A stretch of DNA of 64,000 nt, from assembly GCA_945639195.1 (NCBI GenBank), contig CALZEE010000002.1:186001-250000 (forward strand), written 5' to 3'. This DNA is from an uncultured Ignatzschineria sp. (GTDB taxonomy: Bacteria > Pseudomonadota > Gammaproteobacteria > Cardiobacteriales > Wohlfahrtiimonadaceae). Position numbers and translations under genes: made by a program. The notes below the pieces were generated by a model that searched no databases, was not told the DNA's origin, and saw only the letters and a program-made list of their open reading frames with translations. This document shows, in pieces, positions 1-64,000 of this stretch. Position 1 is the first letter of the stretch. Every line of letters begins with the position of its first letter.

Positions 1-2
1 GC

Positions 3-386
3 TGTCAGTTTAAAGAACTTCCTAATGCTGTATACGAGTACTTTGATGCAATATTAACCTTCAATGGAAAGGAGGCTTTGATTGATTTTAAACATTGGAA
101 TTTACCGGCATGGCGATTAGTGAATCCTACAAAACAGTTAGAAACAATGGAAGGGATTTCTCGAAAACTCGCCCTGTTTGAAAAAGGAAAAAAGCTTATT
201 ATTTGCAATCTTTTATCTGACGCTAATACTCATGATTCGATTAAGTTTTATGATGATAATTTTAATATCACGACAGCGGCAAAAGGCGTAATCATTGAGA
301 TTCCAAGGCTTATTGATAATTTAGGGAATTTAGATATCGACAATATTAAAGCCCTATTAATCTGGTTACAACAGGAGGCATATTAA
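3..386 (+). CDS. 5'-truncated small protein with PD-(D/E)xK-like motif
   Basis: The reading frame is open from the first bases of the window, so the start lies upstream and only the last 127 residues are visible. Near the visible N terminus an acidic, hydrophobic stretch containing YFDAIL is followed about 10 residues later by ALIDFKHWN. A beta strand ending in D-x-K after an upstream acidic residue is the usual look of PD-(D/E)xK nuclease cores, so a restriction-endonuclease-like fold is suspected. No named family is recognised. The stop codon shares one base with the ATG of the next gene (TAATG), which implies translational coupling and a shared function. Base composition is more AT-rich than most of the window. 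The nuclease idea is inference from a short motif. Confidence 0.5.
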   Translation, partial: CQFKELPNAVYEYFDAILTFNGKEALIDFKHWNLPAWRLVNPTKQLETMEGISRKLALFEKGKKLIICNLLSDANTHDSIKFYDDNFNITTAAKGVIIEIPRLIDNLGNLDIDNIKALLIWLQQEAY

Positions 387-2464
387 TGACAGGGCCACAG
401 CCATCCCTTAAAAATCAGTCGGTAAAGAAAAAACAGGATATTCATAATATTCAATTTAATCGCATGAATATTATATTTAACTATCCGGAAATTACGGCAG
501 ACTTTAAAATTTTCTTAGTCAGTTATTGCGAAGATTTCAGTGAAAAAGTTAGTTTTGGGAAAATTATTAATAAAATTTATAAAGCATTATCCCCCCTTTC
601 TCTGGTTAAATCTCAGCAACGAGAATTTTACGTTCTGCTAGCGTGCGCGAATAAGTCTGTGATGGAAGATGCAGCTTATACAATGAGAGAGATTGACCCA
701 CAGAATATTCATGATCTTTTTTTAGCACGATTACTCATTGGTGCATTACCCAGTATTTCCAGTCATGCCCATCGTTCTTGTGAAAAAATGGGGTTGTTTT
801 ATTTAAATAAAATTGAAAGAATTCATGATATTGATGTTCTAAGAACCCTGAAAGTCGATATCACACAAGATCGTGCGCCTTATGAGGGACTGATTTTAAA
901 CTTGAAAGGAGTGACGTTTACACCGCTGGATTATCATTATTATAAGGGAAAGATCAACAAGCGTTGCGCTAGATTACCGCGCTTTAGATTTGATGAGTTT
1001 TCATTAATGATGAAAAAAAGTGCTGACGGAGAATATATTCAAAAAGGGCATAAAACGCACAAAATGAAGAGTCCAATGATCTCTTTATCAACAAAAGATC
1101 CGGAGATTTTTTGGCAAACGAAGATGGGGGTTATGACGTTATTTATGAGGGATATCTCTCAATATATGGGGGAATATCTAACGCTTTCCTTTAAAAAAAT
1201 GCCTGGTGACTATCGTTTCTTTTTCTCAGATAGTCAGCTGAAAAAACAGTATCAGCAAATTGATCAAATTCTGAAAAAGCTTCCGATTCATCTTATTAAT
1301 CTCAGTGGTAAGGATATTTCACTATTAACTGTTGCTTTAAAAGAGGAAGGATTTATTGTTTCAGAAAGTCTTGAGCCAGCATCCTCTAAAGGAAATATCG
1401 CAATTCATCATGATAAGGATTTTTATCGACAGCAATCTACAGAAGATCCTTATCTTAAGTTACATAAAAAAGGGATGATCCTTCAGTCAATAATCTATGA
1501 TTCTTTGTTAGCGCCGCAAAAACTATTAAAGGAAGTATACGAAGCCTGTAAGAAGGAGCTGCTAATTAAATATGAAGTACAGAATCATCAGTTATTACAT
1601 GTTATTCCAAATGGTTCATGGCGATGTATTGGTGTTGAGAAGGTTAAACGTAAGCTTGAACCTCAAGATCCTTATTCTAAGGAGATAGAGATCGTCTTAT
1701 ATCATCAAATGGATGTCATAAATGGACAGCTATCTTACTCATTACTCAGTGAAGATGAGGCTGAAGATTTATTATTAGATCTTCCGGAGTTATCCATCAA
1801 GTATTGGCAGTATGCAATGATTGATTTGAAAACGGGGAGTCCCTTTATTTTTGAAGAGACAGATTATGTTGGACTTCCAGAATTTGAAAAAGTTGGCCAA
1901 ATTATGCAAGAGATCACCCAGAGCCTTGATGCGGGCGTACCTCGAGAATGGTTTGAGGAGTTTTTAGTTCATCTTGATACGGTTTCTGAAGCCTATACGG
2001 ATCCTCAAAAACTTAAAAAAACGATAAAAGATTTTTTATTGTCGCATCATTCAGTTTTTTATAGAGAGGACTTTTTAAAAAAATCAAAGCGTATTTTTCC
2101 TTTACGAGGAGATAGTGGGCGATTTTTACATTGGCTACATCAAGAGAAAGGTGCGAGGTTATATGCCACTCTTAGAAGTAGAACAGCAGAAGATCCATTA
2201 ATGCATGGGGCGGATGGCTTTTTCTTTAATAATCATGAAAAGCTCTATTACATAGCGCCGAGCTCTACTTTGAAAGAGACTGTAGAACATTATTGTGTTA
2301 TGCGGAGAATTGTGACAGATGCGGATGAAGTGCCCGAAACATTATTAAATATGATGGCAACTTTTCATGTTAGACATAAGCAAGGAACGGTATATCCATT
2401 TTTATTTAAACATTTAAGAGAATATATGGAAAAACACAATAATCACAGTAGATCATTCAGTTAA
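386..2464 (+). CDS. large protein of unknown family coupled to the nuclease-like gene
   Basis: This is a 692-residue soluble protein, rich in Lys, Leu, Phe and Tyr, with no signal peptide or clear membrane segment. The start is well supported: AGGAGG at 373-378 precedes the ATG at 386, which overlaps the upstream stop by one base. No family is recognised. A His/acid-rich segment (HHDKDFY, then DPYLKLHKKG) lies near residues 345-370. A C-terminal region contains LRSRTAEDP and, after GADGFFF, KLYYIAPSS, which could be part of an RNase H-like or other nucleic-acid-processing fold. That reading is speculative. Coupling to a nuclease-like partner and the AT-rich composition suggest an accessory, possibly defence-related, two-or-more-gene unit that begins upstream of the window. 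Confidence 0.75.
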   Translation: MTGPQPSLKNQSVKKKQDIHNIQFNRMNIIFNYPEITADFKIFLVSYCEDFSEKVSFGKIINKIYKALSPLSLVKSQQREFYVLLACANKSVMEDAAYTMREIDPQNIHDLFLARLLIGALPSISSHAHRSCEKMGLFYLNKIERIHDIDVLRTLKVDITQDRAPYEGLILNLKGVTFTPLDYHYYKGKINKRCARLPRFRFDEFSLMMKKSADGEYIQKGHKTHKMKSPMISLSTKDPEIFWQTKMGVMTLFMRDISQYMGEYLTLSFKKMPGDYRFFFSDSQLKKQYQQIDQILKKLPIHLINLSGKDISLLTVALKEEGFIVSESLEPASSKGNIAIHHDKDFYRQQSTEDPYLKLHKKGMILQSIIYDSLLAPQKLLKEVYEACKKELLIKYEVQNHQLLHVIPNGSWRCIGVEKVKRKLEPQDPYSKEIEIVLYHQMDVINGQLSYSLLSEDEAEDLLLDLPELSIKYWQYAMIDLKTGSPFIFEETDYVGLPEFEKVGQIMQEITQSLDAGVPREWFEEFLVHLDTVSEAYTDPQKLKKTIKDFLLSHHSVFYREDFLKKSKRIFPLRGDSGRFLHWLHQEKGARLYATLRSRTAEDPLMHGADGFFFNNHEKLYYIAPSSTLKETVEHYCVMRRIVTDADEVPETLLNMMATFHVRHKQGTVYPFLFKHLREYMEKHNNHSRSFS

Positions 2465-2545
2465 TGGTAAAATAGCGCGTTAATATCATGATTTTTTATT
2501 ATAATCATCAGCGTAAGACATTACGAATCACTATTGGAAACCATT

Positions 2546-3556
2546 ATGCCCGTTGTACAGCAGTCAACCTATAAAGCGCCTTCGATTCTCTATAAAAGTG
2601 CACATTACGCAACGATTGTTCCCGGGCTTTATCGGCAATATCCAAACTATCCTATCGATCGGGAGCGGCTTGAGCTTATTGATGGGGATTTTTTGGACCT
2701 TGATTGGCGCAAACAACGTGCGCCAGAGAGAAAGGAGAATAATCATAAGCTTCTAATACTGAGTCATGGGTTAGAGGGTAGTTCAAATAGACCATATATT
2801 ACCGCAACAGCAAATTATTTCTATCAGAGGGGATATTCTACACTCGCGTGGAATCAGCGAGGTTGTAGCGGGGAGATTAATCGGAATCTACGCTTTTATC
2901 ATCATGGGGTTTATGATGATCTTAATGCTGTTATCGAGCATGCCTTATCACAAGGATATGAGGCTATTTATCTGATAGGCTTTTCTATGGGAGCGGCGGT
3001 GGGCTTTAATTATCTGGGGCATATCCATGGGCAACAACCTATGTTAGATCCTAGAATCAAAGGCATTGTGGGGATTTCAACTCCCCTTGATATTACCGAG
3101 AGCGCGAGATTTATCAATGAAGGTTTTAACCGCGTATATGTCCGTAACTTCCTCGGAACGTTAAAGACAAAAGTACGCGAAAAAGCGATACAGTTCCCGG
3201 CATTTCCGAACCTTGATAAGCTCGATAAGGTCCGCTCGTTTACAGCGTTTGATAATTACTACACCGCGCCATTACATGGCTTTAAAGATGGCGCGGATTA
3301 CTACCACCGCGTTTCACCGTTACGCGTGTTATCTCATATTAAAGTCCCGGCACTCGCTATTAATGCCTTGAACGATCCGATGTTAGGGGATAGTTGTTAT
3401 CCTTATGAGATCGCGGAAAAACATCCTTATTTCTATCTAGAAACCCCGAAACATGGAGGACATTGTGGTTTTCCTTTAAAAGGCTCGACTTACTCTTGGG
3501 CGGAGATACGGGCTTTTGAGTTTTTTGAGAAAAATATACTTATATCGAATCCATAG
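2546..3556 (+). CDS. YheT-family alpha/beta hydrolase
   Basis: This 336-residue cytoplasmic hydrolase belongs to the YheT/EMB8-type alpha/beta hydrolases, a family whose natural substrates are poorly known. The oxyanion-hole region reads HGLEGSSNRPYI. The nucleophile elbow is GFSMGA (Ser), the acidic residue is in NDPML, and the catalytic His is in the C-terminal KHGGHCGF, so the triad looks complete. The ATG at 2546 (MPVVQQ) is preferred over a TTG four codons upstream, because GGAAA sits just before the ATG. The gene runs convergently into the GntR gene and overlaps its 3' end by 17 bases, so the last residues may have been altered when the downstream AT-rich block arrived. Enzymatic specificity cannot be deduced. 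Confidence 0.85.
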   Translation: MPVVQQSTYKAPSILYKSAHYATIVPGLYRQYPNYPIDRERLELIDGDFLDLDWRKQRAPERKENNHKLLILSHGLEGSSNRPYITATANYFYQRGYSTLAWNQRGCSGEINRNLRFYHHGVYDDLNAVIEHALSQGYEAIYLIGFSMGAAVGFNYLGHIHGQQPMLDPRIKGIVGISTPLDITESARFINEGFNRVYVRNFLGTLKTKVREKAIQFPAFPNLDKLDKVRSFTAFDNYYTAPLHGFKDGADYYHRVSPLRVLSHIKVPALAINALNDPMLGDSCYPYEIAEKHPYFYLETPKHGGHCGFPLKGSTYSWAEIRAFEFFEKNILISNP

Positions 3557-4280
3557 GAATACCAAAACGGGTATATTCATCAATGGTTAAACGCGAATGT
3601 AGCCTATACCTTGATGAAGGATAAATAAATTCAGCATAACTAATTAGACCTATTGAGCTCCATGTCCGTCTTTTAATATCTAAACAAGCTGATCCTGCAA
3701 CAATTAGTAAATGGTCAGAAACTTCTTTATTAGCAATAGTTGCTTCTATGGAGTGTTCCATTTCAGTTAAATCATATTTATTCAATAAATAACCACTTGG
3801 GGATATTTTCAGGAAATCTTGCTCAAAAAAACCAGATACAAGCTTCATTGGAACAAAACGTTTTTCTACAGTTAGAGGTAACTCGTTTTCAAAATGAATT
3901 ATATGACAGAAATAAAGTGTATCCCCCTCTGTTGCATCAAGTTTTTTTGCTAAAAAAGTCGATGCTGGAATAAGCTTCTGAGTGATTATTTGCGCGCGAT
4001 AGCTACTTCCTCTTCCTTCAATTTCTCCTACGATATCTACAACCCTGAGAGGTTGAGAGCTTACCTTTTTTGGCATGACAAAGGTTCCACTTCCTTGAAC
4101 GCTTTTTAGTATGTCCTGTTGTCTTAATTCAGTAATAGCTCGATTTATAGTCATCCTACTTGCCTGAAATATTTCCGCGAGCTCGTGCTCAGTCGGAATT
4201 TTTTCACCAACTGCATAAATATTTCTTTCAATATTTTCAAGAATAAAATTCTGAACTTGTTTATAAATAGGTATAGACAT
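3540..4280 (-). CDS. hutC: HutC-type GntR transcriptional repressor
   Basis: This 246-residue regulator has a GntR winged helix at the N terminus (about residues 1-75, with PIYKQV, IPTEHELAEIF and SRMTINRAITEL). A HutC/FarR-type UTRA ligand domain fills the rest, including LPLTVEKRFVP and the C-terminal RRTWSSIGLISYAEFIYPSSRYRL. HutC proteins repress histidine-utilisation genes and are released by urocanate. Here the gene is divergent from hutU, with 250 bases between the two starts, and a HutC-like palindrome lies in that space. Control of the whole 4.5-15.1 kb cluster by urocanate or a related imidazole acid is therefore likely. Its 3' end overlaps the convergent hydrolase gene. The UTRA ligand could differ from that of classical HutC. 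Confidence 0.85.
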   Translation of the reverse strand: MSIPIYKQVQNFILENIERNIYAVGEKIPTEHELAEIFQASRMTINRAITELRQQDILKSVQGSGTFVMPKKVSSQPLRVVDIVGEIEGRGSSYRAQIITQKLIPASTFLAKKLDATEGDTLYFCHIIHFENELPLTVEKRFVPMKLVSGFFEQDFLKISPSGYLLNKYDLTEMEHSIEATIANKEVSDHLLIVAGSACLDIKRRTWSSIGLISYAEFIYPSSRYRLHSRLTIDEYTRFGIPMDSI

Positions 4281-4392
4281 TCTTCTTGGTAGACCTACAT
4301 AAAGATATATGGTGCATTATTATATCTTATTAATTCATTTTAATTGCTATTTTTTCATGAGCCATACAAAAGTTGTATATATAAATAAAATG

Positions 4393-4427
4393 TTGTCTAG
4401 ACAAATTTAAAAAGCCATGTATATAAT
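4393..4427 (+). promoter_or_regulatory. hutU promoter with overlapping HutC-type operator
   Basis: The 12-base perfect palindrome TTGTCTAGACAA occupies 4393-4404 and contains GTCTAGAC, which fits the GT-n-TA-n-AC pattern of HutC-subfamily GntR operators. A -35 box TAGACA (4398-4403, five of six consensus bases) lies inside it, with an 18-base spacer to a perfect TATAAT at 4422-4427. Repressor bound here would block RNA polymerase directly. A related GTATAGAC lies at 4271-4278 over the start of the regulator gene and could serve autoregulation, though it may be chance. The transcript would carry a leader of about 95 bases before the hutU ATG. Confidence 0.65.
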
Positions 4428-4530
4428 GAAATTAGCTTCAAAGCTAAATTTAAGAAGAAAAAATTATTTTGTAATACTCGATAGTTTTACAACTTATATT
4501 CATTATAAAAAATCCTGGAGGATATTGTTG

Positions 4531-6198
4531 ATGGCTAATGATCGTTATCGTGATGTAGAGATTCGCTCACCAAGAGGGACAGAATTAAATACTAAGAGCT
4601 GGCTTACTGAAGCAGCGCTGAGAATGTTAATGAATAACCTTGATCCAGATGTAGCGGAAAATCCTAAAGAGTTAGTTGTATATGGGGGTATAGGAAGAGC
4701 CGCGAGAAATTGGGAGTGTTATGACAAAATTATTGAAACACTTAAAGTACTTGAAGACGATGAAACTCTCCTTATTCAATCAGGAAAGCCTGTAGGAGTA
4801 TTCCAGACACATAAAGACGCACCTCGAGTATTAATCGCAAACTCAAATATTGTACCGCATTGGGCTAATTGGGAGCATTTCAATGAACTCGATAAAAAAG
4901 GGCTTGCAATGTATGGACAAATGACTGCGGGTAGTTGGATTTATATAGGCAGTCAAGGCATTGTTCAAGGAACTTATGAGACATTTGTTGAAGCAGGTAG
5001 ACAGCATTATAATGGATCTCTTGTAGGTAAATGGGTATTAACCGCCGGGCTTGGTGGAATGGGCGGAGCTCAGCCTTTAGCTGCTACTCTGGCAGGTGCT
5101 ACTTCATTAAATATTGAATGTCAGCAATCTAGTATCGATTTTCGTCTAAGAACAGGCTATGTGGATGAACAAGCAGTGGATTTAGATGATGCCCTTGCAC
5201 GTATAGAGAAATATACAACAGAAGGGAAAGTTATCTCTATCGCTCTTCATGGAAATGCTGCTGAAATTCTCCCTGAATTAGTCCGAAGAGGTATTCGCCC
5301 AGACCTTGTAACAGATCAGACAAGTGCACATGACCCTTTAAATGGTTACTTACCAATTGGAATGACGTGGGAAGATTATAAAAAAGCCGCCGTGAATAAT
5401 CCTGTCGATACAGTACGACAAGCTAAAGAATCTATGGGAAAACATGTTGAGGCAATGTTGTCTTTCCAAAAAATGGGGGTTCCAACATTTGATTATGGAA
5501 ACAATATTCGACAAATGGCTAAAGATGTTGGAGTAGCTAATGCCTTTGACTTCCCAGGATTTGTCCCCGCGTATATCCGACCACTTTTTTGTCGAGGTAT
5601 AGGTCCTTTTAGATGGGTTGCGCTATCAGGTGACCCTGAGGATATCTATAAAACAGATGCCAAAGTTAAAGAATTAATTCCAGATAATGAGTCTTTACAC
5701 AGATGGTTAGACATGGCTAAAGAGAGAATTCATTTTCAAGGATTACCAGCAAGAATTTGTTGGGTGGGACTGGGAGACAGAGCGAAACTCGGATTAGCAT
5801 TTAATGAAATGGTTCGAAGTGGAGAGCTAAAAGCACCTATTGTCATTGGTAGAGATCATTTAGACTCTGGCTCTGTAGCTAGTCCTCACAGAGAAACTGA
5901 AGCAATGAAAGACGGTTCTGATACGGTATCTGACTGGCCATTATTGAATGCTTTATTAAATACAGCAGGTGGAGCAACGTGGGTTTCTTTACATCATGGC
6001 GGAGGGGTTGGTATGGGGTTCTCTCAGCATTCTGGAGTTGTAATTGTTTGTGATGGCACAGATGAGGCTGCTGAAAGAATCGCTAGAGTTCTTACTAATG
6101 ATCCCGCGACAGGGGTTATGAGACATGCCGATGCTGGTTACGATATTGCGATTGAATGTTCTAAAGAGCAAAATCTAAATCTTCCAATGGTCAAGTAA
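4531..6198 (+). CDS. hutU: urocanate hydratase
   Basis: Urocanase adds water to urocanate, giving 4-imidazolone-5-propanoate, in the cytoplasm with tightly bound NAD+ acting as electrophile. The 555-residue product matches the family length. It has the NAD-binding [10 protein letters not shown] at about residues 173-182, the conserved [10 protein letters not shown] at 353-362, and the active-site Cys at 410 in ARICWVGLG, the same number as in the Pseudomonas enzyme. The ATG at 4531 is chosen over upstream in-frame starts, because TGGAGGAT (4516-4523) is well spaced and the product then begins [16 protein letters not shown], as in homologues. It is first in the cluster, directly downstream of the HutC-type operator. 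No hutH lies nearby, so its urocanate is probably made by other means. Confidence 0.96.
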
Positions 6199-6422
6199 TT
6201 TTCATTTCATAGCAATAATATCTTACCCTTTATTTTACCGCGCTATTTTGGGATGAATAGGGGGCAAGAAATGCAATGTAGGAAGGTAATTCGAATAGAA
6301 AATACTTATAAATAAGTTAATTATGACCAGATAGATAATAGGTTTTTTTAACATAAAAACATTAATAAAATCTAATTTAAAACGATCAATAAAATCCCTT
6401 AATTTTATTGGTAGGAGGATTT

Positions 6423-7550
6423 ATGACACAAGAAACTAGAAAACCCTTAGAAGGTATCAGAGTTTTGGATCTGAGTAGAGTGCTTGCGGGACCTTATTGT
6501 ACGAGTATGTTGGCCGATTTAGGTGCTGAAGTGATTAAAATAGAAATGCCAGATTTTGGAGATGATAGTCGGCATTTAGGTGCTTTTGATCAGGTAGGTG
6601 AAAGTATTTATTATGCGCTTATTAACCGAGGTAAACGGAGTATTGAACTAGACTTCAAAGATTCTGATCATTTGATTAGATTTTATGAACTAGTAAAAAC
6701 CGCAGATATTATCGTAGAAAATTTCCGCCCTGGTGTAACAGCTAGATTAAATATCGATTTTGAAACCTTGAAACAATATAATCCAACATTGATTTATGCC
6801 AGCATTTCAGGTTTTGGACAAGAAGGACCGTTTTCAAAATATCCTGCATACGACATCGTTGCACAAGCAATGTCGGGATTAATGAGTATTACTGGATTTA
6901 AAGAGACGGGACCAACAAGAGTTGGAGAGTCTATTGGGGATGTTGTTGCTGGTATTTATGCTGCTTGGGGGATTTCTACCGCTCTGTTTGCGAGAGATAG
7001 ATTCGGAGAGCCTCAGTATATAGATGTGGCGATGTTTGATTCTCTTTTATCTTTGCAAGTTACCGGATTAGCAAGTTTATTTGCAGGGGATAAACCAACA
7101 CTTGTCGGGAATAGGCATCCGATCTCAACTCCTTTTGATACTTATAAAGCCCAAGATGGATTAGTTGTTATTGCTATTGCGAGTGATCGTTTATTTCATC
7201 GCTTTTGCGAGAGCATTGATCAGCCAACGTTAAGCTCTGACCCTCAATACCAAAATGATAGTGCTCGTACTGAAAATGAGCAAGCCCTAAAAGTTATTAT
7301 TGAAACGTGGATGAGTAATAAAACAGTAGAGGAAGTCTGTGAAATATTAGCAAAAGATGGCATTCCGGTATCAGCTGTTTGGGATTTAGAAACAGCAGCC
7401 TATAGTGAACAGGCAAAGTATAGAAATTTATTGGTAGAGATCGAAGGACAGACTTATCCGATTGTACCTCAACCAATTTTTTTTAATGGTAAGAAGCCTC
7501 ATGTCTCTCAACCTGCACCTATTTTGGGTGAATCAAATCATAAAATTTAA
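6423..7550 (+). CDS. CaiB/BaiF (class III) CoA-transferase
   Basis: This 375-residue family III CoA-transferase moves CoA between carboxylic acids through an enzyme-linked acyl and CoA thioester. The N terminus carries the typical GIRVLDLSRVLAGPYC, then ADLGAEVIKIE, VENFRPGV and the YDIVAQAMSGLMSITG block. The expected nucleophile Asp is Asp173 in IGDVVAG. The start at 6423 follows AGGAGG at 6413-6418; an earlier in-frame start at 6408 is ignored. It lies between hutU and an acyl-CoA dehydrogenase gene, 23 bases upstream of the latter. The pairing suggests it forms the CoA thioester oxidised by the next enzyme and perhaps recovers CoA from the product. Imidazolepropionate/urocanate is the substrate pair suggested by context, not by sequence. 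Confidence 0.88.
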   Translation: MTQETRKPLEGIRVLDLSRVLAGPYCTSMLADLGAEVIKIEMPDFGDDSRHLGAFDQVGESIYYALINRGKRSIELDFKDSDHLIRFYELVKTADIIVENFRPGVTARLNIDFETLKQYNPTLIYASISGFGQEGPFSKYPAYDIVAQAMSGLMSITGFKETGPTRVGESIGDVVAGIYAAWGISTALFARDRFGEPQYIDVAMFDSLLSLQVTGLASLFAGDKPTLVGNRHPISTPFDTYKAQDGLVVIAIASDRLFHRFCESIDQPTLSSDPQYQNDSARTENEQALKVIIETWMSNKTVEEVCEILAKDGIPVSAVWDLETAAYSEQAKYRNLLVEIEGQTYPIVPQPIFFNGKKPHVSQPAPILGESNHKI

Positions 7551-7573
7551 TCATGCCTTTAGGAGAATAGAAT

Positions 7574-8719
7574 ATGTATCATTTTAATGAAATGGAAATA
7601 GCCATTATTGATGAAGCAGAAAAAATTTCGGCAGAATACTTAGCCCCTCGAGCTGCGGAATATGATGAAACACGATCATTTTGTAAAGAAAGTTTAGAGA
7701 TGCTCGGTCAGCTTGGTTTCATGGGAGTGCATCTACCTGAAACAGTAGGAGGACTAGGGATTAGTGGTCCAGCAGTTAGCCGAGTGGTTGAAGCTGTAGC
7801 ATCAGCTTGTGCTTCAACCTGCTCAGCTTTAACAGCACATTTTTTGGCTACAGATTCAATTTTAATAGGTGGTACGGATGAACAAAGAGAAGAATTCTTA
7901 CCTAAGGCAGCAGCAGGAGAAATATTAGGTGCTTTTGCTCTAACTGAACCTGCCGCTGGTTCAAATCCTGTTGACATGCGTACACGCGCAATTCCAGAAA
8001 ACGATGGCTGGAGGATTCGAGGAACTAAGCATTATATTACCAATGCTAAAGAAGCTGATTTTATTATTTTATACGCTAAAACTGACGTAAATGCAGGTGC
8101 GCGTGGAATTAGTGCTTTTATTATTCCTAAAGGTACTATGGGGATCGAGTTCTCTAGCCCTGAAAAAACAATGGGGCTCAGAGGAAGCACTATTTATGAA
8201 ATTGCGATTGATTGTTGGTTGCCAAAATCAGCTCTTTTAGGGAGTGAAGGTAAAGGTTTTCATACAGCCATGGGAGTTTTAGATAGAGGCAGAATTGAAA
8301 TAGCATCAATGTCTTTAGGAATTGCAAGGGCTGCTTATAATGCAACATTAGTATGGAGCACTGAGCGAGATATCGGGGATCAGAAACTTGCTGAGTATCA
8401 AGGCATTGAATGGATTATTGCAGAAATGTACACCCATTTAGAATCTGCGCGACTTTTAACTTTAAAGGCTGCAAAAGCTCGAGATGATAAGCCTCGTTTC
8501 AGCTTAGAATCTGCCGTTGCGAAATATCATGCAGCAGAAGTAGCGGGCTTTATTACAGATAAAGCACTTCAACTTCACGGAGGCTATGGTTTTATTCAAG
8601 ATCTTCCTATTGAACGATATGTCCGTGATGCGCGCATTTTAAGAATATTCGAAGGTACATCTGAAGTTCAAAAAATCATTATAGCAAGAACGGTTTTGCA
8701 TGAGTTAAAACAGAAATAA
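7574..8719 (+). CDS. acyl-CoA dehydrogenase
   Basis: This 381-residue FAD enzyme catalyses alpha,beta-dehydrogenation of an acyl-CoA and passes electrons to ETF. The fold order is complete: an N-terminal helical domain, the signature GAFALTEPAAGSN at about residues 118-130, the beta domain with WRIRGTKHYITNA, and the C-terminal domain with LQLHGGYGF and RIFEGTSEVQ. The catalytic base is Glu360 in FEGT, as in short- and medium-chain enzymes. An AGGAGA site precedes the ATG. Partner ETF subunits and ETF-quinone oxidoreductase are encoded in the same cluster, which is a self-contained electron route. The substrate is not evident from sequence. Dehydrogenation of an imidazolepropionyl-CoA to urocanyl-CoA is proposed from the hut neighbours. 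Short-chain or glutaryl-type substrates remain alternatives. Confidence 0.92.
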   Translation: MYHFNEMEIAIIDEAEKISAEYLAPRAAEYDETRSFCKESLEMLGQLGFMGVHLPETVGGLGISGPAVSRVVEAVASACASTCSALTAHFLATDSILIGGTDEQREEFLPKAAAGEILGAFALTEPAAGSNPVDMRTRAIPENDGWRIRGTKHYITNAKEADFIILYAKTDVNAGARGISAFIIPKGTMGIEFSSPEKTMGLRGSTIYEIAIDCWLPKSALLGSEGKGFHTAMGVLDRGRIEIASMSLGIARAAYNATLVWSTERDIGDQKLAEYQGIEWIIAEMYTHLESARLLTLKAAKARDDKPRFSLESAVAKYHAAEVAGFITDKALQLHGGYGFIQDLPIERYVRDARILRIFEGTSEVQKIIIARTVLHELKQK

Positions 8720-8898
8720 ATAGAGATATTTTCTAGTAATCAGGAATAGAGATGTTGTAGAAAAAGAAGTAAACCATCTTAATTAAACAATACTAAATGC
8801 CAATACCTTCTGTATTCATTCACTGCGTATTGAGCCAATATTACAAATACATAATAAGTTTAATTAGGATCTAATATCACCAAGTAGGAGGATTTTTT

Positions 8899-10323
8899 AT
8901 GAGTGAAATAGAACAAGCAGGGCAAGGTAAGCTATTAGAAGCAAGATCAATAGACTACATCCCAGATAGCGAGCGACATGGTAGTCTGTGGAGCCAGTTT
9001 ACATTATGGTTTGGCGCAAACTTACAAATTACAGCAATTGTTGTAGGAGCAATTCCAATTGTTATGGGGGCTGATGTTTTTTGGTCTATTATTGGTCTGT
9101 TTATTGGGCAAATATTTGGCGGAACTGTAATGGCGTTACACGGAGCGCAAGGTCCTAGACTAGGCTTGCCTCAAATGATTTCGAGTCGAGTTCAATTTGG
9201 AGTGTATGGGGCTGTTATTCCAATTATCCTTGTCTGCATGATGTATATTGGATTTTCTGCTAGTGGCTCTGTTCTCGCGGGTCAAGCAATCGGTGAATTA
9301 TTACATATCCCCCATAATATCGGTATTTTAATATTTGGGGTTTTAATTATTCTTTTTACATTAGTTGGATATCGATTAATTCATATCATTGGTAAATTAG
9401 CTACAGTATTAGGAATTATTACATTCTGTTATATGTTTTATCGCTTATTGTCACAATACGATATCGTAGCCTTATTAAGCATTCGTGAATTTAGCTGGAA
9501 ATATTTCTTATTATCAATTTCTCTTGCTGCTTCTTGGCAGATTGCATTTGGGCCTTATGTTGCTGATTATTCTCGATATCTTCCTCGTAGTGTTTCAAAG
9601 ACAAAAGTGTTTTTTGCGGTTGGTTGTGGAAGTGTATTTGGCACCCAGATATCTATGATTTTTGGGATTTTGGCAGCCGCTCAAATTGGAGGTGCAAATT
9701 TTTCTGGCAATGAAGTGCAGTATATTGTCGGATTAAGTGCTATTGGTTGGGTTGCCGCTTTACTCTATCTTAGTATTGCTTTTGGTAAGGTTGTTATTAC
9801 TACATTAAATGCTTACGGCAGTTTTATGTCCATGGCGACAATTACGAGTGGTTTTACTGGAAAATCGAATATTAAGCAAACAACACGATTCTTCTATATT
9901 GTTTTTATGGTCGGTATTTCAGTATTATTAGCAATCTTAGGTCGGGGAGATTTTTTAAATAATTTCACATCGTTCCTAGGATTTCTTCTTACCTTCTTTA
10001 CTCCTTGGAGTGCTATCAATCTTATTGATTACTATTGGGTAACTAAAGAGCGTTACGATGTACCTGCATTATCAGATCCAAATGGCCGTTATGGGAAATG
10101 GAATATGATAGGGATTTCTACGTATATTATTGGTGTTTTAGTACAAATACCTTTTATTTCAACAGGATTCTATTCAGGATTCCTTTTAGACTCGTTGCTA
10201 CAAGGTGTAGATATTTCTTGGATTATAGGCTTGATTGTTCCCGGGATTCTCTATTATGTTCTGACTCAGAAGTATGTCAATAATGTTCCTGATCAATTAA
10301 TTTTACCTAAAGACCCATCATAA
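8899..10323 (+). CDS. NCS1-family permease
   Basis: This 474-residue inner-membrane carrier belongs to the nucleobase:cation symporter-1 family (cytosine, allantoin, hydantoin and thiamine permeases). The N terminus has the family pattern SERHGSLWSQFTLWFGANLQ, followed by GLFIGQIFGGTVMALHGAQG and ASWQIAFGPYVADYSRYLP. About twelve hydrophobic segments are visible. A strong AGGAGG-type site (8886-8891) precedes the ATG. A 179-base gap separates it from the acyl-CoA dehydrogenase gene, so it may also have its own promoter. NCS1 carriers take up small heterocyclic compounds, so urocanate or imidazolepropionate is a reasonable cargo in this cluster. The exact substrate is inferred. Confidence 0.88.
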   Translation: MSEIEQAGQGKLLEARSIDYIPDSERHGSLWSQFTLWFGANLQITAIVVGAIPIVMGADVFWSIIGLFIGQIFGGTVMALHGAQGPRLGLPQMISSRVQFGVYGAVIPIILVCMMYIGFSASGSVLAGQAIGELLHIPHNIGILIFGVLIILFTLVGYRLIHIIGKLATVLGIITFCYMFYRLLSQYDIVALLSIREFSWKYFLLSISLAASWQIAFGPYVADYSRYLPRSVSKTKVFFAVGCGSVFGTQISMIFGILAAAQIGGANFSGNEVQYIVGLSAIGWVAALLYLSIAFGKVVITTLNAYGSFMSMATITSGFTGKSNIKQTTRFFYIVFMVGISVLLAILGRGDFLNNFTSFLGFLLTFFTPWSAINLIDYYWVTKERYDVPALSDPNGRYGKWNMIGISTYIIGVLVQIPFISTGFYSGFLLDSLLQGVDISWIIGLIVPGILYYVLTQKYVNNVPDQLILPKDPS

Positions 10324-10454
10324 ATGGAATGAGTGCTAGTTATTTAAATGCTTCATGAGTGGGTTATAAATTTGACTTTTCATGGGGCATTACTAGCAAT
10401 GTGTCAAATTGCCCAGTTCTTAATAAAATGATTAAGAGGATAATGGAGAAAATA

Positions 10455-11675
10455 ATGAATAATACAGTTTGGTATAACTGCGATATTGTTACAATGCGAT
10501 TAGGGAAATACCATTTAATCAAACATGCTGCGATAGTTACTCAAGATGAAACTATTCTTTGGATTGGTCTAGAAAAGGACCTGCAGTCTCAAGGTTATAA
10601 AATTGAGAGTACTGCTATTAACTTACAAAGAAGAATAGTGACTCCAGGGTTAATAGATGTACATACACATCTGGTATTTGGCGGTCATCGTAGCGAAGAA
10701 TTCGAATCACGCTTGGAGGGTATCAGTTACGCTGAGATTGCAAAAAAAGGCGGGGGTATTCAAAGTACGGTAAAAGAAACACATTCCGAGAGTGAAGATT
10801 CTTTATATCAATCTGCTAAAAAAAGAGTGCAACATCTTCTGAGAGATGGTGTAACAACCTTAGAAATTAAATCTGGTTATGGACTAGACTTACAAAATGA
10901 ACTCAAGATGTTGAGAGTCATTAATCAATTAAAAAAAACATTTCCAATAGAAATTCATACAACTTATCTAGCCGCACATGCATTACCCGAAAACTTCGAA
11001 GGAGATGCAGATGGCTATATTGATTATGTTATAAACACAGTTTTACCCGCAGTCATTAGATCTTGTCAAATAGATGCCTTAGATGCATTCTGTGAATATC
11101 TTGCTTTTTCACCCGATCAAGTAGAAAGACTATTCATTGCTGCGAAAAAATACAATATCCCTGTTAAATTGCATGCTGAGCAGCTTTCATCACTCCATGG
11201 ATCAACGTTAGCCGCAAATTATAATGCTCTTTCTGCCGATCATGTTGAATATGCTGATAGAAATGATGCTAAAGCAATGGCTAAATCAGGGACTGCTGCG
11301 GTCTTATTGCCCGGTGCTTTTTACATGCTAGGTGAGAAGCAGATCCCTCCTATTAAGGCTTTTAGGGAAGAGGGTGTGAAAATTGTGCTAGCAAGTGATT
11401 TAAATCCAGGAACTTCCCCTATGCTTTCACTGCGACTTGCATTAAACATGGGGTGTGTTTTATTTAAACTCACACCAGAAGAGGCGCTTGCCGGAGTTAC
11501 ATATAACGCAGCGCATGCTTTAGGGCTTGAAGAAGAAATAGGTTCTCTAGAAATAGGAAAAAGGGCTGATTTTGTTGCATGGGATATTACTCACGCATCG
11601 GAATTAAGTTATTGGTTGGGGGGGACAATCTCTAATATTACGGTTGCGAAGGGAAAAATCATTCATGCCCTTTAA
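10455..11675 (+). CDS. hutI: imidazolonepropionase
   Basis: This metal-dependent amidohydrolase opens the ring of 4-imidazolone-5-propanoate to give N-formimino-L-glutamate. The 406-residue length is typical. The metal-binding DVHTHLVFGGHR lies at about residues 68-79, HAEQLSSLHGS follows in the middle, and SDLNPGTSP carries the conserved Asp. Several in-frame upstream starts exist. The ATG at 10455 is preferred because GGAG at 10445-10448 is correctly spaced and the product length then fits the family. It continues the HutU reaction. The next step (HutG, or HutF with a formylglutamate deformylase) is not encoded in the window and must be supplied elsewhere. Confidence 0.95.
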   Translation: MNNTVWYNCDIVTMRLGKYHLIKHAAIVTQDETILWIGLEKDLQSQGYKIESTAINLQRRIVTPGLIDVHTHLVFGGHRSEEFESRLEGISYAEIAKKGGGIQSTVKETHSESEDSLYQSAKKRVQHLLRDGVTTLEIKSGYGLDLQNELKMLRVINQLKKTFPIEIHTTYLAAHALPENFEGDADGYIDYVINTVLPAVIRSCQIDALDAFCEYLAFSPDQVERLFIAAKKYNIPVKLHAEQLSSLHGSTLAANYNALSADHVEYADRNDAKAMAKSGTAAVLLPGAFYMLGEKQIPPIKAFREEGVKIVLASDLNPGTSPMLSLRLALNMGCVLFKLTPEEALAGVTYNAAHALGLEEEIGSLEIGKRADFVAWDITHASELSYWLGGTISNITVAKGKIIHAL

Positions 11676-11733
11676 AATAAATTGTATGAATAGAGCGAGA
11701 TAATATTTTAAATACTAATTGAGGATAAGAGAT

Positions 11734-12483
11734 ATGAAAATAATTGTCGCAGTAAAACAAGTTATTGATCACAATGTTCGTATAAGACTTAAAAATGATC
11801 AATCAGGAGTTGAATCTAATAATGTCAAGCTTTCCATCAATCCTTTTGATGAAATTGCTGTTGAGGAGGCGATCAGGTTAAAAGAGAAAGGTATTGCCTC
11901 AGAAATTGTAGCTGTAACGATAGGTAAGAAAAGTGCAGAAGAAGTTCTTCGTACAGCTTTAGCTATGGGAGTGGATAGAGCTATTTTAGTCGATACAGAT
12001 GAGTCTTTAAATTCTTTAGCAATAGCTAAAATTCTTATGAAAGTAGGAGAAAAAGAATTACCTCAATTGTATTTTTTAGGAAAACAATCTATAGATCGGG
12101 ATTCGAATCAAACACCCCAAATGCTAGCTGGGTTACTTAATATCTCACAGGGGACTTATATTAATGAAGTATCCATTGAATCTGACACAGCTCTTATAAC
12201 CCGTGAAATAGATGGAGGAATGGAAACTTTACGATTATCTTTACCAGCTGTTTTAAGCTCAGATTTGCGATTAAATGAGCCTCGATTTATTAAGTTGCCA
12301 AATATTATGCAAGCAAGAAGAAAGCCCATTGAAACAATTGCTCTTGAAACATTGAGTTGCACATTTAATAACGATACGACAATTCAGAGTTTAAAAGTAC
12401 CTGAAAAGCGTAAATCTGGTGCTATTTTGACATCTGTAGATGAATTGATTAATAAATTAAAAAATGAAGCACAAGTCATTTAA
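11734..12483 (+). CDS. etfB: electron transfer flavoprotein, beta subunit
   Basis: The small (beta) ETF subunit binds AMP and, with the alpha subunit, carries electrons from acyl-CoA dehydrogenases to ETF-quinone oxidoreductase. The 249-residue product starts with the family pattern [18 protein letters not shown]. It has [16 protein letters not shown], then [13 protein letters not shown] and the anchoring-loop region [15 protein letters not shown]. The ATG at 11734 is used; a TTG five codons upstream has no advantage, and GAGGATAAGAG precedes the ATG. It is followed after 12 bases by etfA. Its presence inside an AT-rich catabolic cluster suggests a dedicated copy serving the cluster's dehydrogenase rather than general beta-oxidation. 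Confidence 0.94.
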
Positions 12484-12495
12484 GAGGTAGACCAA

Positions 12496-13425
12496 ATGAA
12501 TGTATTAATTATAGCTGAACACAATAATGTATTACTGTCTCATAGTACGCGACATGCAGTTACTGCAGGACTTGAATTAGGTAGTGTGACACTTTTGATA
12601 GCGGGAGACAATTGCCAATCTGTAGTTGATGAGGGGAAAAAAATTAAAGGAGTTTCTAATGTTCTTGTTGCAGAAGCACCTCATTATAAATATCAATTAC
12701 CAGAAGAGCTTGCGCCTTTAGTTAGTTCATTAAAAAATCAATACGATTATTTTATCGCAGCAGCATCAGTTTTTGGCAAAAACCTACAGCCTCGTATTGC
12801 GGCATTATTAGATGTTTCTCAAATTTCAGATGTGACAAAAATTATTGACCCGCGAACATTCGAACACCCAATTTATGCGGGAAATATTATTGAAACTATT
12901 CAAACAAGCGCCCCTAAAATTGTACTAACTATACGTACTACAGCCTTTGCAGTGGCTCCCTCGATAGAAGAAGAAGCTATTATTATAGAACAAGAAATAC
13001 TACCCCCCTCAAATTTAGTAGAGTATGTTTCTGCTAATCTTACGCAGTCAGATAGACCTTCCTTGGATCAGGCAAAAGTGATTGTTTCTGGGGGAAGAGC
13101 TTTACAAAGCAGAGATAACTTCGAGGCCCTATTAGTTCCATTGGCAGATAAATTACATGCAGCTATAGGGGCATCTCGCGCAGCGGTTGATTCTGGATTT
13201 ACGGCGAATGATTTTCAAGTTGGACAAACAGGGAAAGTTGTCGCACCAGAACTATATATTGCATTAGGAATATCTGGAGCAATACAACATGTTGCGGGGA
13301 TGCAAGAGAGTAAAGTCATTGTGGCAATCAATAATGATCCTGATGCCCAAATATTCAATATTGCAGATTATGGCTTGGTCGGAGATATTTTTGAGATTAT
13401 CCCTGAACTGACTCAAAAATTATAA
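12496..13425 (+). CDS. etfA: electron transfer flavoprotein, alpha subunit
   Basis: The 309-residue large ETF subunit holds the FAD. The N-terminal Rossmann-like part starts MNVLIIAEHNN. The C-terminal FAD domain is intact, with VSGGRALQSRDNFE, then VGQTGKVVAPELYIALGISG, AIQHVAGMQESKVIVAINND and the final IADYGLVGDIFEIIPEL. A GAGGTAG site lies before the ATG, and the short gap to etfB indicates one transcript. With etfB it would accept electrons from the acyl-CoA dehydrogenase encoded at 7.6-8.7 kb. FAD-contacting motifs look conserved, so it should be active. Confidence 0.95.
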   Translation: MNVLIIAEHNNVLLSHSTRHAVTAGLELGSVTLLIAGDNCQSVVDEGKKIKGVSNVLVAEAPHYKYQLPEELAPLVSSLKNQYDYFIAAASVFGKNLQPRIAALLDVSQISDVTKIIDPRTFEHPIYAGNIIETIQTSAPKIVLTIRTTAFAVAPSIEEEAIIIEQEILPPSNLVEYVSANLTQSDRPSLDQAKVIVSGGRALQSRDNFEALLVPLADKLHAAIGASRAAVDSGFTANDFQVGQTGKVVAPELYIALGISGAIQHVAGMQESKVIVAINNDPDAQIFNIADYGLVGDIFEIIPELTQKL

Positions 13426-13466
13426 GATAGATATAACATAATAATAAAATTCAGGAGGAGAGTTTT

Positions 13467-15119
13467 ATGACTCGTGAAAGTATGATGTTTGATGTAGTAA
13501 TTGTAGGAGCAGGACCAGCAGGTCTTAGTGCTGCTATAAAATTAAAGCAAGAAGCAAATAAAAAAAATAAAGAACTAACAATTTGTATTGTAGAAAAAGG
13601 ATCTGAGGTGGGTGCCCATATTATGTCTGGCGCTGTTTTGGATACTAAATCATTAACAGAACTAATTCCAGATTGGAGAGAAAAAGGGGCTCCTGTCGTT
13701 GAGAATGTTACTGATGAAAAATTTTTGTACTTAACCGAAAAAAGATCATATTCTCTTCCTATCCCTCCTTCAATGAATAACTCAAAAAATGCAATTATTA
13801 GTTTAGGTTTATTAACTCGTTGGTTGGCGGCAGAAGCTGAAGATTTAGGCATTGAAATTTATCCCGGTTTTGCTGCCCATGAAGTTCTTTATAATGGGAA
13901 AGGGGCTGTGATTGGGATTGCCACAGGAGATATGGGGCTTGATATTAATTGTGAACCAACTGCAAATTATATGCGAGGAATGGCGCTCTATGCTAAGCAA
14001 ACTGTTTTTGCGGAAGGATGTAGAGGGTCATTAAGCCAAGAAGTTATTAAAAAATATAGCCTTAATGAAAACTCAGACCCACAAACTTATGGAATTGGCA
14101 TTAAAGAAGTTTGGGAGGTTGATTCTGCATACTACAATCAAGGTAAGGTTGTTCATACAATTGGCTGGCCCATAGATAGTTCAACTTATGGGGGGGGCTT
14201 TATTTACCATCTTGAAAATAATAAAATTGCTATAGGAATGGTTGTGGGACTAGATTATAAAAATCCGTATCTCTCTCCCTTTGAAGAATTTCAGCGTTTT
14301 AAGCTGCACCCTAAAATTAAGCCTCTATTAAAAAATGGTCAACGTATATCCTATGGGGCAAGAGCTTTAATAGAAGGTGGGATTCAAAGCTTACCTACTC
14401 TTACATTTTCAGGAGGCTTACTAATTGGAGATGCAGCGGGATTTTTGAATGTCCCTCGAATCAAAGGAATTCATATGGCAATGAAGTCCGGAATACTCGC
14501 CGCAGAAGAAATTTATAAAGCATTGACTGATGAAGAAGTGGTGGATTCTAATACTGCTTTAAACGTCACACAGTACGAGCAAGCTTTCAAAGATAGTTGG
14601 GCGTATCAAGAGTTGTGGAAGTCTAGAAACATAAGACCCGCTTTTAAATTTGGTTTATTCCCTGCAATATTCTATGCAGGATTAGAAGACTATTTTTTAA
14701 AAGGGCGAGTTCCTTGGACATTTAGACATAAAAAAAGTGATCACGATACGTTTAGTAAAGCTAGAGATGCAAAAAAAATAGACTATCCTAAACCAGATGG
14801 AGTGATTACGTTTGATAAGTCATCTAGTGTTTATTTGACAGGAACTTCACATAGAGAAAATCAGCCTATTCATCTTAAGCTTCAACGACCAGAAGATGCA
14901 ATAGCTGTGAACTATACAGATTATGATTCACCTGAAACGCGCTATTGTCCAGCTGGAGTCTATGAAATTGTATTAACAGGTTTAGAGAAAAAACCACAAT
15001 TACAAATTAATTCCCAAAATTGTATTCATTGTAAAACCTGTGATATTAAGGATCCAACACAAAATATAAAATGGCAGACTCCAGAAGGGGGCGAAGGACC
15101 TAATTATGTGGAAATGTAA
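13467..15119 (+). CDS. electron transfer flavoprotein-ubiquinone oxidoreductase
   Basis: This 550-residue ETF dehydrogenase feeds electrons from reduced ETF to the quinone pool at the inner membrane. The N-terminal FAD motif is DVVIVGAGPAGLSAAIKLK, followed by VEKGSEVGAHIMSGAV. A mid-protein region reads GGFIYHLENNKIAIGMVVGLDY. The C-terminal 4Fe-4S domain has YCPAGVYEI and NCIHCKTCDIKDPTQNIKW, supplying the four Cys ligands. AGGAGGAG (13453-13460) precedes the ATG. It is the last gene of the AT-rich cluster and completes the electron route from acyl-CoA dehydrogenase through ETF to quinone. This makes a respiratory, energy-yielding oxidation step likely. Confidence 0.95.
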   Translation: MTRESMMFDVVIVGAGPAGLSAAIKLKQEANKKNKELTICIVEKGSEVGAHIMSGAVLDTKSLTELIPDWREKGAPVVENVTDEKFLYLTEKRSYSLPIPPSMNNSKNAIISLGLLTRWLAAEAEDLGIEIYPGFAAHEVLYNGKGAVIGIATGDMGLDINCEPTANYMRGMALYAKQTVFAEGCRGSLSQEVIKKYSLNENSDPQTYGIGIKEVWEVDSAYYNQGKVVHTIGWPIDSSTYGGGFIYHLENNKIAIGMVVGLDYKNPYLSPFEEFQRFKLHPKIKPLLKNGQRISYGARALIEGGIQSLPTLTFSGGLLIGDAAGFLNVPRIKGIHMAMKSGILAAEEIYKALTDEEVVDSNTALNVTQYEQAFKDSWAYQELWKSRNIRPAFKFGLFPAIFYAGLEDYFLKGRVPWTFRHKKSDHDTFSKARDAKKIDYPKPDGVITFDKSSSVYLTGTSHRENQPIHLKLQRPEDAIAVNYTDYDSPETRYCPAGVYEIVLTGLEKKPQLQINSQNCIHCKTCDIKDPTQNIKWQTPEGGEGPNYVEM

Positions 15120-15169
15120 AAAATTCTAGATTTTACGGCCTATATTAAAATCCAACCAAAGGAGAAACC

Positions 15170-15916
15170 ATGGACTTCCAAAACAAAGTCGTCATCATCA
15201 CAGGCGGGGCTAGTGGCATTGGCGCTGCGACTGCAGAAGCTTTCTGTAAAGAGGGCGCGAAGGTTGTAATTGCGGATTTAAGTAATGCCGGCAAAGATTT
15301 TAGTGATTCACTCAATGCAAAGGGCTTTGAAACGGCTTTTTTCCAGATTGATGTCAGAACGTTAGAAGCGAATCAAGCATTACTTGATTTCACCTTAAAA
15401 ACCTTTGGGGATTTAGATATCGTCTTTGCCAATGCCGGCGTTGCTTCTGATAATGGCCCTGCGGATGCGCTCACTGTCGAGAATTGGCAACTGGGCGTGG
15501 ATGTGAATCTCACAGCGGTCTTTATGCTCGATAAACTTGCGATTGAATATTGGCTAAAGCAAGGGAAAGGTGGGGCGATTGTGAATTGTGGTTCAATTCA
15601 TAGTTGGGTTGGAAAGTCTGGATTATCAACCTATTCTGCAACAAAAGGCGCCGTAAAACTTTTAACGCAAACGCTTGCCATTGATTATGCCTCGAAGGGG
15701 ATTCGCGTCAATGCTGTGTCACCGGGATATATTGATACGCCATTTTTAGCAAAAGTTCCCCCGGCAATGAAGGAAGCTCTTGTGAAGCAACATCCGATTG
15801 GGAGATTAGGGCGTGCAGATGAAGTGGCAAATGCCGTCCTCTTTTTAGCAAGTGAGAAAGCAAGTTTCATTAATGGTGTCTCGCTATTAGTCGATGGCGG
15901 GTATGTAGCGCAGTAA
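15170..15916 (+). CDS. short-chain dehydrogenase/reductase (SDR)
   Basis: This 248-residue classical SDR has the cofactor motif TGGASGIG near residues 12-19, Asp in IADLS (favouring NAD(H)), NAGV, the catalytic Ser in GSIHSW, the YSATK Tyr/Lys pair and the family C terminus SFINGVSLLVDGGYV. It follows the ETF-QO gene by only 50 bases, but its codon use is less AT-rich and it contains two GCCGGC words that the upstream cluster lacks. It may therefore belong to the host backbone rather than to the imported block. A strong terminator follows at 15993-16022. The substrate is unknown; secondary alcohols or hydroxy acids are typical. Confidence 0.88.
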   Translation: MDFQNKVVIITGGASGIGAATAEAFCKEGAKVVIADLSNAGKDFSDSLNAKGFETAFFQIDVRTLEANQALLDFTLKTFGDLDIVFANAGVASDNGPADALTVENWQLGVDVNLTAVFMLDKLAIEYWLKQGKGGAIVNCGSIHSWVGKSGLSTYSATKGAVKLLTQTLAIDYASKGIRVNAVSPGYIDTPFLAKVPPAMKEALVKQHPIGRLGRADEVANAVLFLASEKASFINGVSLLVDGGYVAQ

Positions 15917-16243
15917 TATGTAACACGTAATAATGCGTAAAAGTCACACAATATCTTATCGCAGTGAATCTTATGAAAAGGGCTCTATTTAGACCATCTC
16001 AGCCTTGTTGAGATGGTTTTTTAAGTGGGTAAATGTTGGGAGTTATTATTCTAATCAAATGATTATTCATTGTGGTCAGCGCGATACCTTATATAATAGG
16101 TGTCCTAAATAGTATTTATCACTCATATTTAATGGTTAATCGAATCAATTTTTTATGTCATAAGTGTTATGGCATAAACTGACCCTTAGACTATTAATAT
16201 AGAATCTGATGACTCAACATGATTGAGACTAAAAGGAAGTAGG
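15917..16243. other. intergenic region with terminator and a second hairpin
   Basis: This gap of about 330 bases holds the terminator of the SDR gene (15993-16022). It also holds a 10-base inverted repeat, TATGTCATAA/TTATGGCATA at 16154-16176 with a 3-base loop and one G-T pair, just upstream of the small gene at 16244. No open frame in it looks coding. Confidence 0.5.
15993..16022 (+). terminator. Rho-independent terminator after the SDR gene
   Basis: ACCATCTCA (15993-16001) pairs with TGAGATGGT (16009-16017), and a run of T follows to 16022. It lies 77 bases after the SDR stop and would end that transcript. Confidence 0.8.
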
Positions 16244-16564
16244 ATGAATTACGAAACAGCCAAATCGCTGATTCAAGAACGCGTTGCAAAATCTACCGAT
16301 AATATCGGAATTTATGACCTCTATAGCATGATTTTCTGCGATGACTTGAATGCTGTATTAAACATGATTGATCAACTAGAGATGGCAACAAGTGAGGAGC
16401 GCACCTCTTGGGAATATGGTTATCTCTTAGGGCAGGCTATCGGCAATCTTGATACCTCAGAATCTATTTTAATTTACTTCGGAAAAACGATGGGGGAGAG
16501 CGGCAAAGCATTACTTTCTGCATTTGAAGCGATTAATGCTCGCTTAGTTGCACTACATCCTTAA
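16244..16564 (+). CDS. small hypothetical protein
   Basis: This is a 106-residue acidic soluble protein (begins MNYETAKSLIQERVAK) with no signal peptide, membrane segment or recognised domain. It is probably all-helical. AGGA at 16234-16237 supports the ATG at 16244 over an earlier TTG. It stands alone between two terminators, so it is probably monocistronic. The central part (TSWEYGYLLGQAIGNLDTSE) could be an amphipathic helix pair. No function can be suggested. Confidence 0.7.
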   Translation: MNYETAKSLIQERVAKSTDNIGIYDLYSMIFCDDLNAVLNMIDQLEMATSEERTSWEYGYLLGQAIGNLDTSESILIYFGKTMGESGKALLSAFEAINARLVALHP

Positions 16565-16593
16565 AGATCTTATTTCTCGTCTTCAAATAACAG

Positions 16594-16627
16594 AAAACGC
16601 CGCTATTATTTCAATAGCGGCGTTTTT
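16594..16627. terminator. bidirectional terminator
   Basis: AAAACGCCGCTATT (16594-16607) pairs with AATAGCGGCGTTTT (16613-16626). It has an A-rich 5' side and a T-rich 3' side. It can serve both the small plus-strand gene and the minus-strand aldehyde dehydrogenase gene. Confidence 0.85.
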
Positions 16628-16695
16628 AATATCTCATTTTAAAACCCCATATTATTTTAGGGTTTTAAACGTATATTTTCGGAATTATTGAATCA

Positions 16696-18087
16696 TTAGA
16701 ATGGTGCGTCGATATCAACAACATCAATTAATTTAATGTTAACGAACTCTTTAAGACCAAGGTCAATCAACTCACGGCCGTAACCAGAGCGACGAACACC
16801 ACCGAATGGAAGGTCAGCTTTAACCATTGTCGGATGGTTTACGAAGATCATACCTGTAGAGATTTGACCCGCAACTTTACGTCCACGTGCATTATCAGAA
16901 GTGAATACTGAACCACCTAAACCAAATGGTGAGTCATTTGCAATACGGATTGCATCTGCTTCATCTTCTGCTTTAATGATCATTGATACAGGACCGAAGA
17001 ATTCTTGGTAGTACGCAGGGTTATCTGGCGTAACGTTTGTAAGAATTGTTGGTTGAACGAAGCAGCCTTGTTCAGGAACTTTAGGACCTACTTCAGTTGC
17101 GATTGCGCCGTGTTTAACCGCTTCTTCGATTTGCTTAAGAAGACCATCTTTCGCACGTTGTGAAGAGAGTGGTGCGAGCTGTGTTGTAGGATCCATTGGG
17201 TCACCTGCTTTAAGTGCCGCAACGCCTGCTGTGTATTTCTCTAAGTATTCATCATAGATTTTTGCATCAAGAATCATACGTTTTGATGAAACACATACTT
17301 GTCCTGCGTTCCAATGACGACCGAATACGCCCCAAGCTGCTGTTTTGTCGATATCTGCATCATCAAGAACAACGAATGCGTCAGCACCGCCAAGTTCCAT
17401 GATTGCTTTTTTGAGGTGTTTACCCGCCACTTGTGCAACTGCTGAACCTGCAAATTCAGAACCTGTTAATGCAACCCCACAAACGCGAGGATCTGCAAGT
17501 ACGAGTTCAACGTGCTCATGCTCGATGAACATGTTTGTGAATACGCCCTCAGGAAGACCTGCATCTGTCATGAGTTTTTCAAACGCGATCGCACATTGTG
17601 GAATGTTTGATGCATGTTTAAGGATTAAAGTATTCCCTGCTGAAAGTTGTGGTGCAAGAATACGTGCTACTTGGTAGAACGGGAAGTTCCAAGGCTCAAT
17701 CGCAAGAAGAACCCCTTGTGCGTCATATACTAATTCAGCTTCGCCTTCTGCAGGATCCATTACTGGTAATTTGCGTGGTTGAAGTTGAGCTTCAGCATGC
17801 GTTACATAGTAATCAAGGATTTGTGCAGAGAGTTCAACTTCGCCTTTTGCTTCAGCGAAAATTTTACCCATTTCAAGGGTAATTACTGTTGCATACTCAT
17901 CACTTCTTTCACGTAAAAGCTCAGAAGCTCTCTTTAAATAACTTACGCGCTCAGCCACTGAAAGGTCTTTCCAGCTTTGGAATGCATTGTCAGCTTTTTC
18001 GATTACTGCGTGGATTTCCGCTTCTGTTGCGCTTTCAAAAGTAGCAACTAACTCATTTGTATACGGATTTACGGTTGCAAATGCCAT
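16696..18087 (-). CDS. NAD(P)-dependent aldehyde (succinate-semialdehyde type) dehydrogenase
   Basis: This 463-residue aldehyde dehydrogenase oxidises an aldehyde to the acid in the cytoplasm. The length and pattern resemble E. coli Sad/YneI. An EPWNFPFYQ substrate/cofactor block, the catalytic Glu in MELGGADAF, the catalytic Cys in GQVCVSSKR, and the C-terminal FFGPVSMI and PFGGVRRSGYGREL are all present. Succinate-semialdehyde is therefore the best guess, though related enzymes take other small aldehydes. It is transcribed alone, with the bidirectional terminator at 16594-16627 downstream. Strong codon bias towards frequent codons suggests decent expression. It has no obvious functional tie to the hut cluster. 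Confidence 0.9.
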   Translation of the reverse strand: MAFATVNPYTNELVATFESATEAEIHAVIEKADNAFQSWKDLSVAERVSYLKRASELLRERSDEYATVITLEMGKIFAEAKGEVELSAQILDYYVTHAEAQLQPRKLPVMDPAEGEAELVYDAQGVLLAIEPWNFPFYQVARILAPQLSAGNTLILKHASNIPQCAIAFEKLMTDAGLPEGVFTNMFIEHEHVELVLADPRVCGVALTGSEFAGSAVAQVAGKHLKKAIMELGGADAFVVLDDADIDKTAAWGVFGRHWNAGQVCVSSKRMILDAKIYDEYLEKYTAGVAALKAGDPMDPTTQLAPLSSQRAKDGLLKQIEEAVKHGAIATEVGPKVPEQGCFVQPTILTNVTPDNPAYYQEFFGPVSMIIKAEDEADAIRIANDSPFGLGGSVFTSDNARGRKVAGQISTGMIFVNHPTMVKADLPFGGVRRSGYGRELIDLGLKEFVNIKLIDVVDIDAPF

Positions 18088-18183
18088 GATATAAACTCCT
18101 AAAATTTGAATGTTCTTTCATTATAGACCTCCTATTTCAAGGATGCATCCCCTTTACATTCAGCAATGAATAACATTTATTCA

Positions 18184-18228
18184 ACAAAAAAACGCTAAAA
18201 TCTCTATCGCATTGATAAGGCTAGCGTT
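18184..18228 (-). terminator. orphan minus-strand terminator-like hairpin
   Basis: AACGCTA (18191-18197) and TAGCGTT (18222-18228) form a stem. Read on the minus strand it is followed by an eight-base T run. There is no annotated minus-strand gene directly upstream, so it would end an unidentified short transcript. Confidence 0.5.
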
Positions 18229-18684
18229 AAAAAAAGTGATGAAGCACATTAACTAACGACCAAATAGTGCCCAAACTGATATAGCTCAGAAAATAACGGG
18301 ATTTTTATAGACAATAACGACCTATAACTCCCTGTAATGTCTAATCATTACGCATTTAAAAGTACGTCCTATGCTTCTTATTAAACGTGCATGATCGGTG
18401 AGGAAGAGTTCTCTCATAATCTATTGATCTAAGTCAGGAATATTATCGCCATAGTTCTAATGGCTGATATAGAAAAGTGTATAAGCGCTGTAGTATGAGC
18501 CGATCTAAGGGATATTGAAAGCATCTCATCAAGGGGATTGAGACCATGCTTTAGAAATGTCTATCCTCTCGCAAAACAATATAAACAGCGAGATAAAGAT
18601 AAATACAGCTAAGTACGAGTCTATTTTGGATCGCGGATCATTATTTTAGATATTTGTACGAATCACAATACATCACATTATCGT

Positions 18685-18732
18685 TAATCTAGCAGATTAG
18701 CAGCCATTGACTGAGATACAGATCATGCTAAT
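18685..18732 (+). promoter_or_regulatory. inverted repeats in the leader of the metal-uptake operon
   Basis: TAATCT-AGC-AGATTA (18685-18699) is an operator-like inverted repeat. Its right arm overlaps ATTAGCA (18696-18702), which pairs with TGCTAAT (18726-18732) just before the ribosome binding site. The two structures are mutually exclusive in RNA. Operator or leader-RNA control of the uptake operon is possible. It does not clearly match Fur or ModE consensus sites by eye. Confidence 0.35.
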
Positions 18733-18746
18733 GGGAAAGGAGAGAG

Positions 18747-19793
18747 ATGCTTAATCGTCGCCAATTTATTAAAACAGCCCTTACTGCGGCATTAATGACC
18801 CAGTTTCCTTGCATTGCCGTCGCTGATAAACCGCGGTTTTTGTATGAGAAGTTTGGAGATTTACCACTGCCAGAAGCGATTGAACGCGTATTAAGCACAG
18901 GTCCTGTGGCAGATGTCTTACTGCTATCACTCGTGCCCACAAAGCTGATAGGTCTGTCATCGTTAAAGCTGACAGAATCACAGAAGCAATTCCTGCCACT
19001 GATATTACAGAATCTACCGCAAACAGGGCGATTCGCCGGACGAGGCTCGACAGCATCGCTCGAAAATGTGATTGCGCTAAAACCCGATGTGATTGTTGAT
19101 ATTGGGAATGTTTCCCCATCTTATGTGAGCACCGCAGAGCGCATTAATGCCCAGACCAATATTCCCTATATCCTCATGAATGGTACACTCTCTGAAACGG
19201 CGACGCAGATCCGAACGCTCGGTGAAATGCTCGGGGTAAAAGATCATGCCGATGGCTTGGCAGATTACGCGGAGCGCGTATTAACCGCAACGCATAATAT
19301 TGCCCAAAAAAGTGGGGTAGAGAAACCGCTTAAAGTCTATTCTGCACGCGGGGCAGATGGGCTAGAAACAGGGCTAGCAGGTTCTATTCATACGGAAGTA
19401 TTAGAATGGGTTGGGGCAACAAATGCGGCGCAAGATGCCGGAGAAAACCTAATGACCCGTGTGTCGATGGAGCAACTGATGCTCTGGCAACCAGATGTCA
19501 TTATTACGTTAGATGAAAACTTCTATCAAGAGATCGGGAAGAATCCCCTCTGGCAACGGATTAAAGCAGTTCAGGAAGGGCGTATTTATAAAGCACCCAA
19601 ACTCCTCTTCGGCTGGTTAGATCAACCGCCCAGTATCAACCGACTTCTAGGGGCTTCATGGCTTTCACATGTGCTTTACCCAGAATTAATGCCGGCAGAG
19701 CAGTATACCAAAGCAGTTATCGAATATTACGCGCTCTTCTATCAGCACTATCTTTCAGAAGAAGCGTTGATTGCCATGACCACGGGAGCTTAG
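18747..19793 (+). CDS. periplasmic binding protein of a FecBCD-type metal/chelate ABC transporter
   Basis: This 348-residue cluster A-II (PF01497-type) substrate-binding protein delivers a metal complex or siderophore-like ligand to the inner-membrane permease. The N terminus MLNRRQFIKTALTAAL has a twin-arginine-like NRRQFIK followed by a hydrophobic stretch and AVA before Asp-Lys, so Tat export is plausible. There is no lipobox Cys. The typical LKPDVIVD and QPDVIITLDE halves and a connecting helix are seen. AAAGGAGAG precedes the ATG. It heads a five-gene set (permease, ATPase, methyltransferase, TonB receptor). Convergent modD points to molybdate, tungstate or their chelates, as in Haemophilus MolABC, but iron or nickel chelates cannot be excluded. 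Confidence 0.88.
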   Translation: MLNRRQFIKTALTAALMTQFPCIAVADKPRFLYEKFGDLPLPEAIERVLSTGPVADVLLLSLVPTKLIGLSSLKLTESQKQFLPLILQNLPQTGRFAGRGSTASLENVIALKPDVIVDIGNVSPSYVSTAERINAQTNIPYILMNGTLSETATQIRTLGEMLGVKDHADGLADYAERVLTATHNIAQKSGVEKPLKVYSARGADGLETGLAGSIHTEVLEWVGATNAAQDAGENLMTRVSMEQLMLWQPDVIITLDENFYQEIGKNPLWQRIKAVQEGRIYKAPKLLFGWLDQPPSINRLLGASWLSHVLYPELMPAEQYTKAVIEYYALFYQHYLSEEALIAMTTGA

Positions 19794-19796
19794 TTA

Positions 19797-20777
19797 ATGC
19801 GTCTTTGGTTACCCCCCATTTTTCTATTAGGCATGCTATTTTTTGCCATTTCAGTTGGACAATATGCGATTCCTTTAGGGGAATTACTACAATCAATTGT
19901 TAGCCTAATTACGGGAAAACCGTTAACAGATGCGGAATTTATCATCTGGAATATTCGCTTTCCGCGTATCTTAACGGCACTTTTGGTGGGCGCCGCATTA
20001 GCAATCTCTGGGGCGACTTATCAGGGAATGTTCCGTAATCCTTTAGTATCGCCGGATATCTTAGGTGTTTCAGCAGGTTCTGGTCTTGGTGCAGTTGTCG
20101 CGATCTATTTTGATTTACCGATCTTAGGGATTCAGCTTTTAGCCTTTCTCTTTGGGCTTGCCACTGTGGGAATTGTTTATCTTGTCTCGCAATTAGTACG
20201 GCGATTAGATCCTATCTTAGCGCTTGTTCTTGCCGGCATTGCGATCTCAGCGCTCCTTGGCGCCGGCATTTCACTCATTAAACTCCTGTCTGATCCTTAT
20301 AGTCAGCTCACGATGATCACTTTTTGGTTGATGGGGTCATTAACTATGGCAACGATGAGTGATCTTTACGTGGTAGGACCGATCTTTATGATCGGAATGA
20401 TTCCACTCATACTTCTTCGCTGGCGGATGAATCTATTGAGCCTTGATGATGAAGAAGCGCTTGCGCTCGGCGTGAATATAAAATTACTGCGTTTAATCTT
20501 TATTATCTCCGCCACAATGATGACCTCGGCAGCGGTCTCTATTACCGGCATTATTGGTTGGATAGGGTTGGTGATCCCACATATCGCAAGGCTTCTTGTG
20601 GGACCCGATTTCCGTAAACTCCTGCCGACATCGCTCTTTATCGGTGCAGGCTTTTTGATTCTCACGGATACCGTTGCTCGCACGTTCTTTCCCATTGAAA
20701 TCCCCTTAAGCATCCTCACAGCCTTTATCGGTGCGCCATTTTTTATTGGCTTATTAATTAAAGGGGGACGCCGATGA
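19797..20777 (+). CDS. FecCD-family ABC transporter permease
   Basis: This 326-residue inner-membrane permease of the BtuC/FecCD family has about nine to ten hydrophobic helices. Family signatures include IRFPRILTALLVGAALAISG, then MFRNPLVSPDILGVSAGSGLGA and GWIGLVIPHIARLLVGPDFR, ending PFFIGLLIK. It starts three bases after the binding-protein stop, and its stop overlaps the ATPase start (ATGA), so the three are co-translated. It forms the channel that imports the ligand captured by the upstream protein. Confidence 0.94.
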   Translation: MRLWLPPIFLLGMLFFAISVGQYAIPLGELLQSIVSLITGKPLTDAEFIIWNIRFPRILTALLVGAALAISGATYQGMFRNPLVSPDILGVSAGSGLGAVVAIYFDLPILGIQLLAFLFGLATVGIVYLVSQLVRRLDPILALVLAGIAISALLGAGISLIKLLSDPYSQLTMITFWLMGSLTMATMSDLYVVGPIFMIGMIPLILLRWRMNLLSLDDEEALALGVNIKLLRLIFIISATMMTSAAVSITGIIGWIGLVIPHIARLLVGPDFRKLLPTSLFIGAGFLILTDTVARTFFPIEIPLSILTAFIGAPFFIGLLIKGGRR

Positions 20778-21526
20778 ATGTGATTGAACTACAGAATCTC
20801 TCTATTGGTTATGGTAAGAAATCGATTGCTTTCGGGCTGAATCTCACCTTTAAATCGGGGGAGATTGTAACGCTGCTTGGCGCCAATGGTTGTGGGAAAA
20901 CAACACTATTAAAGACCATCTTAGGGCTACTTAAAAAGCAAGCAGGCGAGATAATGATTGCCGGAAAACCGCAAAAAGCGTGGTCTCGTAAAACCTTATC
21001 GCAATTAATGGGATATGTCCCTCAAGCGCAAAACTACCACTTTCCCTTTTCCGTAGAAGAGATCATTCTCATGGGGCGAACGGCTTACCTTAATTGGGCC
21101 AGTAGCCCAAAAGCGAGCGATTTAGCCTTGGTAGATCGTGTTATTGAGCAATTAGAAATCACGTATTTAAAGGGGAAACTCTACCCAGAATTAAGTGGCG
21201 GAGAACGTCAGTTAGTGCTCATTGCTCGGGCGATTATCGGCAATCCCGAGGTATTAATTATGGATGAACCCACCGCAAGCTTGGATTATGGCAATCAGCT
21301 CCGTGTGCTTGAGCAAATCGAGCGTCTCAAAAAGGCCGGCATGACAATTCTGATGACAACGCATCAACCAGAACATGCCCTCAAAATCGCAGATCGGCTC
21401 ATCATGCTACATCAAGGCGCTATCCTTGCCGATGGTGATGCGAAACAGGTATTAACCCCGAAAAATTTAGCCACGATTTATCGCTTAACAGAAGCAATCG
21501 TTGAAAAAAACTTTAACCCATATTGA
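20774..21526 (+). CDS. ABC transporter ATP-binding protein (FecE/BtuD type)
   Basis: This 250-residue ATPase energises the FecCD permease. Walker A is GANGCGKTT, the Q-loop region is YVPQAQNYHF, the signature is LSGGERQLVL, Walker B is VLIMDEPTASLD and the switch His is in MTTHQPEH. All catalytic features are present. It overlaps the permease stop by four bases. The cargo is the same unknown metal or chelate as for the rest of the operon. Confidence 0.94.
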   Translation: MNVIELQNLSIGYGKKSIAFGLNLTFKSGEIVTLLGANGCGKTTLLKTILGLLKKQAGEIMIAGKPQKAWSRKTLSQLMGYVPQAQNYHFPFSVEEIILMGRTAYLNWASSPKASDLALVDRVIEQLEITYLKGKLYPELSGGERQLVLIARAIIGNPEVLIMDEPTASLDYGNQLRVLEQIERLKKAGMTILMTTHQPEHALKIADRLIMLHQGAILADGDAKQVLTPKNLATIYRLTEAIVEKNFNPY

Positions 21527-21586
21527 TCGCTATTTAATCACGATTTTGATTTTCATCTTTCAAAAGACCATGGAGACCTATCAGTA

Positions 21587-22447
21587 ATGACCACGAAGAT
21601 ACGAGGTTCTGCTCATCAGGCAGAATCAATCCCCTTAAAATCAATCTTTGATATTGATTTTGCAACGCTCTATAAAAGCCACGCAGCGGAATCTATTCGC
21701 CAACCGAAAACCCCAGAAGATTGGGATGAGCGCGCAGATCGCATGCGCAGCGGATCTGGGTGTACAAAAGAGGGCTATATCGATGCATTTTTATCACGCA
21801 TGGATCTTAATGCCGGCGATACATTGCTCGATGTAGGTTGCGGTGGCGGCACAGTCTGTCTTGCGGCAGCACCTTATGTGCAAAAAGTTATTGGCTTTGA
21901 TTACAGCCCCAAAATGTTAGAAGTCCTGCAAGAGCGCGCGGATGAGCTCAATATTTCTAATTACCAAACGATTTTAAAGTCGTGGAATGATGATTGGCAT
22001 GATGTGCCTGAATGCGATATTTGCGTCTCTTCACGCTCCTCGATGGTGGAAGATCTTGAAGATGCCTTGGCAAAGCTCAATAGCAAAGCCCGTAAGGCGG
22101 TCTATATGACCATGACGGTAGAAAAAGACTTTATTAACCGTGAAGTGCTACAAGCGATCGGTAGAGATAGCGTTGGATTTCCTACATATATCTACGCCGT
22201 TAATATGCTCTATCAGCAAGGATACCGCGTATCAGTGGACTTTATTGAAACCAATCATCAAATCTCAACGCGCACCATTACGAATGTTGAGGAATTTATT
22301 ACAGCCGTTGAATGGTCGATCGGCACCTTGAATGAGACCGAAAGATCCGAGCTCAAAGCCTATTATGACGCTCACTCCAATGAGATCCCCAAGGTCTATT
22401 CAGACACAAGGGCTTGGGCATTTTTAAGCTGGAAAACAGCACGCTAA
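21587..22447 (+). CDS. class I SAM-dependent methyltransferase of the metal-uptake locus
   Basis: This 286-residue Rossmann-fold methyltransferase has the SAM-binding motif LLDVGCGGGTV near residues 82-92, an acidic motif II in IGFDYSPKML, and CDICVSSRSSM where motif IV is expected. It follows the ATPase gene by 60 bases and precedes the TonB receptor gene by 190. Similar methyltransferases are often found beside TonB-linked metal-uptake genes, but their substrate is not established. Modification or release of a metallophore is an inference. No metallophore synthesis gene is seen in the window. Confidence 0.82.
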   Translation: MTTKIRGSAHQAESIPLKSIFDIDFATLYKSHAAESIRQPKTPEDWDERADRMRSGSGCTKEGYIDAFLSRMDLNAGDTLLDVGCGGGTVCLAAAPYVQKVIGFDYSPKMLEVLQERADELNISNYQTILKSWNDDWHDVPECDICVSSRSSMVEDLEDALAKLNSKARKAVYMTMTVEKDFINREVLQAIGRDSVGFPTYIYAVNMLYQQGYRVSVDFIETNHQISTRTITNVEEFITAVEWSIGTLNETERSELKAYYDAHSNEIPKVYSDTRAWAFLSWKTAR

Positions 22448-22637
22448 TGGCGGCGTTAAGGTCGTTTAATCGCCATACTTAATTTTCACCCTAATGAGCA
22501 ATCAGGGATTGATACTCACTAATATCGGCATTCATGCCTGTTTTATTTGATTTACACCAACCTTCTATCGCACCGATTGGCAGCCTCATCACGCTATGCG
22601 CGTTAGAACTTTGATTTTTTATTGATAGGACGTTTTT

Positions 22638-24845
22638 ATGACTAAACACCCTTTATTCAGCGCATGCAAGCTCTCTAAACTGAGCATTGCGATGATGTTT
22701 GCGCTCACACCAGTGCTTGCCACTGCCGATAACTTAGATAGTATCATGGATGATGCGGAAGATTCAGCCCCAAAGGCGCACACAAGTAAAGCCAATAGTA
22801 ATCTTTTTACCCTTGGTACCGTCCTTGTAAAAGGCACCTCAGAAACGGATCTCGTTCAGACCTCAGATTACTTTGAAACGTATATTGATAAGGAGACGAT
22901 TGATCTTTTTGAAGCAGAAGATGTGGGTCAAGCATTGGCATTTACGCCGGGCGTATTTTATGACAACCCAATTGGAGGCGCAAAACAGCGTTCTGCAAAC
23001 CGTTTTGAACCGGGTATTTCAGTTCGAGGCTACGGCTTACGCTATGTACCAGTATTTGTTGATGGTATTCCCGTCTATATTCCTTATGATGGTTACTCAG
23101 ATTTAAGCCGTTTTTCAACAGCGGATATCTCCTCGATTGAAGTCGCTAAGGGCTACAGCTCAGTGATGTATGGTCATAATACAATGGGCGGGGCCATTAA
23201 TATTGTGACGATGAAGCCTCGCTCAGAGTTTGATTTCTCCGGGGTTGTAGGAATGGGAGAGGGCGGAACACATCAATTGAGTGCTAACGTCGGAACGCTT
23301 CAAGAAAAATGGTATGCAGAAGCATCCGTTTCTGAGCGTGATCGTCGTTATACGAAGCTTGCTGAAAACTATGTTGGCAAAGATGCTTTTAAAAATAATG
23401 TCGATTCAGATAAATATCGTTATCACACTAAAGATCGACGCGTGGGTTTAAAAGTGGGCTGGACACCAACAGCAACCGATGAGTATGTATTAAGTTACTC
23501 TAAGCAGACAGCGAAAAAAGAGCCCGGAAGCGTACACGACAGTGGTTTTGTTCCTACCAATTGGGTATGGCCAGAATGGGATCGTGAGACATTTTCATTT
23601 GTCTCTAATACTTGGCTCTTTGATGACAAGGTTTATGTAAAACCACGTATTTATTACGATAGATTTAAGAATACTCTTTTAAACTTTAAACCGGGCGAAA
23701 CAAGTAAATACGATGACAAAGCCTTTGGGGCTTCCGTAGAAATTGGTACAACCGCTATCGATAATCATCTCTTAAAAATGATGTTAAGCTATAAAGACGA
23801 GAGTCATAAAGGTATAGATGATGGTTTTGATAAGCAGAAGAATCCAATTCATTCAGAAACAAAATCGACGCAAAAATTCTATTCAATCGCACTAGAAGAT
23901 AACATTACAATCAATGAGCAATTTGAAGCCCAATTAGGGGTGATTTATACCAAGCGTACCGCAGATGCTGGAGAACTTGGAAAAAATACTCAGCATTTGA
24001 TTGGTCAATATCCTGGTGCGAGCTCAATGCTTGCGCCAAGTATTGATAGTACAGATTATCAGGCGGCACTTTTCTATAAGCCCAATGATACGGATATCTT
24101 CCGTTTTGCGATCGGTAAAAAAACACGCTTCCCAAGCTTTAAAGAGCTCTATTCAAACTTTGGGGATAATGAGAAAAAATGCCCAGAGGGTTCAACCGGC
24201 TGTATCCCAGGTCAAAACTATCCTTCAATTGCCTTGCAAAATCCTGGCTTAAAACCAGAAAGCGCAACCAATATTGAATTGGGTTATACAGGCATGCCAA
24301 TGACGGGATTAAGTCTTGATGCGGCGGTTTTTTATAGTCAGTCTAAAAATACAATTGCAAGAAGCGATGATAATGGCGATACCTTCCCAGGTTTCATAAC
24401 ATCTCATAACTACAATATTTCTAATAAAGTAGAGCGCAAAGGTATTGAGCTAGGGGTTAATTATGATGTAAACCAATACCTCAAAGTCGGTGGGGGTTAC
24501 ACTTATCTGCATGTAAAACGTAAAGATGATTCTGCGCTTAAGATGACTGATATTCCTAAGCAATTTGGCTATGCATATGCAACTGTAAAGCCGCTTGATT
24601 GGTTAGAGGTTACACCTTCTGTTACTGCAAGAAGTAGTAGTTATGCTAATGAGAAAGGAAACAGTAGAAATGCGGGTTACGCTGTATACAATCTTAAGTT
24701 CTCAGCAAAGCCACCACAATGGCAAGGCGTGACATTTAATGCCGGTGTTGAAAACGTCTTTAATAAAAATAGTGCTATGCGTAACGCAGTTTACCCATCA
24801 GCAGGGCGATACCTCTATATGAATATGCGTTATGATTTCTATTAG
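22638..24845 (+). CDS. TonB-dependent outer-membrane receptor
   Basis: This is a 735-residue outer-membrane receptor. A signal peptide (hydrophobic MMFALTPVLATA) is followed by a linker with a TonB-box-like LGTVLVKG. The plug domain carries QALAFTPGVFYDNP, then ISVRGYG, VDGIPVYIPYDG and VAKGYSSVMYGHNTMGGAINI. The rest is a 22-strand-type barrel ending RYLYMNMRYDFY with the expected terminal aromatic residue. It is probably the entry route for the ligand imported by the upstream ABC transporter. A strong terminator follows. Two Cys residues in an extracellular-type loop (EKKCPEGSTGCIPG) may form a disulphide near the ligand site. Confidence 0.94.
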   Translation: MTKHPLFSACKLSKLSIAMMFALTPVLATADNLDSIMDDAEDSAPKAHTSKANSNLFTLGTVLVKGTSETDLVQTSDYFETYIDKETIDLFEAEDVGQALAFTPGVFYDNPIGGAKQRSANRFEPGISVRGYGLRYVPVFVDGIPVYIPYDGYSDLSRFSTADISSIEVAKGYSSVMYGHNTMGGAINIVTMKPRSEFDFSGVVGMGEGGTHQLSANVGTLQEKWYAEASVSERDRRYTKLAENYVGKDAFKNNVDSDKYRYHTKDRRVGLKVGWTPTATDEYVLSYSKQTAKKEPGSVHDSGFVPTNWVWPEWDRETFSFVSNTWLFDDKVYVKPRIYYDRFKNTLLNFKPGETSKYDDKAFGASVEIGTTAIDNHLLKMMLSYKDESHKGIDDGFDKQKNPIHSETKSTQKFYSIALEDNITINEQFEAQLGVIYTKRTADAGELGKNTQHLIGQYPGASSMLAPSIDSTDYQAALFYKPNDTDIFRFAIGKKTRFPSFKELYSNFGDNEKKCPEGSTGCIPGQNYPSIALQNPGLKPESATNIELGYTGMPMTGLSLDAAVFYSQSKNTIARSDDNGDTFPGFITSHNYNISNKVERKGIELGVNYDVNQYLKVGGGYTYLHVKRKDDSALKMTDIPKQFGYAYATVKPLDWLEVTPSVTARSSSYANEKGNSRNAGYAVYNLKFSAKPPQWQGVTFNAGVENVFNKNSAMRNAVYPSAGRYLYMNMRYDFY

Positions 24846-24914
24846 AACTCACAGGTCATATTGTCGATTAATGCAATAGCCTTTTTATAGCGTTATTATG
24901 CTACCAATAAGTAC

Positions 24915-24944
24915 AAAAAGGATCTCGTTGGAGATCCTTTTTTT
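24915..24944. terminator. terminator between TonB receptor and modD
   Basis: AAAAAGGATCTC (24915-24926), loop GTTG, then GAGATCCTTTTTTT (24931-24944). It is strong on the plus strand and can also act for the convergent modD gene. Confidence 0.85.
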
Positions 24945-24993
24945 CATCTCCGCATTCCTGAATTGATGAATCTACTCAGTACAAAACCAAAAG

Positions 24994-25842
24994 TTAGTCT
25001 TCAATCGGCGTAATATCCACCTTCACATCCAGCGCTTTTGCATAATAGGGGGCGGTGGTCACAATGCCATTGACGCCCGTTGTCACAAATTCGGCAATAT
25101 TGCCGGGATTAATCCCGCCGGCAGCTAAGATGCGAATGCTGGGGAATTGCGCCTTTAATGCCGGAACGGCTACTCTAAGATCCGCCACGCTGACTTTATC
25201 AAATTGAATAATTTCCGCACCCATTGCCACAAAACGTAAGGCTTCTTCTAAGTTATCCGCTTCAATGACAATGCGCTTCTCACAAGCAAGGTGTTTAATC
25301 TCGGCGATTTTTGCACCAAGCGCCGCATCATCTTTAAAAAATGCGCGGTGTTGTTTAAAGATCAAAATCGTTTCAGAGAGCCCCAAGCGATGGGGCATAG
25401 CACCACCTGCCATAATGCCGGCAATGGCTAAAGATTTTGTCCCTGGGATATTTTTGCGCGTCGTTAAAAGTGCAATTTTCTCGGGCGCGTTAGCCCAGAC
25501 AACGGCCATTTTATGGGTGGTGGAAGCAATGCCGGAGCTATAGTCGAGAATATTTTGCGCGATTTTCCAAACGGTATGAATCGCTTCTGCAGAGCCGGTG
25601 CCACTGATTAATAGATCATTCGGGGCGATTTTTGTGCCTGAGGATTTCATCTCAAGGCAGGTGATCCCCAATTGTTGAAACATCTTTAAAACCACTTCTG
25701 TTCCACAAACAACGCCGGCTTCGCGGGTTCGGTATTCTATCTTTGTCGGTTGCGTTTGAATACCAAGGAGCGAGCAGGTGAGATCAATATAGGGCATATC
25801 TTCGCTAATCAAGCGTTCAATATCATCAGTTTTAATAAACAT
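24994..25842 (-). CDS. modD: ModD, nicotinate-nucleotide-pyrophosphorylase-like protein
   Basis: This 282-residue protein of the quinolinate phosphoribosyltransferase (NadC) fold, ModD subgroup, is often encoded with molybdenum transport genes. The NadC-like core is visible: TTRKNIPGTKSLAIAGIMAGGAMPHRLGLSE corresponds to the NadC R-K-T-x-PG-x-R...GG..HR region. The C-terminal barrel has ILAAGGINPGNIAEF and GVNGIVTTAPYY. Its exact reaction is not established. It is convergent with the TonB/ABC locus, which supports molybdate or tungstate as that locus's cargo. AGGAGCT lies before the ATG. Confidence 0.85.
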   Translation of the reverse strand: MFIKTDDIERLISEDMPYIDLTCSLLGIQTQPTKIEYRTREAGVVCGTEVVLKMFQQLGITCLEMKSSGTKIAPNDLLISGTGSAEAIHTVWKIAQNILDYSSGIASTTHKMAVVWANAPEKIALLTTRKNIPGTKSLAIAGIMAGGAMPHRLGLSETILIFKQHRAFFKDDAALGAKIAEIKHLACEKRIVIEADNLEEALRFVAMGAEIIQFDKVSVADLRVAVPALKAQFPSIRILAAGGINPGNIAEFVTTGVNGIVTTAPYYAKALDVKVDITPIED

Positions 25843-25932
25843 AGAGCTCCTTTATGATGGGTAGGGATGTATTTATCTATTTAAGTTACTTAAGTATCAG
25901 TTAACATCGCTTATTAGCGTCTATTAATCATG

Positions 25933-25966
25933 AAAAAGCCCATCAACGCAATAGGTCTAATGGGCT
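25933..25966 (-). terminator. terminator after mtnN
   Basis: AGCCCAT (25937-25943) and ATGGGCT (25960-25966) form a stem. On the minus strand a T run follows (A run at 25933-25937). It lies about 150 bases downstream of the mtnN stop. Confidence 0.6.
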
Positions 25967-26114
25967 ATTAATGCAACTTTGAAGGGATATAAACGTAATC
26001 TTTGATACAGATCCCTATTGTTTCATAGTCTATTTTCTTTTCATCCGTATCTACTCTCTACTATTCATTGCCTACTATCGATCATGAATTCGACATCTGC
26101 TGAATCAGATCGAC

Positions 26115-26804
26115 TTAATCAAGTTTTGCTAATACCTGCAAGACAATCTCCGCTGAGTTTTTCGCGGCAAAATCTAAATACTCTACAAAGCTCATCGGCA
26201 TCTCTTTATCCGGGAGATCCGATAGGGCGCGGATGACGATAAAAGGTGTCTGATAGAGATAGCACACTTGCGCAATCGCGGCCGCTTCCATCTCAACGGC
26301 TTGCACGGTCGGGAAGATCGATTTGATCACTTCAACGCGTGCTTGATCTGCAATAAACGCATCCCCTGTGCCAATTAGCCCAATTTTAGAGTTGATTTTA
26401 AGATCGGTTACGACTTCGCTGACTAATGTCACCAGCGCAGGATCAGAGGGGAAAGTTTTCGGTAATCCCGGTAATACACCAATCTCTAAACCAATCGGAG
26501 AGAGATCCACATCGTGATGCGCCGTTTCGTTAGAGATAATAATATCGCCGATTTCCATTCCCGGAATTAATCCGCCCGCAGAACCGATGTTAATCACTTT
26601 GGTCGGCTGATAATGCTCGTGAAGGAGTGTTGTAGCCATCGCCGCTTGTACTTTACCCACGCCAGAACGAAGCAATACAACCTCTTTATTTTGTAAGCGG
26701 CCTTTAATAAAGCGAACGCCGGCAATTGTTTTGATCTCTTGCGCTGTAATCATCTTTGCTAAGAGCGTTACTTCTTGTTCCATTGCACCAATAATGCCAA
26801 TCAT
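26115..26804 (-). CDS. mtnN: 5'-methylthioadenosine/S-adenosylhomocysteine nucleosidase
   Basis: This 229-residue nucleosidase cleaves adenine from MTA and SAH, in methionine salvage and removal of SAM by-products. The N terminus MIGIIGAMEQEVTLL carries the catalytic Glu region. NIGSAGGLIPGMEIGDI, then VEMEAAAIAQVC and the catalytic Asp in RALSDLPD match the E. coli enzyme (there Glu12, Glu174 and Asp197). The length is typical. It is monocistronic on the minus strand and handles the SAH made by methyltransferases generally, with no specific link to its neighbours. Confidence 0.95.
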   Translation of the reverse strand: MIGIIGAMEQEVTLLAKMITAQEIKTIAGVRFIKGRLQNKEVVLLRSGVGKVQAAMATTLLHEHYQPTKVINIGSAGGLIPGMEIGDIIISNETAHHDVDLSPIGLEIGVLPGLPKTFPSDPALVTLVSEVVTDLKINSKIGLIGTGDAFIADQARVEVIKSIFPTVQAVEMEAAAIAQVCYLYQTPFIVIRALSDLPDKEMPMSFVEYLDFAAKNSAEIVLQVLAKLD

Positions 26805-27309
26805 CCGATTTCTCCTTGTTACGGGCTATTTTGCAAGCGACAATGTTTGAAAAACATTATAAACATTCCCCATAAATATGAGGATTATCGCGATATTTTA
26901 ATAAGCGCTATTATACGAAAAGATCCGCTAAAATGCCGGATGATTTCGATGTTATATGCAGTCATTTGCAAGATGCATGAGGCGCTGTTTTTTATGTCTC
27001 AATATTCATATCAATATTTATGTCAATATGGATGACAATACTTGCATCAGGATTCAGATAGCTTATCGCTCGTGATAGGAAGCTTTTACGACGATAAATA
27101 TTAAAATTGTTATACTGTGATGTTACTAAATTTACGACAATCCTCCGGCATTTTTATGCTCGGTGGCAGCTTTTCATGAAGGGCTCAAATAAGTACAAAT
27201 CAATTTGAGCAGACTTGTGAAAGGACTCAATGAATTTTTATTTTTCAGCAATATTTAACCGTAGTATTGAATATATCGTTAACATTATTATCAATTAGGT
27301 AAGCACATT
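26805..27309. other. intergenic region between mtnN and the permease
   Basis: About 505 bases separate divergent genes and must hold both promoters. A possible -10 TATACT is at 27111-27116, but no matching -35 at good spacing is clear. No riboswitch, repeat or coding frame with a ribosome binding site was recognised. AGGTAAG precedes the permease ATG. Confidence 0.4.
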
Positions 27310-28698
27310 ATGTCCGAGGAAAAGGAAAACAGCACCCAGCTGAAAAGAGGTCTGAAGAATCGTCATATTCAGATGATCGCGCTGGGCGGGGCGATTGGAA
27401 CAGGGCTCTTTTATGGCTCTGCGCAATCGATTGCATTAGTCGGTCCGGCAATTTTACTCTCATATCTCTTGGGGGGATTTGTCATTTATCTCATCATGAC
27501 AATGATGGGAGAGATGTCGACACATGAGCCGGTGGCAGGTGCATTTAGCCACTTCTCTTATAAATATTGGGGCGAGTTCCCAGGCTTTTTAGCCGGTTGG
27601 AACTACTGGTTCCTCTATATTTTAGTCAGCATGGCAGAGCTCTCTGTCATCGGGATCTACATTCAGGTCTGGTTCCCTGAAATTCCGCTCTGGGCGTCAT
27701 CTCTTGCGGTATTGGTGATTATTACCATTATTAATCTCTTCTCGATTCGGGTTTATGGAGAGTTTGAATTCTGGTTTGCGCTGGTTAAAGTGCTCGCAAT
27801 CATATTATTGATTATCCTTGGCGCGTACCTCATTCTAACGGGGACAGAAGGCGCTTCTATTTCAAATCTCTGGAAGCATGATGGTTTCTTCCCATTTGGC
27901 GTAAAAGAGTTTCTCCTCTCCTTAGTGATTGTGATGTTCTCCTTTGGGGGAACGGAGCTTATCGGTATTACTGCAGCAGAAGCGGATGACCCGAAACGCT
28001 CAATTCCTAAAGCGATTAAACAGGTAATCTGGAGAATCCTACTCTTCTATGTACTCTCGATTGCAGTATTGATGATCCTCTATCCTTGGAATGAGATCGG
28101 TACAGATGGTAGCCCGTTTGTGATTATCTTTAGAGAAATGCATATTGGGGTGGTGAATACGCCGATCGGCGCGATTAATATCCCGGCAACCTTCTTTAAT
28201 ATTGTGGTGTTATCGGCGGCGATCTCGGTGTATAACAGCGGAATTTACAGTAATGGTCGGATGCTCTTTGGCTTGGCAGAGCAGGGGAATGCGCCTAAGC
28301 TCTTTAAGAAGCTTAATCGTAACTCTGCGCCATTTGTCGCGATCTTATTCTCATCGCTCTGTACGCTTGTGGCAGTTGTGGTGAACTTCCTTGTACCGGA
28401 AGGGGCATTTATGCGCATTATGTCCTTAGCGGTTGCGGCAGCGACAATCACTTGGGGTTTAATCGTTATTGTGCAATATCGCTTTAGAAAACAGGTAGAT
28501 GTAAAAGCGCTCACCTTTAAAGTACCGTTCTATCCATTTAGTAACTTCTTTGCTTTGGCATTCTTGGCGCTATTGCTCGTCATGATGACGCAATCAGGCA
28601 ATATGATTTACGCCGTAATTGTGATGCCTATCTGGATTGTGATTCTCTATATTGGCTTCTTGATTAAGAAATCCGTTGCAAAAAAGCGTGCGGGATAA
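27310..28698 (+). CDS. amino acid permease (AAT family of the APC superfamily)
   Basis: This 462-residue inner-membrane proton symporter has about twelve membrane segments. Family signatures are LKRGLKNRHIQMIALGGAIGTGLF at the N terminus and GEMSTHEPVAGAFSHFSYKYWG. FSFGGTELIGITAAEADDPKRSIPKAI follows and then VYNSGIYSNGRMLFGLAEQG. It resembles AroP, PheP, ProY and GabP-type carriers; the amino acid cannot be told from sequence. It is transcribed alone, with a terminator at 28771-28817. Confidence 0.92.
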   Translation: MSEEKENSTQLKRGLKNRHIQMIALGGAIGTGLFYGSAQSIALVGPAILLSYLLGGFVIYLIMTMMGEMSTHEPVAGAFSHFSYKYWGEFPGFLAGWNYWFLYILVSMAELSVIGIYIQVWFPEIPLWASSLAVLVIITIINLFSIRVYGEFEFWFALVKVLAIILLIILGAYLILTGTEGASISNLWKHDGFFPFGVKEFLLSLVIVMFSFGGTELIGITAAEADDPKRSIPKAIKQVIWRILLFYVLSIAVLMILYPWNEIGTDGSPFVIIFREMHIGVVNTPIGAINIPATFFNIVVLSAAISVYNSGIYSNGRMLFGLAEQGNAPKLFKKLNRNSAPFVAILFSSLCTLVAVVVNFLVPEGAFMRIMSLAVAAATITWGLIVIVQYRFRKQVDVKALTFKVPFYPFSNFFALAFLALLLVMMTQSGNMIYAVIVMPIWIVILYIGFLIKKSVAKKRAG

Positions 28699-28770
28699 TC
28701 GTGATAAATGGCTAGATTCAAGGCTATATAAAGGTTGCTAGGCAATATTTATCAATAGCGATAGAGTCAG

Positions 28771-28817
28771 AAAAGCGAGATATTTATTCAATAAAGTTGA
28801 TGAGTTCTCGCTTTTTT
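28771..28817 (+). terminator. terminator after the permease
   Basis: AAAAGCGAGA (28771-28780) pairs with TCTCGCTTTT (28806-28815) and a T run continues. The loop is 25 bases. Confidence 0.75.
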
Positions 28818-29090
28818 ATTGCCTTCGTTAATAGCAAGTCACTAATATGCTGAAAGTAGGATGCGCAATACTGGCTTTCTAAATCTTGTTTTCTAATGCT
28901 TTCTTTCTAATATTTGGATTTCACAGATAAATGGTTATACTCCTTAAGTAAGTAATGATAGCCTCACAAGTATTGATAAAAAATGACTGATAATTCAGCC
29001 TTTTTTATCCCAGAATCATCGCGCAATCATCTGCCGATTTAACAAATATAGGCTTTAAAATCACCCGTAAATTTAGGATACAACACCATT
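28818..29090 (+). promoter_or_regulatory. leader and possible promoter of the LemA operon
   Basis: TTGGAT (28914-28919) and TATACT (28936-28941) with a 16-base spacer are a moderate sigma-70-like match, about 150 bases before the next gene. Nothing else was recognised between the permease terminator and the ATG at 29091. Confidence 0.35.
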
Positions 29091-30290
29091 ATGCAACAAC
29101 AAAAAAGACGAATTTTTACGATTTTCTGGATTGTTTTTGCCGTGTGCCTATTGTTTGCGGGCATCTATCTTCTCGCGAGCTTTGATGGCTCGTTACAAGC
29201 CTTTGCGGCGCAATACTTTACGGCATATTATATCGGTCGTGTGATTGCTGGCGGCGTGTTTATCTTTATCGTCATTGTCTCCTTGATTGTTTACGGTATT
29301 AAATCGCCTACGCCTTATGCCAAAATAGGGCACTTAAGCGCCGGTACCGTGATGATTGCGGGGACTGTTATCGTGGATCAGCCCATTTTTGCACGCTATT
29401 CACGAAGACCTTGCGCTTTTTACAGAGCCTTTAAGTACGAGAGCCGAGGCCAAAATCGGGGCGTAGAATGTACCGAGCAGTATCAAGAGAGCGCCTCGCC
29501 TTTGTATATTCAAGACAAAAGTGGCAAAATCGCCCTTGATACCAAAAATACAGATTTCTTCCTTAAAAGTATTGATAAAGTCGGCGCTTATAGTGCCCAA
29601 TCCATCTCTGCGGGGCAATCAGAAGAGCTGCTTCTTGCCGGCACAGAGGTCACGGTGGAGGGCTTTTATCATCTAGGGAAAGATGGTCAAAAAATTCTTA
29701 CAAAAGGCCCCTCCGGCGAAAAGGTGAAGCTCTATACTGAACTGGAATATGGGCTCTCAAATGATATGAGTAAAATTGGGAAGGGGATGATCGCTTTAAT
29801 CGTGATGACGCTCTTTCTGATCGCTTATCTTCTACTAGCGGATATTACGCCGATTCTGGGGTATAAGGATCAGATTAAAGGACTTGTTGTTAATCTACCA
29901 TTACTCGGCGAAATTCCGGCACTGAATGGGCATTTCTTGTTGGCGCTGGCGCCATTGATTAAACTGGATGCCTATATCGTAATTGGCCTTGCATATCTTG
30001 TGATATTTTCAGCGGGGAGTTATATGCTTCAGCTCATCGCGCTGAAGTTAACCTTTATTAAGCCTCTTCGCTGGTTGCTCGAGATTATTGCCTTTACCAT
30101 GATGAACTCATTGGTGCCGATGATTTTGGTCTGTTTTATCTTCGGCATTTTCGATCTCAATATGTATAAAGCGTGGTATGTATTACTCTTTAGTTATCCC
30201 TTTATTGCGCTCTATAACTTATGCTTTATTCCTCGCTTAAGCCGTGAAAATGAAGCTTATCTAGAGCGCCATCATGCGAGCATGCGATAA
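29091..30290 (+). CDS. GIDE-like multi-pass membrane protein
   Basis: This 399-residue protein has two N-terminal membrane helices (about residues 9-31 and 45-67), a soluble region of roughly 150 residues, and at least four C-terminal membrane segments. The soluble part (AGTVMIAGTVIVDQPIFARYSRRPCAFYR, then PLYIQDKSGKIALDT and GTEVTVEGFYHL) resembles the GIDE/MULAN-type domain found in bacteria beside LemA-family genes. No RING finger is present. It starts an operon with two LemA-family genes, the first beginning three bases after its stop. A role in envelope homeostasis or membrane-associated signalling is possible, but the function is not known. Confidence 0.72.
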   Translation: MQQQKRRIFTIFWIVFAVCLLFAGIYLLASFDGSLQAFAAQYFTAYYIGRVIAGGVFIFIVIVSLIVYGIKSPTPYAKIGHLSAGTVMIAGTVIVDQPIFARYSRRPCAFYRAFKYESRGQNRGVECTEQYQESASPLYIQDKSGKIALDTKNTDFFLKSIDKVGAYSAQSISAGQSEELLLAGTEVTVEGFYHLGKDGQKILTKGPSGEKVKLYTELEYGLSNDMSKIGKGMIALIVMTLFLIAYLLLADITPILGYKDQIKGLVVNLPLLGEIPALNGHFLLALAPLIKLDAYIVIGLAYLVIFSAGSYMLQLIALKLTFIKPLRWLLEIIAFTMMNSLVPMILVCFIFGIFDLNMYKAWYVLLFSYPFIALYNLCFIPRLSRENEAYLERHHASMR

Positions 30291-30293
30291 AAC

Positions 30294-30857
30294 ATGAATG
30301 ATTTAACGTTAGGTTGGCTCTTTTTACTCTTCGCAATGCTGGGCGGCATTGGGCTGATTGCGTATCGCTACAATATGATGATTAAGCTCCGCTCCTCAAG
30401 CTATCAGGCTTATGCCAATATTGGGGTATCTTTACTGAAGCGCAAAGACCTTATCCCAGAATTAACCCTGCTCGCAGAAAAAATGATGCATCAGGAATCG
30501 CTGATTCAAAATGCTTTGACCACGCTCAGGCAAGCATCAACGACATTTTTAGCAGAAAAGCCCGAAGATGAAGGGGCGCTCAATCGTCAGGTTCAAAGGG
30601 TTAATCAAGCAACCTATATGATGGAAGGCTTAATGCGAGGTGTTGCGGAAGATTATCCTGAGTTAAAGAGTTCTGTATTGTTTCTGACGTTACAAGAAAA
30701 CATCTCTCAAATAGAGCAAGAGATTGCTTATCGTGCGGTTTATTTCAATGATTATGCTACACTCTATAATGCAATGATTGGGACATTTCCCAATCTTATT
30801 TTGGCGAAATTAACGGGTCTTAAAAGACTCAATTATCTGCATACCTCAGCGATTTAG
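30294..30857 (+). CDS. LemA-family protein (first copy)
   Basis: This 187-residue protein has one N-terminal membrane helix and a LemA-type helical bundle: YNMMIKLRSSSYQAYANIGVSLLKRKDLIPELTLLAEK. DYPELKSS and the ending IAYRAVYFNDYATLYNAMIGTFPNLILA are also typical. LemA proteins are membrane-anchored with the bundle usually outside the cytoplasm; their biochemical role is unclear. It sits directly between the GIDE-like gene and a second LemA gene. Confidence 0.82.
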   Translation: MNDLTLGWLFLLFAMLGGIGLIAYRYNMMIKLRSSSYQAYANIGVSLLKRKDLIPELTLLAEKMMHQESLIQNALTTLRQASTTFLAEKPEDEGALNRQVQRVNQATYMMEGLMRGVAEDYPELKSSVLFLTLQENISQIEQEIAYRAVYFNDYATLYNAMIGTFPNLILAKLTGLKRLNYLHTSAI

Positions 30858-30917
30858 CTCACATGCAGGGAAGTAATCGCTTAGCCCAGTCCCCGTTATA
30901 AAGGATTTTATAAAATT

Positions 30918-31469
30918 ATGCCCATTATCATTATTGCCGTACTTCTCTTGGTTATTATCGTGGGGTTAATCATCAGTGGTTATAATAAGATGATTTCGCT
31001 TCGTAATGAGACGGATAAATCCTTTGCAAATATCGATATCTTCTTAAAACAACGGGCTGATGAGATTCCTGAGTTAGTGAAAGTCGCTAAAGCGAGCTTT
31101 GAGAAAGAATCAACAGCACTTAAAATGCTTACCGAGCTTCGCACTGCCTATTTAGAGACCAATGATGTGGGTGAAAAGATTCGCTTGAGTAATCATATGT
31201 CTGATGCTTTTGGTACCTTTTTTGCGGTATCTGAGAGTTATCCTGCCCTGAAATCGATTGAAAACTTCCAGCAATTGCAAAGTCGCGTGAGTGCAGTGGA
31301 AGATCACATTGCCTATAGCCGTGAAGCATTTAATAATGAGATTTCGCGCTTCAATACCGTGATTCAATCTTTTCCTAATATCCTCTTTGCCAGTCTTTTA
31401 GGATTTAGAACACGAGAGTTTTTAAAAATTAGCAAAGCGGAAATTGCCTACTCAGGTATTGACCTTTAA
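30918..31469 (+). CDS. LemA-family protein (second copy)
   Basis: This 183-residue protein has an N-terminal hydrophobic helix (IIIIAVLLLVIIVGLIISG) and a LemA bundle: YNKMISLRNETDKSFANIDIFLKQRADEIPELVKVAK. SYPALKSIENFQQLQ and AFNNEISRFNTVIQSFPNILFA complete it. It is clearly paralogous to the preceding gene but diverged, so the two may form a hetero-assembly. A 60-base gap separates them, and a hairpin lies about 45 bases after the stop. Confidence 0.88.
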   Translation: MPIIIIAVLLLVIIVGLIISGYNKMISLRNETDKSFANIDIFLKQRADEIPELVKVAKASFEKESTALKMLTELRTAYLETNDVGEKIRLSNHMSDAFGTFFAVSESYPALKSIENFQQLQSRVSAVEDHIAYSREAFNNEISRFNTVIQSFPNILFASLLGFRTREFLKISKAEIAYSGIDL

Positions 31470-31939
31470 AAGAGTTGTACCACGCTTATAAACCTCTCGT
31501 TGATATCAAGTATTATCCTATTTTTATAGGATTAAAAATCTTCATAAAATACTTTCAGATAGCGCATTTTGAGAGGCTTAAAAAGAATTTCACTGCAGTC
31601 TCAATCAATTAGCGAAGGATAGCGTATTACTTCACTATTTTTCGCTGCCACTTTTACAAAATATCCAATAGAGAGGCTAGCTTTTTAAGATAATTTACAC
31701 TATTCTAGGCTCGCACTAAGTAGCCGAGAAAAGCTGCTATTACTGACATAAGACATGATTTATGATATCGGATCTCCTGAATAACATGGATACCTAAAAA
31801 ACGGTTTTTTCTGATAATGTTATTCTTATCTATTCATGTACTTCTTCTTTGTCAGCGAGGCAATTCACTCGACTATCTAAGGAATACGGTCGTTAATAGA
31901 CGACTTCCTCCGCTCTTTCCTTTGGAAGTAAATACCTCA
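31470..31939. other. intergenic region after the LemA operon
   Basis: About 470 bases lie here. A perfect short hairpin, ATCCTAT-TTTT-ATAGGAT (31515-31532), sits soon after the second LemA gene but lacks a T tract on either strand. The frame of the next gene extends upstream of 31940 without stops, but that extension lacks a ribosome binding site and reads as non-coding. Confidence 0.45.
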
Positions 31940-32722
31940 ATGAAAAATCATGGCTTACGTCGCGATCTCTTTTTATGCTCATGCGCGCTTTTAATTACCA
32001 TATTGGGCACTATAATCTCCCCACTATATGCAACAGAAGACATCCCTTGGACAAAGACAGATTTAGTCAGAGAAGGCCGACAAGGAACCATTCAACAGAG
32101 CAAATCGATGAGTTATCTTGATCATCAAAAACAACCTTTTATCACGCGTATCGCTGAATATGATCGAGAGGGTTATTTGACAAGTATCACCACTTTAACC
32201 CAAAGTGCGCTTGATGAGCCTACCTTAAAAACGATCCGTCAATATACCCCCTTTATCGATAATAAGAGAGAAATTGAAACAACCTCTTTTATGAATGATC
32301 AACCTTTAGCGAATAGCCGCTTAGTGGAATATTGGGCTGAAAATCAATTTTCAAGAATGAGTATCGATGCAAAAAATGGAGATGCTCACCAAGAATATCG
32401 GGAATTATATAATGCGGATAATGTCATTATCTCAAAAGAATATTTTCGACGTAGAAAACCTGAAGTAGTGGAATATATCCGTTATTTAGGGGAAGAACCC
32501 TTCGTCCTTGCTCAATATCAAAATGCACAATCGCAGGTCATTCTCATTCCTTTCGAAGCTATTGAGAAAATGAATCCTGCTGATTTTGAATCGCTCTCCA
32601 TTCCCGGCAATATTGAAGTTTTTATGGAAACAGCGATTGATCTCTTAGGAAACGAAATAGAATCTTATCGCCAGACGCAATATGGCGTAGAGAAAACAAT
32701 GACGGAATATCTCTACTATTAA
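31940..32722 (+). CDS. secreted protein of unknown function
   Basis: This 260-residue protein has a signal peptide (MKNHGLRRDLFLCSCALLIT, hydrophobic core, then LYA before TED), so periplasmic export is expected. The mature part is rich in Tyr, Glu and Arg, with repeating short strands such as ITRIAEYDREGYLTSITT and REIETTSFMNDQPL, and is probably beta-rich. No family is recognised. The ATG at 31940 is chosen since it starts the signal peptide; the open frame extends 41 codons upstream. A strong terminator follows at 32759-32799. Confidence 0.72.
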   Translation: MKNHGLRRDLFLCSCALLITILGTIISPLYATEDIPWTKTDLVREGRQGTIQQSKSMSYLDHQKQPFITRIAEYDREGYLTSITTLTQSALDEPTLKTIRQYTPFIDNKREIETTSFMNDQPLANSRLVEYWAENQFSRMSIDAKNGDAHQEYRELYNADNVIISKEYFRRRKPEVVEYIRYLGEEPFVLAQYQNAQSQVILIPFEAIEKMNPADFESLSIPGNIEVFMETAIDLLGNEIESYRQTQYGVEKTMTEYLYY

Positions 32723-32758
32723 TGAATTTTTAGCTCATAAGCGATTAGATTAAATACG

Positions 32759-32799
32759 AAAAGCCCTCTAGAATCTTTTACTTATTCTAGAGGGCTTTT
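32759..32799. terminator. bidirectional terminator
   Basis: AAAAGCCCTCTAGAAT (32759-32774) is the perfect complement of ATTCTAGAGGGCTTTT (32784-32799), with a 9-base loop. It separates two convergent genes. Confidence 0.9.
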
Positions 32800-32814
32800 C
32801 CTCTCTTATTGAGA

Positions 32815-33435
32815 TTATAGATTATATAAAAATGCGACAGAGACACTCTGTAATGTGATATATCGATAGAGGAAATATCCTCCCACCCCAAGTAAGAGCA
32901 ACAGGAGCAGTGCACCAAAAGGCTTACCTGTTTTAGAAGGTGCGCCATAACGATTTAATCCTGTCGTTCCCGGCATGACAAAGGGGAATAATCTCACCGT
33001 TAGGCTAATAGCCGCTAATATTGCAAAATAGATATAAAACCACGTCGCGCTTAAAGTCATTGGGAGCATAATGATGAGTAGATCGGTGAGGTATGGAAAA
33101 ATGAAGAATGCAGATGCCCACCAACCAGAGAGATTAATATCATGTAATCGCATCACGACGAGTCGAATATTGAGTAAGAGCACAGCAATCATAAACCCGG
33201 CATAGAAAATCAGTCGTACCAAGTTTTTGGTCATATCCACCGTTTTATCATCTGCTTCAGTTAAGGCGAAAAGTCCCTTCTCAATAACAATGTAATAGAG
33301 GAGATAGATGGCGATAAAGAGTAGCAAATAGGTTACAAAACGATTCGCAAACTCAAGTCGACCTAATCTCCCTATAAAACTAAAAGAGAAATAAGGGCGG
33401 GGATCTTGACGATTATCGTGTTGATGTTTACTCAT
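32815..33435 (-). CDS. DUF805-type inner-membrane protein
   Basis: This 206-residue membrane protein has four to five hydrophobic helices. DUF805 marks are visible: FIGRLGRLEFANRF near the N terminus, MRLHDINLSGWWAS in the middle and the PGTTGLNRYGAP block towards the C terminus. The family is widespread and uncharacterised. A further C-terminal hydrophobic helix (ALLLLLLLGVGGYFLYRY) extends beyond the domain. It is monocistronic and convergent with the secreted-protein gene. Confidence 0.85.
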   Translation of the reverse strand: MSKHQHDNRQDPRPYFSFSFIGRLGRLEFANRFVTYLLLFIAIYLLYYIVIEKGLFALTEADDKTVDMTKNLVRLIFYAGFMIAVLLLNIRLVVMRLHDINLSGWWASAFFIFPYLTDLLIIMLPMTLSATWFYIYFAILAAISLTVRLFPFVMPGTTGLNRYGAPSKTGKPFGALLLLLLLGVGGYFLYRYITLQSVSVAFLYNL

Positions 33436-33642
33436 GTGACTCCTCTTAGAAATAATATTTCATGAGTCTCAATAATGCGAGATATTAGATATTGTATAAT
33501 CTGAACCATCATATTGAGAAAAATGTTATTACATGTTTAAGCTTAAGAATTATAAGACCTTTGAGCCTATCAGAACAAGCACTACTACAAATCTTTGCAA
33601 CAATTCTATAGATTTCTGAAAAATCATAAGCGCTTAAAAGTG

Positions 33643-33672
33643 AAGAGCTGAGATAGGATTATCTCAGCTCTT
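33643..33672 (-). terminator. hairpin downstream of the small membrane-protein gene
   Basis: AAGAGCTGAGATA (33643-33655), loop GGAT, then TATCTCAGCTCTT (33660-33672). This is a perfect 13-base stem 20 bases after the stop of the minus-strand gene at 33694. The T tract is weak on both strands. Confidence 0.6.
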
Positions 33673-33693
33673 ATTATTGGCACTTAATGTTTT

Positions 33694-34023
33694 TTATAAC
33701 TTTTCTTGATCACGAAAAGTTAAATCTTTGCCTCTAAGCACTCTCCAAATAACTGATTTAAATATCCAGATATTAATCACCCCTAAGATCAACATAAAGG
33801 TAATCACGAAGTACATAGTGTAGAGCTCTGACATATCTTTCATCGATGCGAGTAAGCTCGAGTTAAAGTGAATCACCGCCATTGTAATCATTGAAATAAG
33901 GAATAAAACAAGAAATAGCGACATCCACAATTTTCTAACGCTCTCCTTTGATAAAAGGAAGAGTGAAGCAATATAACCAATCACTGCAACAACAAAAAAA
34001 CCACTAATTAAAACTAATTCCAT
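33694..34023 (-). CDS. small three-helix membrane protein
   Basis: This 109-residue protein has three predicted membrane helices (about residues 3-24, 33-53 and 68-90) and a charged C-terminal tail. No family is recognised. AAGGAG precedes the ATG, and the gene follows the DsbA-family gene by 25 bases on the same strand, so they are probably co-transcribed. It may help a membrane or redox function, but nothing in the sequence shows which. Confidence 0.72.
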   Translation of the reverse strand: MELVLISGFFVVAVIGYIASLFLLSKESVRKLWMSLFLVLFLISMITMAVIHFNSSLLASMKDMSELYTMYFVITFMLILGVINIWIFKSVIWRVLRGKDLTFRDQEKL

Positions 34024-34048
34024 ACATAATACTCCTTAAATAAGCGGA

Positions 34049-34714
34049 TTAAGCATCCGTTTTTTGGCGTTTTTCAGCAAGATAGTCTACTAAAAAGGTG
34101 TGGAAATCTTCCACTTTTTGAGCACCTTGAATGGCGACTTCGTTATCAATCACAAAGAAAGGAACGCTCTGAATATTAATACGATGTGCGATCGCTTCAT
34201 CATCACGTACGGCATTGACATAAGTTTCATCATCAAGCGCTGCTTTCACATCAGTGAGATCTAGTTTGAGTTTATCTGCAATCTCAATTAAAGCGACGAT
34301 ATCACTCAAGTTTATACCTTCTTGGAAATAACCTCTAAAGAGAAGATCTGCACACGCTTTGATTTTACTTGGCGCTTTATTCGCGACATAGTGTAAAAGC
34401 TGATGCGCGATAAAAGTATTCGTCGGAATGATCTTGTCGTTGTTAATCGTAAGGCCAACAGTCGCGGCCATACCTGCTGCATTAACCGTCATCTCTTTCG
34501 CTTTTTCAACGGTCGTTTGATAACGATCTGCTAAAACTTCATCGAGTGTTTGCTCTGTAAAGCGCGCTGCATCAGGTGCAAGCTCAAAACTACGATACTG
34601 GATTTTGATCTGCGCCATCTCTTCTTCACCGAGCATCATAATGGCTTGTTCTAAATTATGTTTACCGATATAGCAAAAAGGGCAAGAGAAATCAGACCAA
34701 ATTTGTATGTTCAT
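34049..34714 (-). CDS. DsbA-family (FrnE-like) thiol oxidoreductase
   Basis: This 221-residue thioredoxin-fold protein with a helical insertion has its active site at the N terminus in WSDFSCPFCYIGK (CPFC). There is no signal peptide, so it acts in the cytoplasm, like FrnE and polyketide-associated DsbA relatives. The cis-Pro loop is IQSVPFFVIDNEVAI, and GAQKVEDF follows near the C terminus. Both catalytic Cys are present. Disulphide isomerase or oxidoreductase activity under oxidative stress is typical for the group; the true substrate is unknown. It is probably the first gene of a two-gene minus-strand unit. Confidence 0.9.
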   Translation of the reverse strand: MNIQIWSDFSCPFCYIGKHNLEQAIMMLGEEEMAQIKIQYRSFELAPDAARFTEQTLDEVLADRYQTTVEKAKEMTVNAAGMAATVGLTINNDKIIPTNTFIAHQLLHYVANKAPSKIKACADLLFRGYFQEGINLSDIVALIEIADKLKLDLTDVKAALDDETYVNAVRDDEAIAHRINIQSVPFFVIDNEVAIQGAQKVEDFHTFLVDYLAEKRQKTDA

Positions 34715-34890
34715 AGTTGTACTTTCCTTCAGGTAGGATAAATGAGAATATAATCCTATATTGTATCTTAAAAAGAGAAAGGAATGCAGTCCTTTGGCTG
34801 TTTTATGATTATATTTTACGATTTAGATGATGCCATTATAAGATGGTACTGTATAGAGACAATGGCACAATAATAAGAGGGAAAACAATC

Positions 34891-35319
34891 ATGGTTGGAG
34901 AGAGAAGTGTAGAGCGCGTTAATGGATATCAAGGGATCAATCTTATTAAAACTTTAGGTATTAAGATGGTAACGCTTGATGAGACGTATGCAGAAGCAAC
35001 AATGCCCGTGACAGAAGCGCATCAACAGACAATGGGATATCTTCACGGCGGTGCAACCATCGCTTTGGCAGAAACCATTGGTGGGATAGGATCTTATGCG
35101 ATCTTGCCAGAAGAGGAAGGATGCGTCGGCATGCAAATTAGCGCCAGTCATCTCTCGTCTGCAAAATTAGGTGATACCGTGATTGCAAAAGCGGATCTCA
35201 TTCACAAAGGAAGACGCTCTCATGTGTGGGATGTGAATGTCTATTCGCAGGCATCAGGACGATTAATTTCTAGCATTAAAGTCACTAATGCGATTATCCC
35301 TATGTCTAAATCATCATAG
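34891..35319 (+). CDS. hotdog-fold thioesterase (PaaI/YdiI type)
   Basis: This 142-residue single-domain hotdog acyl-CoA thioesterase has the motif HQQTMGYLHGGATIALAETIGG, with the HGG and catalytic acid of the YdiI/MenI group. Then follow GMQISASHLSSAKLGDTV and SHVWDVNVYSQ. It could hydrolyse 1,4-dihydroxy-2-naphthoyl-CoA (menaquinone synthesis) or act as a general aryl-CoA thioesterase. The ATG at 34891 is preferred over an extension 16 codons upstream, as AGAGG is near and the family length then fits. Confidence 0.86.
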   Translation: MVGERSVERVNGYQGINLIKTLGIKMVTLDETYAEATMPVTEAHQQTMGYLHGGATIALAETIGGIGSYAILPEEEGCVGMQISASHLSSAKLGDTVIAKADLIHKGRRSHVWDVNVYSQASGRLISSIKVTNAIIPMSKSS

Positions 35320-35529
35320 ATATCTTAGATGTAGCATCAACATCCATTCAAAATATTCATTTTAAATATTGGATCGAAATAGGGGCGCATGACAATAAAG
35401 CGGAATTACGGATAAATTCAGGTAATTTATTCGTAATAGCCCTTTATTAATACTGTATTGAATCAATATAGATATTAACGCTGATGATGCTATTTAGTGA
35501 GAAATAATCACGAAATTAGCAAGGTGTCA

Positions 35530-35670
35530 TTATTTTCCGAGCGTATAGCCAAAACTCATTCGGCCATAAACTTCATTTGAGTAATCATTGCGATATTTTG
35601 CACTTGGCGTACCAGACGCACAGGCCGTTAAGAAAAGGGCTGTTGCTACCAACAAAATCCATCTATTCAT
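35530..35670 (-). CDS. 46-residue lipoprotein
   Basis: This short minus-strand gene encodes a small lipoprotein with an ideal signal: MNRWILLVATALFLTAC with lipobox LTAC and mature start CASGTPSAKYRNDYSNEVYG. AAGGA precedes the ATG at good spacing. The mature peptide is only about 30 residues, ends FGYTLGK and has no recognised domain. It resembles the tiny outer-membrane or periplasmic lipoproteins found in many gammaproteobacteria. No neighbour is co-transcribed with certainty. Confidence 0.72.
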   Translation of the reverse strand: MNRWILLVATALFLTACASGTPSAKYRNDYSNEVYGRMSFGYTLGK

Positions 35671-35945
35671 TTTTGTGTCCTTATTATGATTTATGACATG
35701 ATTCATCGGATCATCATTGAAGTATTCTACTGATAATTATGCCATAACGGTCCAGGAATCTCATGACTAACTTCGGCGTAATTTCAGTAAGGATTGCAGC
35801 GAGAGAATAGGGTAGTAGTTTTCATAACGTTTAAATAGCTTATTCATAGATTTGAATGACTTTTGTTAGCGCATAAAAAAAGCCCTAGAAAAATCTAGAG
35901 CTTTTTACCGTTACTCTCATTGAGTAGCTATAAACTAAACAACGA
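35671..35945. other. gap between small lipoprotein gene and rpsU
   Basis: The gap contains the rpsU terminator (35875-35902) and the putative promoter of the small lipoprotein gene. No other feature was seen. Confidence 0.4.
35875..35902 (-). terminator. terminator after rpsU
   Basis: On the minus strand AGCTCTAGA (complement of 35894-35902) pairs with TCTAGGGCT (complement of 35881-35889, one G-T pair) and is followed by six or more T. It lies about 45 bases after the rpsU stop. Confidence 0.8.
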
Positions 35946-36161
35946 TTAGTAGTAACGAATTCTACGGTTAGATTCGCGCATTATACGTTTATAATGGCGT
36001 TTCTGGGCCGCAGCCTTCTTACGCTTTTTTTCAGTTGTCGGTTTTTCATAGTACTCACGTGCACGCACCTCAGATACGATACCTGCTTTTTCGCAAGCAC
36101 GTCTAAAACGACGCATAGCAACGTCAAATGGTTCATTCTCACGAATCTTGACGGAAGGCAT
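35946..36161 (-). CDS. rpsU: 30S ribosomal protein S21
   Basis: This 71-residue basic protein ([27 protein letters not shown], ending RIRYY) is typical S21 in length and sequence. It joins the 30S platform and aids translation initiation. Here it follows tig on the same strand with a 143-base gap and is not next to dnaG-rpoD, the order seen in E. coli. Confidence 0.98.
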
Positions 36162-36304
36162 TGAACATCACCCCAATTTAATAGTAGTTAAAATAAAATT
36201 GCTCTTATTCATATAATCAATATATTAAGAAGAGCACCAATTCACTAGTTTAGCCCGTAATCCTGAAATTATCAAGTTTACGGACCATTTCATGAATGCT
36301 TTAC

Positions 36305-37603
36305 TTATCTTTGAGCTTGATTCATTAACTCATCGAAAGTTTTCTTCTCTGTAACAACCGCTGCTTTTTCAGCAAGAAGATCAACAACTTGGTCTTCAAG
36401 AGCGATGTTACGAATGTTTTGCATGCTGTTTTTATCTTTTTTGAAGTGTTCGATTACTTCAGCAGGATCTTCATAAGTAGAAGCGACGAGTGCTAAGCGC
36501 TTATCAACATATGTTTCATCTGGTGTAATTTTATTATCTTCGATAAATTGGCTCACAAGAAGGCTTAAACGAACTTTTTGTTCTGCTTGTTTTGCAAAGA
36601 TTTGCTTAACAAGTTCCATAAGTTGTGTTGCTTCTTCTTGGTTGCGTGGTTGTGGGAAGTTAGACTGTTGAGCCATTGCTTGTGCTTCTGTCACAACCAT
36701 TACTTCTGGAACTTCTAACTCATGATTTTTCTCAAGAGATTCAAGTACAGAAGATTTAAAACGTGTATGGATAACGTTGTTAAGCTCACGCTCCATGTTT
36801 TTGCGAAGCTCTGAACGAAGTTTCTCAACATCGCCACCAGCAATACCGAAGCGCTCTGCGAATTCAGCATTAACTTCTGGTAATTGACCTGCTTCTACTG
36901 TGTTTACAGTAATATCAAACTCAGCTTCTTTACCTGCAAGGTTCTCTGATTGATAATCAGCAGGGAAGGTTACTTTGATTGTTTTAGTTTCGCCTTTTTT
37001 CATGCCCACGATTTGATCTTCAAATCCTGGAATCATTGAGTTAGAACCTAAAACAAGTGGTGTGTTCTCAGCTTTACCGCCGTCAAACTCTTCACCGTCA
37101 ACGCGACCTACAAAGTTAATGTTTACGCGATCTTCAAGTTTCGCAGCAGTATCAACTTCAGACCAAGTTTGGCTTTGCTTTTGAAGTGTTGTGATCATGT
37201 TTTCAAGATCAGCATCAGTTACTTCAGCTTCAAATTTTACAGCTTCTAACTTATCTAAGTTATCAAGCTTCACTTCAGGCATTACTTCGAATTCTGCAGT
37301 GAATGAATATTTGTTGTCTTCAGTTGGCATATCGATAACAGGTTGACCTGCTGGTTCGATATTAAGCTCTGTAAGGAGCGCTTGATATTTTTTGCCAATA
37401 GCGTCACCAATAACTTCGTTCTCAACTTCTGCACCATGCATACTACGAACGACTTTAACTGGAACTTTACCAGGGCGGAATCCATCAACTCGGACGCGAC
37501 GAGCAAGATTTTTAAGACGATCTTCGATCTCTTTCTTAACTTTTTGCTCATCAATTTCAATAACTACACGACGTTTGAGGCCTTCTAATGTTTCTACTGA
37601 CAT
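36305..37603 (-). CDS. tig: trigger factor (ribosome-bound chaperone and prolyl isomerase)
   Basis: This 432-residue protein has the standard three parts. The N-terminal ribosome-binding domain has the GFRPGKVP signature near residues 43-50. An FKBP-type PPIase domain (about 150-245) contains EDRVNINFVGRVDGEEFDGG. A helical C-terminal domain carries the chaperone arms. It folds nascent chains at the ribosome exit. tig lies downstream of tRNA-Leu on the same strand. No clpP-clpX genes follow, unlike the common order; rpsU is next instead. Confidence 0.97.
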   Translation of the reverse strand: MSVETLEGLKRRVVIEIDEQKVKKEIEDRLKNLARRVRVDGFRPGKVPVKVVRSMHGAEVENEVIGDAIGKKYQALLTELNIEPAGQPVIDMPTEDNKYSFTAEFEVMPEVKLDNLDKLEAVKFEAEVTDADLENMITTLQKQSQTWSEVDTAAKLEDRVNINFVGRVDGEEFDGGKAENTPLVLGSNSMIPGFEDQIVGMKKGETKTIKVTFPADYQSENLAGKEAEFDITVNTVEAGQLPEVNAEFAERFGIAGGDVEKLRSELRKNMERELNNVIHTRFKSSVLESLEKNHELEVPEVMVVTEAQAMAQQSNFPQPRNQEEATQLMELVKQIFAKQAEQKVRLSLLVSQFIEDNKITPDETYVDKRLALVASTYEDPAEVIEHFKKDKNSMQNIRNIALEDQVVDLLAEKAAVVTEKKTFDELMNQAQR

Positions 37604-37649
37604 AATTTTTATACCCGACTAAAAGTTTAATTCTATTAATTTCAAATAT

Positions 37650-37675
37650 AAAAAAAGGTGCTAATTAAGCACCTT
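37650..37675 (-). terminator. terminator between tRNA-Leu and tig
   Basis: On the minus strand GGTGCT and AGCACC (complements of 37668-37673 and 37657-37662) form the stem, followed by a seven-base T run (A run at 37650-37656). It lies 45 bases after the tRNA 3' end and would separate its transcript from tig. Confidence 0.85.
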
Positions 37676-37720
37676 CTTAAACTACTTATTAAGGTGAACT
37701 CGTGTCACCATAACTAAATA

Positions 37721-37804
37721 TGGTGCGAGCGGAGAGACTCGAACTCTCACGGATGAACCACTAGATCCTAAGTCTAGCGCGTATACCAATTTCGCCACGC
37801 TCGC
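37721..37804 (-). tRNA. tRNA-Leu(UAG)
   Basis: Read on the minus strand, the 7-base acceptor GCGAGCG pairs with CGCTCGC, followed by discriminator A and an encoded CCA (37721-37723). The D-loop region has GGTATACGC. The anticodon stem CTAGA/TCTAG encloses the loop CTTAGGA, giving anticodon TAG (reads CUA/CUN Leu). A long variable arm follows, and the T-arm contains GTTCGAGTC. A terminator follows directly. Confidence 0.95.
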
Positions 37805-37968
37805 ATAAGCCGTAAATTATACGCTGCTTTTGGATCTTGTCAAGATTAAATTTTCATTTGATTTCTTGAGACTTTCTTTACCGAAAGTGATCTCGCTAAC
37901 AACGTTAACTACGAAGAAAGATGATAATATATTTTGATAAAAACACAAGCCCTTTTATTGGAGAAATA

Positions 37969-38931
37969 ATGATCGATTCTCAACTAATCCCATTAAACCG
38001 CCGCTCACTTGAAGGTTCTTTTTCAATATTGAGAGGAATCCCCACAAGAATTCGTCGCCAAATTGGTCCTTGGTGCTTTTTTGATATGCTCAAAACGCCA
38101 ATTTCTGAAGAATTATATCTCAATGTTGCCCCGCATCCCCATATTGGTCTCCAAATTCTCTCTTGGATGATTGAGGGGGAATCGATTCATCAAGATTCAT
38201 TAGGGAATCAGCTAACCGCTACCAAAGATACGGTGAATCTTATGACGGCAGGGCGAGGTATTGTTCATACTGAAGATTCGCCGCAATCAGAGATCACGCG
38301 AAAGGATGCCTTTCTACATCTATTACAACTCTGGATAGCACTGCCGCAAACAGCCGAAGATATCCCGCCAGACTTTATGAGCCTAAATCAAGAAACGTTG
38401 CCAAAGTTTACGCTCCCGAATGGCGCGCTCACGTTGATTCTTGGCGAACATGCACAATTAAAATCGCCATTAAAAACCTATAGTCCTATTGTCGCGTTAG
38501 AACTCACCTTAAATGCCGGCATTCATACGATCCCTTTAAAGGCTTCCTTTGAATATGGGGCTTATCTTATTGCCGGGGATGCCATATTATCGCCTTCATA
38601 TAATTCTAATCATCCAAATTCATTAGTAGAGAGCAATGATAGTGAGGGAGAGCCGAGCACCTTAACAGTGAGTTCGCTACTGGCTTTCACAGGGGCGGAT
38701 CAATTAACGATTCATGTGAAGACACAATGTAGACTCTTTATCTTTGGCGGAGAACCCTTGCCAGAATCACATTACATCTGGTGGAACTATGTCTCTTCAA
38801 GCCCAGAGAAAATCCGAGAAAAGCATGAGACATGGGAAGCTGAAGATCATCAATCCTTCCCGAAAATCCCTCAAGAGACACGATCAGATCTTATTGCGCC
38901 AGAGATTCCGGCACGATTCATTGCTTTTTAA
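37969..38931 (+). CDS. pirin-family protein
   Basis: This 320-residue bicupin has the pirin metal site in the N-terminal cupin (HPHIGLQILSWMIEGE, then H in IHQDSLG and MTAGRGIVHTE), so the three His and one Glu are present. Bacterial pirins have been linked to quercetinase activity or metabolic regulation; the substrate here is unknown. GGAGAAA precedes the ATG at 37969, which is preferred over a start 16 codons upstream. It stands alone between tRNA-Leu and an intergenic region of nearly 500 bases. Confidence 0.9.
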   Translation: MIDSQLIPLNRRSLEGSFSILRGIPTRIRRQIGPWCFFDMLKTPISEELYLNVAPHPHIGLQILSWMIEGESIHQDSLGNQLTATKDTVNLMTAGRGIVHTEDSPQSEITRKDAFLHLLQLWIALPQTAEDIPPDFMSLNQETLPKFTLPNGALTLILGEHAQLKSPLKTYSPIVALELTLNAGIHTIPLKASFEYGAYLIAGDAILSPSYNSNHPNSLVESNDSEGEPSTLTVSSLLAFTGADQLTIHVKTQCRLFIFGGEPLPESHYIWWNYVSSSPEKIREKHETWEAEDHQSFPKIPQETRSDLIAPEIPARFIAF

Positions 38932-39426
38932 GATCAGTCGCAAACGATAGCGGTTGTTATTATGTTCTACCTCTATCTCTATCCCTATATAGATATAGAG
39001 ATAGATATGCGGCTATAGAAGCTATGGAGCGATGTAGAGATACAACCTATAGAGGCATTCTATCGCTATTAGCCAATAATGAGAGGGGTATTTACTAAAG
39101 TATCAAGCAATATAGGTCGCAAGTGCTAGATATTGCCAGAGATCCAAGCTTCTAACTAGCTTTTGACTCACGCCCAATAATCTCCTTAATATTATAATGT
39201 TCGCTGACGGGGATTTATTAACAGCTGTAAAGTAAACGCAGGTTATGAATACCTCTGTAAATATCAACGCTCACAGAGAACTTAGGCTTATGACATAATC
39301 TGCCTGCATGCTTTTTATATATGACCATTAAATATATTGATAGCCGCATATAATATGAAAAGGGAAGGTTTTAATTGGACTCAATTGAAGCACCTATATA
39401 CAACAATAACCAAGGAAGGATAATGT
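38932..39426. other. intergenic region with a low-complexity hairpin
   Basis: About 495 bases. An 11-base perfect inverted repeat, TCTATCTCTAT (38972-38982) and ATAGAGATAGA (38995-39005), encloses a further CTATATAG palindrome. It lies about 40 bases after the pirin stop and may terminate that transcript, though without a T tract. No coding frame was found. Confidence 0.5.
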
Positions 39427-39843
39427 ATGAAACAGATTAAACAGTGGAAGCTTATATTAACGATGATGTTTATCGGACTTGTTGCAGTCGCATGCTCAGA
39501 TAAACATGACACACCAGAAAGTGTTGCAACCGCATTTGTTTACACCTTAGAAAAAGGGAATGCGAACAAGATTATGGATATCGCGTATATTCCTGAGGGT
39601 AAAACGGATCGAGATAAACAGGCTGTTTCTGGCAAGCTTGAGATGATGGCAGTCGCTGCTGCGGGCGAAATTAAAGAGAAAGGTGGCCTGAAATCAATCG
39701 CCGTGAAAAGTATCGAATACAACCAAGATAAAACGCGCGCCTCTGTTTCATTATCGATCACTTATAAAGATGCCAAAGCGATGCCTAAAACTGAACGCGT
39801 GAATACCATCAATACTAAAGAGGGTTGGAAAGTCAGATTATAG
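39427..39843 (+). CDS. DUF4878-like lipoprotein (first of a tandem pair)
   Basis: This 138-residue lipoprotein has a basic N terminus, hydrophobic core and lipobox LVAVAC, so it is lipid-anchored. The mature part has the DUF4878/NTF2-like layout: TPESVATAFVYTLEKGNANKIM, a variable middle and a strand-rich end GWKVRL. Such domains are small binding or structural modules of unknown role. The next gene is a clear paralog. AAGGAAGGATA precedes the ATG. Confidence 0.85.
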   Translation: MKQIKQWKLILTMMFIGLVAVACSDKHDTPESVATAFVYTLEKGNANKIMDIAYIPEGKTDRDKQAVSGKLEMMAVAAAGEIKEKGGLKSIAVKSIEYNQDKTRASVSLSITYKDAKAMPKTERVNTINTKEGWKVRL

Positions 39844-40052
39844 CAAGGCCGATAAGGGACTTTGTACCGGTTATTAACCTGCATTTATATTGCGCGAATG
39901 ACCTCCATTAAATGGGGGATTATTTTAAAGAAGTTTTGTCATTTTTTAACAAGGGAAATAAAAAATTATCTGCATTTTATAAGAATTGTAGATATGAAAA
40001 CTTTGTGACATAATCGCCGGCACAATCACCAATATTATTCGAGGATTTATTC

Positions 40053-40463
40053 ATGAAACAAGTAAAATTATTTTTCGGCATGATGTTATTTGCCTTTGTT
40101 GCGGTTGCATGCTCAGGTTCTAACAGCAATTCACCTGAGGGTGTTGCTCAAGAGTTCTTAGAAGTATTCGCAAAAGGCGATAGTAAACGCCTTATCGAAA
40201 TCATCTATATGAGTGAAGATGACAACACGCCAGAAGCACGTGCAATGATCGCAGGGAAACTTGAGATGATGGTTGCTGCAGGCAAGCAAGAGATGGATTC
40301 AAAAGGTGGCATCAAGAAGATTGAAGTAAATGAAGTGAACTTCAACTCAGATAAAACGAAAGCATCTGTATTCTTAACAGTAACTTATAAAGACGGTGAA
40401 GTATCAGGTCCTGATGAAGTTGGGACAGTTAAAACAAAAGATGGTTGGAAAGTAGAGCTTTAA
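40053..40463 (+). CDS. DUF4878-like lipoprotein (second of a tandem pair)
   Basis: This 136-residue paralog of the preceding lipoprotein shares the signal peptide and lipobox (VAVAC), SPEGVAQEFLEVFAKGDSKRLIEI, the GKLEMM motif and the ending VKTKDGWKVEL. It lies 209 bases downstream with its own leader (AGGATTT before the ATG), so the pair arose by tandem duplication and may be regulated separately. A strong terminator follows. Codon use suggests higher expression than the first copy. Confidence 0.86.
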   Translation: MKQVKLFFGMMLFAFVAVACSGSNSNSPEGVAQEFLEVFAKGDSKRLIEIIYMSEDDNTPEARAMIAGKLEMMVAAGKQEMDSKGGIKKIEVNEVNFNSDKTKASVFLTVTYKDGEVSGPDEVGTVKTKDGWKVEL

Positions 40464-40505
40464 TCGCTTCCATTCACCTTGATCGGCTGATCAACAAAAT
40501 TATAG

Positions 40506-40533
40506 AGCGCTATCATAAAATAGCGCTTTTTTT
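40506..40533 (+). terminator. terminator after the tandem lipoproteins
   Basis: AGCGCTA (40506-40512) and TAGCGCT (40521-40527), followed by T to 40533. Confidence 0.85.
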
Positions 40534-40658
40534 ATCACTGCATATTGCCGGCATTTAGATTCACATTCAATAAATCGCTATAATATTTTAAACTCAAACA
40601 GGTATGACCGACCGTAATCATCCTCGGTTATCCCTCTAGTTGATATAATTAATCAATA

Positions 40659-41312
40659 ATGATCATGATAAAACGAAAATCTGCGCTTAAATGGGGTATT
40701 CCACTTGGAATATTGCTCATTACATTCATAACGATGATTCGTTATTTTGAGATCAATCCTTTTCGCAATCACTTGGTGTTTGATGATTGGGAAATTCCCA
40801 CGCATCTTCAACTCGAAGTAGGGGATATTGTTTTTAGAACCGCTTATGGCAAAGAGAGCAGAATGGTCACGCTGCTGAGTGGAGGAGATTACTCTCATAT
40901 CGCTGTTATCACAGATATCACGCCTGAAATCATGGTGACTCATGCCACGACAAATGATAACCCTGACAAGCTCAACCAAGTATTATTAACGCCCATCACA
41001 GAGTTTCTCTCGCCCACTTTTGCAAAGCGCTTTGAAATCGTGCGTCCTAACTTTCTGAGTCATCAAGAAAAATCACACTTTGGTCAATCTGTTCGGGAAA
41101 AAGTAGGGGAAGCATATGTATTACTGGAGAGAGAGCTCGATAACCTCTATTGCACAACGCTCTTGGAAGTGCCTTTAAAAACACTGATTCCCGCGCTTAA
41201 TCTACAGTGGCAGCAGGTGGATATTCCAGGACTGAATGGCGAATACCTGTTTCCGGATGCTTTTCTGGAGCTACCTCAGATGCATTCGCTTTTTAAGCAA
41301 GTGAATGAATAA
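40659..41312 (+). CDS. YiiX-like membrane-anchored permuted NlpC/P60 (papain-fold) protein
   Basis: This 217-residue protein has an N-terminal membrane anchor (about residues 11-27) followed by an extracytoplasmic domain. The pattern GDIVFRT, then DYSHIAVITD and, near the C terminus, NLYCTTLLEVPLK fits the circularly permuted NlpC/P60 family (YiiX/YebB type). The conserved His is in SHIAV and the Cys in YCTTL. Members may act on lipids or peptides; activity here is unproven. The start could be 40659 or 40665, and no good ribosome binding site is seen for either. Confidence 0.75.
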   Translation: MIMIKRKSALKWGIPLGILLITFITMIRYFEINPFRNHLVFDDWEIPTHLQLEVGDIVFRTAYGKESRMVTLLSGGDYSHIAVITDITPEIMVTHATTNDNPDKLNQVLLTPITEFLSPTFAKRFEIVRPNFLSHQEKSHFGQSVREKVGEAYVLLERELDNLYCTTLLEVPLKTLIPALNLQWQQVDIPGLNGEYLFPDAFLELPQMHSLFKQVNE

Positions 41313-41505
41313 GTGCCTGCGATGGGAATGGGAATGGCGATGAAGATAGCGATGGCAATGAATACGGGATTAAATATTGCTTTTTAAAGAAAAAAACGTA
41401 CTATACCAATCACACATCCCGTGTTTTGATAGGAAATAACACATGAACAACACACTAAATATTTAAGAACGATCTTTCGATCTCTCATCTATTTAAGGAG
41501 TTTCT

Positions 41506-43128
41506 ATGTGTCATTTTTTACAGCTTAATGCTGTGACTTATCATTTGCCGTCTGGCGAATCTCTCTTTAGTAATCTCAGTGCCACTTTTTCTGATCAGCG
41601 TATGCTTTTTATTGGGCGTAATGGCGTTGGAAAATCCATTTTAGGAAAGCTTTTGGCCGGCATTTTAACGCCCACAATGGGGTCTATCAGTGCTTCTGCG
41701 CCGGTTTATTATCTACCCCAAAATTATACGATAACGCAAAACACCACTATGGCGGATCTACTCGGGATTACGGATATTATCGCGGCGTTAAGACGCGTCG
41801 AGAAAGGCGTTGTCTTAGAGGAAGATTTCGTAACGATAGGCGATCACTGGCAAATTGAGTCAGAAGCGGTCGCTTTATTGTCAGCACTCGGTTTATCTCA
41901 CCGGCAATTAAACGATTCTGCACGCACCTTGAGTGGCGGTGAGCAGATGCGTTTACGTCTTGCCGGTGCGACATTGAAGCATCAGGAGATTTTGATTTTA
42001 GATGAGCCGAGCAATCATCTCGATCAAACGCAAAAGGCACTTCTATGGCAGCAAATTTCAGCGTTTAAAGGGCAAGTGATCCTTATTACACATGATGCGT
42101 TCTTTCTTTCAAAAATCTCATCCATTATCTCGCTGGATTCTCAGGGATTAACGCTCTTTCAGGGGAATTATCAAGACTTCATGGATGAATTAGCCGCTAA
42201 AGCGCTACGGTTAAATAACGAAGTAACCCAGTTAAAGCAGCAAGCAAAAAAAGCGCTCTCCACCCTCCAAAAGCAAATTGAACGCCAACAAAAACGTCAG
42301 CAGCAAGCCTCTAAGAATCGTCAAAGTCAAAATCAGGCGGCCATTTTGCTTGATGCTAAAAAGAACAAAAGTGAGCTCACTTCAGGAAAAATGCGCGCGG
42401 AATATATCCAGCGAAAAGCGGAGAGTCATCAGGCTGTTACAGCACTGTCAGCCACCCAAGATACCGTCGAAAAAATCACACTCCATGCGTATCAAAATAG
42501 TGAACACATGCCTAAAATCCTGATCTCCCTAAAAGAGGTGACATTGCCCCATATAGAGATAGTGCAAACCCCCATTAATCTCACCCTTCATTATGGAGAG
42601 CGGCTAGGGATTATTGGGGATAATGGGCAAGGTAAAAGCTTACTCTTAAATGTGATTGCCGGAAGAATATCGCCTAAAACAGGCGTGGCACGGCAGATGA
42701 ATGAAGGATCTCAAAGCATCACCTACTTAGATCAAAATCTTACATATCTCGATTCAGCGCAATCCGTCTTAGCGCATATCGAAAAGAGCGCCAAAAATCA
42801 ACACTGGGCAGATTTGCGCATGAAGCTTGCTCAAATGGGCCTCTCTGCACACCGTATCCAGCAAAAAAGTGGGCTATTAAGTGGTGGCGAACGCTTGAAA
42901 GCAACGCTCGCCTTAATTCTCTACGCGCAACAACCTTCACCGCTACTATTACTTGATGAGCCGACTAATCATCTCGATCTAGAAGCGAAAAGGGCGCTCA
43001 TCGCGTTATTGAATCAGTATCATGGTGCGTTATTGGTTGTATCGCACGACATGGACTTTTTAAAAGCGATCGGCATTCATGAATATTTAACGCCGATTGC
43101 TGGAAAATGGGAGAGAAGTTATCAATAA
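41506..43128 (+). CDS. ABC-F family ATPase
   Basis: This 540-residue soluble protein has two ABC domains and no membrane segments. Domain 1: Walker A GRNGVGKS, signature LSGGEQMRLRLAG, Walker B ILILDEPSNHLD. A charged linker of about 100 residues rich in Gln, Lys and Arg lies between the domains. Domain 2: GDNGQGKS, LSGGERLKATLAL, LLLLDEPTNHLDLE. ABC-F proteins act on the ribosome E site in translation quality control or antibiotic protection; which applies here is not shown. A bidirectional terminator follows. Confidence 0.9.
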   Translation: MCHFLQLNAVTYHLPSGESLFSNLSATFSDQRMLFIGRNGVGKSILGKLLAGILTPTMGSISASAPVYYLPQNYTITQNTTMADLLGITDIIAALRRVEKGVVLEEDFVTIGDHWQIESEAVALLSALGLSHRQLNDSARTLSGGEQMRLRLAGATLKHQEILILDEPSNHLDQTQKALLWQQISAFKGQVILITHDAFFLSKISSIISLDSQGLTLFQGNYQDFMDELAAKALRLNNEVTQLKQQAKKALSTLQKQIERQQKRQQQASKNRQSQNQAAILLDAKKNKSELTSGKMRAEYIQRKAESHQAVTALSATQDTVEKITLHAYQNSEHMPKILISLKEVTLPHIEIVQTPINLTLHYGERLGIIGDNGQGKSLLLNVIAGRISPKTGVARQMNEGSQSITYLDQNLTYLDSAQSVLAHIEKSAKNQHWADLRMKLAQMGLSAHRIQQKSGLLSGGERLKATLALILYAQQPSPLLLLDEPTNHLDLEAKRALIALLNQYHGALLVVSHDMDFLKAIGIHEYLTPIAGKWERSYQ

Positions 43129-43172
43129 TCGGTCATAGAATTAGGATTCCGAGCTTACATTGAAAGGCGATT

Positions 43173-43204
43173 AAAAAAGGATGCTTCAATAAGCATCCTT
43201 TTTT
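43173..43204. terminator. bidirectional terminator
   Basis: AAAAAAGGATGCTT (43173-43186), loop CAAT, AAGCATCCTTTTTT (43191-43204). This perfect 14-base stem separates the ABC-F gene from the convergent rnd gene. Confidence 0.92.
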
Positions 43205-43279
43205 ATTTTCAACGATTAGCAGGTCGGCATCACGCATTGGATACCTATTTTAATACTGCCACTCATTGTCATTCTCAGC

Positions 43280-44206
43280 TTAATCTTGATCGTTATCGCT
43301 GGCATGATCATTTTCAAGATCCTGAGCCGCTTGTACCGGATTATCATTCGCCCAGAAGTTTTCAATGGTTTTAATAATTTGATTTTGAATATATTCAGCA
43401 TACGTTTTAATCGCATAATCATCATAGAGCTTATGATTTTTCTTCGCATACGTTTCAGCAAGATGAATCAAGATATCGTCTTTAATAATCCAACGCTTTG
43501 GCAGATCTTGGCGAATGGCCATGAGCTCACGCATTTTCGCAAGCGAGCGAATAAGGCGCTTAGGGGCACTTTTAAGACGTTTAATCCCTTTTACTTTTTT
43601 CCAAGCTGTTTCTGGGCTTGGCTCATAACGCTCGCGCTCAGTTAATGGAACGGAATTGGCAGTCAGCAAGCCTTGCTGGTTATTTGCTTCAATCTCTGCG
43701 GTTAATTTTTTGCAGCAGGGAATCAGATAATGCACGTCATCATAAGCGTATTTTAACTGCTCGCTTGTGAGTGGTCTTAAATCCCATTGTGTTCTTGTTT
43801 GGTCTCTTGTGAGCTCCACATCGCAATAATATAAAACGAGATCGTGATAACTCATACCCACTTTCAGATCCTGACGAATCTTCGCCGCAATTTGTGTATC
43901 AAACACCGGCGTTGGCAGGATATCAAGCGCATGGACAATCGCCTCCAAATCTTGACTCGCAGAGTGGATGATCTTCGTAATATGCGGCGCAGTTAAGAGC
44001 GCTTTAAGCGAGGTAAAATCACTGAGCGCTAACGGATCAATGCAAACAGCTTCGGTTTCAGTTGCTAACTGAATAAGGCAAAGCTTAGGAAAGTAAGTCT
44101 TTACGCGCATAAACTCTGTATCGAGTGCTAAGAGCGTAATGCTCTCTAATTGTGCATTGCACCATGAATCAAGGGCTTCTTGCGTATTGATATAAAAATC
44201 TTTCAT
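43280..44206 (-). CDS. rnd: ribonuclease D
   Basis: This 308-residue DEDDy 3'-5' exoribonuclease trims tRNA and other RNA 3' ends. Exo I is LLALDTEFMRV, Exo II is IHSASQDLEAIV followed by FDTQIAA, and Exo III is YAYDDVHYL with the Tyr-Asp pair. An HRDC-like region follows (PETAWKKVKGI and ALM-like helices). It is shorter than the E. coli enzyme (about 375), and the second HRDC appears reduced. The acidic tail (ENDHASDNDQD) is unusual. Confidence 0.93.
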   Translation of the reverse strand: MKDFYINTQEALDSWCNAQLESITLLALDTEFMRVKTYFPKLCLIQLATETEAVCIDPLALSDFTSLKALLTAPHITKIIHSASQDLEAIVHALDILPTPVFDTQIAAKIRQDLKVGMSYHDLVLYYCDVELTRDQTRTQWDLRPLTSEQLKYAYDDVHYLIPCCKKLTAEIEANNQQGLLTANSVPLTERERYEPSPETAWKKVKGIKRLKSAPKRLIRSLAKMRELMAIRQDLPKRWIIKDDILIHLAETYAKKNHKLYDDYAIKTYAEYIQNQIIKTIENFWANDNPVQAAQDLENDHASDNDQD

Positions 44207-44431
44207 ATTGTATCCGTCAAACGAGTGAAGACGGTATTATACGTTTTTTCCGGCGTGATGGGGCAACAAATGGTAGAGATCAGCCAATAAATGCCGGTAA
44301 TATTTCTATAGGTTATGGGTGCTTATGTCGATATACCGGCATTCTTCTCACTTTTGACAAAAATTATTGATGCGAGAATAAAGATAAATTCAGCGCGATG
44401 CGTCATAACTCATCACTTGCCTCACATTAAG

Positions 44432-44460
44432 TACACATAGTGACGTTCTTTCCATATAAT
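44432..44460 (+). promoter_or_regulatory. probable promoter of thiM-thiE-thiD
   Basis: TACACA (44432-44437), 17-base spacer, TATAAT (44455-44460). Transcription would start about 37 bases before the thiM ATG, too short a leader for a TPP riboswitch. Confidence 0.5.
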
Positions 44461-44503
44461 GACCTCATTATATTTATCATCCGCGTAAGACGAGGAGTCT
44501 AAG

Positions 44504-45328
44504 ATGCCAATGCCTTTTTCCGCCTTGAATGCTATTCCGTATCTGATGGAATATCAGGAGAAATCTCCGCTCATTCATTGCATGACCAATGATGTTGTCC
44601 AAAACTTTACCGCGAATGTGATTCTAGCGACGGGTGGAAGCCCTGCGATGATTCCAGATATTCAAGAGTGTGGGGAATTTACCGAAATCAGTAGCGCACT
44701 GTTGATTAATGTCGGCACTTTAACAAAGCGAGCAGCCGCGGCAATGCTCCATTCTGCCGAAGCTGCACATAATACAGGAACACCATGGGTGCTTGATCCT
44801 GTCGGGATTGGCCCCGCGCTCTATTACCGTACCGGCATTGTGAGCCAATTACTGCAATATAAGCCAACGATTATTCGTGGTAACCCTGCAGAGATCATGG
44901 TGCTTGCCGGCGTTGAAGCGAAATCTCAGGGCGTAGATTCTGAAGAAGATTCAGAAACTGCCTTTGAACATGCAGAGCAAGTGGCGCGTGATTTTGGAAC
45001 GGTTGTTGCTATGACAGGAAAGTATGACTTCATCACGGATGGACAACGCAGTTATGTAATTACCGTGGGCACAGAGATGCTGACAAAAGTCACTGGCACT
45101 GGTTGTTCACTTTCCGCACTCGTTGCTGGCATTGCTGGCGCGACAAATGACATCTTAGAAGCTGCAGCAACGGCATGTTATATTGCCGCACTTGCCGGAG
45201 AAACTGCGGCGAAAGAGAGTAAAGGGCTGGGCTCATTTGCCGTAAACTATCTAGATGAGCTCTCTAATATGACGCCTGAGCGTTTACTTAATATCGCAAA
45301 AGATGAAGGGACTTTTGATCCTGTATAA
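44504..45328 (+). CDS. thiM: hydroxyethylthiazole kinase
   Basis: This 274-residue ribokinase-like kinase phosphorylates 4-methyl-5-(2-hydroxyethyl)thiazole for thiamine salvage. Signatures are PLIHCMTNDVVQNFTANV and GGSPAM, then LDPVGIGPALYYR, and the anion-hole motif VTGTGCSLSALVAGIAG with the conserved Cys. The length is typical. It is followed by thiE and thiD on the same strand. The trio supports salvage of both thiamine halves rather than full synthesis. Confidence 0.96.
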   Translation: MPMPFSALNAIPYLMEYQEKSPLIHCMTNDVVQNFTANVILATGGSPAMIPDIQECGEFTEISSALLINVGTLTKRAAAAMLHSAEAAHNTGTPWVLDPVGIGPALYYRTGIVSQLLQYKPTIIRGNPAEIMVLAGVEAKSQGVDSEEDSETAFEHAEQVARDFGTVVAMTGKYDFITDGQRSYVITVGTEMLTKVTGTGCSLSALVAGIAGATNDILEAAATACYIAALAGETAAKESKGLGSFAVNYLDELSNMTPERLLNIAKDEGTFDPV

Positions 45329-45391
45329 TCAATTTATAATGCATTCCTTTTAGATTTATAACCCCTATTTCTCGCATAAAGGAGAATATAC

Positions 45392-46063
45392 ATGGGATAT
45401 CCCATTATCCGTAACAACTTAAGTAGAACCCAATTTGATCTATCGCTCTATCTCGTCCTGGATCCTGAGCTTTGTGGCGGTATTGCCGGCATGGTCACCA
45501 CCGTTTATGAAGCGGTAGAGCGCGGCGTAACATGTGTTCAGTTACGATCAGAAAAAGAGATCAATAAACGTTACTGGTATGATGCCGGCATCCTCTTGAA
45601 GGCGCTATTAGAAGATTATAATGTGCCGCTTATTGTGAATGATCATATCGATGTTGCGCTCGCAATTGATGCCGATGGCGTGCATATTGGGCAGAAAGAT
45701 CTCCCTGCAGATGAAGCGCGGAAGTTACTTGGGCCGAATAAAATTTTAGGGCTTTCAGTGGGCTCACTCTATGAGATGGCGCAAGTCAAACCTCATGATG
45801 TGGATTATGTAGGCATTGGTCCTGTCTTTGCGACCACTACCAAAAAAGATGCTCGCCCAGCAATGGGAACCGAGGGCTTAGGTGCAATCGTCGCTTCTAG
45901 AAAATTCCCTTGTGTCGCAATTGGTGGGATTAATCAAGATAATGCTGCATCTGTACTTGCTACGGGCGTCGATGGTATCGCCGTTGTTTCAGCAATTTGT
46001 GGGCAAGAGGATATCGGATCTGCTACCTTAGCATTAACAAAACTCATTCAAAACAGATCATAA
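45392..46063 (+). CDS. thiE: thiamine-phosphate synthase
   Basis: This 223-residue TIM-barrel enzyme joins HMP-PP and HET-P to give thiamine phosphate. Visible motifs are LYLVLDPELCGG, then CVQLRSEKE, the pyrophosphate-binding IVNDHIDVALAIDADGVHIGQKDLP and the later VDYVGIGPVFATTTKKDA and CVAIGGINQDN. AAGGAGA precedes the ATG. thiD follows after 25 bases. Confidence 0.95.
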   Translation: MGYPIIRNNLSRTQFDLSLYLVLDPELCGGIAGMVTTVYEAVERGVTCVQLRSEKEINKRYWYDAGILLKALLEDYNVPLIVNDHIDVALAIDADGVHIGQKDLPADEARKLLGPNKILGLSVGSLYEMAQVKPHDVDYVGIGPVFATTTKKDARPAMGTEGLGAIVASRKFPCVAIGGINQDNAASVLATGVDGIAVVSAICGQEDIGSATLALTKLIQNRS

Positions 46064-46088
46064 AATAGTGACGAGAGAGGATATTGTC

Positions 46089-46880
46089 ATGAATAAGATT
46101 TTAACGATTGCCGGCTCCGACCCAAGTGGCGGCGCAGGAATTCAGGCGGACCTTAAAGCATTTTCAGCCTTAGGGACTTACGGAATGTCGATTATTTCGG
46201 CGCTCACGGCGCAATCAACGCAAGGCGTAGATGGCGTATTTCCGATTCCAACGGATTTTATTAAAGCGCAATACGAAACGCTCTATCAGGATATTCAACC
46301 AGATGCCGTCAAAATGGGCGCTTTGGTGAATACGGATATTATTAACTGCGTTGCGGATCTCTTAACGGCTTATCCTATTCCATTTGTCGTGCTTGATACT
46401 GTCATGATCGCAAAGGGCGGGCATCCGCTTTTAGTAGCAGAAGCTGTCAGCGCAATCCGCGATAGATTATTGCCACTTGCTGATATTATCACTCCAAACT
46501 TGCCAGAAGCCGCGGCACTGCTTGGCTGTGAAGTCGCAACAACAGAAGCCGAGATGGAAGCACAAGGTCAAGCGCTTTTAGCATTAGGGCCAAAAGCAGT
46601 CTTAATGAAGGGCGGTCACCTTGAGAGCGAAATCAGTCCTGATCTTTTAGTGACAAAAGAGGGCGTTGAGCGCTTTGTAAGTCCGCGTATCGCCACCAAA
46701 AATACGCATGGCACAGGTTGCACATTATCTGCGGCAATTGCTGCGCTCTATCCTTCGCATGGACTTAAAAATGGCGTTCGACTTGCAAAAGAGTATATCG
46801 ATGGTGCCATTGAAAATGCTGATAAATTAGCAGTAGGTAAGGGCATTGGTCCAACGCACCATTTTTATCGTTGGTGGTAA
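46089..46880 (+). CDS. thiD: hydroxymethylpyrimidine (phosphate) kinase
   Basis: This 263-residue ribokinase-family enzyme phosphorylates HMP and HMP-P. The N terminus has ILTIAGSDPSGGAGIQADLK. TPNLPEAAALLG and the catalytic NTHGTGCTLSAAIAALYP follow. The ATG at 46089 fits AGAGAGGA at 46075-46082; a longer frame starting seven codons earlier is rejected. It is the last gene of the thi operon. Confidence 0.95.
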   Translation: MNKILTIAGSDPSGGAGIQADLKAFSALGTYGMSIISALTAQSTQGVDGVFPIPTDFIKAQYETLYQDIQPDAVKMGALVNTDIINCVADLLTAYPIPFVVLDTVMIAKGGHPLLVAEAVSAIRDRLLPLADIITPNLPEAAALLGCEVATTEAEMEAQGQALLALGPKAVLMKGGHLESEISPDLLVTKEGVERFVSPRIATKNTHGTGCTLSAAIAALYPSHGLKNGVRLAKEYIDGAIENADKLAVGKGIGPTHHFYRWW

Positions 46881-46977
46881 CCGCAATAAAATTGATGATT
46901 TTCTCCTCTCTCTTGAGCATTTTAAAGAGAGAGCGGGCAATAGATATCGTCGATATGATGCATCATGATAAATCCTT

Positions 46978-47015
46978 AAAACACCTTAATAGCAGCGGCT
47001 TTAAGGTGTTTTTTT
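46978..47015 (+). terminator. terminator after the thi operon
   Basis: AAAACACCTTAA (46978-46989) pairs with TTAAGGTGTTTT (47001-47012), with T continuing to 47015. Confidence 0.85.
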
Positions 47016-47085
47016 ATCGCTCAATTCCTGCTATGCTTGCGATCAACTTACATCGAATAAACTCACTATTTATGGATATCACGCC

Positions 47086-47703
47086 ATGCATTATGACTTC
47101 AGTAACACCTCGAATGATTTAATCTATAAGCTTCTCGCTTCTGCGGTTGTACCGCGCCCGATTGCCTGGGTGACTACGTGCTCTAAGGATGGCAATATCA
47201 ACGCTGCGCCCTTTAGCTTCTTTAACATGATGGGGAGCGAGCCGCCAATTGTGGCATTAGGGCTACAAGCTAATGGCGCTAATGGGGATAAATCCCTCAA
47301 AGACACGGCGCGTAATATCTTGGAAACCGGTGAATTTGTCGTGAACCTTGTGACTTTAGAGATGGCGGCATTAATGAATGCGACGAGCCAACCATTCCCC
47401 GCAGAAACTAATGAATTAGAGGCTTGTGGCATTGCAACATTGCCGGCAAAAACAATGTCTGCGCCTTTAATTAAAGATGCGCCCATTCAGCTCGAGTGCG
47501 TTGTGACATCTAAAATTCAAACAGGCACGGCGCAATACGTCATTTTAGGAGAAGTTAAAATCTTCCATATTCAAGATCAATTCTTAGAAGATGCGGAAAA
47601 TGGCTATATCAATACCGAAGCCTTAGCGCTCATTAGCCGAATGCATGGTCGTGGTTGGTATGCTAAAAACCAAGATCTATTCCAGATTGATCGCCCTGAT
47701 TAA
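47086..47703 (+). CDS. flavin reductase-like FMN-binding protein
   Basis: This 205-residue split-barrel flavoprotein of the flavin-reductase-like family has VVPRPIAWVTTCSKDGNINAAPFSFFN at the N terminus and then NILETGEFVVNLV, which form the usual FMN-contacting region. It is likely an NAD(P)H:FMN reductase or a partner of a monooxygenase. No partner gene is adjacent, so the function is open. The ATG lies 70 bases after the thi terminator. Confidence 0.86.
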   Translation: MHYDFSNTSNDLIYKLLASAVVPRPIAWVTTCSKDGNINAAPFSFFNMMGSEPPIVALGLQANGANGDKSLKDTARNILETGEFVVNLVTLEMAALMNATSQPFPAETNELEACGIATLPAKTMSAPLIKDAPIQLECVVTSKIQTGTAQYVILGEVKIFHIQDQFLEDAENGYINTEALALISRMHGRGWYAKNQDLFQIDRPD

Positions 47704-47873
47704 TCGTCTGATCCAAGGTTTAAAGCGGATCTAGTTACTGATAATGCCGGCAAACGTTCTTTCTTCAGAGGTCATGTCGTTACCATTCATAACGTCCATT
47801 ATAAACAAAGTCTATTAATGGCTGTAATAACTGTATGAATGGTCACATAAATGATGAGAATCGCTCGTTTGAA

Positions 47874-48263
47874 TTAATAGATCGAGATAAACACAGATGC
47901 GGTGCCATCTGGGCGATATTCTTCATAATCCACTTCATAGGCACGATCTATCTCGTGAGTTTCCTCTAATTGCCAGATCATTTGCCACACTGCATAGATC
48001 GCTTCTGGGCTGGCGTTTTCTGCCGGAAACTCTCGGTATTCCATGCTTTGAGGAATATCACCGGCATCTTCACCGACTTTTTGCGCAATCGAGAGCGTAT
48101 AATCGCCTCGGTAATTACTCGCGTATTGGTGATATATGCCATAGATCGGCGCGGCTTGATCTGTATTGTGGTTGGCGACATCAGCCCAAAGCTGGGTGAT
48201 CTTCTCAACCATATCAGGATCTTGGAAATTATTGGTACGAATAGAAGCAAGGGATTGAAACAT
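47874..48263 (-). CDS. stand-alone GyrI/Cass2-type effector-binding protein
   Basis: This 129-residue protein consists of a single effector-binding domain of the SOUL/GyrI-like kind (YdeE, Cass2). Typical parts are IYGIYHQYASNYRGDYTLSIAQ, then the middle strand YREFPAEN with EAIYAVWQMIWQLEE, and the end RAYEVDYEEY with ASVFISIY. The central acidic residue and aromatic cage residues are present. There is no DNA-binding domain, so it may sense or sequester cationic small molecules. It is transcribed alone. Confidence 0.75.
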   Translation of the reverse strand: MFQSLASIRTNNFQDPDMVEKITQLWADVANHNTDQAAPIYGIYHQYASNYRGDYTLSIAQKVGEDAGDIPQSMEYREFPAENASPEAIYAVWQMIWQLEETHEIDRAYEVDYEEYRPDGTASVFISIY

Positions 48264-48466
48264 AGGGTGCCTTTAATGAGCAGAAGAGAAAAGAAGAGAA
48301 TTCCCCTCAATAACAGCTAGGGAGTTTAAGCGTTTTCGAGTCGTTATGTTAGCAATAAATCCCTTCTAAACCGAATGTTTTCAGCAGTGACAGGGCACTA
48401 TTGATACACTAAAATCACTTTCACTATCAATCTTCGTAATAGCCCATCAAAGTAGAACGATTTAAT

Positions 48467-49786
48467 ATGAATATTCAGGACTTTCTCAATCAACATCGGT
48501 TTTCTCCCTTTCAATGGGGGATTTTTGCGTTTACATTTTTGATCGCTTTTTTTGATGGCTATGATACTGCCGTTATTGGCTATATCGCCCCAAGTTTGAT
48601 GGGCGAATGGGGTATTGAACGTGCAGATCTTGCGCCGGTATTGAGTGCCGCGCTCTTTGGACTCGCGATTGGGGCAATGGCATTTGGACCTGTTGCCGAT
48701 AAAATCGGGCGAAAAAAAGTGCTCTTACTATCCGTTGTGATTTTTGCGATGGGTACGCTCGCTTCGGCCTTTACTAATTCTCTACGAGAACTCGAGATCT
48801 TGCGCTTTATTACAGGGCTTGGCTTAGGCGCTGCGATGCCAAATGCCGTTACATTACTCTCGGAATATTGCCCAAAGCAGAAACGTGCATTGATCGTAAA
48901 TACTATGTTTTGCGGTTTTCCCCTTGGCGCTGCTGCTGGTGGGTTTATTGCGGCTTACCTCATTCCGCATTATGGTTGGCGCTCAACGCTGATTTTTGGC
49001 GGATCTATTCCGCTCCTTTTGTCTTTATTCATGCTTTTTTATCTCCCTGAATCCGTCCGTTTCTTAATTCGAGAAGGCGGAGAGCAAGCCCTGACTAAAA
49101 TGCGCGGGATTCTCCAGAAAATCGATGACTCAGCCAGTCGTGAATCTCACTTTACCTTAGATGAAGGCATGGTGGTTACTTCTCAAAAAGGGCTCTCACT
49201 GGTGTTATCTCGCTACTATTGGCAAGGATCAATTCTACTCTGGATTGCCTACTTTATGGGGCTTGTGATCTTTTACGGGGTGATGAATTGGATGCCAACA
49301 CTCTTTAAGGAAGCCGCGATGCCAAGTGGGCTTGCCTCTATCGTAACCGGATTATTCGCCCTCGGCGGTCTTGGTGCAATCGGCAATGGCTGGCTGATGG
49401 ATCGCTTTAATGGCACGCTATTGATTGCCTCTTTCACAGCATTAACATCAATATCAGTCGCGCTGATCGGACTTATGATCTCGCTGCCCTTAGCACTACT
49501 CATCGCGGTGATTATCTTTGCCGGCATTGTAATGAATACCGCGCAATCATCATTGCCGGCATTAGCGGCGCAGTTCTACCCCACAGAAGGGCGAACAACA
49601 GGTGTTTCAATGATGTTAGGAATAGGGCGCTTTGGCGGTATTGCCGGATCATTCTTAGTGGCAGAGCTCATAAAAAACTCGCTCACCATTCAAGAGATCT
49701 TCTACGTATTAGCCTTGCCGGCATTAATTGCAATGGTGTGCTTACTGCTAAAATACGCAATCTACCGCCGTAAAGCACAACATTAG
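48467..49786 (+). CDS. MFS transporter, aromatic acid:H+ symporter (AAHS) type
   Basis: This 439-residue twelve-helix major facilitator carrier has the AAHS N-terminal pattern WGIFAFTFLIAFFDGYDTAVIGYIAPSL. GPVADKIGRKKVLL (the MFS loop 2-3 motif) and GLGLGAAMPNAVTLLSEY follow. The family imports aromatic or related acids such as 4-hydroxybenzoate. No aromatic-degradation genes are near, so the substrate is unknown. Its 3' side abuts the 197-bp tandem repeats. Confidence 0.9.
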   Translation: MNIQDFLNQHRFSPFQWGIFAFTFLIAFFDGYDTAVIGYIAPSLMGEWGIERADLAPVLSAALFGLAIGAMAFGPVADKIGRKKVLLLSVVIFAMGTLASAFTNSLRELEILRFITGLGLGAAMPNAVTLLSEYCPKQKRALIVNTMFCGFPLGAAAGGFIAAYLIPHYGWRSTLIFGGSIPLLLSLFMLFYLPESVRFLIREGGEQALTKMRGILQKIDDSASRESHFTLDEGMVVTSQKGLSLVLSRYYWQGSILLWIAYFMGLVIFYGVMNWMPTLFKEAAMPSGLASIVTGLFALGGLGAIGNGWLMDRFNGTLLIASFTALTSISVALIGLMISLPLALLIAVIIFAGIVMNTAQSSLPALAAQFYPTEGRTTGVSMMLGIGRFGGIAGSFLVAELIKNSLTIQEIFYVLALPALIAMVCLLLKYAIYRRKAQH

Positions 49787-49824
49787 CACTCAATACTTTT
49801 AGTTGTTAAGGGATAATTGCCGGC

Positions 49825-50290
49825 ATTATTCTTGCTGGCGCGGGATAGCGACAAGCATGCAAACATTCGCCCCAGCTTTGAATGAGCTTCGAGAGAAGAC
49901 TTTGGCTAAACAGTCAAAAAATGCGTAATCGTTATAACGCAAGTAACAAACCCACTTGCAAGATGCCGGATAGAACGAACATCTTGCTTTTCAAGGTTCA
50001 TTCGCCGGCATTAAAAAAGGAATTATTCTTGCTGGCGCGGGGTAGCGACAAGCATGCAAGCATTCGCCCCAGCTTTGAATCAGCTTCGAAAGAAGACTTT
50101 GGCTAAGCAGTCAATAAATATGTAATCGTTATAACGCAAGTAACAAACCCAGTTGCAAGATGCCGGATAGAACGAACATCTTGCTTATCAAGGTTCATTC
50201 GCCGGCATTTAAAAGGCATTTCTTTCTTGCTGGCGCGGGGTAGCGACAAGCATGCAAACATTCGACCCAGCTTTGAGTCAGCTCTTGATT
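49825..50290. repeat. tandem intergenic repeat, unit about 197 bases, 2.3 copies
   Basis: Unit 1 runs 49831-50027, unit 2 50028-50225 and a partial unit 3 50226-50290, anchored on CTTGCTGGCGCGG. Units 1 and 2 are nearly identical. Each carries GCAAGATG...CATCTTGC, an 8-base inverted repeat, plus GCCGGC and GCCGGA words. It fills the space between the convergent MFS and rsgA genes and touches the rsgA stop. Diverged copies lie at 63.4-63.6 kb. Confidence 0.9.
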
Positions 50291-51284
50291 AACGTCTACG
50301 ACCGCCTTTTACTTGGCGCTCGATGCTTTTGCTCATGCTGCTTTTAATTTGCAGATAACTGTCAAAACGGCGTTGTGAAATAATGCCGGCACCTATCGCT
50401 TCTTGGAAAGTGCAACCAGGATCATCTTCGTGGCGACAATTGCTAAAGTGACACGCTTTCGTGATGGATTCGAGCTCTGGGAAACCTTGCTCAATCGCTT
50501 CAAGTGGTAAATGCTCGATATTAAAACTACGCACGCCAGGAGAATCAATCAAATAACTCTCATCCATTGGGAGATGGTAGAGCGTTGTACTGGAAGTTGT
50601 GTGGTTTCCGAGTCCGGTTGAGGCATTAATCTTCTGCGTTTGTAGCGCAAGAGAAGGGACAATCTTATTGGTTAAAGAAGACTTTCCAACGCCTGATTGC
50701 CCAACAAATATAGAGGTTTTTCCTGTTAATAACGCTTCAAGCGCAGTAACAGACGCTTCATCAAAAATCGACGTGTAATAGAGGGGAATGCCAAGCTTTG
50801 CATAATCTTCTAAGAAACTTAAAGCATCACTTGCCGGATCAATTTCATCTTTCTTATTAACGATAAAGGCAACCGGAATATTAAAGTAAGTGGCAGCAAT
50901 CAGGTAACGATCAATAAGGGAAGGGCTCGGCTCTGGTTTTGGAGCAATTACAATATAGAGCTGGTCAATATTGGCCGCCAAAATTTTCTCGGCACCACCA
51001 AAGGCAATGCGTGAGAAATGATTCTCGCGCGGTAATCTTGCGATTACAACGGGTTCATTTTGCTCTAAAAGATAGTAGACAAGGTCGCCGCATACAATCG
51101 CGCCTAAACTTTGTCTAACCGCAGCTTTATGCAGATTTCCTGCTTCATCTTCAAGGGTCACATGTTGACCATGCTGGGAGATTACTCGGCCTGAAAATGC
51201 GTGTTCCATATCCTCGCTTGAGAGGAGTTGTTCACGTCTAGTTTCTAGGAGGCGTTTTTGCTGATTGGTTAGTCGTCTACTCAT
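50289..51284 (-). CDS. rsgA: ribosome small-subunit-dependent GTPase A
   Basis: This 331-residue circularly permuted GTPase assists late 30S maturation. An N-terminal OB fold is followed by permuted G motifs in the order G4 (NKKDE), G1 (GQSGVGKSS) and G3 (DSPGVRSF). A C-terminal zinc knuckle has C-H-C ligands in ACHFSNCRHEDDPGC. The tail is basic (VKGGRRR). It precedes fdxA on the same... reading direction reversed: fdxA lies upstream and only 9 bases separate them. The stop lies inside the third copy of the tandem repeat. Confidence 0.96.
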   Translation of the reverse strand: MSRRLTNQQKRLLETRREQLLSSEDMEHAFSGRVISQHGQHVTLEDEAGNLHKAAVRQSLGAIVCGDLVYYLLEQNEPVVIARLPRENHFSRIAFGGAEKILAANIDQLYIVIAPKPEPSPSLIDRYLIAATYFNIPVAFIVNKKDEIDPASDALSFLEDYAKLGIPLYYTSIFDEASVTALEALLTGKTSIFVGQSGVGKSSLTNKIVPSLALQTQKINASTGLGNHTTSSTTLYHLPMDESYLIDSPGVRSFNIEHLPLEAIEQGFPELESITKACHFSNCRHEDDPGCTFQEAIGAGIISQRRFDSYLQIKSSMSKSIERQVKGGRRR

Positions 51285-51293
51285 AAATGAATT

Positions 51294-51617
51294 TTAGCGC
51301 TCTAGGTGAGGAAGTTTATTGGGTACGCCATCCCACTTTTCAGCTTCTGGGAGGGGTGGTTTCTGCTCTGTAAGAACCGGCCACTTGCGTGATAGTTCTG
51401 CATTAAGATCTAAAAAGACCATCTGATCTTCACTGAGATCATCATCGGCGACAATCGCACCAGCAGGGCATTCTGGCTCACACAAGGTACAATCAATACA
51501 CTCGTCCGGATCAATCACTAGGAAATTAGGCCCTTCATGAAAACAATCAACAGGACAGACTTCAACACAGTCTGTGTATTTACATAAGATACAATTATCA
51601 GTCACGACAAATGTCAT
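51294..51617 (-). CDS. fdxA: 7Fe ferredoxin
   Basis: This 107-residue FdxA-type ferredoxin has [20 protein letters not shown], which supplies the 3Fe-4S and part of the 4Fe-4S ligands, and [18 protein letters not shown], which completes them. The long C-terminal tail ([16 protein letters not shown]) is typical of this group. It is an electron carrier whose partner is unknown. It shares a transcript with rsgA, which starts 9 bases downstream. Confidence 0.95.
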
Positions 51618-51821
51618 AATATTTCCTCAAAGTTTTGATTGAATGCGATGCGAACAAGGTATTATCTTACCTGTTTTCTTACCCGTTTGACTCATTATTG
51701 AATCTATTAAGAGGATTATTTTAATGAGTTTTACGATTTTTCTCAAGAAATGCTCAAGAAACGAGAGGTTTAGTGTAACACGTCAAAGCCTCGAATCTTA
51801 ACATCAATAAACGCAAAACCC

Positions 51822-51862
51822 CTGAGCATGGCATTGTAATAATCATGATCAAGGGCTTTGCT
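51822..51862 (-). terminator. imperfect terminator after tyrS
   Basis: On the minus strand a stem with CCCTTGATCATG against CATGCTCAGGGG (two mismatches) is followed by TTTTG. It lies 15-55 bases after the tyrS stop. Confidence 0.5.
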
Positions 51863-51876
51863 AATAAGTGAATGAG

Positions 51877-53079
51877 TTACTTCACAATCACTTTTGCGAT
51901 ACGGCGTTTACCGACTTGGATGATGAGTTCATCACCTTGGTTAAGGTTAAGACCTTTATCTTCGATACGTTCTTGATTGATACGTACCGCACCTTCTGTA
52001 ATCATTCTGAAACCATCAGAGTTTGAATTCACAAGACCCGCATCACGCATTGCTTGGGCAATACCAATTACGCCATCTGTTGATTGCACAATTTTCTCTT
52101 CGATGTTCTCAGGAAGGTTTCCTTTTTGGAAGCGCTCGATGAAGTTACGTTGCGCTTGTTCTGCAGAGGCAGCGTCGTGATAACGAGTAATGATCTCATC
52201 GCAGAGCTCAAACTTAATATCACGTGGGTTACGACCCGATACAGATTCTTCTTTTAATCGTGCGATATCTGCATTTGAACGGAAGCTGAGTAACTCGAAG
52301 TAGTTCCACATCAATTCATCAGAAATCGACATAAGTTTACCGAACATATCATCTGGCGTATCATCCACACCGATATAGTTACCGAGTGATTTAGACATTT
52401 TATTGACGCCATCTAAGCCCACGAGAAGTGGCATAGTGATCGCACATTGTGGCTTTTTAATACCGTAAGCACGTTGAAGATCACGACCCATTAAAAGGTT
52501 GAACTTCTGATCCGTTCCGCCCATTTCAACGTCTGCTTTCAAGTGTACTGAGTCATAACCTTGAAGAAGTGGGTAGATGAATTCATGGAGTGCGATCGGT
52601 TGTTGTGATTTATAGCGCTTTTCAAAGTCATCACGCTCAAGCATTCTTGCCACTGTGTGACGCGATGCAAGTTGAATCATGCCGCTTGTACCAAGCTCGT
52701 TTAACCATGCAGAGTTAAAGACAACTTTTGTAAGTTTTGGATCTAATACTTTAAAGATCTGCTCTTCATAAGTCTTCGCATTTGCAAGCACTTGTTCACG
52801 TGTTAAAGGCTTACGGGTCACATCTTTTCCTGATGGATCCCCGATCATGCCTGTGAAGTCCCCAATCAGGAAATTCACTTCATGACCTAAATCTTGGAAG
52901 TGGCGCATTTTGTTGATTACAACAGTATGTCCGAGATGTAGATCTGGAGCCGTAGGGTCAAATCCTACTTTAATACGAAGTTGACGGTTCTCTTTGAGTT
53001 TTTCTGTTAAATCCTCAATAGAGATGATCTCGTCAGTACCACGTTTAATAATCTCTAGACTCTCTTCAATGGTTGCCAT
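51877..53079 (-). CDS. tyrS: tyrosyl-tRNA synthetase
   Basis: This 400-residue class I synthetase attaches tyrosine to tRNA-Tyr. HLGHT (HIGH motif) and KMSKS are present. The tyrosine pocket region [17 protein letters not shown] is seen, and a C-terminal S4-like RNA-binding domain ends in [16 protein letters not shown]. Its length fits the shorter bacterial subgroup found in many gammaproteobacteria. It is monocistronic. Confidence 0.97.
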
Positions 53080-53248
53080 ATTTCTTATCCTAACTTTTTT
53101 TCAAAATGGATTTACACTCTATATATTTTATACGCTCCATCCCAAGAGTGCGGGTTGAGATGAAGAATAGAGATCTCAGGAAGTGCTTGTTAATACAAGA
53201 TTTCAGTAAGGAGATCTCTACTGTCGTTAATTTTATTCGTTTTATGAA

Positions 53249-54430
53249 TTAGCGATTATAACGCGAGCTTGATGGCTCCGGGAAAATCACTTCCTCTTCC
53301 GTCTCAACTTCAGGAACAACAATTGTATCAGGGTGAGGGGTTAAGCGAATCTCTTCTTTGATCACTGGCGCATCAAAACGACTCTTTAAGGTTGTTCCTT
53401 GTGTCTGTTTTGCCGCGGCAGAAGGTGTAGATGTTTTTACCGCTTCTTTTACAGCATCAGGAGCAGAGTAGAGCTCAATACCCGGTGTCTCGTCATAAAC
53501 GGCTGTCTTATACGCTTCTTTTTGACCAACAATTGCCGGAATACCCGTCTGCTGCTGAACTGCGAGATTAACCATGTCGTAATTCACTTGCGCTTCCGGG
53601 TAGTTCTTAAGGTAGTTTTCAAGAAGCGCAAGCGCCTTCTCTTTAAGATCTGCGGTTGAAAGCTCATCTTCTTCTAAAGGTGGGTGCACCTCTATATAAA
53701 GATCATTTCCTAAGAAACCATATTTTACAGGCTCATTAAGGAAGGTCACCATTGTATTGGTCGGCACCATATCATAAAGATGCTCAATATGTTGCGGATA
53801 GAAACGCATACAACCATGGGTGACGCGCATGCCAATTCCGGTTTGATCATTCGTACCATGAAGTAGATAGCTAGGAAGGGCGAGACGAAGCACGCGTGTT
53901 CCAAGCGGATTATCTGGTCCAGCAGGGACTACACTCGGAAGTGTTCCGCGACCCATCTCTACGTGCTCACGACGAATACTTTCTGGTGGATACCATGCAG
54001 GATTCTCTTGTTTACGCGTAATCGACCAAGAACCTAATGGCGTTTTCCAGTCCATACGACCTACACCGACAGGATAAACATATACTTTGTCGGAACCTTT
54101 TAAGAAATAGTAGGTACGCATTTCAGGAATATTAGATACAAGCCCTGAGCGTTTGCCTTCCGGGAGAATAAATTGCAACGGGAGAACGATTGGCTGCTGA
54201 TCAGACAACATCCAAGCATTCACCCCGGGATTGGCCCAGCGAAGCTCATCGTAACCCATCTCGTAGCGAATCGTGAGATCCACCAAAGATTCATGCTTAT
54301 TAGGCGTCACATACATGATCGACCCAATTACATCATCGCCTTTTTGAGGCTGGTAATACTCAACATGCTTCTGCGCATACGCCGCAGAAATCAGCAAACC
54401 AACTGATAATAAAACGCGTTTAATTTTCAT
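53249..54430 (-). CDS. L,D-transpeptidase (YkuD domain)
   Basis: This 393-residue periplasmic protein has a signal peptide (MKIKRVLLSVGLLISAAYA). A LysM-like region (LVDLTIRYEMGYDELRWANPGV) is followed by the YkuD catalytic domain, with HGTNDQTGIG and the active-site Cys in THGCMRFYP. The C-terminal 130 residues are proline- and acid-rich and probably disordered. Such enzymes crosslink peptidoglycan or attach Braun-type lipoprotein. The ATG at 54430 is preferred to an adjacent upstream TTG. Confidence 0.93.
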   Translation of the reverse strand: MKIKRVLLSVGLLISAAYAQKHVEYYQPQKGDDVIGSIMYVTPNKHESLVDLTIRYEMGYDELRWANPGVNAWMLSDQQPIVLPLQFILPEGKRSGLVSNIPEMRTYYFLKGSDKVYVYPVGVGRMDWKTPLGSWSITRKQENPAWYPPESIRREHVEMGRGTLPSVVPAGPDNPLGTRVLRLALPSYLLHGTNDQTGIGMRVTHGCMRFYPQHIEHLYDMVPTNTMVTFLNEPVKYGFLGNDLYIEVHPPLEEDELSTADLKEKALALLENYLKNYPEAQVNYDMVNLAVQQQTGIPAIVGQKEAYKTAVYDETPGIELYSAPDAVKEAVKTSTPSAAAKQTQGTTLKSRFDAPVIKEEIRLTPHPDTIVVPEVETEEEVIFPEPSSSRYNR

Positions 54431-54540
54431 CAACTAAGTCTCTAAAGGTTAAATGCCGCATCGATATAATGGGGCAAATGAATACTCGCTCAGCAATATC
54501 CGCTAAATTTATCGGCCATAACGGCGGTTATATGAATCTA

Positions 54541-54822
<282 letters not shown>

Positions 54823-55000
54823 TTATCAAAAAATATATTATCTCATCTCAGTCCAACATTTGAAGCTTATCACGGCTTCAAACGCCGGCTGTTAAATCTT
54901 TAAATTAATCAATATTTAAGCGACCCTAAAACCTTATATCTCCGGCATTTCTTCCGTTATTGCCGGCAATGCGGTTGACTAATAGAGGCGCCCCTTTTGA

Positions 55001-56296
<1,296 letters not shown>

Positions 56297-56405
56297 TTAA
56301 CCCTGTATTATATACGAAAAACTCTTTTTCTTCCAAAGGAAATAGCCTTAATGAATTTTAGGGTATAATTCAGACAAATCTCTGCATTAAAGGTATGAAA
56401 GATCT

Positions 56406-56888
56406 ATGGAATTTCCGCTTAAAAAAATCGCAATTGCCGGCATTTTTTGCCTACTTACAGGCTGCTCTCATGTAGAACAACTCCAGCAACAAGCGATGGA
56501 TGATTATCGCTCGACATTAAAAACCGAAAGTGAAATGCCGCCTAAAATGCGAGAACAACTCTATATGAGCTCACTTTGGTATAATCCGGCGTTATGGGAG
56601 AAACAATCCTCTCAATCAACCTCGAAAAAAGCGCAAGAGACTGAACGCGCCCATACCTTTTTAGAATGCCTTAAAATTGCCGATGCGATTGAAGCTGGCA
56701 TTAGTGAGCAGATTGGAGGCAGAGATCCTATTCAGATGATTCATGCTAGGGCGAATGTGGAAGTCTGTATGATCAGCAATGATTACCAAGCGATCAACAA
56801 AGAGACGCGCTTAATCTGCGAAGCCGATGAGAGCGATGTCTTGCCGGTATGCCTCTTTGCGCGCAGTGAAGTGCTTAACTATCGCTAA
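56406..56888 (+). CDS. lipoprotein of unknown function
   Basis: This 160-residue lipoprotein has the hydrophobic AIAGIFCLLTGC with lipobox LLTGC, then CSHVEQLQQQAMDDY. The mature domain is mainly helical with four Cys residues (FLECLKIAD, VEVCMIS, RLICEADES and PVCLFARSE) that could form two disulphides. No family is recognised. It is divergent from serS and convergent with the coiled-coil membrane-protein gene. Confidence 0.8.
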   Translation: MEFPLKKIAIAGIFCLLTGCSHVEQLQQQAMDDYRSTLKTESEMPPKMREQLYMSSLWYNPALWEKQSSQSTSKKAQETERAHTFLECLKIADAIEAGISEQIGGRDPIQMIHARANVEVCMISNDYQAINKETRLICEADESDVLPVCLFARSEVLNYR

Positions 56889-56980
56889 TCACATCATTCA
56901 TAAATACGTTATTCATAATAGAGTGCGATACGACGTAAAATCTTCTCGGCTTCCGGCGCGACTTAGAGCGAATCATCCCT

Positions 56981-57709
56981 CTAAAATTGCACAACTTGGT
57001 ACTTTTGCGCCAAAGTGACGGCATTTTGCATCGCACGTTTTAGCGGTGGCTGTAGATAAACAAAGTTCTCATGCGCTAAGTCGAGTCGATTCATTACTCG
57101 TAAAAGGGAAGAGAGCTCCGCTGTCATTGATAAGGTAATTAAATAGAGCGATGAAGAGTGCTGTTTATCTGAAAATACATAATGCTGATCATAATAGTAG
57201 AGCAGATCATTAAAGACCTTAATGGCATTGAGGCGCTCTGGGGTAAACTTGGCAATAAAAGCGGATTCTGTCAGAAGGATTCTCTCGGCGCTATTCATTA
57301 ATGTCAGATCTGTTAAATACTCATCCGTGAGATAGCTTTCCGAGAGCCGATCCACTCTATTAGAGAAACTCACCAACATATATTGAAAATGTTGCTCGAA
57401 GAGTTGACGCTTTGTCTCCTCTTTTTGCTCCTTGATCTCTTGTCTTGCTCGGATTAACTCCTCACGATTAATCTGCAACTCTTCACGATTAAGTTGTAAA
57501 TCTTCTCGCTGTAGATGAAGCGAATAGATCACGCCGGTAAAAGCGACGCCGGTAAAAAGTGCGACAACGGCATCGAAGAAAATGCTCTCATTATTGGGGC
57601 TCTGAAGGGTGAGATAGATCGCAATTAACCACGTCATCACAATTAAGCTCACCGTTGCTAAAAACACCCAGCTAAAACCTTGTTCCTGATCTCTCTTCTT
57701 CCGGCTCAT
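56981..57709 (-). CDS. two-helix membrane protein with coiled coil
   Basis: This 242-residue protein has two N-terminal membrane helices (about residues 14-34 and 45-64). A strong coiled coil follows (REDLQLNREELQINREELI and onward, heptad-like repeats), then a helical domain with QLFEQHFQYMLVSFSNRVDRL. This layout recalls proteins annotated as putative phage abortive infection (AbiC-like), but the match is only by appearance. The ATG at 57709 is preferred, as AGGGA lies upstream; the frame is open to 57760 but without a ribosome binding site. Confidence 0.65.
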   Translation of the reverse strand: MSRKKRDQEQGFSWVFLATVSLIVMTWLIAIYLTLQSPNNESIFFDAVVALFTGVAFTGVIYSLHLQREDLQLNREELQINREELIRARQEIKEQKEETKRQLFEQHFQYMLVSFSNRVDRLSESYLTDEYLTDLTLMNSAERILLTESAFIAKFTPERLNAIKVFNDLLYYYDQHYVFSDKQHSSSLYLITLSMTAELSSLLRVMNRLDLAHENFVYLQPPLKRAMQNAVTLAQKYQVVQF

Positions 57710-57774
57710 ACAATCAATCCCTTGTTCAATCTGTATCTGCTTTATATCGGGGCATGCCATTTATAGATAGGCAT

Positions 57775-57808
57775 AAAAAATCGGCAATCACTTTCGTCAT
57801 TACCGATT
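57775..57808 (-). terminator. terminator after the cystine-type symporter gene
   Basis: On the minus strand AATCGG-AAT and ATT-CCGATT arms (57779-57808) form a stem with one mismatch, followed by a T run (A run at 57775-57780). It is about 125 bases after the stop. Confidence 0.6.
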
Positions 57809-57934
57809 ATTGAGAGTTCCTGATGCAATGTCAATGGATGTCAGAATATGCTGATGATCAAACCGCTCACAAGCACTTAAGCTTCAAACTAAAACTTCAC
57901 ATATGACATCTAAAGAGTTATCTATAAAGCCTCA

Positions 57935-59365
57935 TTACACTTTCTCTTCGAGCGTTGCCGTAGGATCACGATAGAGATCTTTATCGAGTAACCCCAGTTC
58001 CTTATCCGTCACAACCGCCGAGGTCATTGCGCCAGAGATATTCGTCATTGTCCGTGCCATATCAATCATCGGGTCAATCGCGAGCACCATACCGATGAGC
58101 GGGAAGTATTCCCCCATGCCCATTCCTGAAAGTGCAATCGTTGCGGCGATCGTTGCCGTACCCGGAACCCCGGCAATACCGATAGAACCGATGACTATTA
58201 CGATCAAGAGCATAATGTAGAATTGTAGATTCATCTCAATACCCACCATATTCGCCACCATCATCACAAGGAGTGCAGGGAAGAAGCCGGCACATCCATT
58301 CATGCCCATGGTTGTTCCGAGTGAAGGAATCAGGTTTGCAGTACCGCCTGATACCCCAAGACGCTCAGTTAAGGTTGAGATTGTCATCGGCAATGTCCCG
58401 ACAGATGAACGGCTAGAAAATGCCATCACCAAAGTATCGCGAGATTTCTTGAGGAACATCATCGGCGAGAGACCATGTGCGGCAATGATAATAAGGTGAA
58501 TCCCAATCATAATGATAGACGCAATATAGATCGCTAACACAAAACTCGAAACCTTTTTAACAGCCGGAATCCCATTAGAGATAATGGTACCTGCCAAAAG
58601 GGCAATGACTGCATAAGGCATATATTTAATCACCGTCATGGTGATACTCATCACGATTTTATGGAGTGCATCGATAAACTGCTTAAAGACATTCATCGCT
58701 TCCGGCACTTTAGGCGCCATACGATTTGCGCCAATCCCGACTAATGCCGAGAAGATAACAAGCCCGATAATGTTGTTATTGTTCATCGCGCTAATAATGT
58801 TGTTTGGCACAAGGTTAACAAAGGTATCCACCAATGTTGAATATTCCCGTTGTTTTGCCAATGTCTGTACCACTTCATCGCCTTTACCAAGCCCCATAAC
58901 AGATGCCAGAATCATTCCTAAGATTGCGGCAATGCCGGTGGTAAAGAGCAACCAGAAGATCCCACGGCGTGTGACTTTTGTAAGGCTCTTATCCCCCCCA
59001 AAGTCGAGAATAACCTTCACGATAGAGACAAAGACGAGCGGAATCACAATCATGCGGATGAAGGCGATAAAGGTGCGCCCAAAGAGCCCATACCAAGTAC
59101 TCGTCTCTTTCAATACCACCGTTGAACCATCCGGGAATCCTTCAATTGCTTGAACGCCCAAACCAATAATACAACCCAATATCAGCCCAACTAACATGCG
59201 CATGAAGAAGCTAATCTTGCGCTTTTGCATTTGGTAGATAATAAAGAAAGCAACCATCAAAACCAGCATCGAGAGAATCGTCTCGAAACGGGAGATCGCT
59301 AGGAACTCTTCAAAAAAAGCCCCTTGAAATAGCGCGCCACTTGTGGCGGTTGTAGTGTCCGGCAT
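57935..59365 (-). CDS. tcyP: dicarboxylate/amino acid:cation symporter, L-cystine (TcyP/YdjN) type
   Basis: This 476-residue inner-membrane DAACS carrier has about eight to nine helices plus two re-entrant loops. The conserved serine-rich loop and ligand regions are seen in SSRSSVGTLPMTISTLTERLG, then LGTTMGMNGCAGFF and AGVPGTATIAAT. The N-terminal layout (LSMLVLMVAFFIIYQMQKRK) and length fit the TcyP/YdjN branch, which imports L-cystine. Other amino-acid substrates remain possible. Confidence 0.85.
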   Translation of the reverse strand: MPDTTTATSGALFQGAFFEEFLAISRFETILSMLVLMVAFFIIYQMQKRKISFFMRMLVGLILGCIIGLGVQAIEGFPDGSTVVLKETSTWYGLFGRTFIAFIRMIVIPLVFVSIVKVILDFGGDKSLTKVTRRGIFWLLFTTGIAAILGMILASVMGLGKGDEVVQTLAKQREYSTLVDTFVNLVPNNIISAMNNNNIIGLVIFSALVGIGANRMAPKVPEAMNVFKQFIDALHKIVMSITMTVIKYMPYAVIALLAGTIISNGIPAVKKVSSFVLAIYIASIIMIGIHLIIIAAHGLSPMMFLKKSRDTLVMAFSSRSSVGTLPMTISTLTERLGVSGGTANLIPSLGTTMGMNGCAGFFPALLVMMVANMVGIEMNLQFYIMLLIVIVIGSIGIAGVPGTATIAATIALSGMGMGEYFPLIGMVLAIDPMIDMARTMTNISGAMTSAVVTDKELGLLDKDLYRDPTATLEEKV

Positions 59366-59881
59366 TGTCTGCTCCTTGTGACATCTGTGATATAAGTCTG
59401 TTTTGTCTATCTAATGTAAGCATCAGAAAATGCGCTCTGCATTATGGTTTGCCGCTATGCGCTTCCTCTGTTTACTATACGCGATGAAATATAAAAATCG
59501 ATCTAGACGAACTACCAGACAATTCTTTTAAAGATTGCCGGCAATCACAGATCGATTTATAACATACCTAGTATACATTATAAGTATGTTATTCGTGTGT
59601 TTTCTTTCCCGACAATATCAGAGATGATCGTGAGCAGTATTCACCATGAAGCTACTCTTAAAAACAATCATCCATCGATTATCTCGCTCATTTCTCGGTA
59701 TTCCCCGATGATTCAGGGTCGATCACGCCAAACGCCTAATGATTAGCGATACGAGCCATGCGTTTTTATGCTATTTTATAGCGTTTATTTTAACGAATAA
59801 TTTCCCGCAAGTCTTAGCGATAATGCGGATCATGAAATCAATTCATTAATCATTATTACTCAGAGTGAAGAAGAAGCGTTT
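59366..59881. other. divergent intergenic region upstream of smc
   Basis: About 515 bases between the symporter gene and smc. It holds the 14-base palindrome GATTGCCGGCAATC at 59533-59546. A 9-base inverted repeat, ATAACATAC (59559-59567) and GTATGTTAT (59584-59592), has a 16-base spacer. Both lie nearer to the symporter start and could be operator sites. No coding frame was found. Confidence 0.5.
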
Positions 59882-62800
59882 ATGCGATTAAGTAAGGTCA
59901 AACTATCCGGATTCAAATCATTTGTTGATCAAACCACTTTCGTCCTAACCGGCAAGCTTAATGGCATTGTCGGCCCGAATGGGTGCGGCAAATCGAACAT
60001 TATTGATGCTGTACGTTGGGTAATGGGTGAATCCTCTGCAAAACAGCTTCGTGGCGAATCAATGAGTGATGTGATTTTCAATGGATCTGAGCGCCGTAAA
60101 GCCTCAGGCATGGCATCGATTGAGCTTATATTTGAAAATGATGAAGGACGTTTAGGCGGGAAATGGGCTGAATATCGCGAAATCAGCGTTCGCCGAACAT
60201 TAGACCGCGATGGTAAGAGTCAATACTTCCTGAATGGTACACGTTGTCGTCGTCGAGATATTACCGATATCTTCCTTGGAACAGGTCTTGGTCCCCGCTC
60301 GTATGCGATTATCGAACAAGGCATGATCTCTCGCATTGTTGAATCTAAGCCAGAAGAGCTTCGTGTTTTCTTTGAAGAAGCCGCGAATATCTCTAAGTAT
60401 AAAGAGCGCCGTCATGAAACCGAACTCAGAATAGGACATACCCGCACAAACTTAGAGCGCCTCACAGACATTCGCCTTGAACTCGGCAAGCAACTCAGTA
60501 AGCTAGAGCGCCAAGCAGCGACCGCACGCAAATATCAAAGTCTAAAACGTGAAGAACGTGTTTTAGGCTATGCGCAATTGAACCACCAAAAATCAGCGGT
60601 TGAAGATGATATCCAAAGTTTAATTGATGGTCATGAATCTGAACACGATGCGTTTCAAATTATGGTCACGCAGCTAAATGAAGTGACCAATGCGCTATTT
60701 GATCAGAAAAAAGCCTTTGAACTACTCGAAGTCACTTCTGCTAAGAAAAATAATGAACTTTATCCTTACAAGCAAGCGGTCGATCATCTACAGCATGAAT
60801 TAGTGCGCATCCATGAGCTTCAAAAACGAGATCTAGAATCGCAGGCAGAGTGGCAAGAAAATGGGGCGCGTTTAGCCCAAGAGGTCACGACTAGTACTGC
60901 AGAGCTCGAAACGTTACAAACGACCTTTGATGATGAACGCTTTATCATTGAGTCCGAAGCCGATCTCATATGGCAAGAAGAGGAGTCGCTTGCGGCGACA
61001 AAAACTGCACTCGAAACGGTGCAAAGACAATATGTACAGCTTCGTGAACTCCTCAAAAATGTGGAGCAGAAACTCGAGCTTGATCGCAACAGCTTAAAAT
61101 TCCAAAATGAAAAAGCCAGCAGTATCAATGAAGAGCGCGCAAGGCTTCTCACGCAGGAGACCGCAACATTTACAGATGCACAAAATGATGAAACGCTCAT
61201 TCTTGAAGAGACGCTTATCTTAAAAACTGCCGCATCTGAAACCGCGCTAACAGAGATTGAAACGAAAGAGCAGACACTATTGAGTATCAAGCAATCGCTC
61301 AATGGCTTACAAAAAGAGCAGCGTCAGCTTCTCGCAACGCGAAACCAATTAGCGGGCGAAGTAAACATGCTCGAAAAAATGGTCGCTTCAGAAGAGAAAG
61401 AGAGTCAATCACCACTCTTTGAGCATATCCGCGTAAAAGAGGGTTGGAATGGGGCTGTCGATAGTGTCCTCAGCCAAGAACTGCTTATTGGGACGGTTAA
61501 AAGAGCGGGAAAAAGTTATGTTTTAGGAAAATCAGACTTTCACTTTACCCCAGCACATTTAGGTTTTTATATTGAGAGTGACTTAGCGCTTGGCGCGTTG
61601 TTATCTCACATCTATATCTTTGATGATAGCGGTATAGATCCTCTCTCCATCGAAAAACAACCTGCTTTTAGCGCGCTTCGTAAAAATCTTCAATTGCATG
61701 AAGTGATCGTAACACAATCGGGATTCCTCTTTGGACCTGACTGGGCGATTTATAGCAGTGATGATGCGAGTTTTGGGATCTTGGCGAGACAACGATCTCT
61801 TGAGAATGCCCAAAAAGAGATTCTAGAAATTGATGAGCGCTTAGGTTTCCTCGATGAAACACTTTATGAGCAGGAAGAGGCTTTAAAAACCTTACAGCTC
61901 GGGATTGAAACCGCGCAAAAAAATGCACAACAACTAGCAAGAGAAACCTTTGAGCTTGAAAAAAAGCTCAGTTTACTAATGCAAGCCAAATCTCATCATG
62001 AAAAAGAGCAGCACCGCATCGAACGCCGTTTAGCAGAGATTGCACAAGAGACGGCCGGCAACACAGAAAACTTAGCAACCTTACAAGCTCGAATAGAAAC
62101 GCATGAGCACACGCTCATCACCGAGCGTGAAAACTTTGAAACGATGAGTGAGCGCTATGAAGATCTCAAAGCAAACTTTGAGGCTAAAAAGAACGCATTG
62201 GAAGGGCAAAAAAATCGTCACCTCGACAAAAAACGCGCCCAAGATGCGTTAGGTCATGCACTTGTCCGCATTAAAGAGCGTAAACAAAGAGCAGAATCTG
62301 AGCTAGGCATTCTCCGTAAACGAATGGAGAGCCAACATCAAAAAACGGATTATACCGATCAGATTGCTGAAATTGAAGAATCACGCATTATTGCAGAAAA
62401 GAATCTCTTCCAGTTTGAAGAGAGCTTAACAGAAATTCGTGCGGAATATGATGCTGCAAGGGCTGCTATTCGTCAGCTTGAAGTGAAGAAAGCTGCCCAT
62501 GAAGCAAATCTTAACGAGCAGAAAAATAAGCTCAACGAATATGCGATTAAAGAAGCAGAACTCAATGGAAAGCGCAATATGCTCCTTGAGCGTTGGGATG
62601 CACTATTAGTAGAAATTAGTGAAGATGAAATTAATGAAGCGCTTATCTCTCATTGTAATAATGATGTCGATGCGCTAGAAGCATTGCTGCAAGAAACACG
62701 CACATCGATCCTAAAAATTGGTGCCGTAAACCTTGTGGCTATCACTGAAGCCGAAGAGCTACGAGAGCGAAAAGAGTACCTCGATACTCAAAATAATGAC

Positions 62801-63331
62801 CTCGAAGCAGCACTGGCAATGCTCGAAAAAGCGATTAATGAGATTGATGATGAAACCCGTACGCGCTTCATGGAGACTTTTAATGCCGTGAATGAGGACT
62901 TCTCTAAAATCTTCCCAAGACTCTTTGGTGGCGGTAAAGCATATCTAGCGCTTACTGATGATGACGCGCTTAAAAGTGGCGTAAATATCATTGCGCATCC
63001 TCCGGGTAAAAAGCCTGGCACAATTCATCTTCTTTCGGGCGGTGAAAAAGCCCTAACTGCCATGGCGCTTGTCTTTGGTATCTTTAACCTCAATCCGGCG
63101 CCATTCTGTATGCTCGACGAGGTAGATGCGCCTCTTGATGAAGCAAACGTCAGACGCTTAGGCGAGTTGATTGATGAGATGAGTGAAAAGGTGCAATTCA
63201 TCTTCATCACGCATAACAAGGCAACGATGACAATTTCCGACTCACTCATCGGCGTCACAATGGCAGAGCCAGGTGTTTCACGCTTAGTATCCGTAAGCTT
63301 GAAAGATGCATTGGATTTTGTTGAGGAATAA
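59882..63331 (+). CDS. smc: chromosome segregation protein SMC
   Basis: This 1149-residue SMC ATPase of the bacterial condensin compacts and segregates chromosomes with ScpA and ScpB. The N-terminal head has GPNGCGKSNIIDAVRWVMGE (Walker A). Two long coiled-coil arms flank a hinge at about residues 490-620. The C-terminal head has LSGGEKALTAMALVFGIF and Walker B in CMLDEVDAPLDEAN. The length is normal. Presence of SMC rather than MukB argues against Enterobacterales, Pasteurellales and Vibrionales. Confidence 0.98.
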   Translation: MRLSKVKLSGFKSFVDQTTFVLTGKLNGIVGPNGCGKSNIIDAVRWVMGESSAKQLRGESMSDVIFNGSERRKASGMASIELIFENDEGRLGGKWAEYREISVRRTLDRDGKSQYFLNGTRCRRRDITDIFLGTGLGPRSYAIIEQGMISRIVESKPEELRVFFEEAANISKYKERRHETELRIGHTRTNLERLTDIRLELGKQLSKLERQAATARKYQSLKREERVLGYAQLNHQKSAVEDDIQSLIDGHESEHDAFQIMVTQLNEVTNALFDQKKAFELLEVTSAKKNNELYPYKQAVDHLQHELVRIHELQKRDLESQAEWQENGARLAQEVTTSTAELETLQTTFDDERFIIESEADLIWQEEESLAATKTALETVQRQYVQLRELLKNVEQKLELDRNSLKFQNEKASSINEERARLLTQETATFTDAQNDETLILEETLILKTAASETALTEIETKEQTLLSIKQSLNGLQKEQRQLLATRNQLAGEVNMLEKMVASEEKESQSPLFEHIRVKEGWNGAVDSVLSQELLIGTVKRAGKSYVLGKSDFHFTPAHLGFYIESDLALGALLSHIYIFDDSGIDPLSIEKQPAFSALRKNLQLHEVIVTQSGFLFGPDWAIYSSDDASFGILARQRSLENAQKEILEIDERLGFLDETLYEQEEALKTLQLGIETAQKNAQQLARETFELEKKLSLLMQAKSHHEKEQHRIERRLAEIAQETAGNTENLATLQARIETHEHTLITERENFETMSERYEDLKANFEAKKNALEGQKNRHLDKKRAQDALGHALVRIKERKQRAESELGILRKRMESQHQKTDYTDQIAEIEESRIIAEKNLFQFEESLTEIRAEYDAARAAIRQLEVKKAAHEANLNEQKNKLNEYAIKEAELNGKRNMLLERWDALLVEISEDEINEALISHCNNDVDALEALLQETRTSILKIGAVNLVAITEAEELRERKEYLDTQNNDLEAALAMLEKAINEIDDETRTRFMETFNAVNEDFSKIFPRLFGGGKAYLALTDDDALKSGVNIIAHPPGKKPGTIHLLSGGEKALTAMALVFGIFNLNPAPFCMLDEVDAPLDEANVRRLGELIDEMSEKVQFIFITHNKATMTISDSLIGVTMAEPGVSRLVSVSLKDALDFVEE

Positions 63332-63363
63332 CCAGTTCACGAATCCTCAATGCGTCTCCATCA

Positions 63364-63615
63364 CAGGCACGCAATTGCCGAAAGCATGCAAACATTCGCC
63401 CCCGCTTTGCGTTAAGTTGATGGAGATTCACAAATAAAAAGAGGGATGAATAAACTTGCAGGATGCCGGATAGAACGATTATCTTGCTTCTCAAAGTTCA
63501 TGCACCAGCATTTGAGGGAAAGCTTACTTACCGGCAACAGCGATTAAACGCCTCTTTTTGCTGGCGCGCGATTGCTGGAAGCACGAAGCATTCTCCCCAG
63601 CTTTGAATCAGCATA
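63364..63615. repeat. diverged copies of the 197-base intergenic repeat
   Basis: Unit A (about 63364-63513) keeps AAGCATGCAAACATTCGCCC and GGATGCCGGATAGAACGA but lacks the middle part. Unit B (63554-63615) keeps only the first third (TTGCTGGCGCG, CCCCAGCTTTGAATCAGC). They fill the gap of about 400 bases between smc and the next gene, which otherwise holds only that gene's leader. Confidence 0.8.
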
Positions 63616-63731
63616 AAATAATGTGGGGAATAAGCAGGATTAATTCCTACCGCACTGCCGACAAAACGACTCTTTCACGCTATAATTGCAGGCATTCAGA
63701 TTCACTCTTTACACGTATTGGATAACCCCTT

Positions 63732-64000
63732 ATGAAAATCAATCTCTCAGAAATCACTTCCGCGACTAATCCGAAGATCAAAGCGATTAAAAAGCTGGAA
63801 CAAAAACGCCAGCGCGATAAGGAAGGGCGATTTGTGATTGAGGGATTTCATCTTGTTGAAGAAGCGATCAAACACAATGCCGAGATTGAGATGATTCTCT
63901 ATAGTGATAAAGCAGATCAAACTCAGCTCGAAGGTATTCAAAAGAGCCTTATGAAAAATGCCGGCAATCTACCCGCATCTATCGAGATGATCGCGATTAC
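63732..64000 (+). CDS. SpoU/TrmH-family RNA methyltransferase (3' end beyond window)
   Basis: The first 89 residues are visible and the gene runs off the window. The N-terminal substrate-binding domain of SpoU-type 2'-O-ribose methyltransferases is recognisable: ITSATNPKIKAIKKL, then RQRDKEGRFVIEGFHLVEEAI. The SAM-binding knot domain would lie beyond the end, so the target (rRNA or tRNA) cannot be told. The ATG at 63732 fits the family start. Confidence 0.85.
   Translation, partial: MKINLSEITSATNPKIKAIKKLEQKRQRDKEGRFVIEGFHLVEEAIKHNAEIEMILYSDKADQTQLEGIQKSLMKNAGNLPASIEMIAI

Follow-up and report, generated by a model that had tools for sequence, protein, structure and literature searches.

Known systems for molybdenum and metallophore uptake

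Molybdate is generally taken to reach the periplasm by diffusion through porins. TonB-dependent receptors are known for metallophores, such as siderophores, cobalamin (BtuB) and metal-pseudopaline (CntO). The Haemophilus influenzae importer MolABC (HI1470-1472), a type II ABC importer of the FecCD class, takes molybdate and tungstate as substrates. In PMC4031551, MolBC-A is described as a low-affinity system, and the main text of that paper does not contain the word "TonB". The open-access literature searched yielded no account of a TonB receptor under ModE control.

Organization of the locus

The window analysed is a 64,000-nucleotide stretch of contig CALZEE010000002.1 from an uncultured Ignatzschineria sp., and the locus occupies positions 18747-25842. 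The six genes and families proposed in the sequence-only reading are confirmed, since all six are intact ORFs with the corresponding domain matches. The genes for the periplasmic binding protein (18747-19793, Peripla_BP_2, of the structural class of MolA and PDB entry 4pag), the FecCD/BtuC-type permease (19797-20777, Pfam FecCD 300 bits), the ABC ATPase (20774-21526, Pfam ABC_tran), the class I SAM methyltransferase (21587-22447) and the TonB-dependent outer-membrane receptor (22638-24845, Pfam Plug and β-barrel) follow one another on the forward strand. The modD gene (24994-25842), which encodes a quinolinate-phosphoribosyltransferase-like enzyme, is convergent on the reverse strand. The binding protein and permease genes are separated by 3 bp, and the permease and ATPase genes overlap by 4 bp. 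The methyltransferase gene begins 60 bp past the ATPase gene, and the receptor gene 190 bp past the methyltransferase gene. A hairpin with T/A tails, read from the sequence at 24915-24944 between the receptor gene and modD, is probably a bidirectional terminator. No riboswitch was found in the window at gathering thresholds, a tRNA being the sole match.

Wohlfahrtiimonas, Gilliamella and Pasteurellaceae share the run from the binding protein through the permease and ATPase to the methyltransferase, frequently with a receptor adjoining, and the gene order is therefore not due to chance. These four genes are contiguous in 21 of the 22 gammaproteobacterial loci that have both the permease and the methyltransferase; the exception is a rearranged locus (L238).

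Binding protein and receptor

The binding protein matches Peripla_BP_2 with 78.8 bits (cut-off 27.5). Judged by eye, its N-terminus, NRRQFIK, resembles a Tat signal. Among PDB sequences, the best match is 4pag (1.6e-36), whereas MolA (3psa) gives only 8.8e-12, and the binding protein was rejected as an ortholog of MolA (HI1472) on this comparison. A true MolA ortholog (3psa 1.9e-166) stands apart from this type of binding protein, near modABCD, in one and the same Necropsobacter genome. The predicted structure (pLDDT 82.8) superimposes on 4pag with a Z score of 31.2 and on MolA with 23.2 (293 aligned, rmsd 3.7). MolA, YiuA with iron and CeuE with Ni-His all match the model with similar Z scores, and the fold does not discriminate the ligand.

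The receptor contains a plug (PF07715, 70.2 bits) and a β-barrel (PF00593, 122.1 bits). It has no close PDB relative by sequence, the best match being to BtuB (2.7e-8) in the N-terminal region only. Its top NCBIfam matches, none of which reaches its cut-off, are to models of siderophore, haem and B12 receptors.

Methyltransferase and ModD

The methyltransferase has class I methyltransferase domains and the motif CDICVSSRSS, and its family has no name in the libraries searched. Its structure model matches a wide range of small-molecule N- and S-methyltransferases, at low TM-scores. The family is sparse, occurring in 2 of 369 evenly drawn Gammaproteobacteria, one of which is the present genome. 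It is found in 11/18 genomes of its own bacterial family and in 57/140 Pasteurellaceae.

The modD product passes the curated ModD cut-off (TIGR01334, 239.2 bits vs 178.85), although NCBIfam grades this model as a hypothetical equivalog only. As NadC, the product was rejected, with 154.8 bits under the TIGR00078 cut-off of 198.4. The only other TIGR01334 match in the genome (106.3 bits) is below the cut-off and is probably the genome's NadC. An E. coli control genome passes the modD cut-off in the family search, though blastn with one Pasteurellaceae modD against E. coli genomes gave no match.

The position of modD next to the receptor gene had served as an argument for molybdenum in the sequence-only reading, and this is its weakest part. 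The modD gene lies within 4.5 kb of the methyltransferase gene in only 3 of the 22 gammaproteobacterial importer loci, and elsewhere sits inside modABCD or stands alone. Absence of modD from orthologous loci had been named as evidence against the reading, and at the locus level modD is indeed absent from most loci, since it is close in only those three. The association holds at the genome level, where 28 of the 29 modD-bearing Pasteurellaceae genomes also have the methyltransferase. In Pasteurella bettyae, the importer, methyltransferase and modD genes form a single run.

Molybdenum-gene neighbours and ModE-type sites in relatives

Molybdenum genes accompany related loci. One locus (L255) holds modDCBA, the importer and the receptor together, and a Mop molbindin gene adjoins the receptor gene in relatives. 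In Vreelandella, a ModD-methyltransferase-modA-modB arrangement is close to selB, selA, fdhE and formate dehydrogenase genes. In Bacillota, FdhD-methyltransferase-importer and molybdopterin oxidoreductase-methyltransferase-importer arrangements are found. In the present genome, none of the six scanned neighbours of moaA and modA is a molybdenum enzyme. A canonical ModABC already present in this genome counts against assigning the locus to Mo/W.

Sites of the pattern CGTTATAT-N8-ATATAACG, with a half-site spacing equal to that of the E. coli ModE consensus as quoted in PMC545781, are abundant in the relatives. The 39 loci, 815,819 bp in total, contain 19 matches of at least 14/16, where 1.3 would be expected. 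In related Gammaproteobacteria, such sites are found at 46/83 target starts vs 14/541 control starts, a comparison whose p value overstates independence because the targets include near-identical genomes (e.g. L063/L064, L099/L100 and L134/L135). Genes with a same-strand neighbour within 60 bp upstream are left out of this test. By reading, 10 of the 14 control matches are divergent neighbours sharing the site of a target. The sites lie upstream of importer and receptor genes and, in some cases, of the methyltransferase gene. They stand at 12/19 binding protein starts, 13/18 modA starts and 10 of 11 receptor units. The last figure combines receptor starts (4/5) with those of a small membrane-protein gene preceding a receptor (6/6); two of the eight starts of this gene, in L244 and L245, have no following receptor and are left out. 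Called methyltransferase starts (5/20) and modD starts (2/9) have them less often, several of these genes being inside operons; a lone modD of Photobacterium has a 15/16 site, and the site at the operon of Wohlfahrtiimonas larvae matches at 16/16. We infer that ModE would bind these predicted sites.

The enrichment is specific to a spacing of 8, and controls with a spacing of 7 or 9, inverted order or scrambled half-sites show nothing comparable. Small exceptions, all uncorrected, occur at the small membrane-protein gene (6.6e-5), modD (3.5e-3) and modA (0.012) with half-sites in inverted order, at modD with spacing 9 (4.2e-3), at modA (9.2e-3) and the receptor (0.031) with spacing 7, at the methyltransferase with the scrambled pattern (0.019) and at modA with Fur (0.028). 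The Fur and NikR patterns give no signal at importer or receptor starts. Control by Fur, which had been named beforehand as pointing away from molybdenum, is thus not seen at either gene. The best Fur match upstream of the importer in the window is 12/19, whereas shuffled sequences average 11.8 and reach 15. A lone Fur-like match (16/19), beside a ModE-like site at modA of Wohlfahrtiimonas larvae, counts against this picture.

The window itself has no ModE operator, the best match upstream of the importer, receptor and modD genes being at most 11/16. A search for ModE in 21 genomes, all from outside the Pasteurellaceae and none of them W. larvae or Wohlfahrtiimonas populi, gave two over the cut-off. 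Both are Wohlfahrtiimonas with a site at the importer. None of the nine Ignatzschineria genomes, the present one included, has ModE over the cut-off, and their importers have no site. Judging from these sequences, Ignatzschineria has apparently lost control by ModE.

Proposed function and alternatives

The locus is probably a TonB-dependent acquisition system for molybdenum or tungsten, with the metal most likely chelated, accompanied by a cytoplasmic methyltransferase and ModD. We favour Mo/W because of the ModE-type operators in relatives, the molybdenum-gene neighbours and the tendency of modD and the methyltransferase to occur in the same genomes. The same three observations support the core of the sequence-only reading, Mo/W uptake with a dedicated TonB receptor, without its appeal to the position of modD. 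Points that weigh against Mo/W are the lack of ModE and of its operators in the present genome, the low share of methyltransferase and modD starts with a site, the modD score of the E. coli control genome and the nickel-type importers adjoining remote methyltransferases. A species containing Mo or W, most probably in chelated form, would cross the outer membrane through the receptor and then be passed by the binding protein to the ABC importer of the FecCD type. ModD and the methyltransferase would be cytoplasmic enzymes in the same molybdenum-shortage response and would most likely target the metal's small ligand, serving to free the metal or to make or recycle the ligand. The identity of the substrate, its chelation and both enzyme reactions are what we infer from these data.

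The importer and receptor may instead serve Mo/W while modD and the methyltransferase work elsewhere in the molybdenum economy (ModABC or cofactor insertion), their closeness being incidental; this has a smaller but real chance of being right. It accords with modD being often in modABCD and with the Pasteurellaceae co-occurrence. In addition, many genomes, among them I. cameli and relatives, several Pasteurellaceae and Testudinibacter, have the methyltransferase but no such importer close by, and the enzyme is therefore not tied to the cargo of the receptor. However, the nearly invariant importer-methyltransferase run and the single run in P. bettyae argue against mere closeness.

A bolder version of the favoured Mo/W function, which we regard as doubtful, is that the two enzymes produce or recycle a carrier dedicated to Mo/W, which is recovered via the ModE-controlled receptor and the FecCD importer. 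A phosphoribosyltransferase-like step by ModD and methylation by the methyltransferase would give a small chelator, which the cell would release under molybdenum scarcity and take back with the metal bound. If true, the cycle would amount to a complete molybdophore system switched by ModE, and the role of ModD would be accounted for.

Uptake of a nickel or cobalt chelate, with the methyltransferase as a general metallophore enzyme and the molybdenum links secondary, is very improbable. Remote Bacillota methyltransferases do adjoin NikA/CntA-like binding proteins and Nik/Opp permeases, and in the methyltransferase tree one from a locus with this importer type (L182) clusters with two such Nik-type-neighbour methyltransferases. 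CeuE with Ni-His belongs to the fold class of the binding protein, and the receptor is nearest to BtuB by sequence. However, the methyltransferase of the window lies in a separate, well-supported part of the tree, in which long branches leave the deep joins unsure. This tree omits eight methyltransferase rows: four that repeat loci already included, two fragments and a pair of copies carried by a small palindromic contig. NikR gives no signal, ModE-type sites are present in relatives, and urease is over its cut-off in only 2/18 genomes of the family, the present one not among them. An iron-siderophore or haem locus beside an unrelated modD, with the methyltransferase handling the siderophore, fits the generic iron-type receptor and ABC families but has hardly any chance of being correct, given that importer and receptor starts are not enriched in Fur sites, that the best Fur match upstream of the importer in the window is at shuffle level and that relatives have ModE-type sites and molybdenum neighbours.

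Comparison with known systems

Control of a TonB receptor by ModE would imply that the metal is actively scavenged across the outer membrane, probably as a chelate, and ModD and the nameless methyltransferase family gain a shared, testable setting. The Pasteurellaceae regulon predicted for ModE grows as well and may take in molA-type operons, which PMC4031551 describes as repressed in a molybdate-dependent way by an unknown factor.

Among solved structures, the nearest to the binding protein is 4pag from Sulfurospirillum deleyianum, whose title states no function; the two share the segment W-D-x-PPS-x-x-R-x-LG-x-x-W and differ in that their identity is about 30% (29 to 31%). The locus resembles MolABC in its importer class and, judging from the model, in the structural class of its binding protein, though MolA is not orthologous to that protein. 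Four molABC stretches (L134, L135, L258 and L259, two of which start at the operon) have no such receptor or methyltransferase. With ModABCD the locus has the ModD family in common, and its relatives share ModE-type sites and clusters with that system, whereas the ABC class is different and the receptor and methyltransferase are extra. The combination of receptor, binding protein and ABC importer is that of TonB-dependent metallophore systems. Unlike those systems, relatives of this locus have ModE-type rather than Fur or NikR sites and the predicted metal is Mo/W, which would thereby join the short list of metals handled by energised outer-membrane receptors.

Organization of the locus

The genes for the binding protein, FecCD permease, ATPase, class I SAM methyltransferase (21587..22447) and TonB receptor form one run in that order at 18747-24845 in an Ignatzschineria genome of 2.45 Mb. 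modD (24994-25842, minus strand) converges on the receptor end of the run, with a hairpin between them. Gene families and coordinates thus bear out the order proposed in the sequence-only reading: importer, methyltransferase, TonB receptor, then convergent modD. No Rfam match above threshold was found at the locus.

Among the importer loci of the window's own family, the complete run is retained in I. ureiclastica and four Wohlfahrtiimonas; modD adjoins the run in I. ureiclastica and the window but in no other of these loci. Several Ignatzschineria have the methyltransferase in an unchanged chromosomal position but lack the importer there. Of 22 gammaproteobacterial loci having the methyltransferase and this type of FecCD permease, 15 have a receptor and three have modD within 4.5 kb. 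The supposed tie of modD to the importer locus therefore holds in the window, I. ureiclastica and Pasteurella bettyae, but not in the other 19 loci at this range. The W. larvae receptor gene (L066:10232-12447) reads as two ORFs, indicating a disrupted gene or a sequencing error. A second, diverged ModD (43%) with altered positions within the conserved core adjoins the methyltransferase in an Ignatzschineria MAG (L071:9507-10367). Two small Pasteurella canis contigs (L093 and L107) each hold two inverted methyltransferase copies, probably assembly artefacts.

Predicted ModE sites

Upstream regions were scanned for two ModE half-sites at the E. coli consensus spacing, as given in PMC545781. Over 39 loci (815,819 bp), 19 sites scored at least 14/16 against 1.3 expected, and 34 scored at least 13/16 against 5.7 expected. 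In Gammaproteobacteria other than Ignatzschineria, sites of at least 13/16 precede 46/83 target starts versus 14/541 controls. At this threshold, sites were found for the binding protein (12/19), modA (13/18), the receptor (4/5), a small membrane protein (8/8), Mop (2/2), the methyltransferase (5/20 called starts), modD (2/9 called starts) and molA-type genes (0/2). Part of the misses are operon-internal genes or sites scoring 12/16. The site 65 bp ahead of the W. larvae binding protein gene is perfect (16/16), and that of W. populi scores 15/16. Fur, NikR and wrong-spacing patterns showed no comparable excess at the scanned starts, which argues against the Fur control that would have spoken for iron-chelate uptake.

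The small gene heading the ModE-type unit encodes a membrane protein of 148-171 aa (L095:13840-14313, L231:8885-9376, L099:10896-11390, L247:4192-4665, L244:6930-7406 and L245:8783-9259, among others), and all eight starts score at least 14/16. Since it heads the receptor in 6/8 cases, the count for receptor units becomes 10/11. In L244 and L245 no receptor follows, and the gene still adjoins the methyltransferase with a 15/16 site in between. The protein gave only weak, sub-threshold matches to ferric reductase, cytochrome b561 and DUF4405 domains.

In Ignatzschineria, sites occur at 1/18 targets and 2/142 controls, as expected if ModE control was lost there; among 21 genomes searched, ModE itself exceeded the cut-off only in two Wohlfahrtiimonas. 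A 13/16 match at 1160-1183 of the window has no gene start downstream and is probably due to chance.

Molybdenum-related neighborhoods

One Pasteurellaceae locus (L255) has modDCBA, ATPase-permease-binding protein genes, and then, in divergent orientation, the small gene followed by the receptor; two ModE-type sites occur in it. Past the importer, methyltransferase and receptor, Necropsobacter carries a Mop molbindin that shows two matched stretches and has a ModE-type site of its own. In Vreelandella jeotgali, one site heads ModD-methyltransferase-modA-modB, and SelB, SelA, FdhE and formate dehydrogenase genes lie a few genes past modB. FdhD precedes the methyltransferase and importer in a MAG locus (L110). 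In Photobacterium damselae (L136:8502-10542), a single 15/16 site is common to modD and the CobW-type GTPase gene that diverges from it.

Pasteurellaceae molABC-type operons near modABCD (L134:17-1103, L258:8770-9879, L135:429-1469 and L259:8104-9159) carry ModE-like sites at molA of 13/16 in the first two and 12/16, within chance range, in the last two. PMC4031551 ascribes molybdate-dependent repression of molABC to an unknown factor, for which ModE could be a candidate.

Co-occurrence of modD and the methyltransferase

Association of the two genes across genomes was found in both groups counted. In 18 genomes of the window's own family, the methyltransferase is present in 11, modD over cut-off in 12 and both in 10 (Fisher 0.013); in 140 Pasteurellaceae the counts are 57, 29 and 28 (Fisher 1.5e-12, kinship ignored). 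In these families, presence of modD thus nearly implies the methyltransferase, the converse being true in about half. The other 39 of 57 searched genomes gave no modD over cut-off and no methyltransferase match better than 1.6e-7. Outside the family, modD is over cut-off in 12/16 other methyltransferase-bearing genomes; Testudinibacter, Mesocricetibacter, a Bacillota MAG and one further genome (G195) have the methyltransferase without it. E. coli, a control genome, exceeded the modD cut-off.

The methyltransferase profile matches 59/398 Bacillota genomes at E 1e-14. Twenty stretches, mostly best-scoring, were opened, and a permease of the window importer's type lies within 4.5 kb in six (L169, L171, L173, L174, L175 and L182); in L170, binding proteins adjoin the methyltransferase and the permease is 7 kb away. 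L173 runs from a molybdopterin oxidoreductase through a ferredoxin-like protein, NrfD, a TorD-like chaperone and an Fe-S protein to the methyltransferase and importer. Remoter methyltransferases (L176, L179 and L181) adjoin NikA/Nik/Opp-type nickel importers, suggesting a possible link of the broader family to metal-chelate importers generally. For another distant one (L178), radical SAM proteins are encoded a short way upstream, a few genes off.

Protein features

The binding protein (model pLDDT 82.8) is closest to 4pag, a Sulfurospirillum deleyianum binding protein, and after that to a class with MolA, TM0189, YiuA and CeuE among its members. The proposed likeness to MolA thus extends to class but not to orthology, which was rejected on sequence comparison, and the modeled fold cannot name the ligand. 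The methyltransferase retains the SAM motif DVGCGGG, and its model has the predicted fold of small-molecule methyltransferases. Of the residues typical of quinolinate phosphoribosyltransferases, HMMER alignments show RK, HR and an aspartate conserved in ModD. Where those enzymes carry arginine and lysine, which we take to be substrate contacts, ModD has lysine and phenylalanine, and this substitution suggests that its acceptor differs.

Proposed function

Most likely, under molybdenum scarcity the receptor, binding protein and ABC importer would bring in a molybdenum or tungsten complex. The methyltransferase and ModD are predicted cytoplasmic enzymes, placed in the putative ModE-type regulon of some relatives. 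Because the methyltransferase persists at loci where no importer or receptor was seen close by, its substrate is probably not limited to what they bring in. Action on a ligand shared with metal delivered by ModABC, or a part in making that ligand, would fit better.

Judged from titles and abstract openings of open-access literature, no report was found of a ModE-linked TonB system ("ModE" also matches a common word), a molybdophore with TonB, Mo/W uptake by a TonB receptor, or MolBC-A with TonB. TonB-dependent metallophore uptake is the kind to which the window system is assigned, and we rate it as a variant of that kind so far unreported in that literature.
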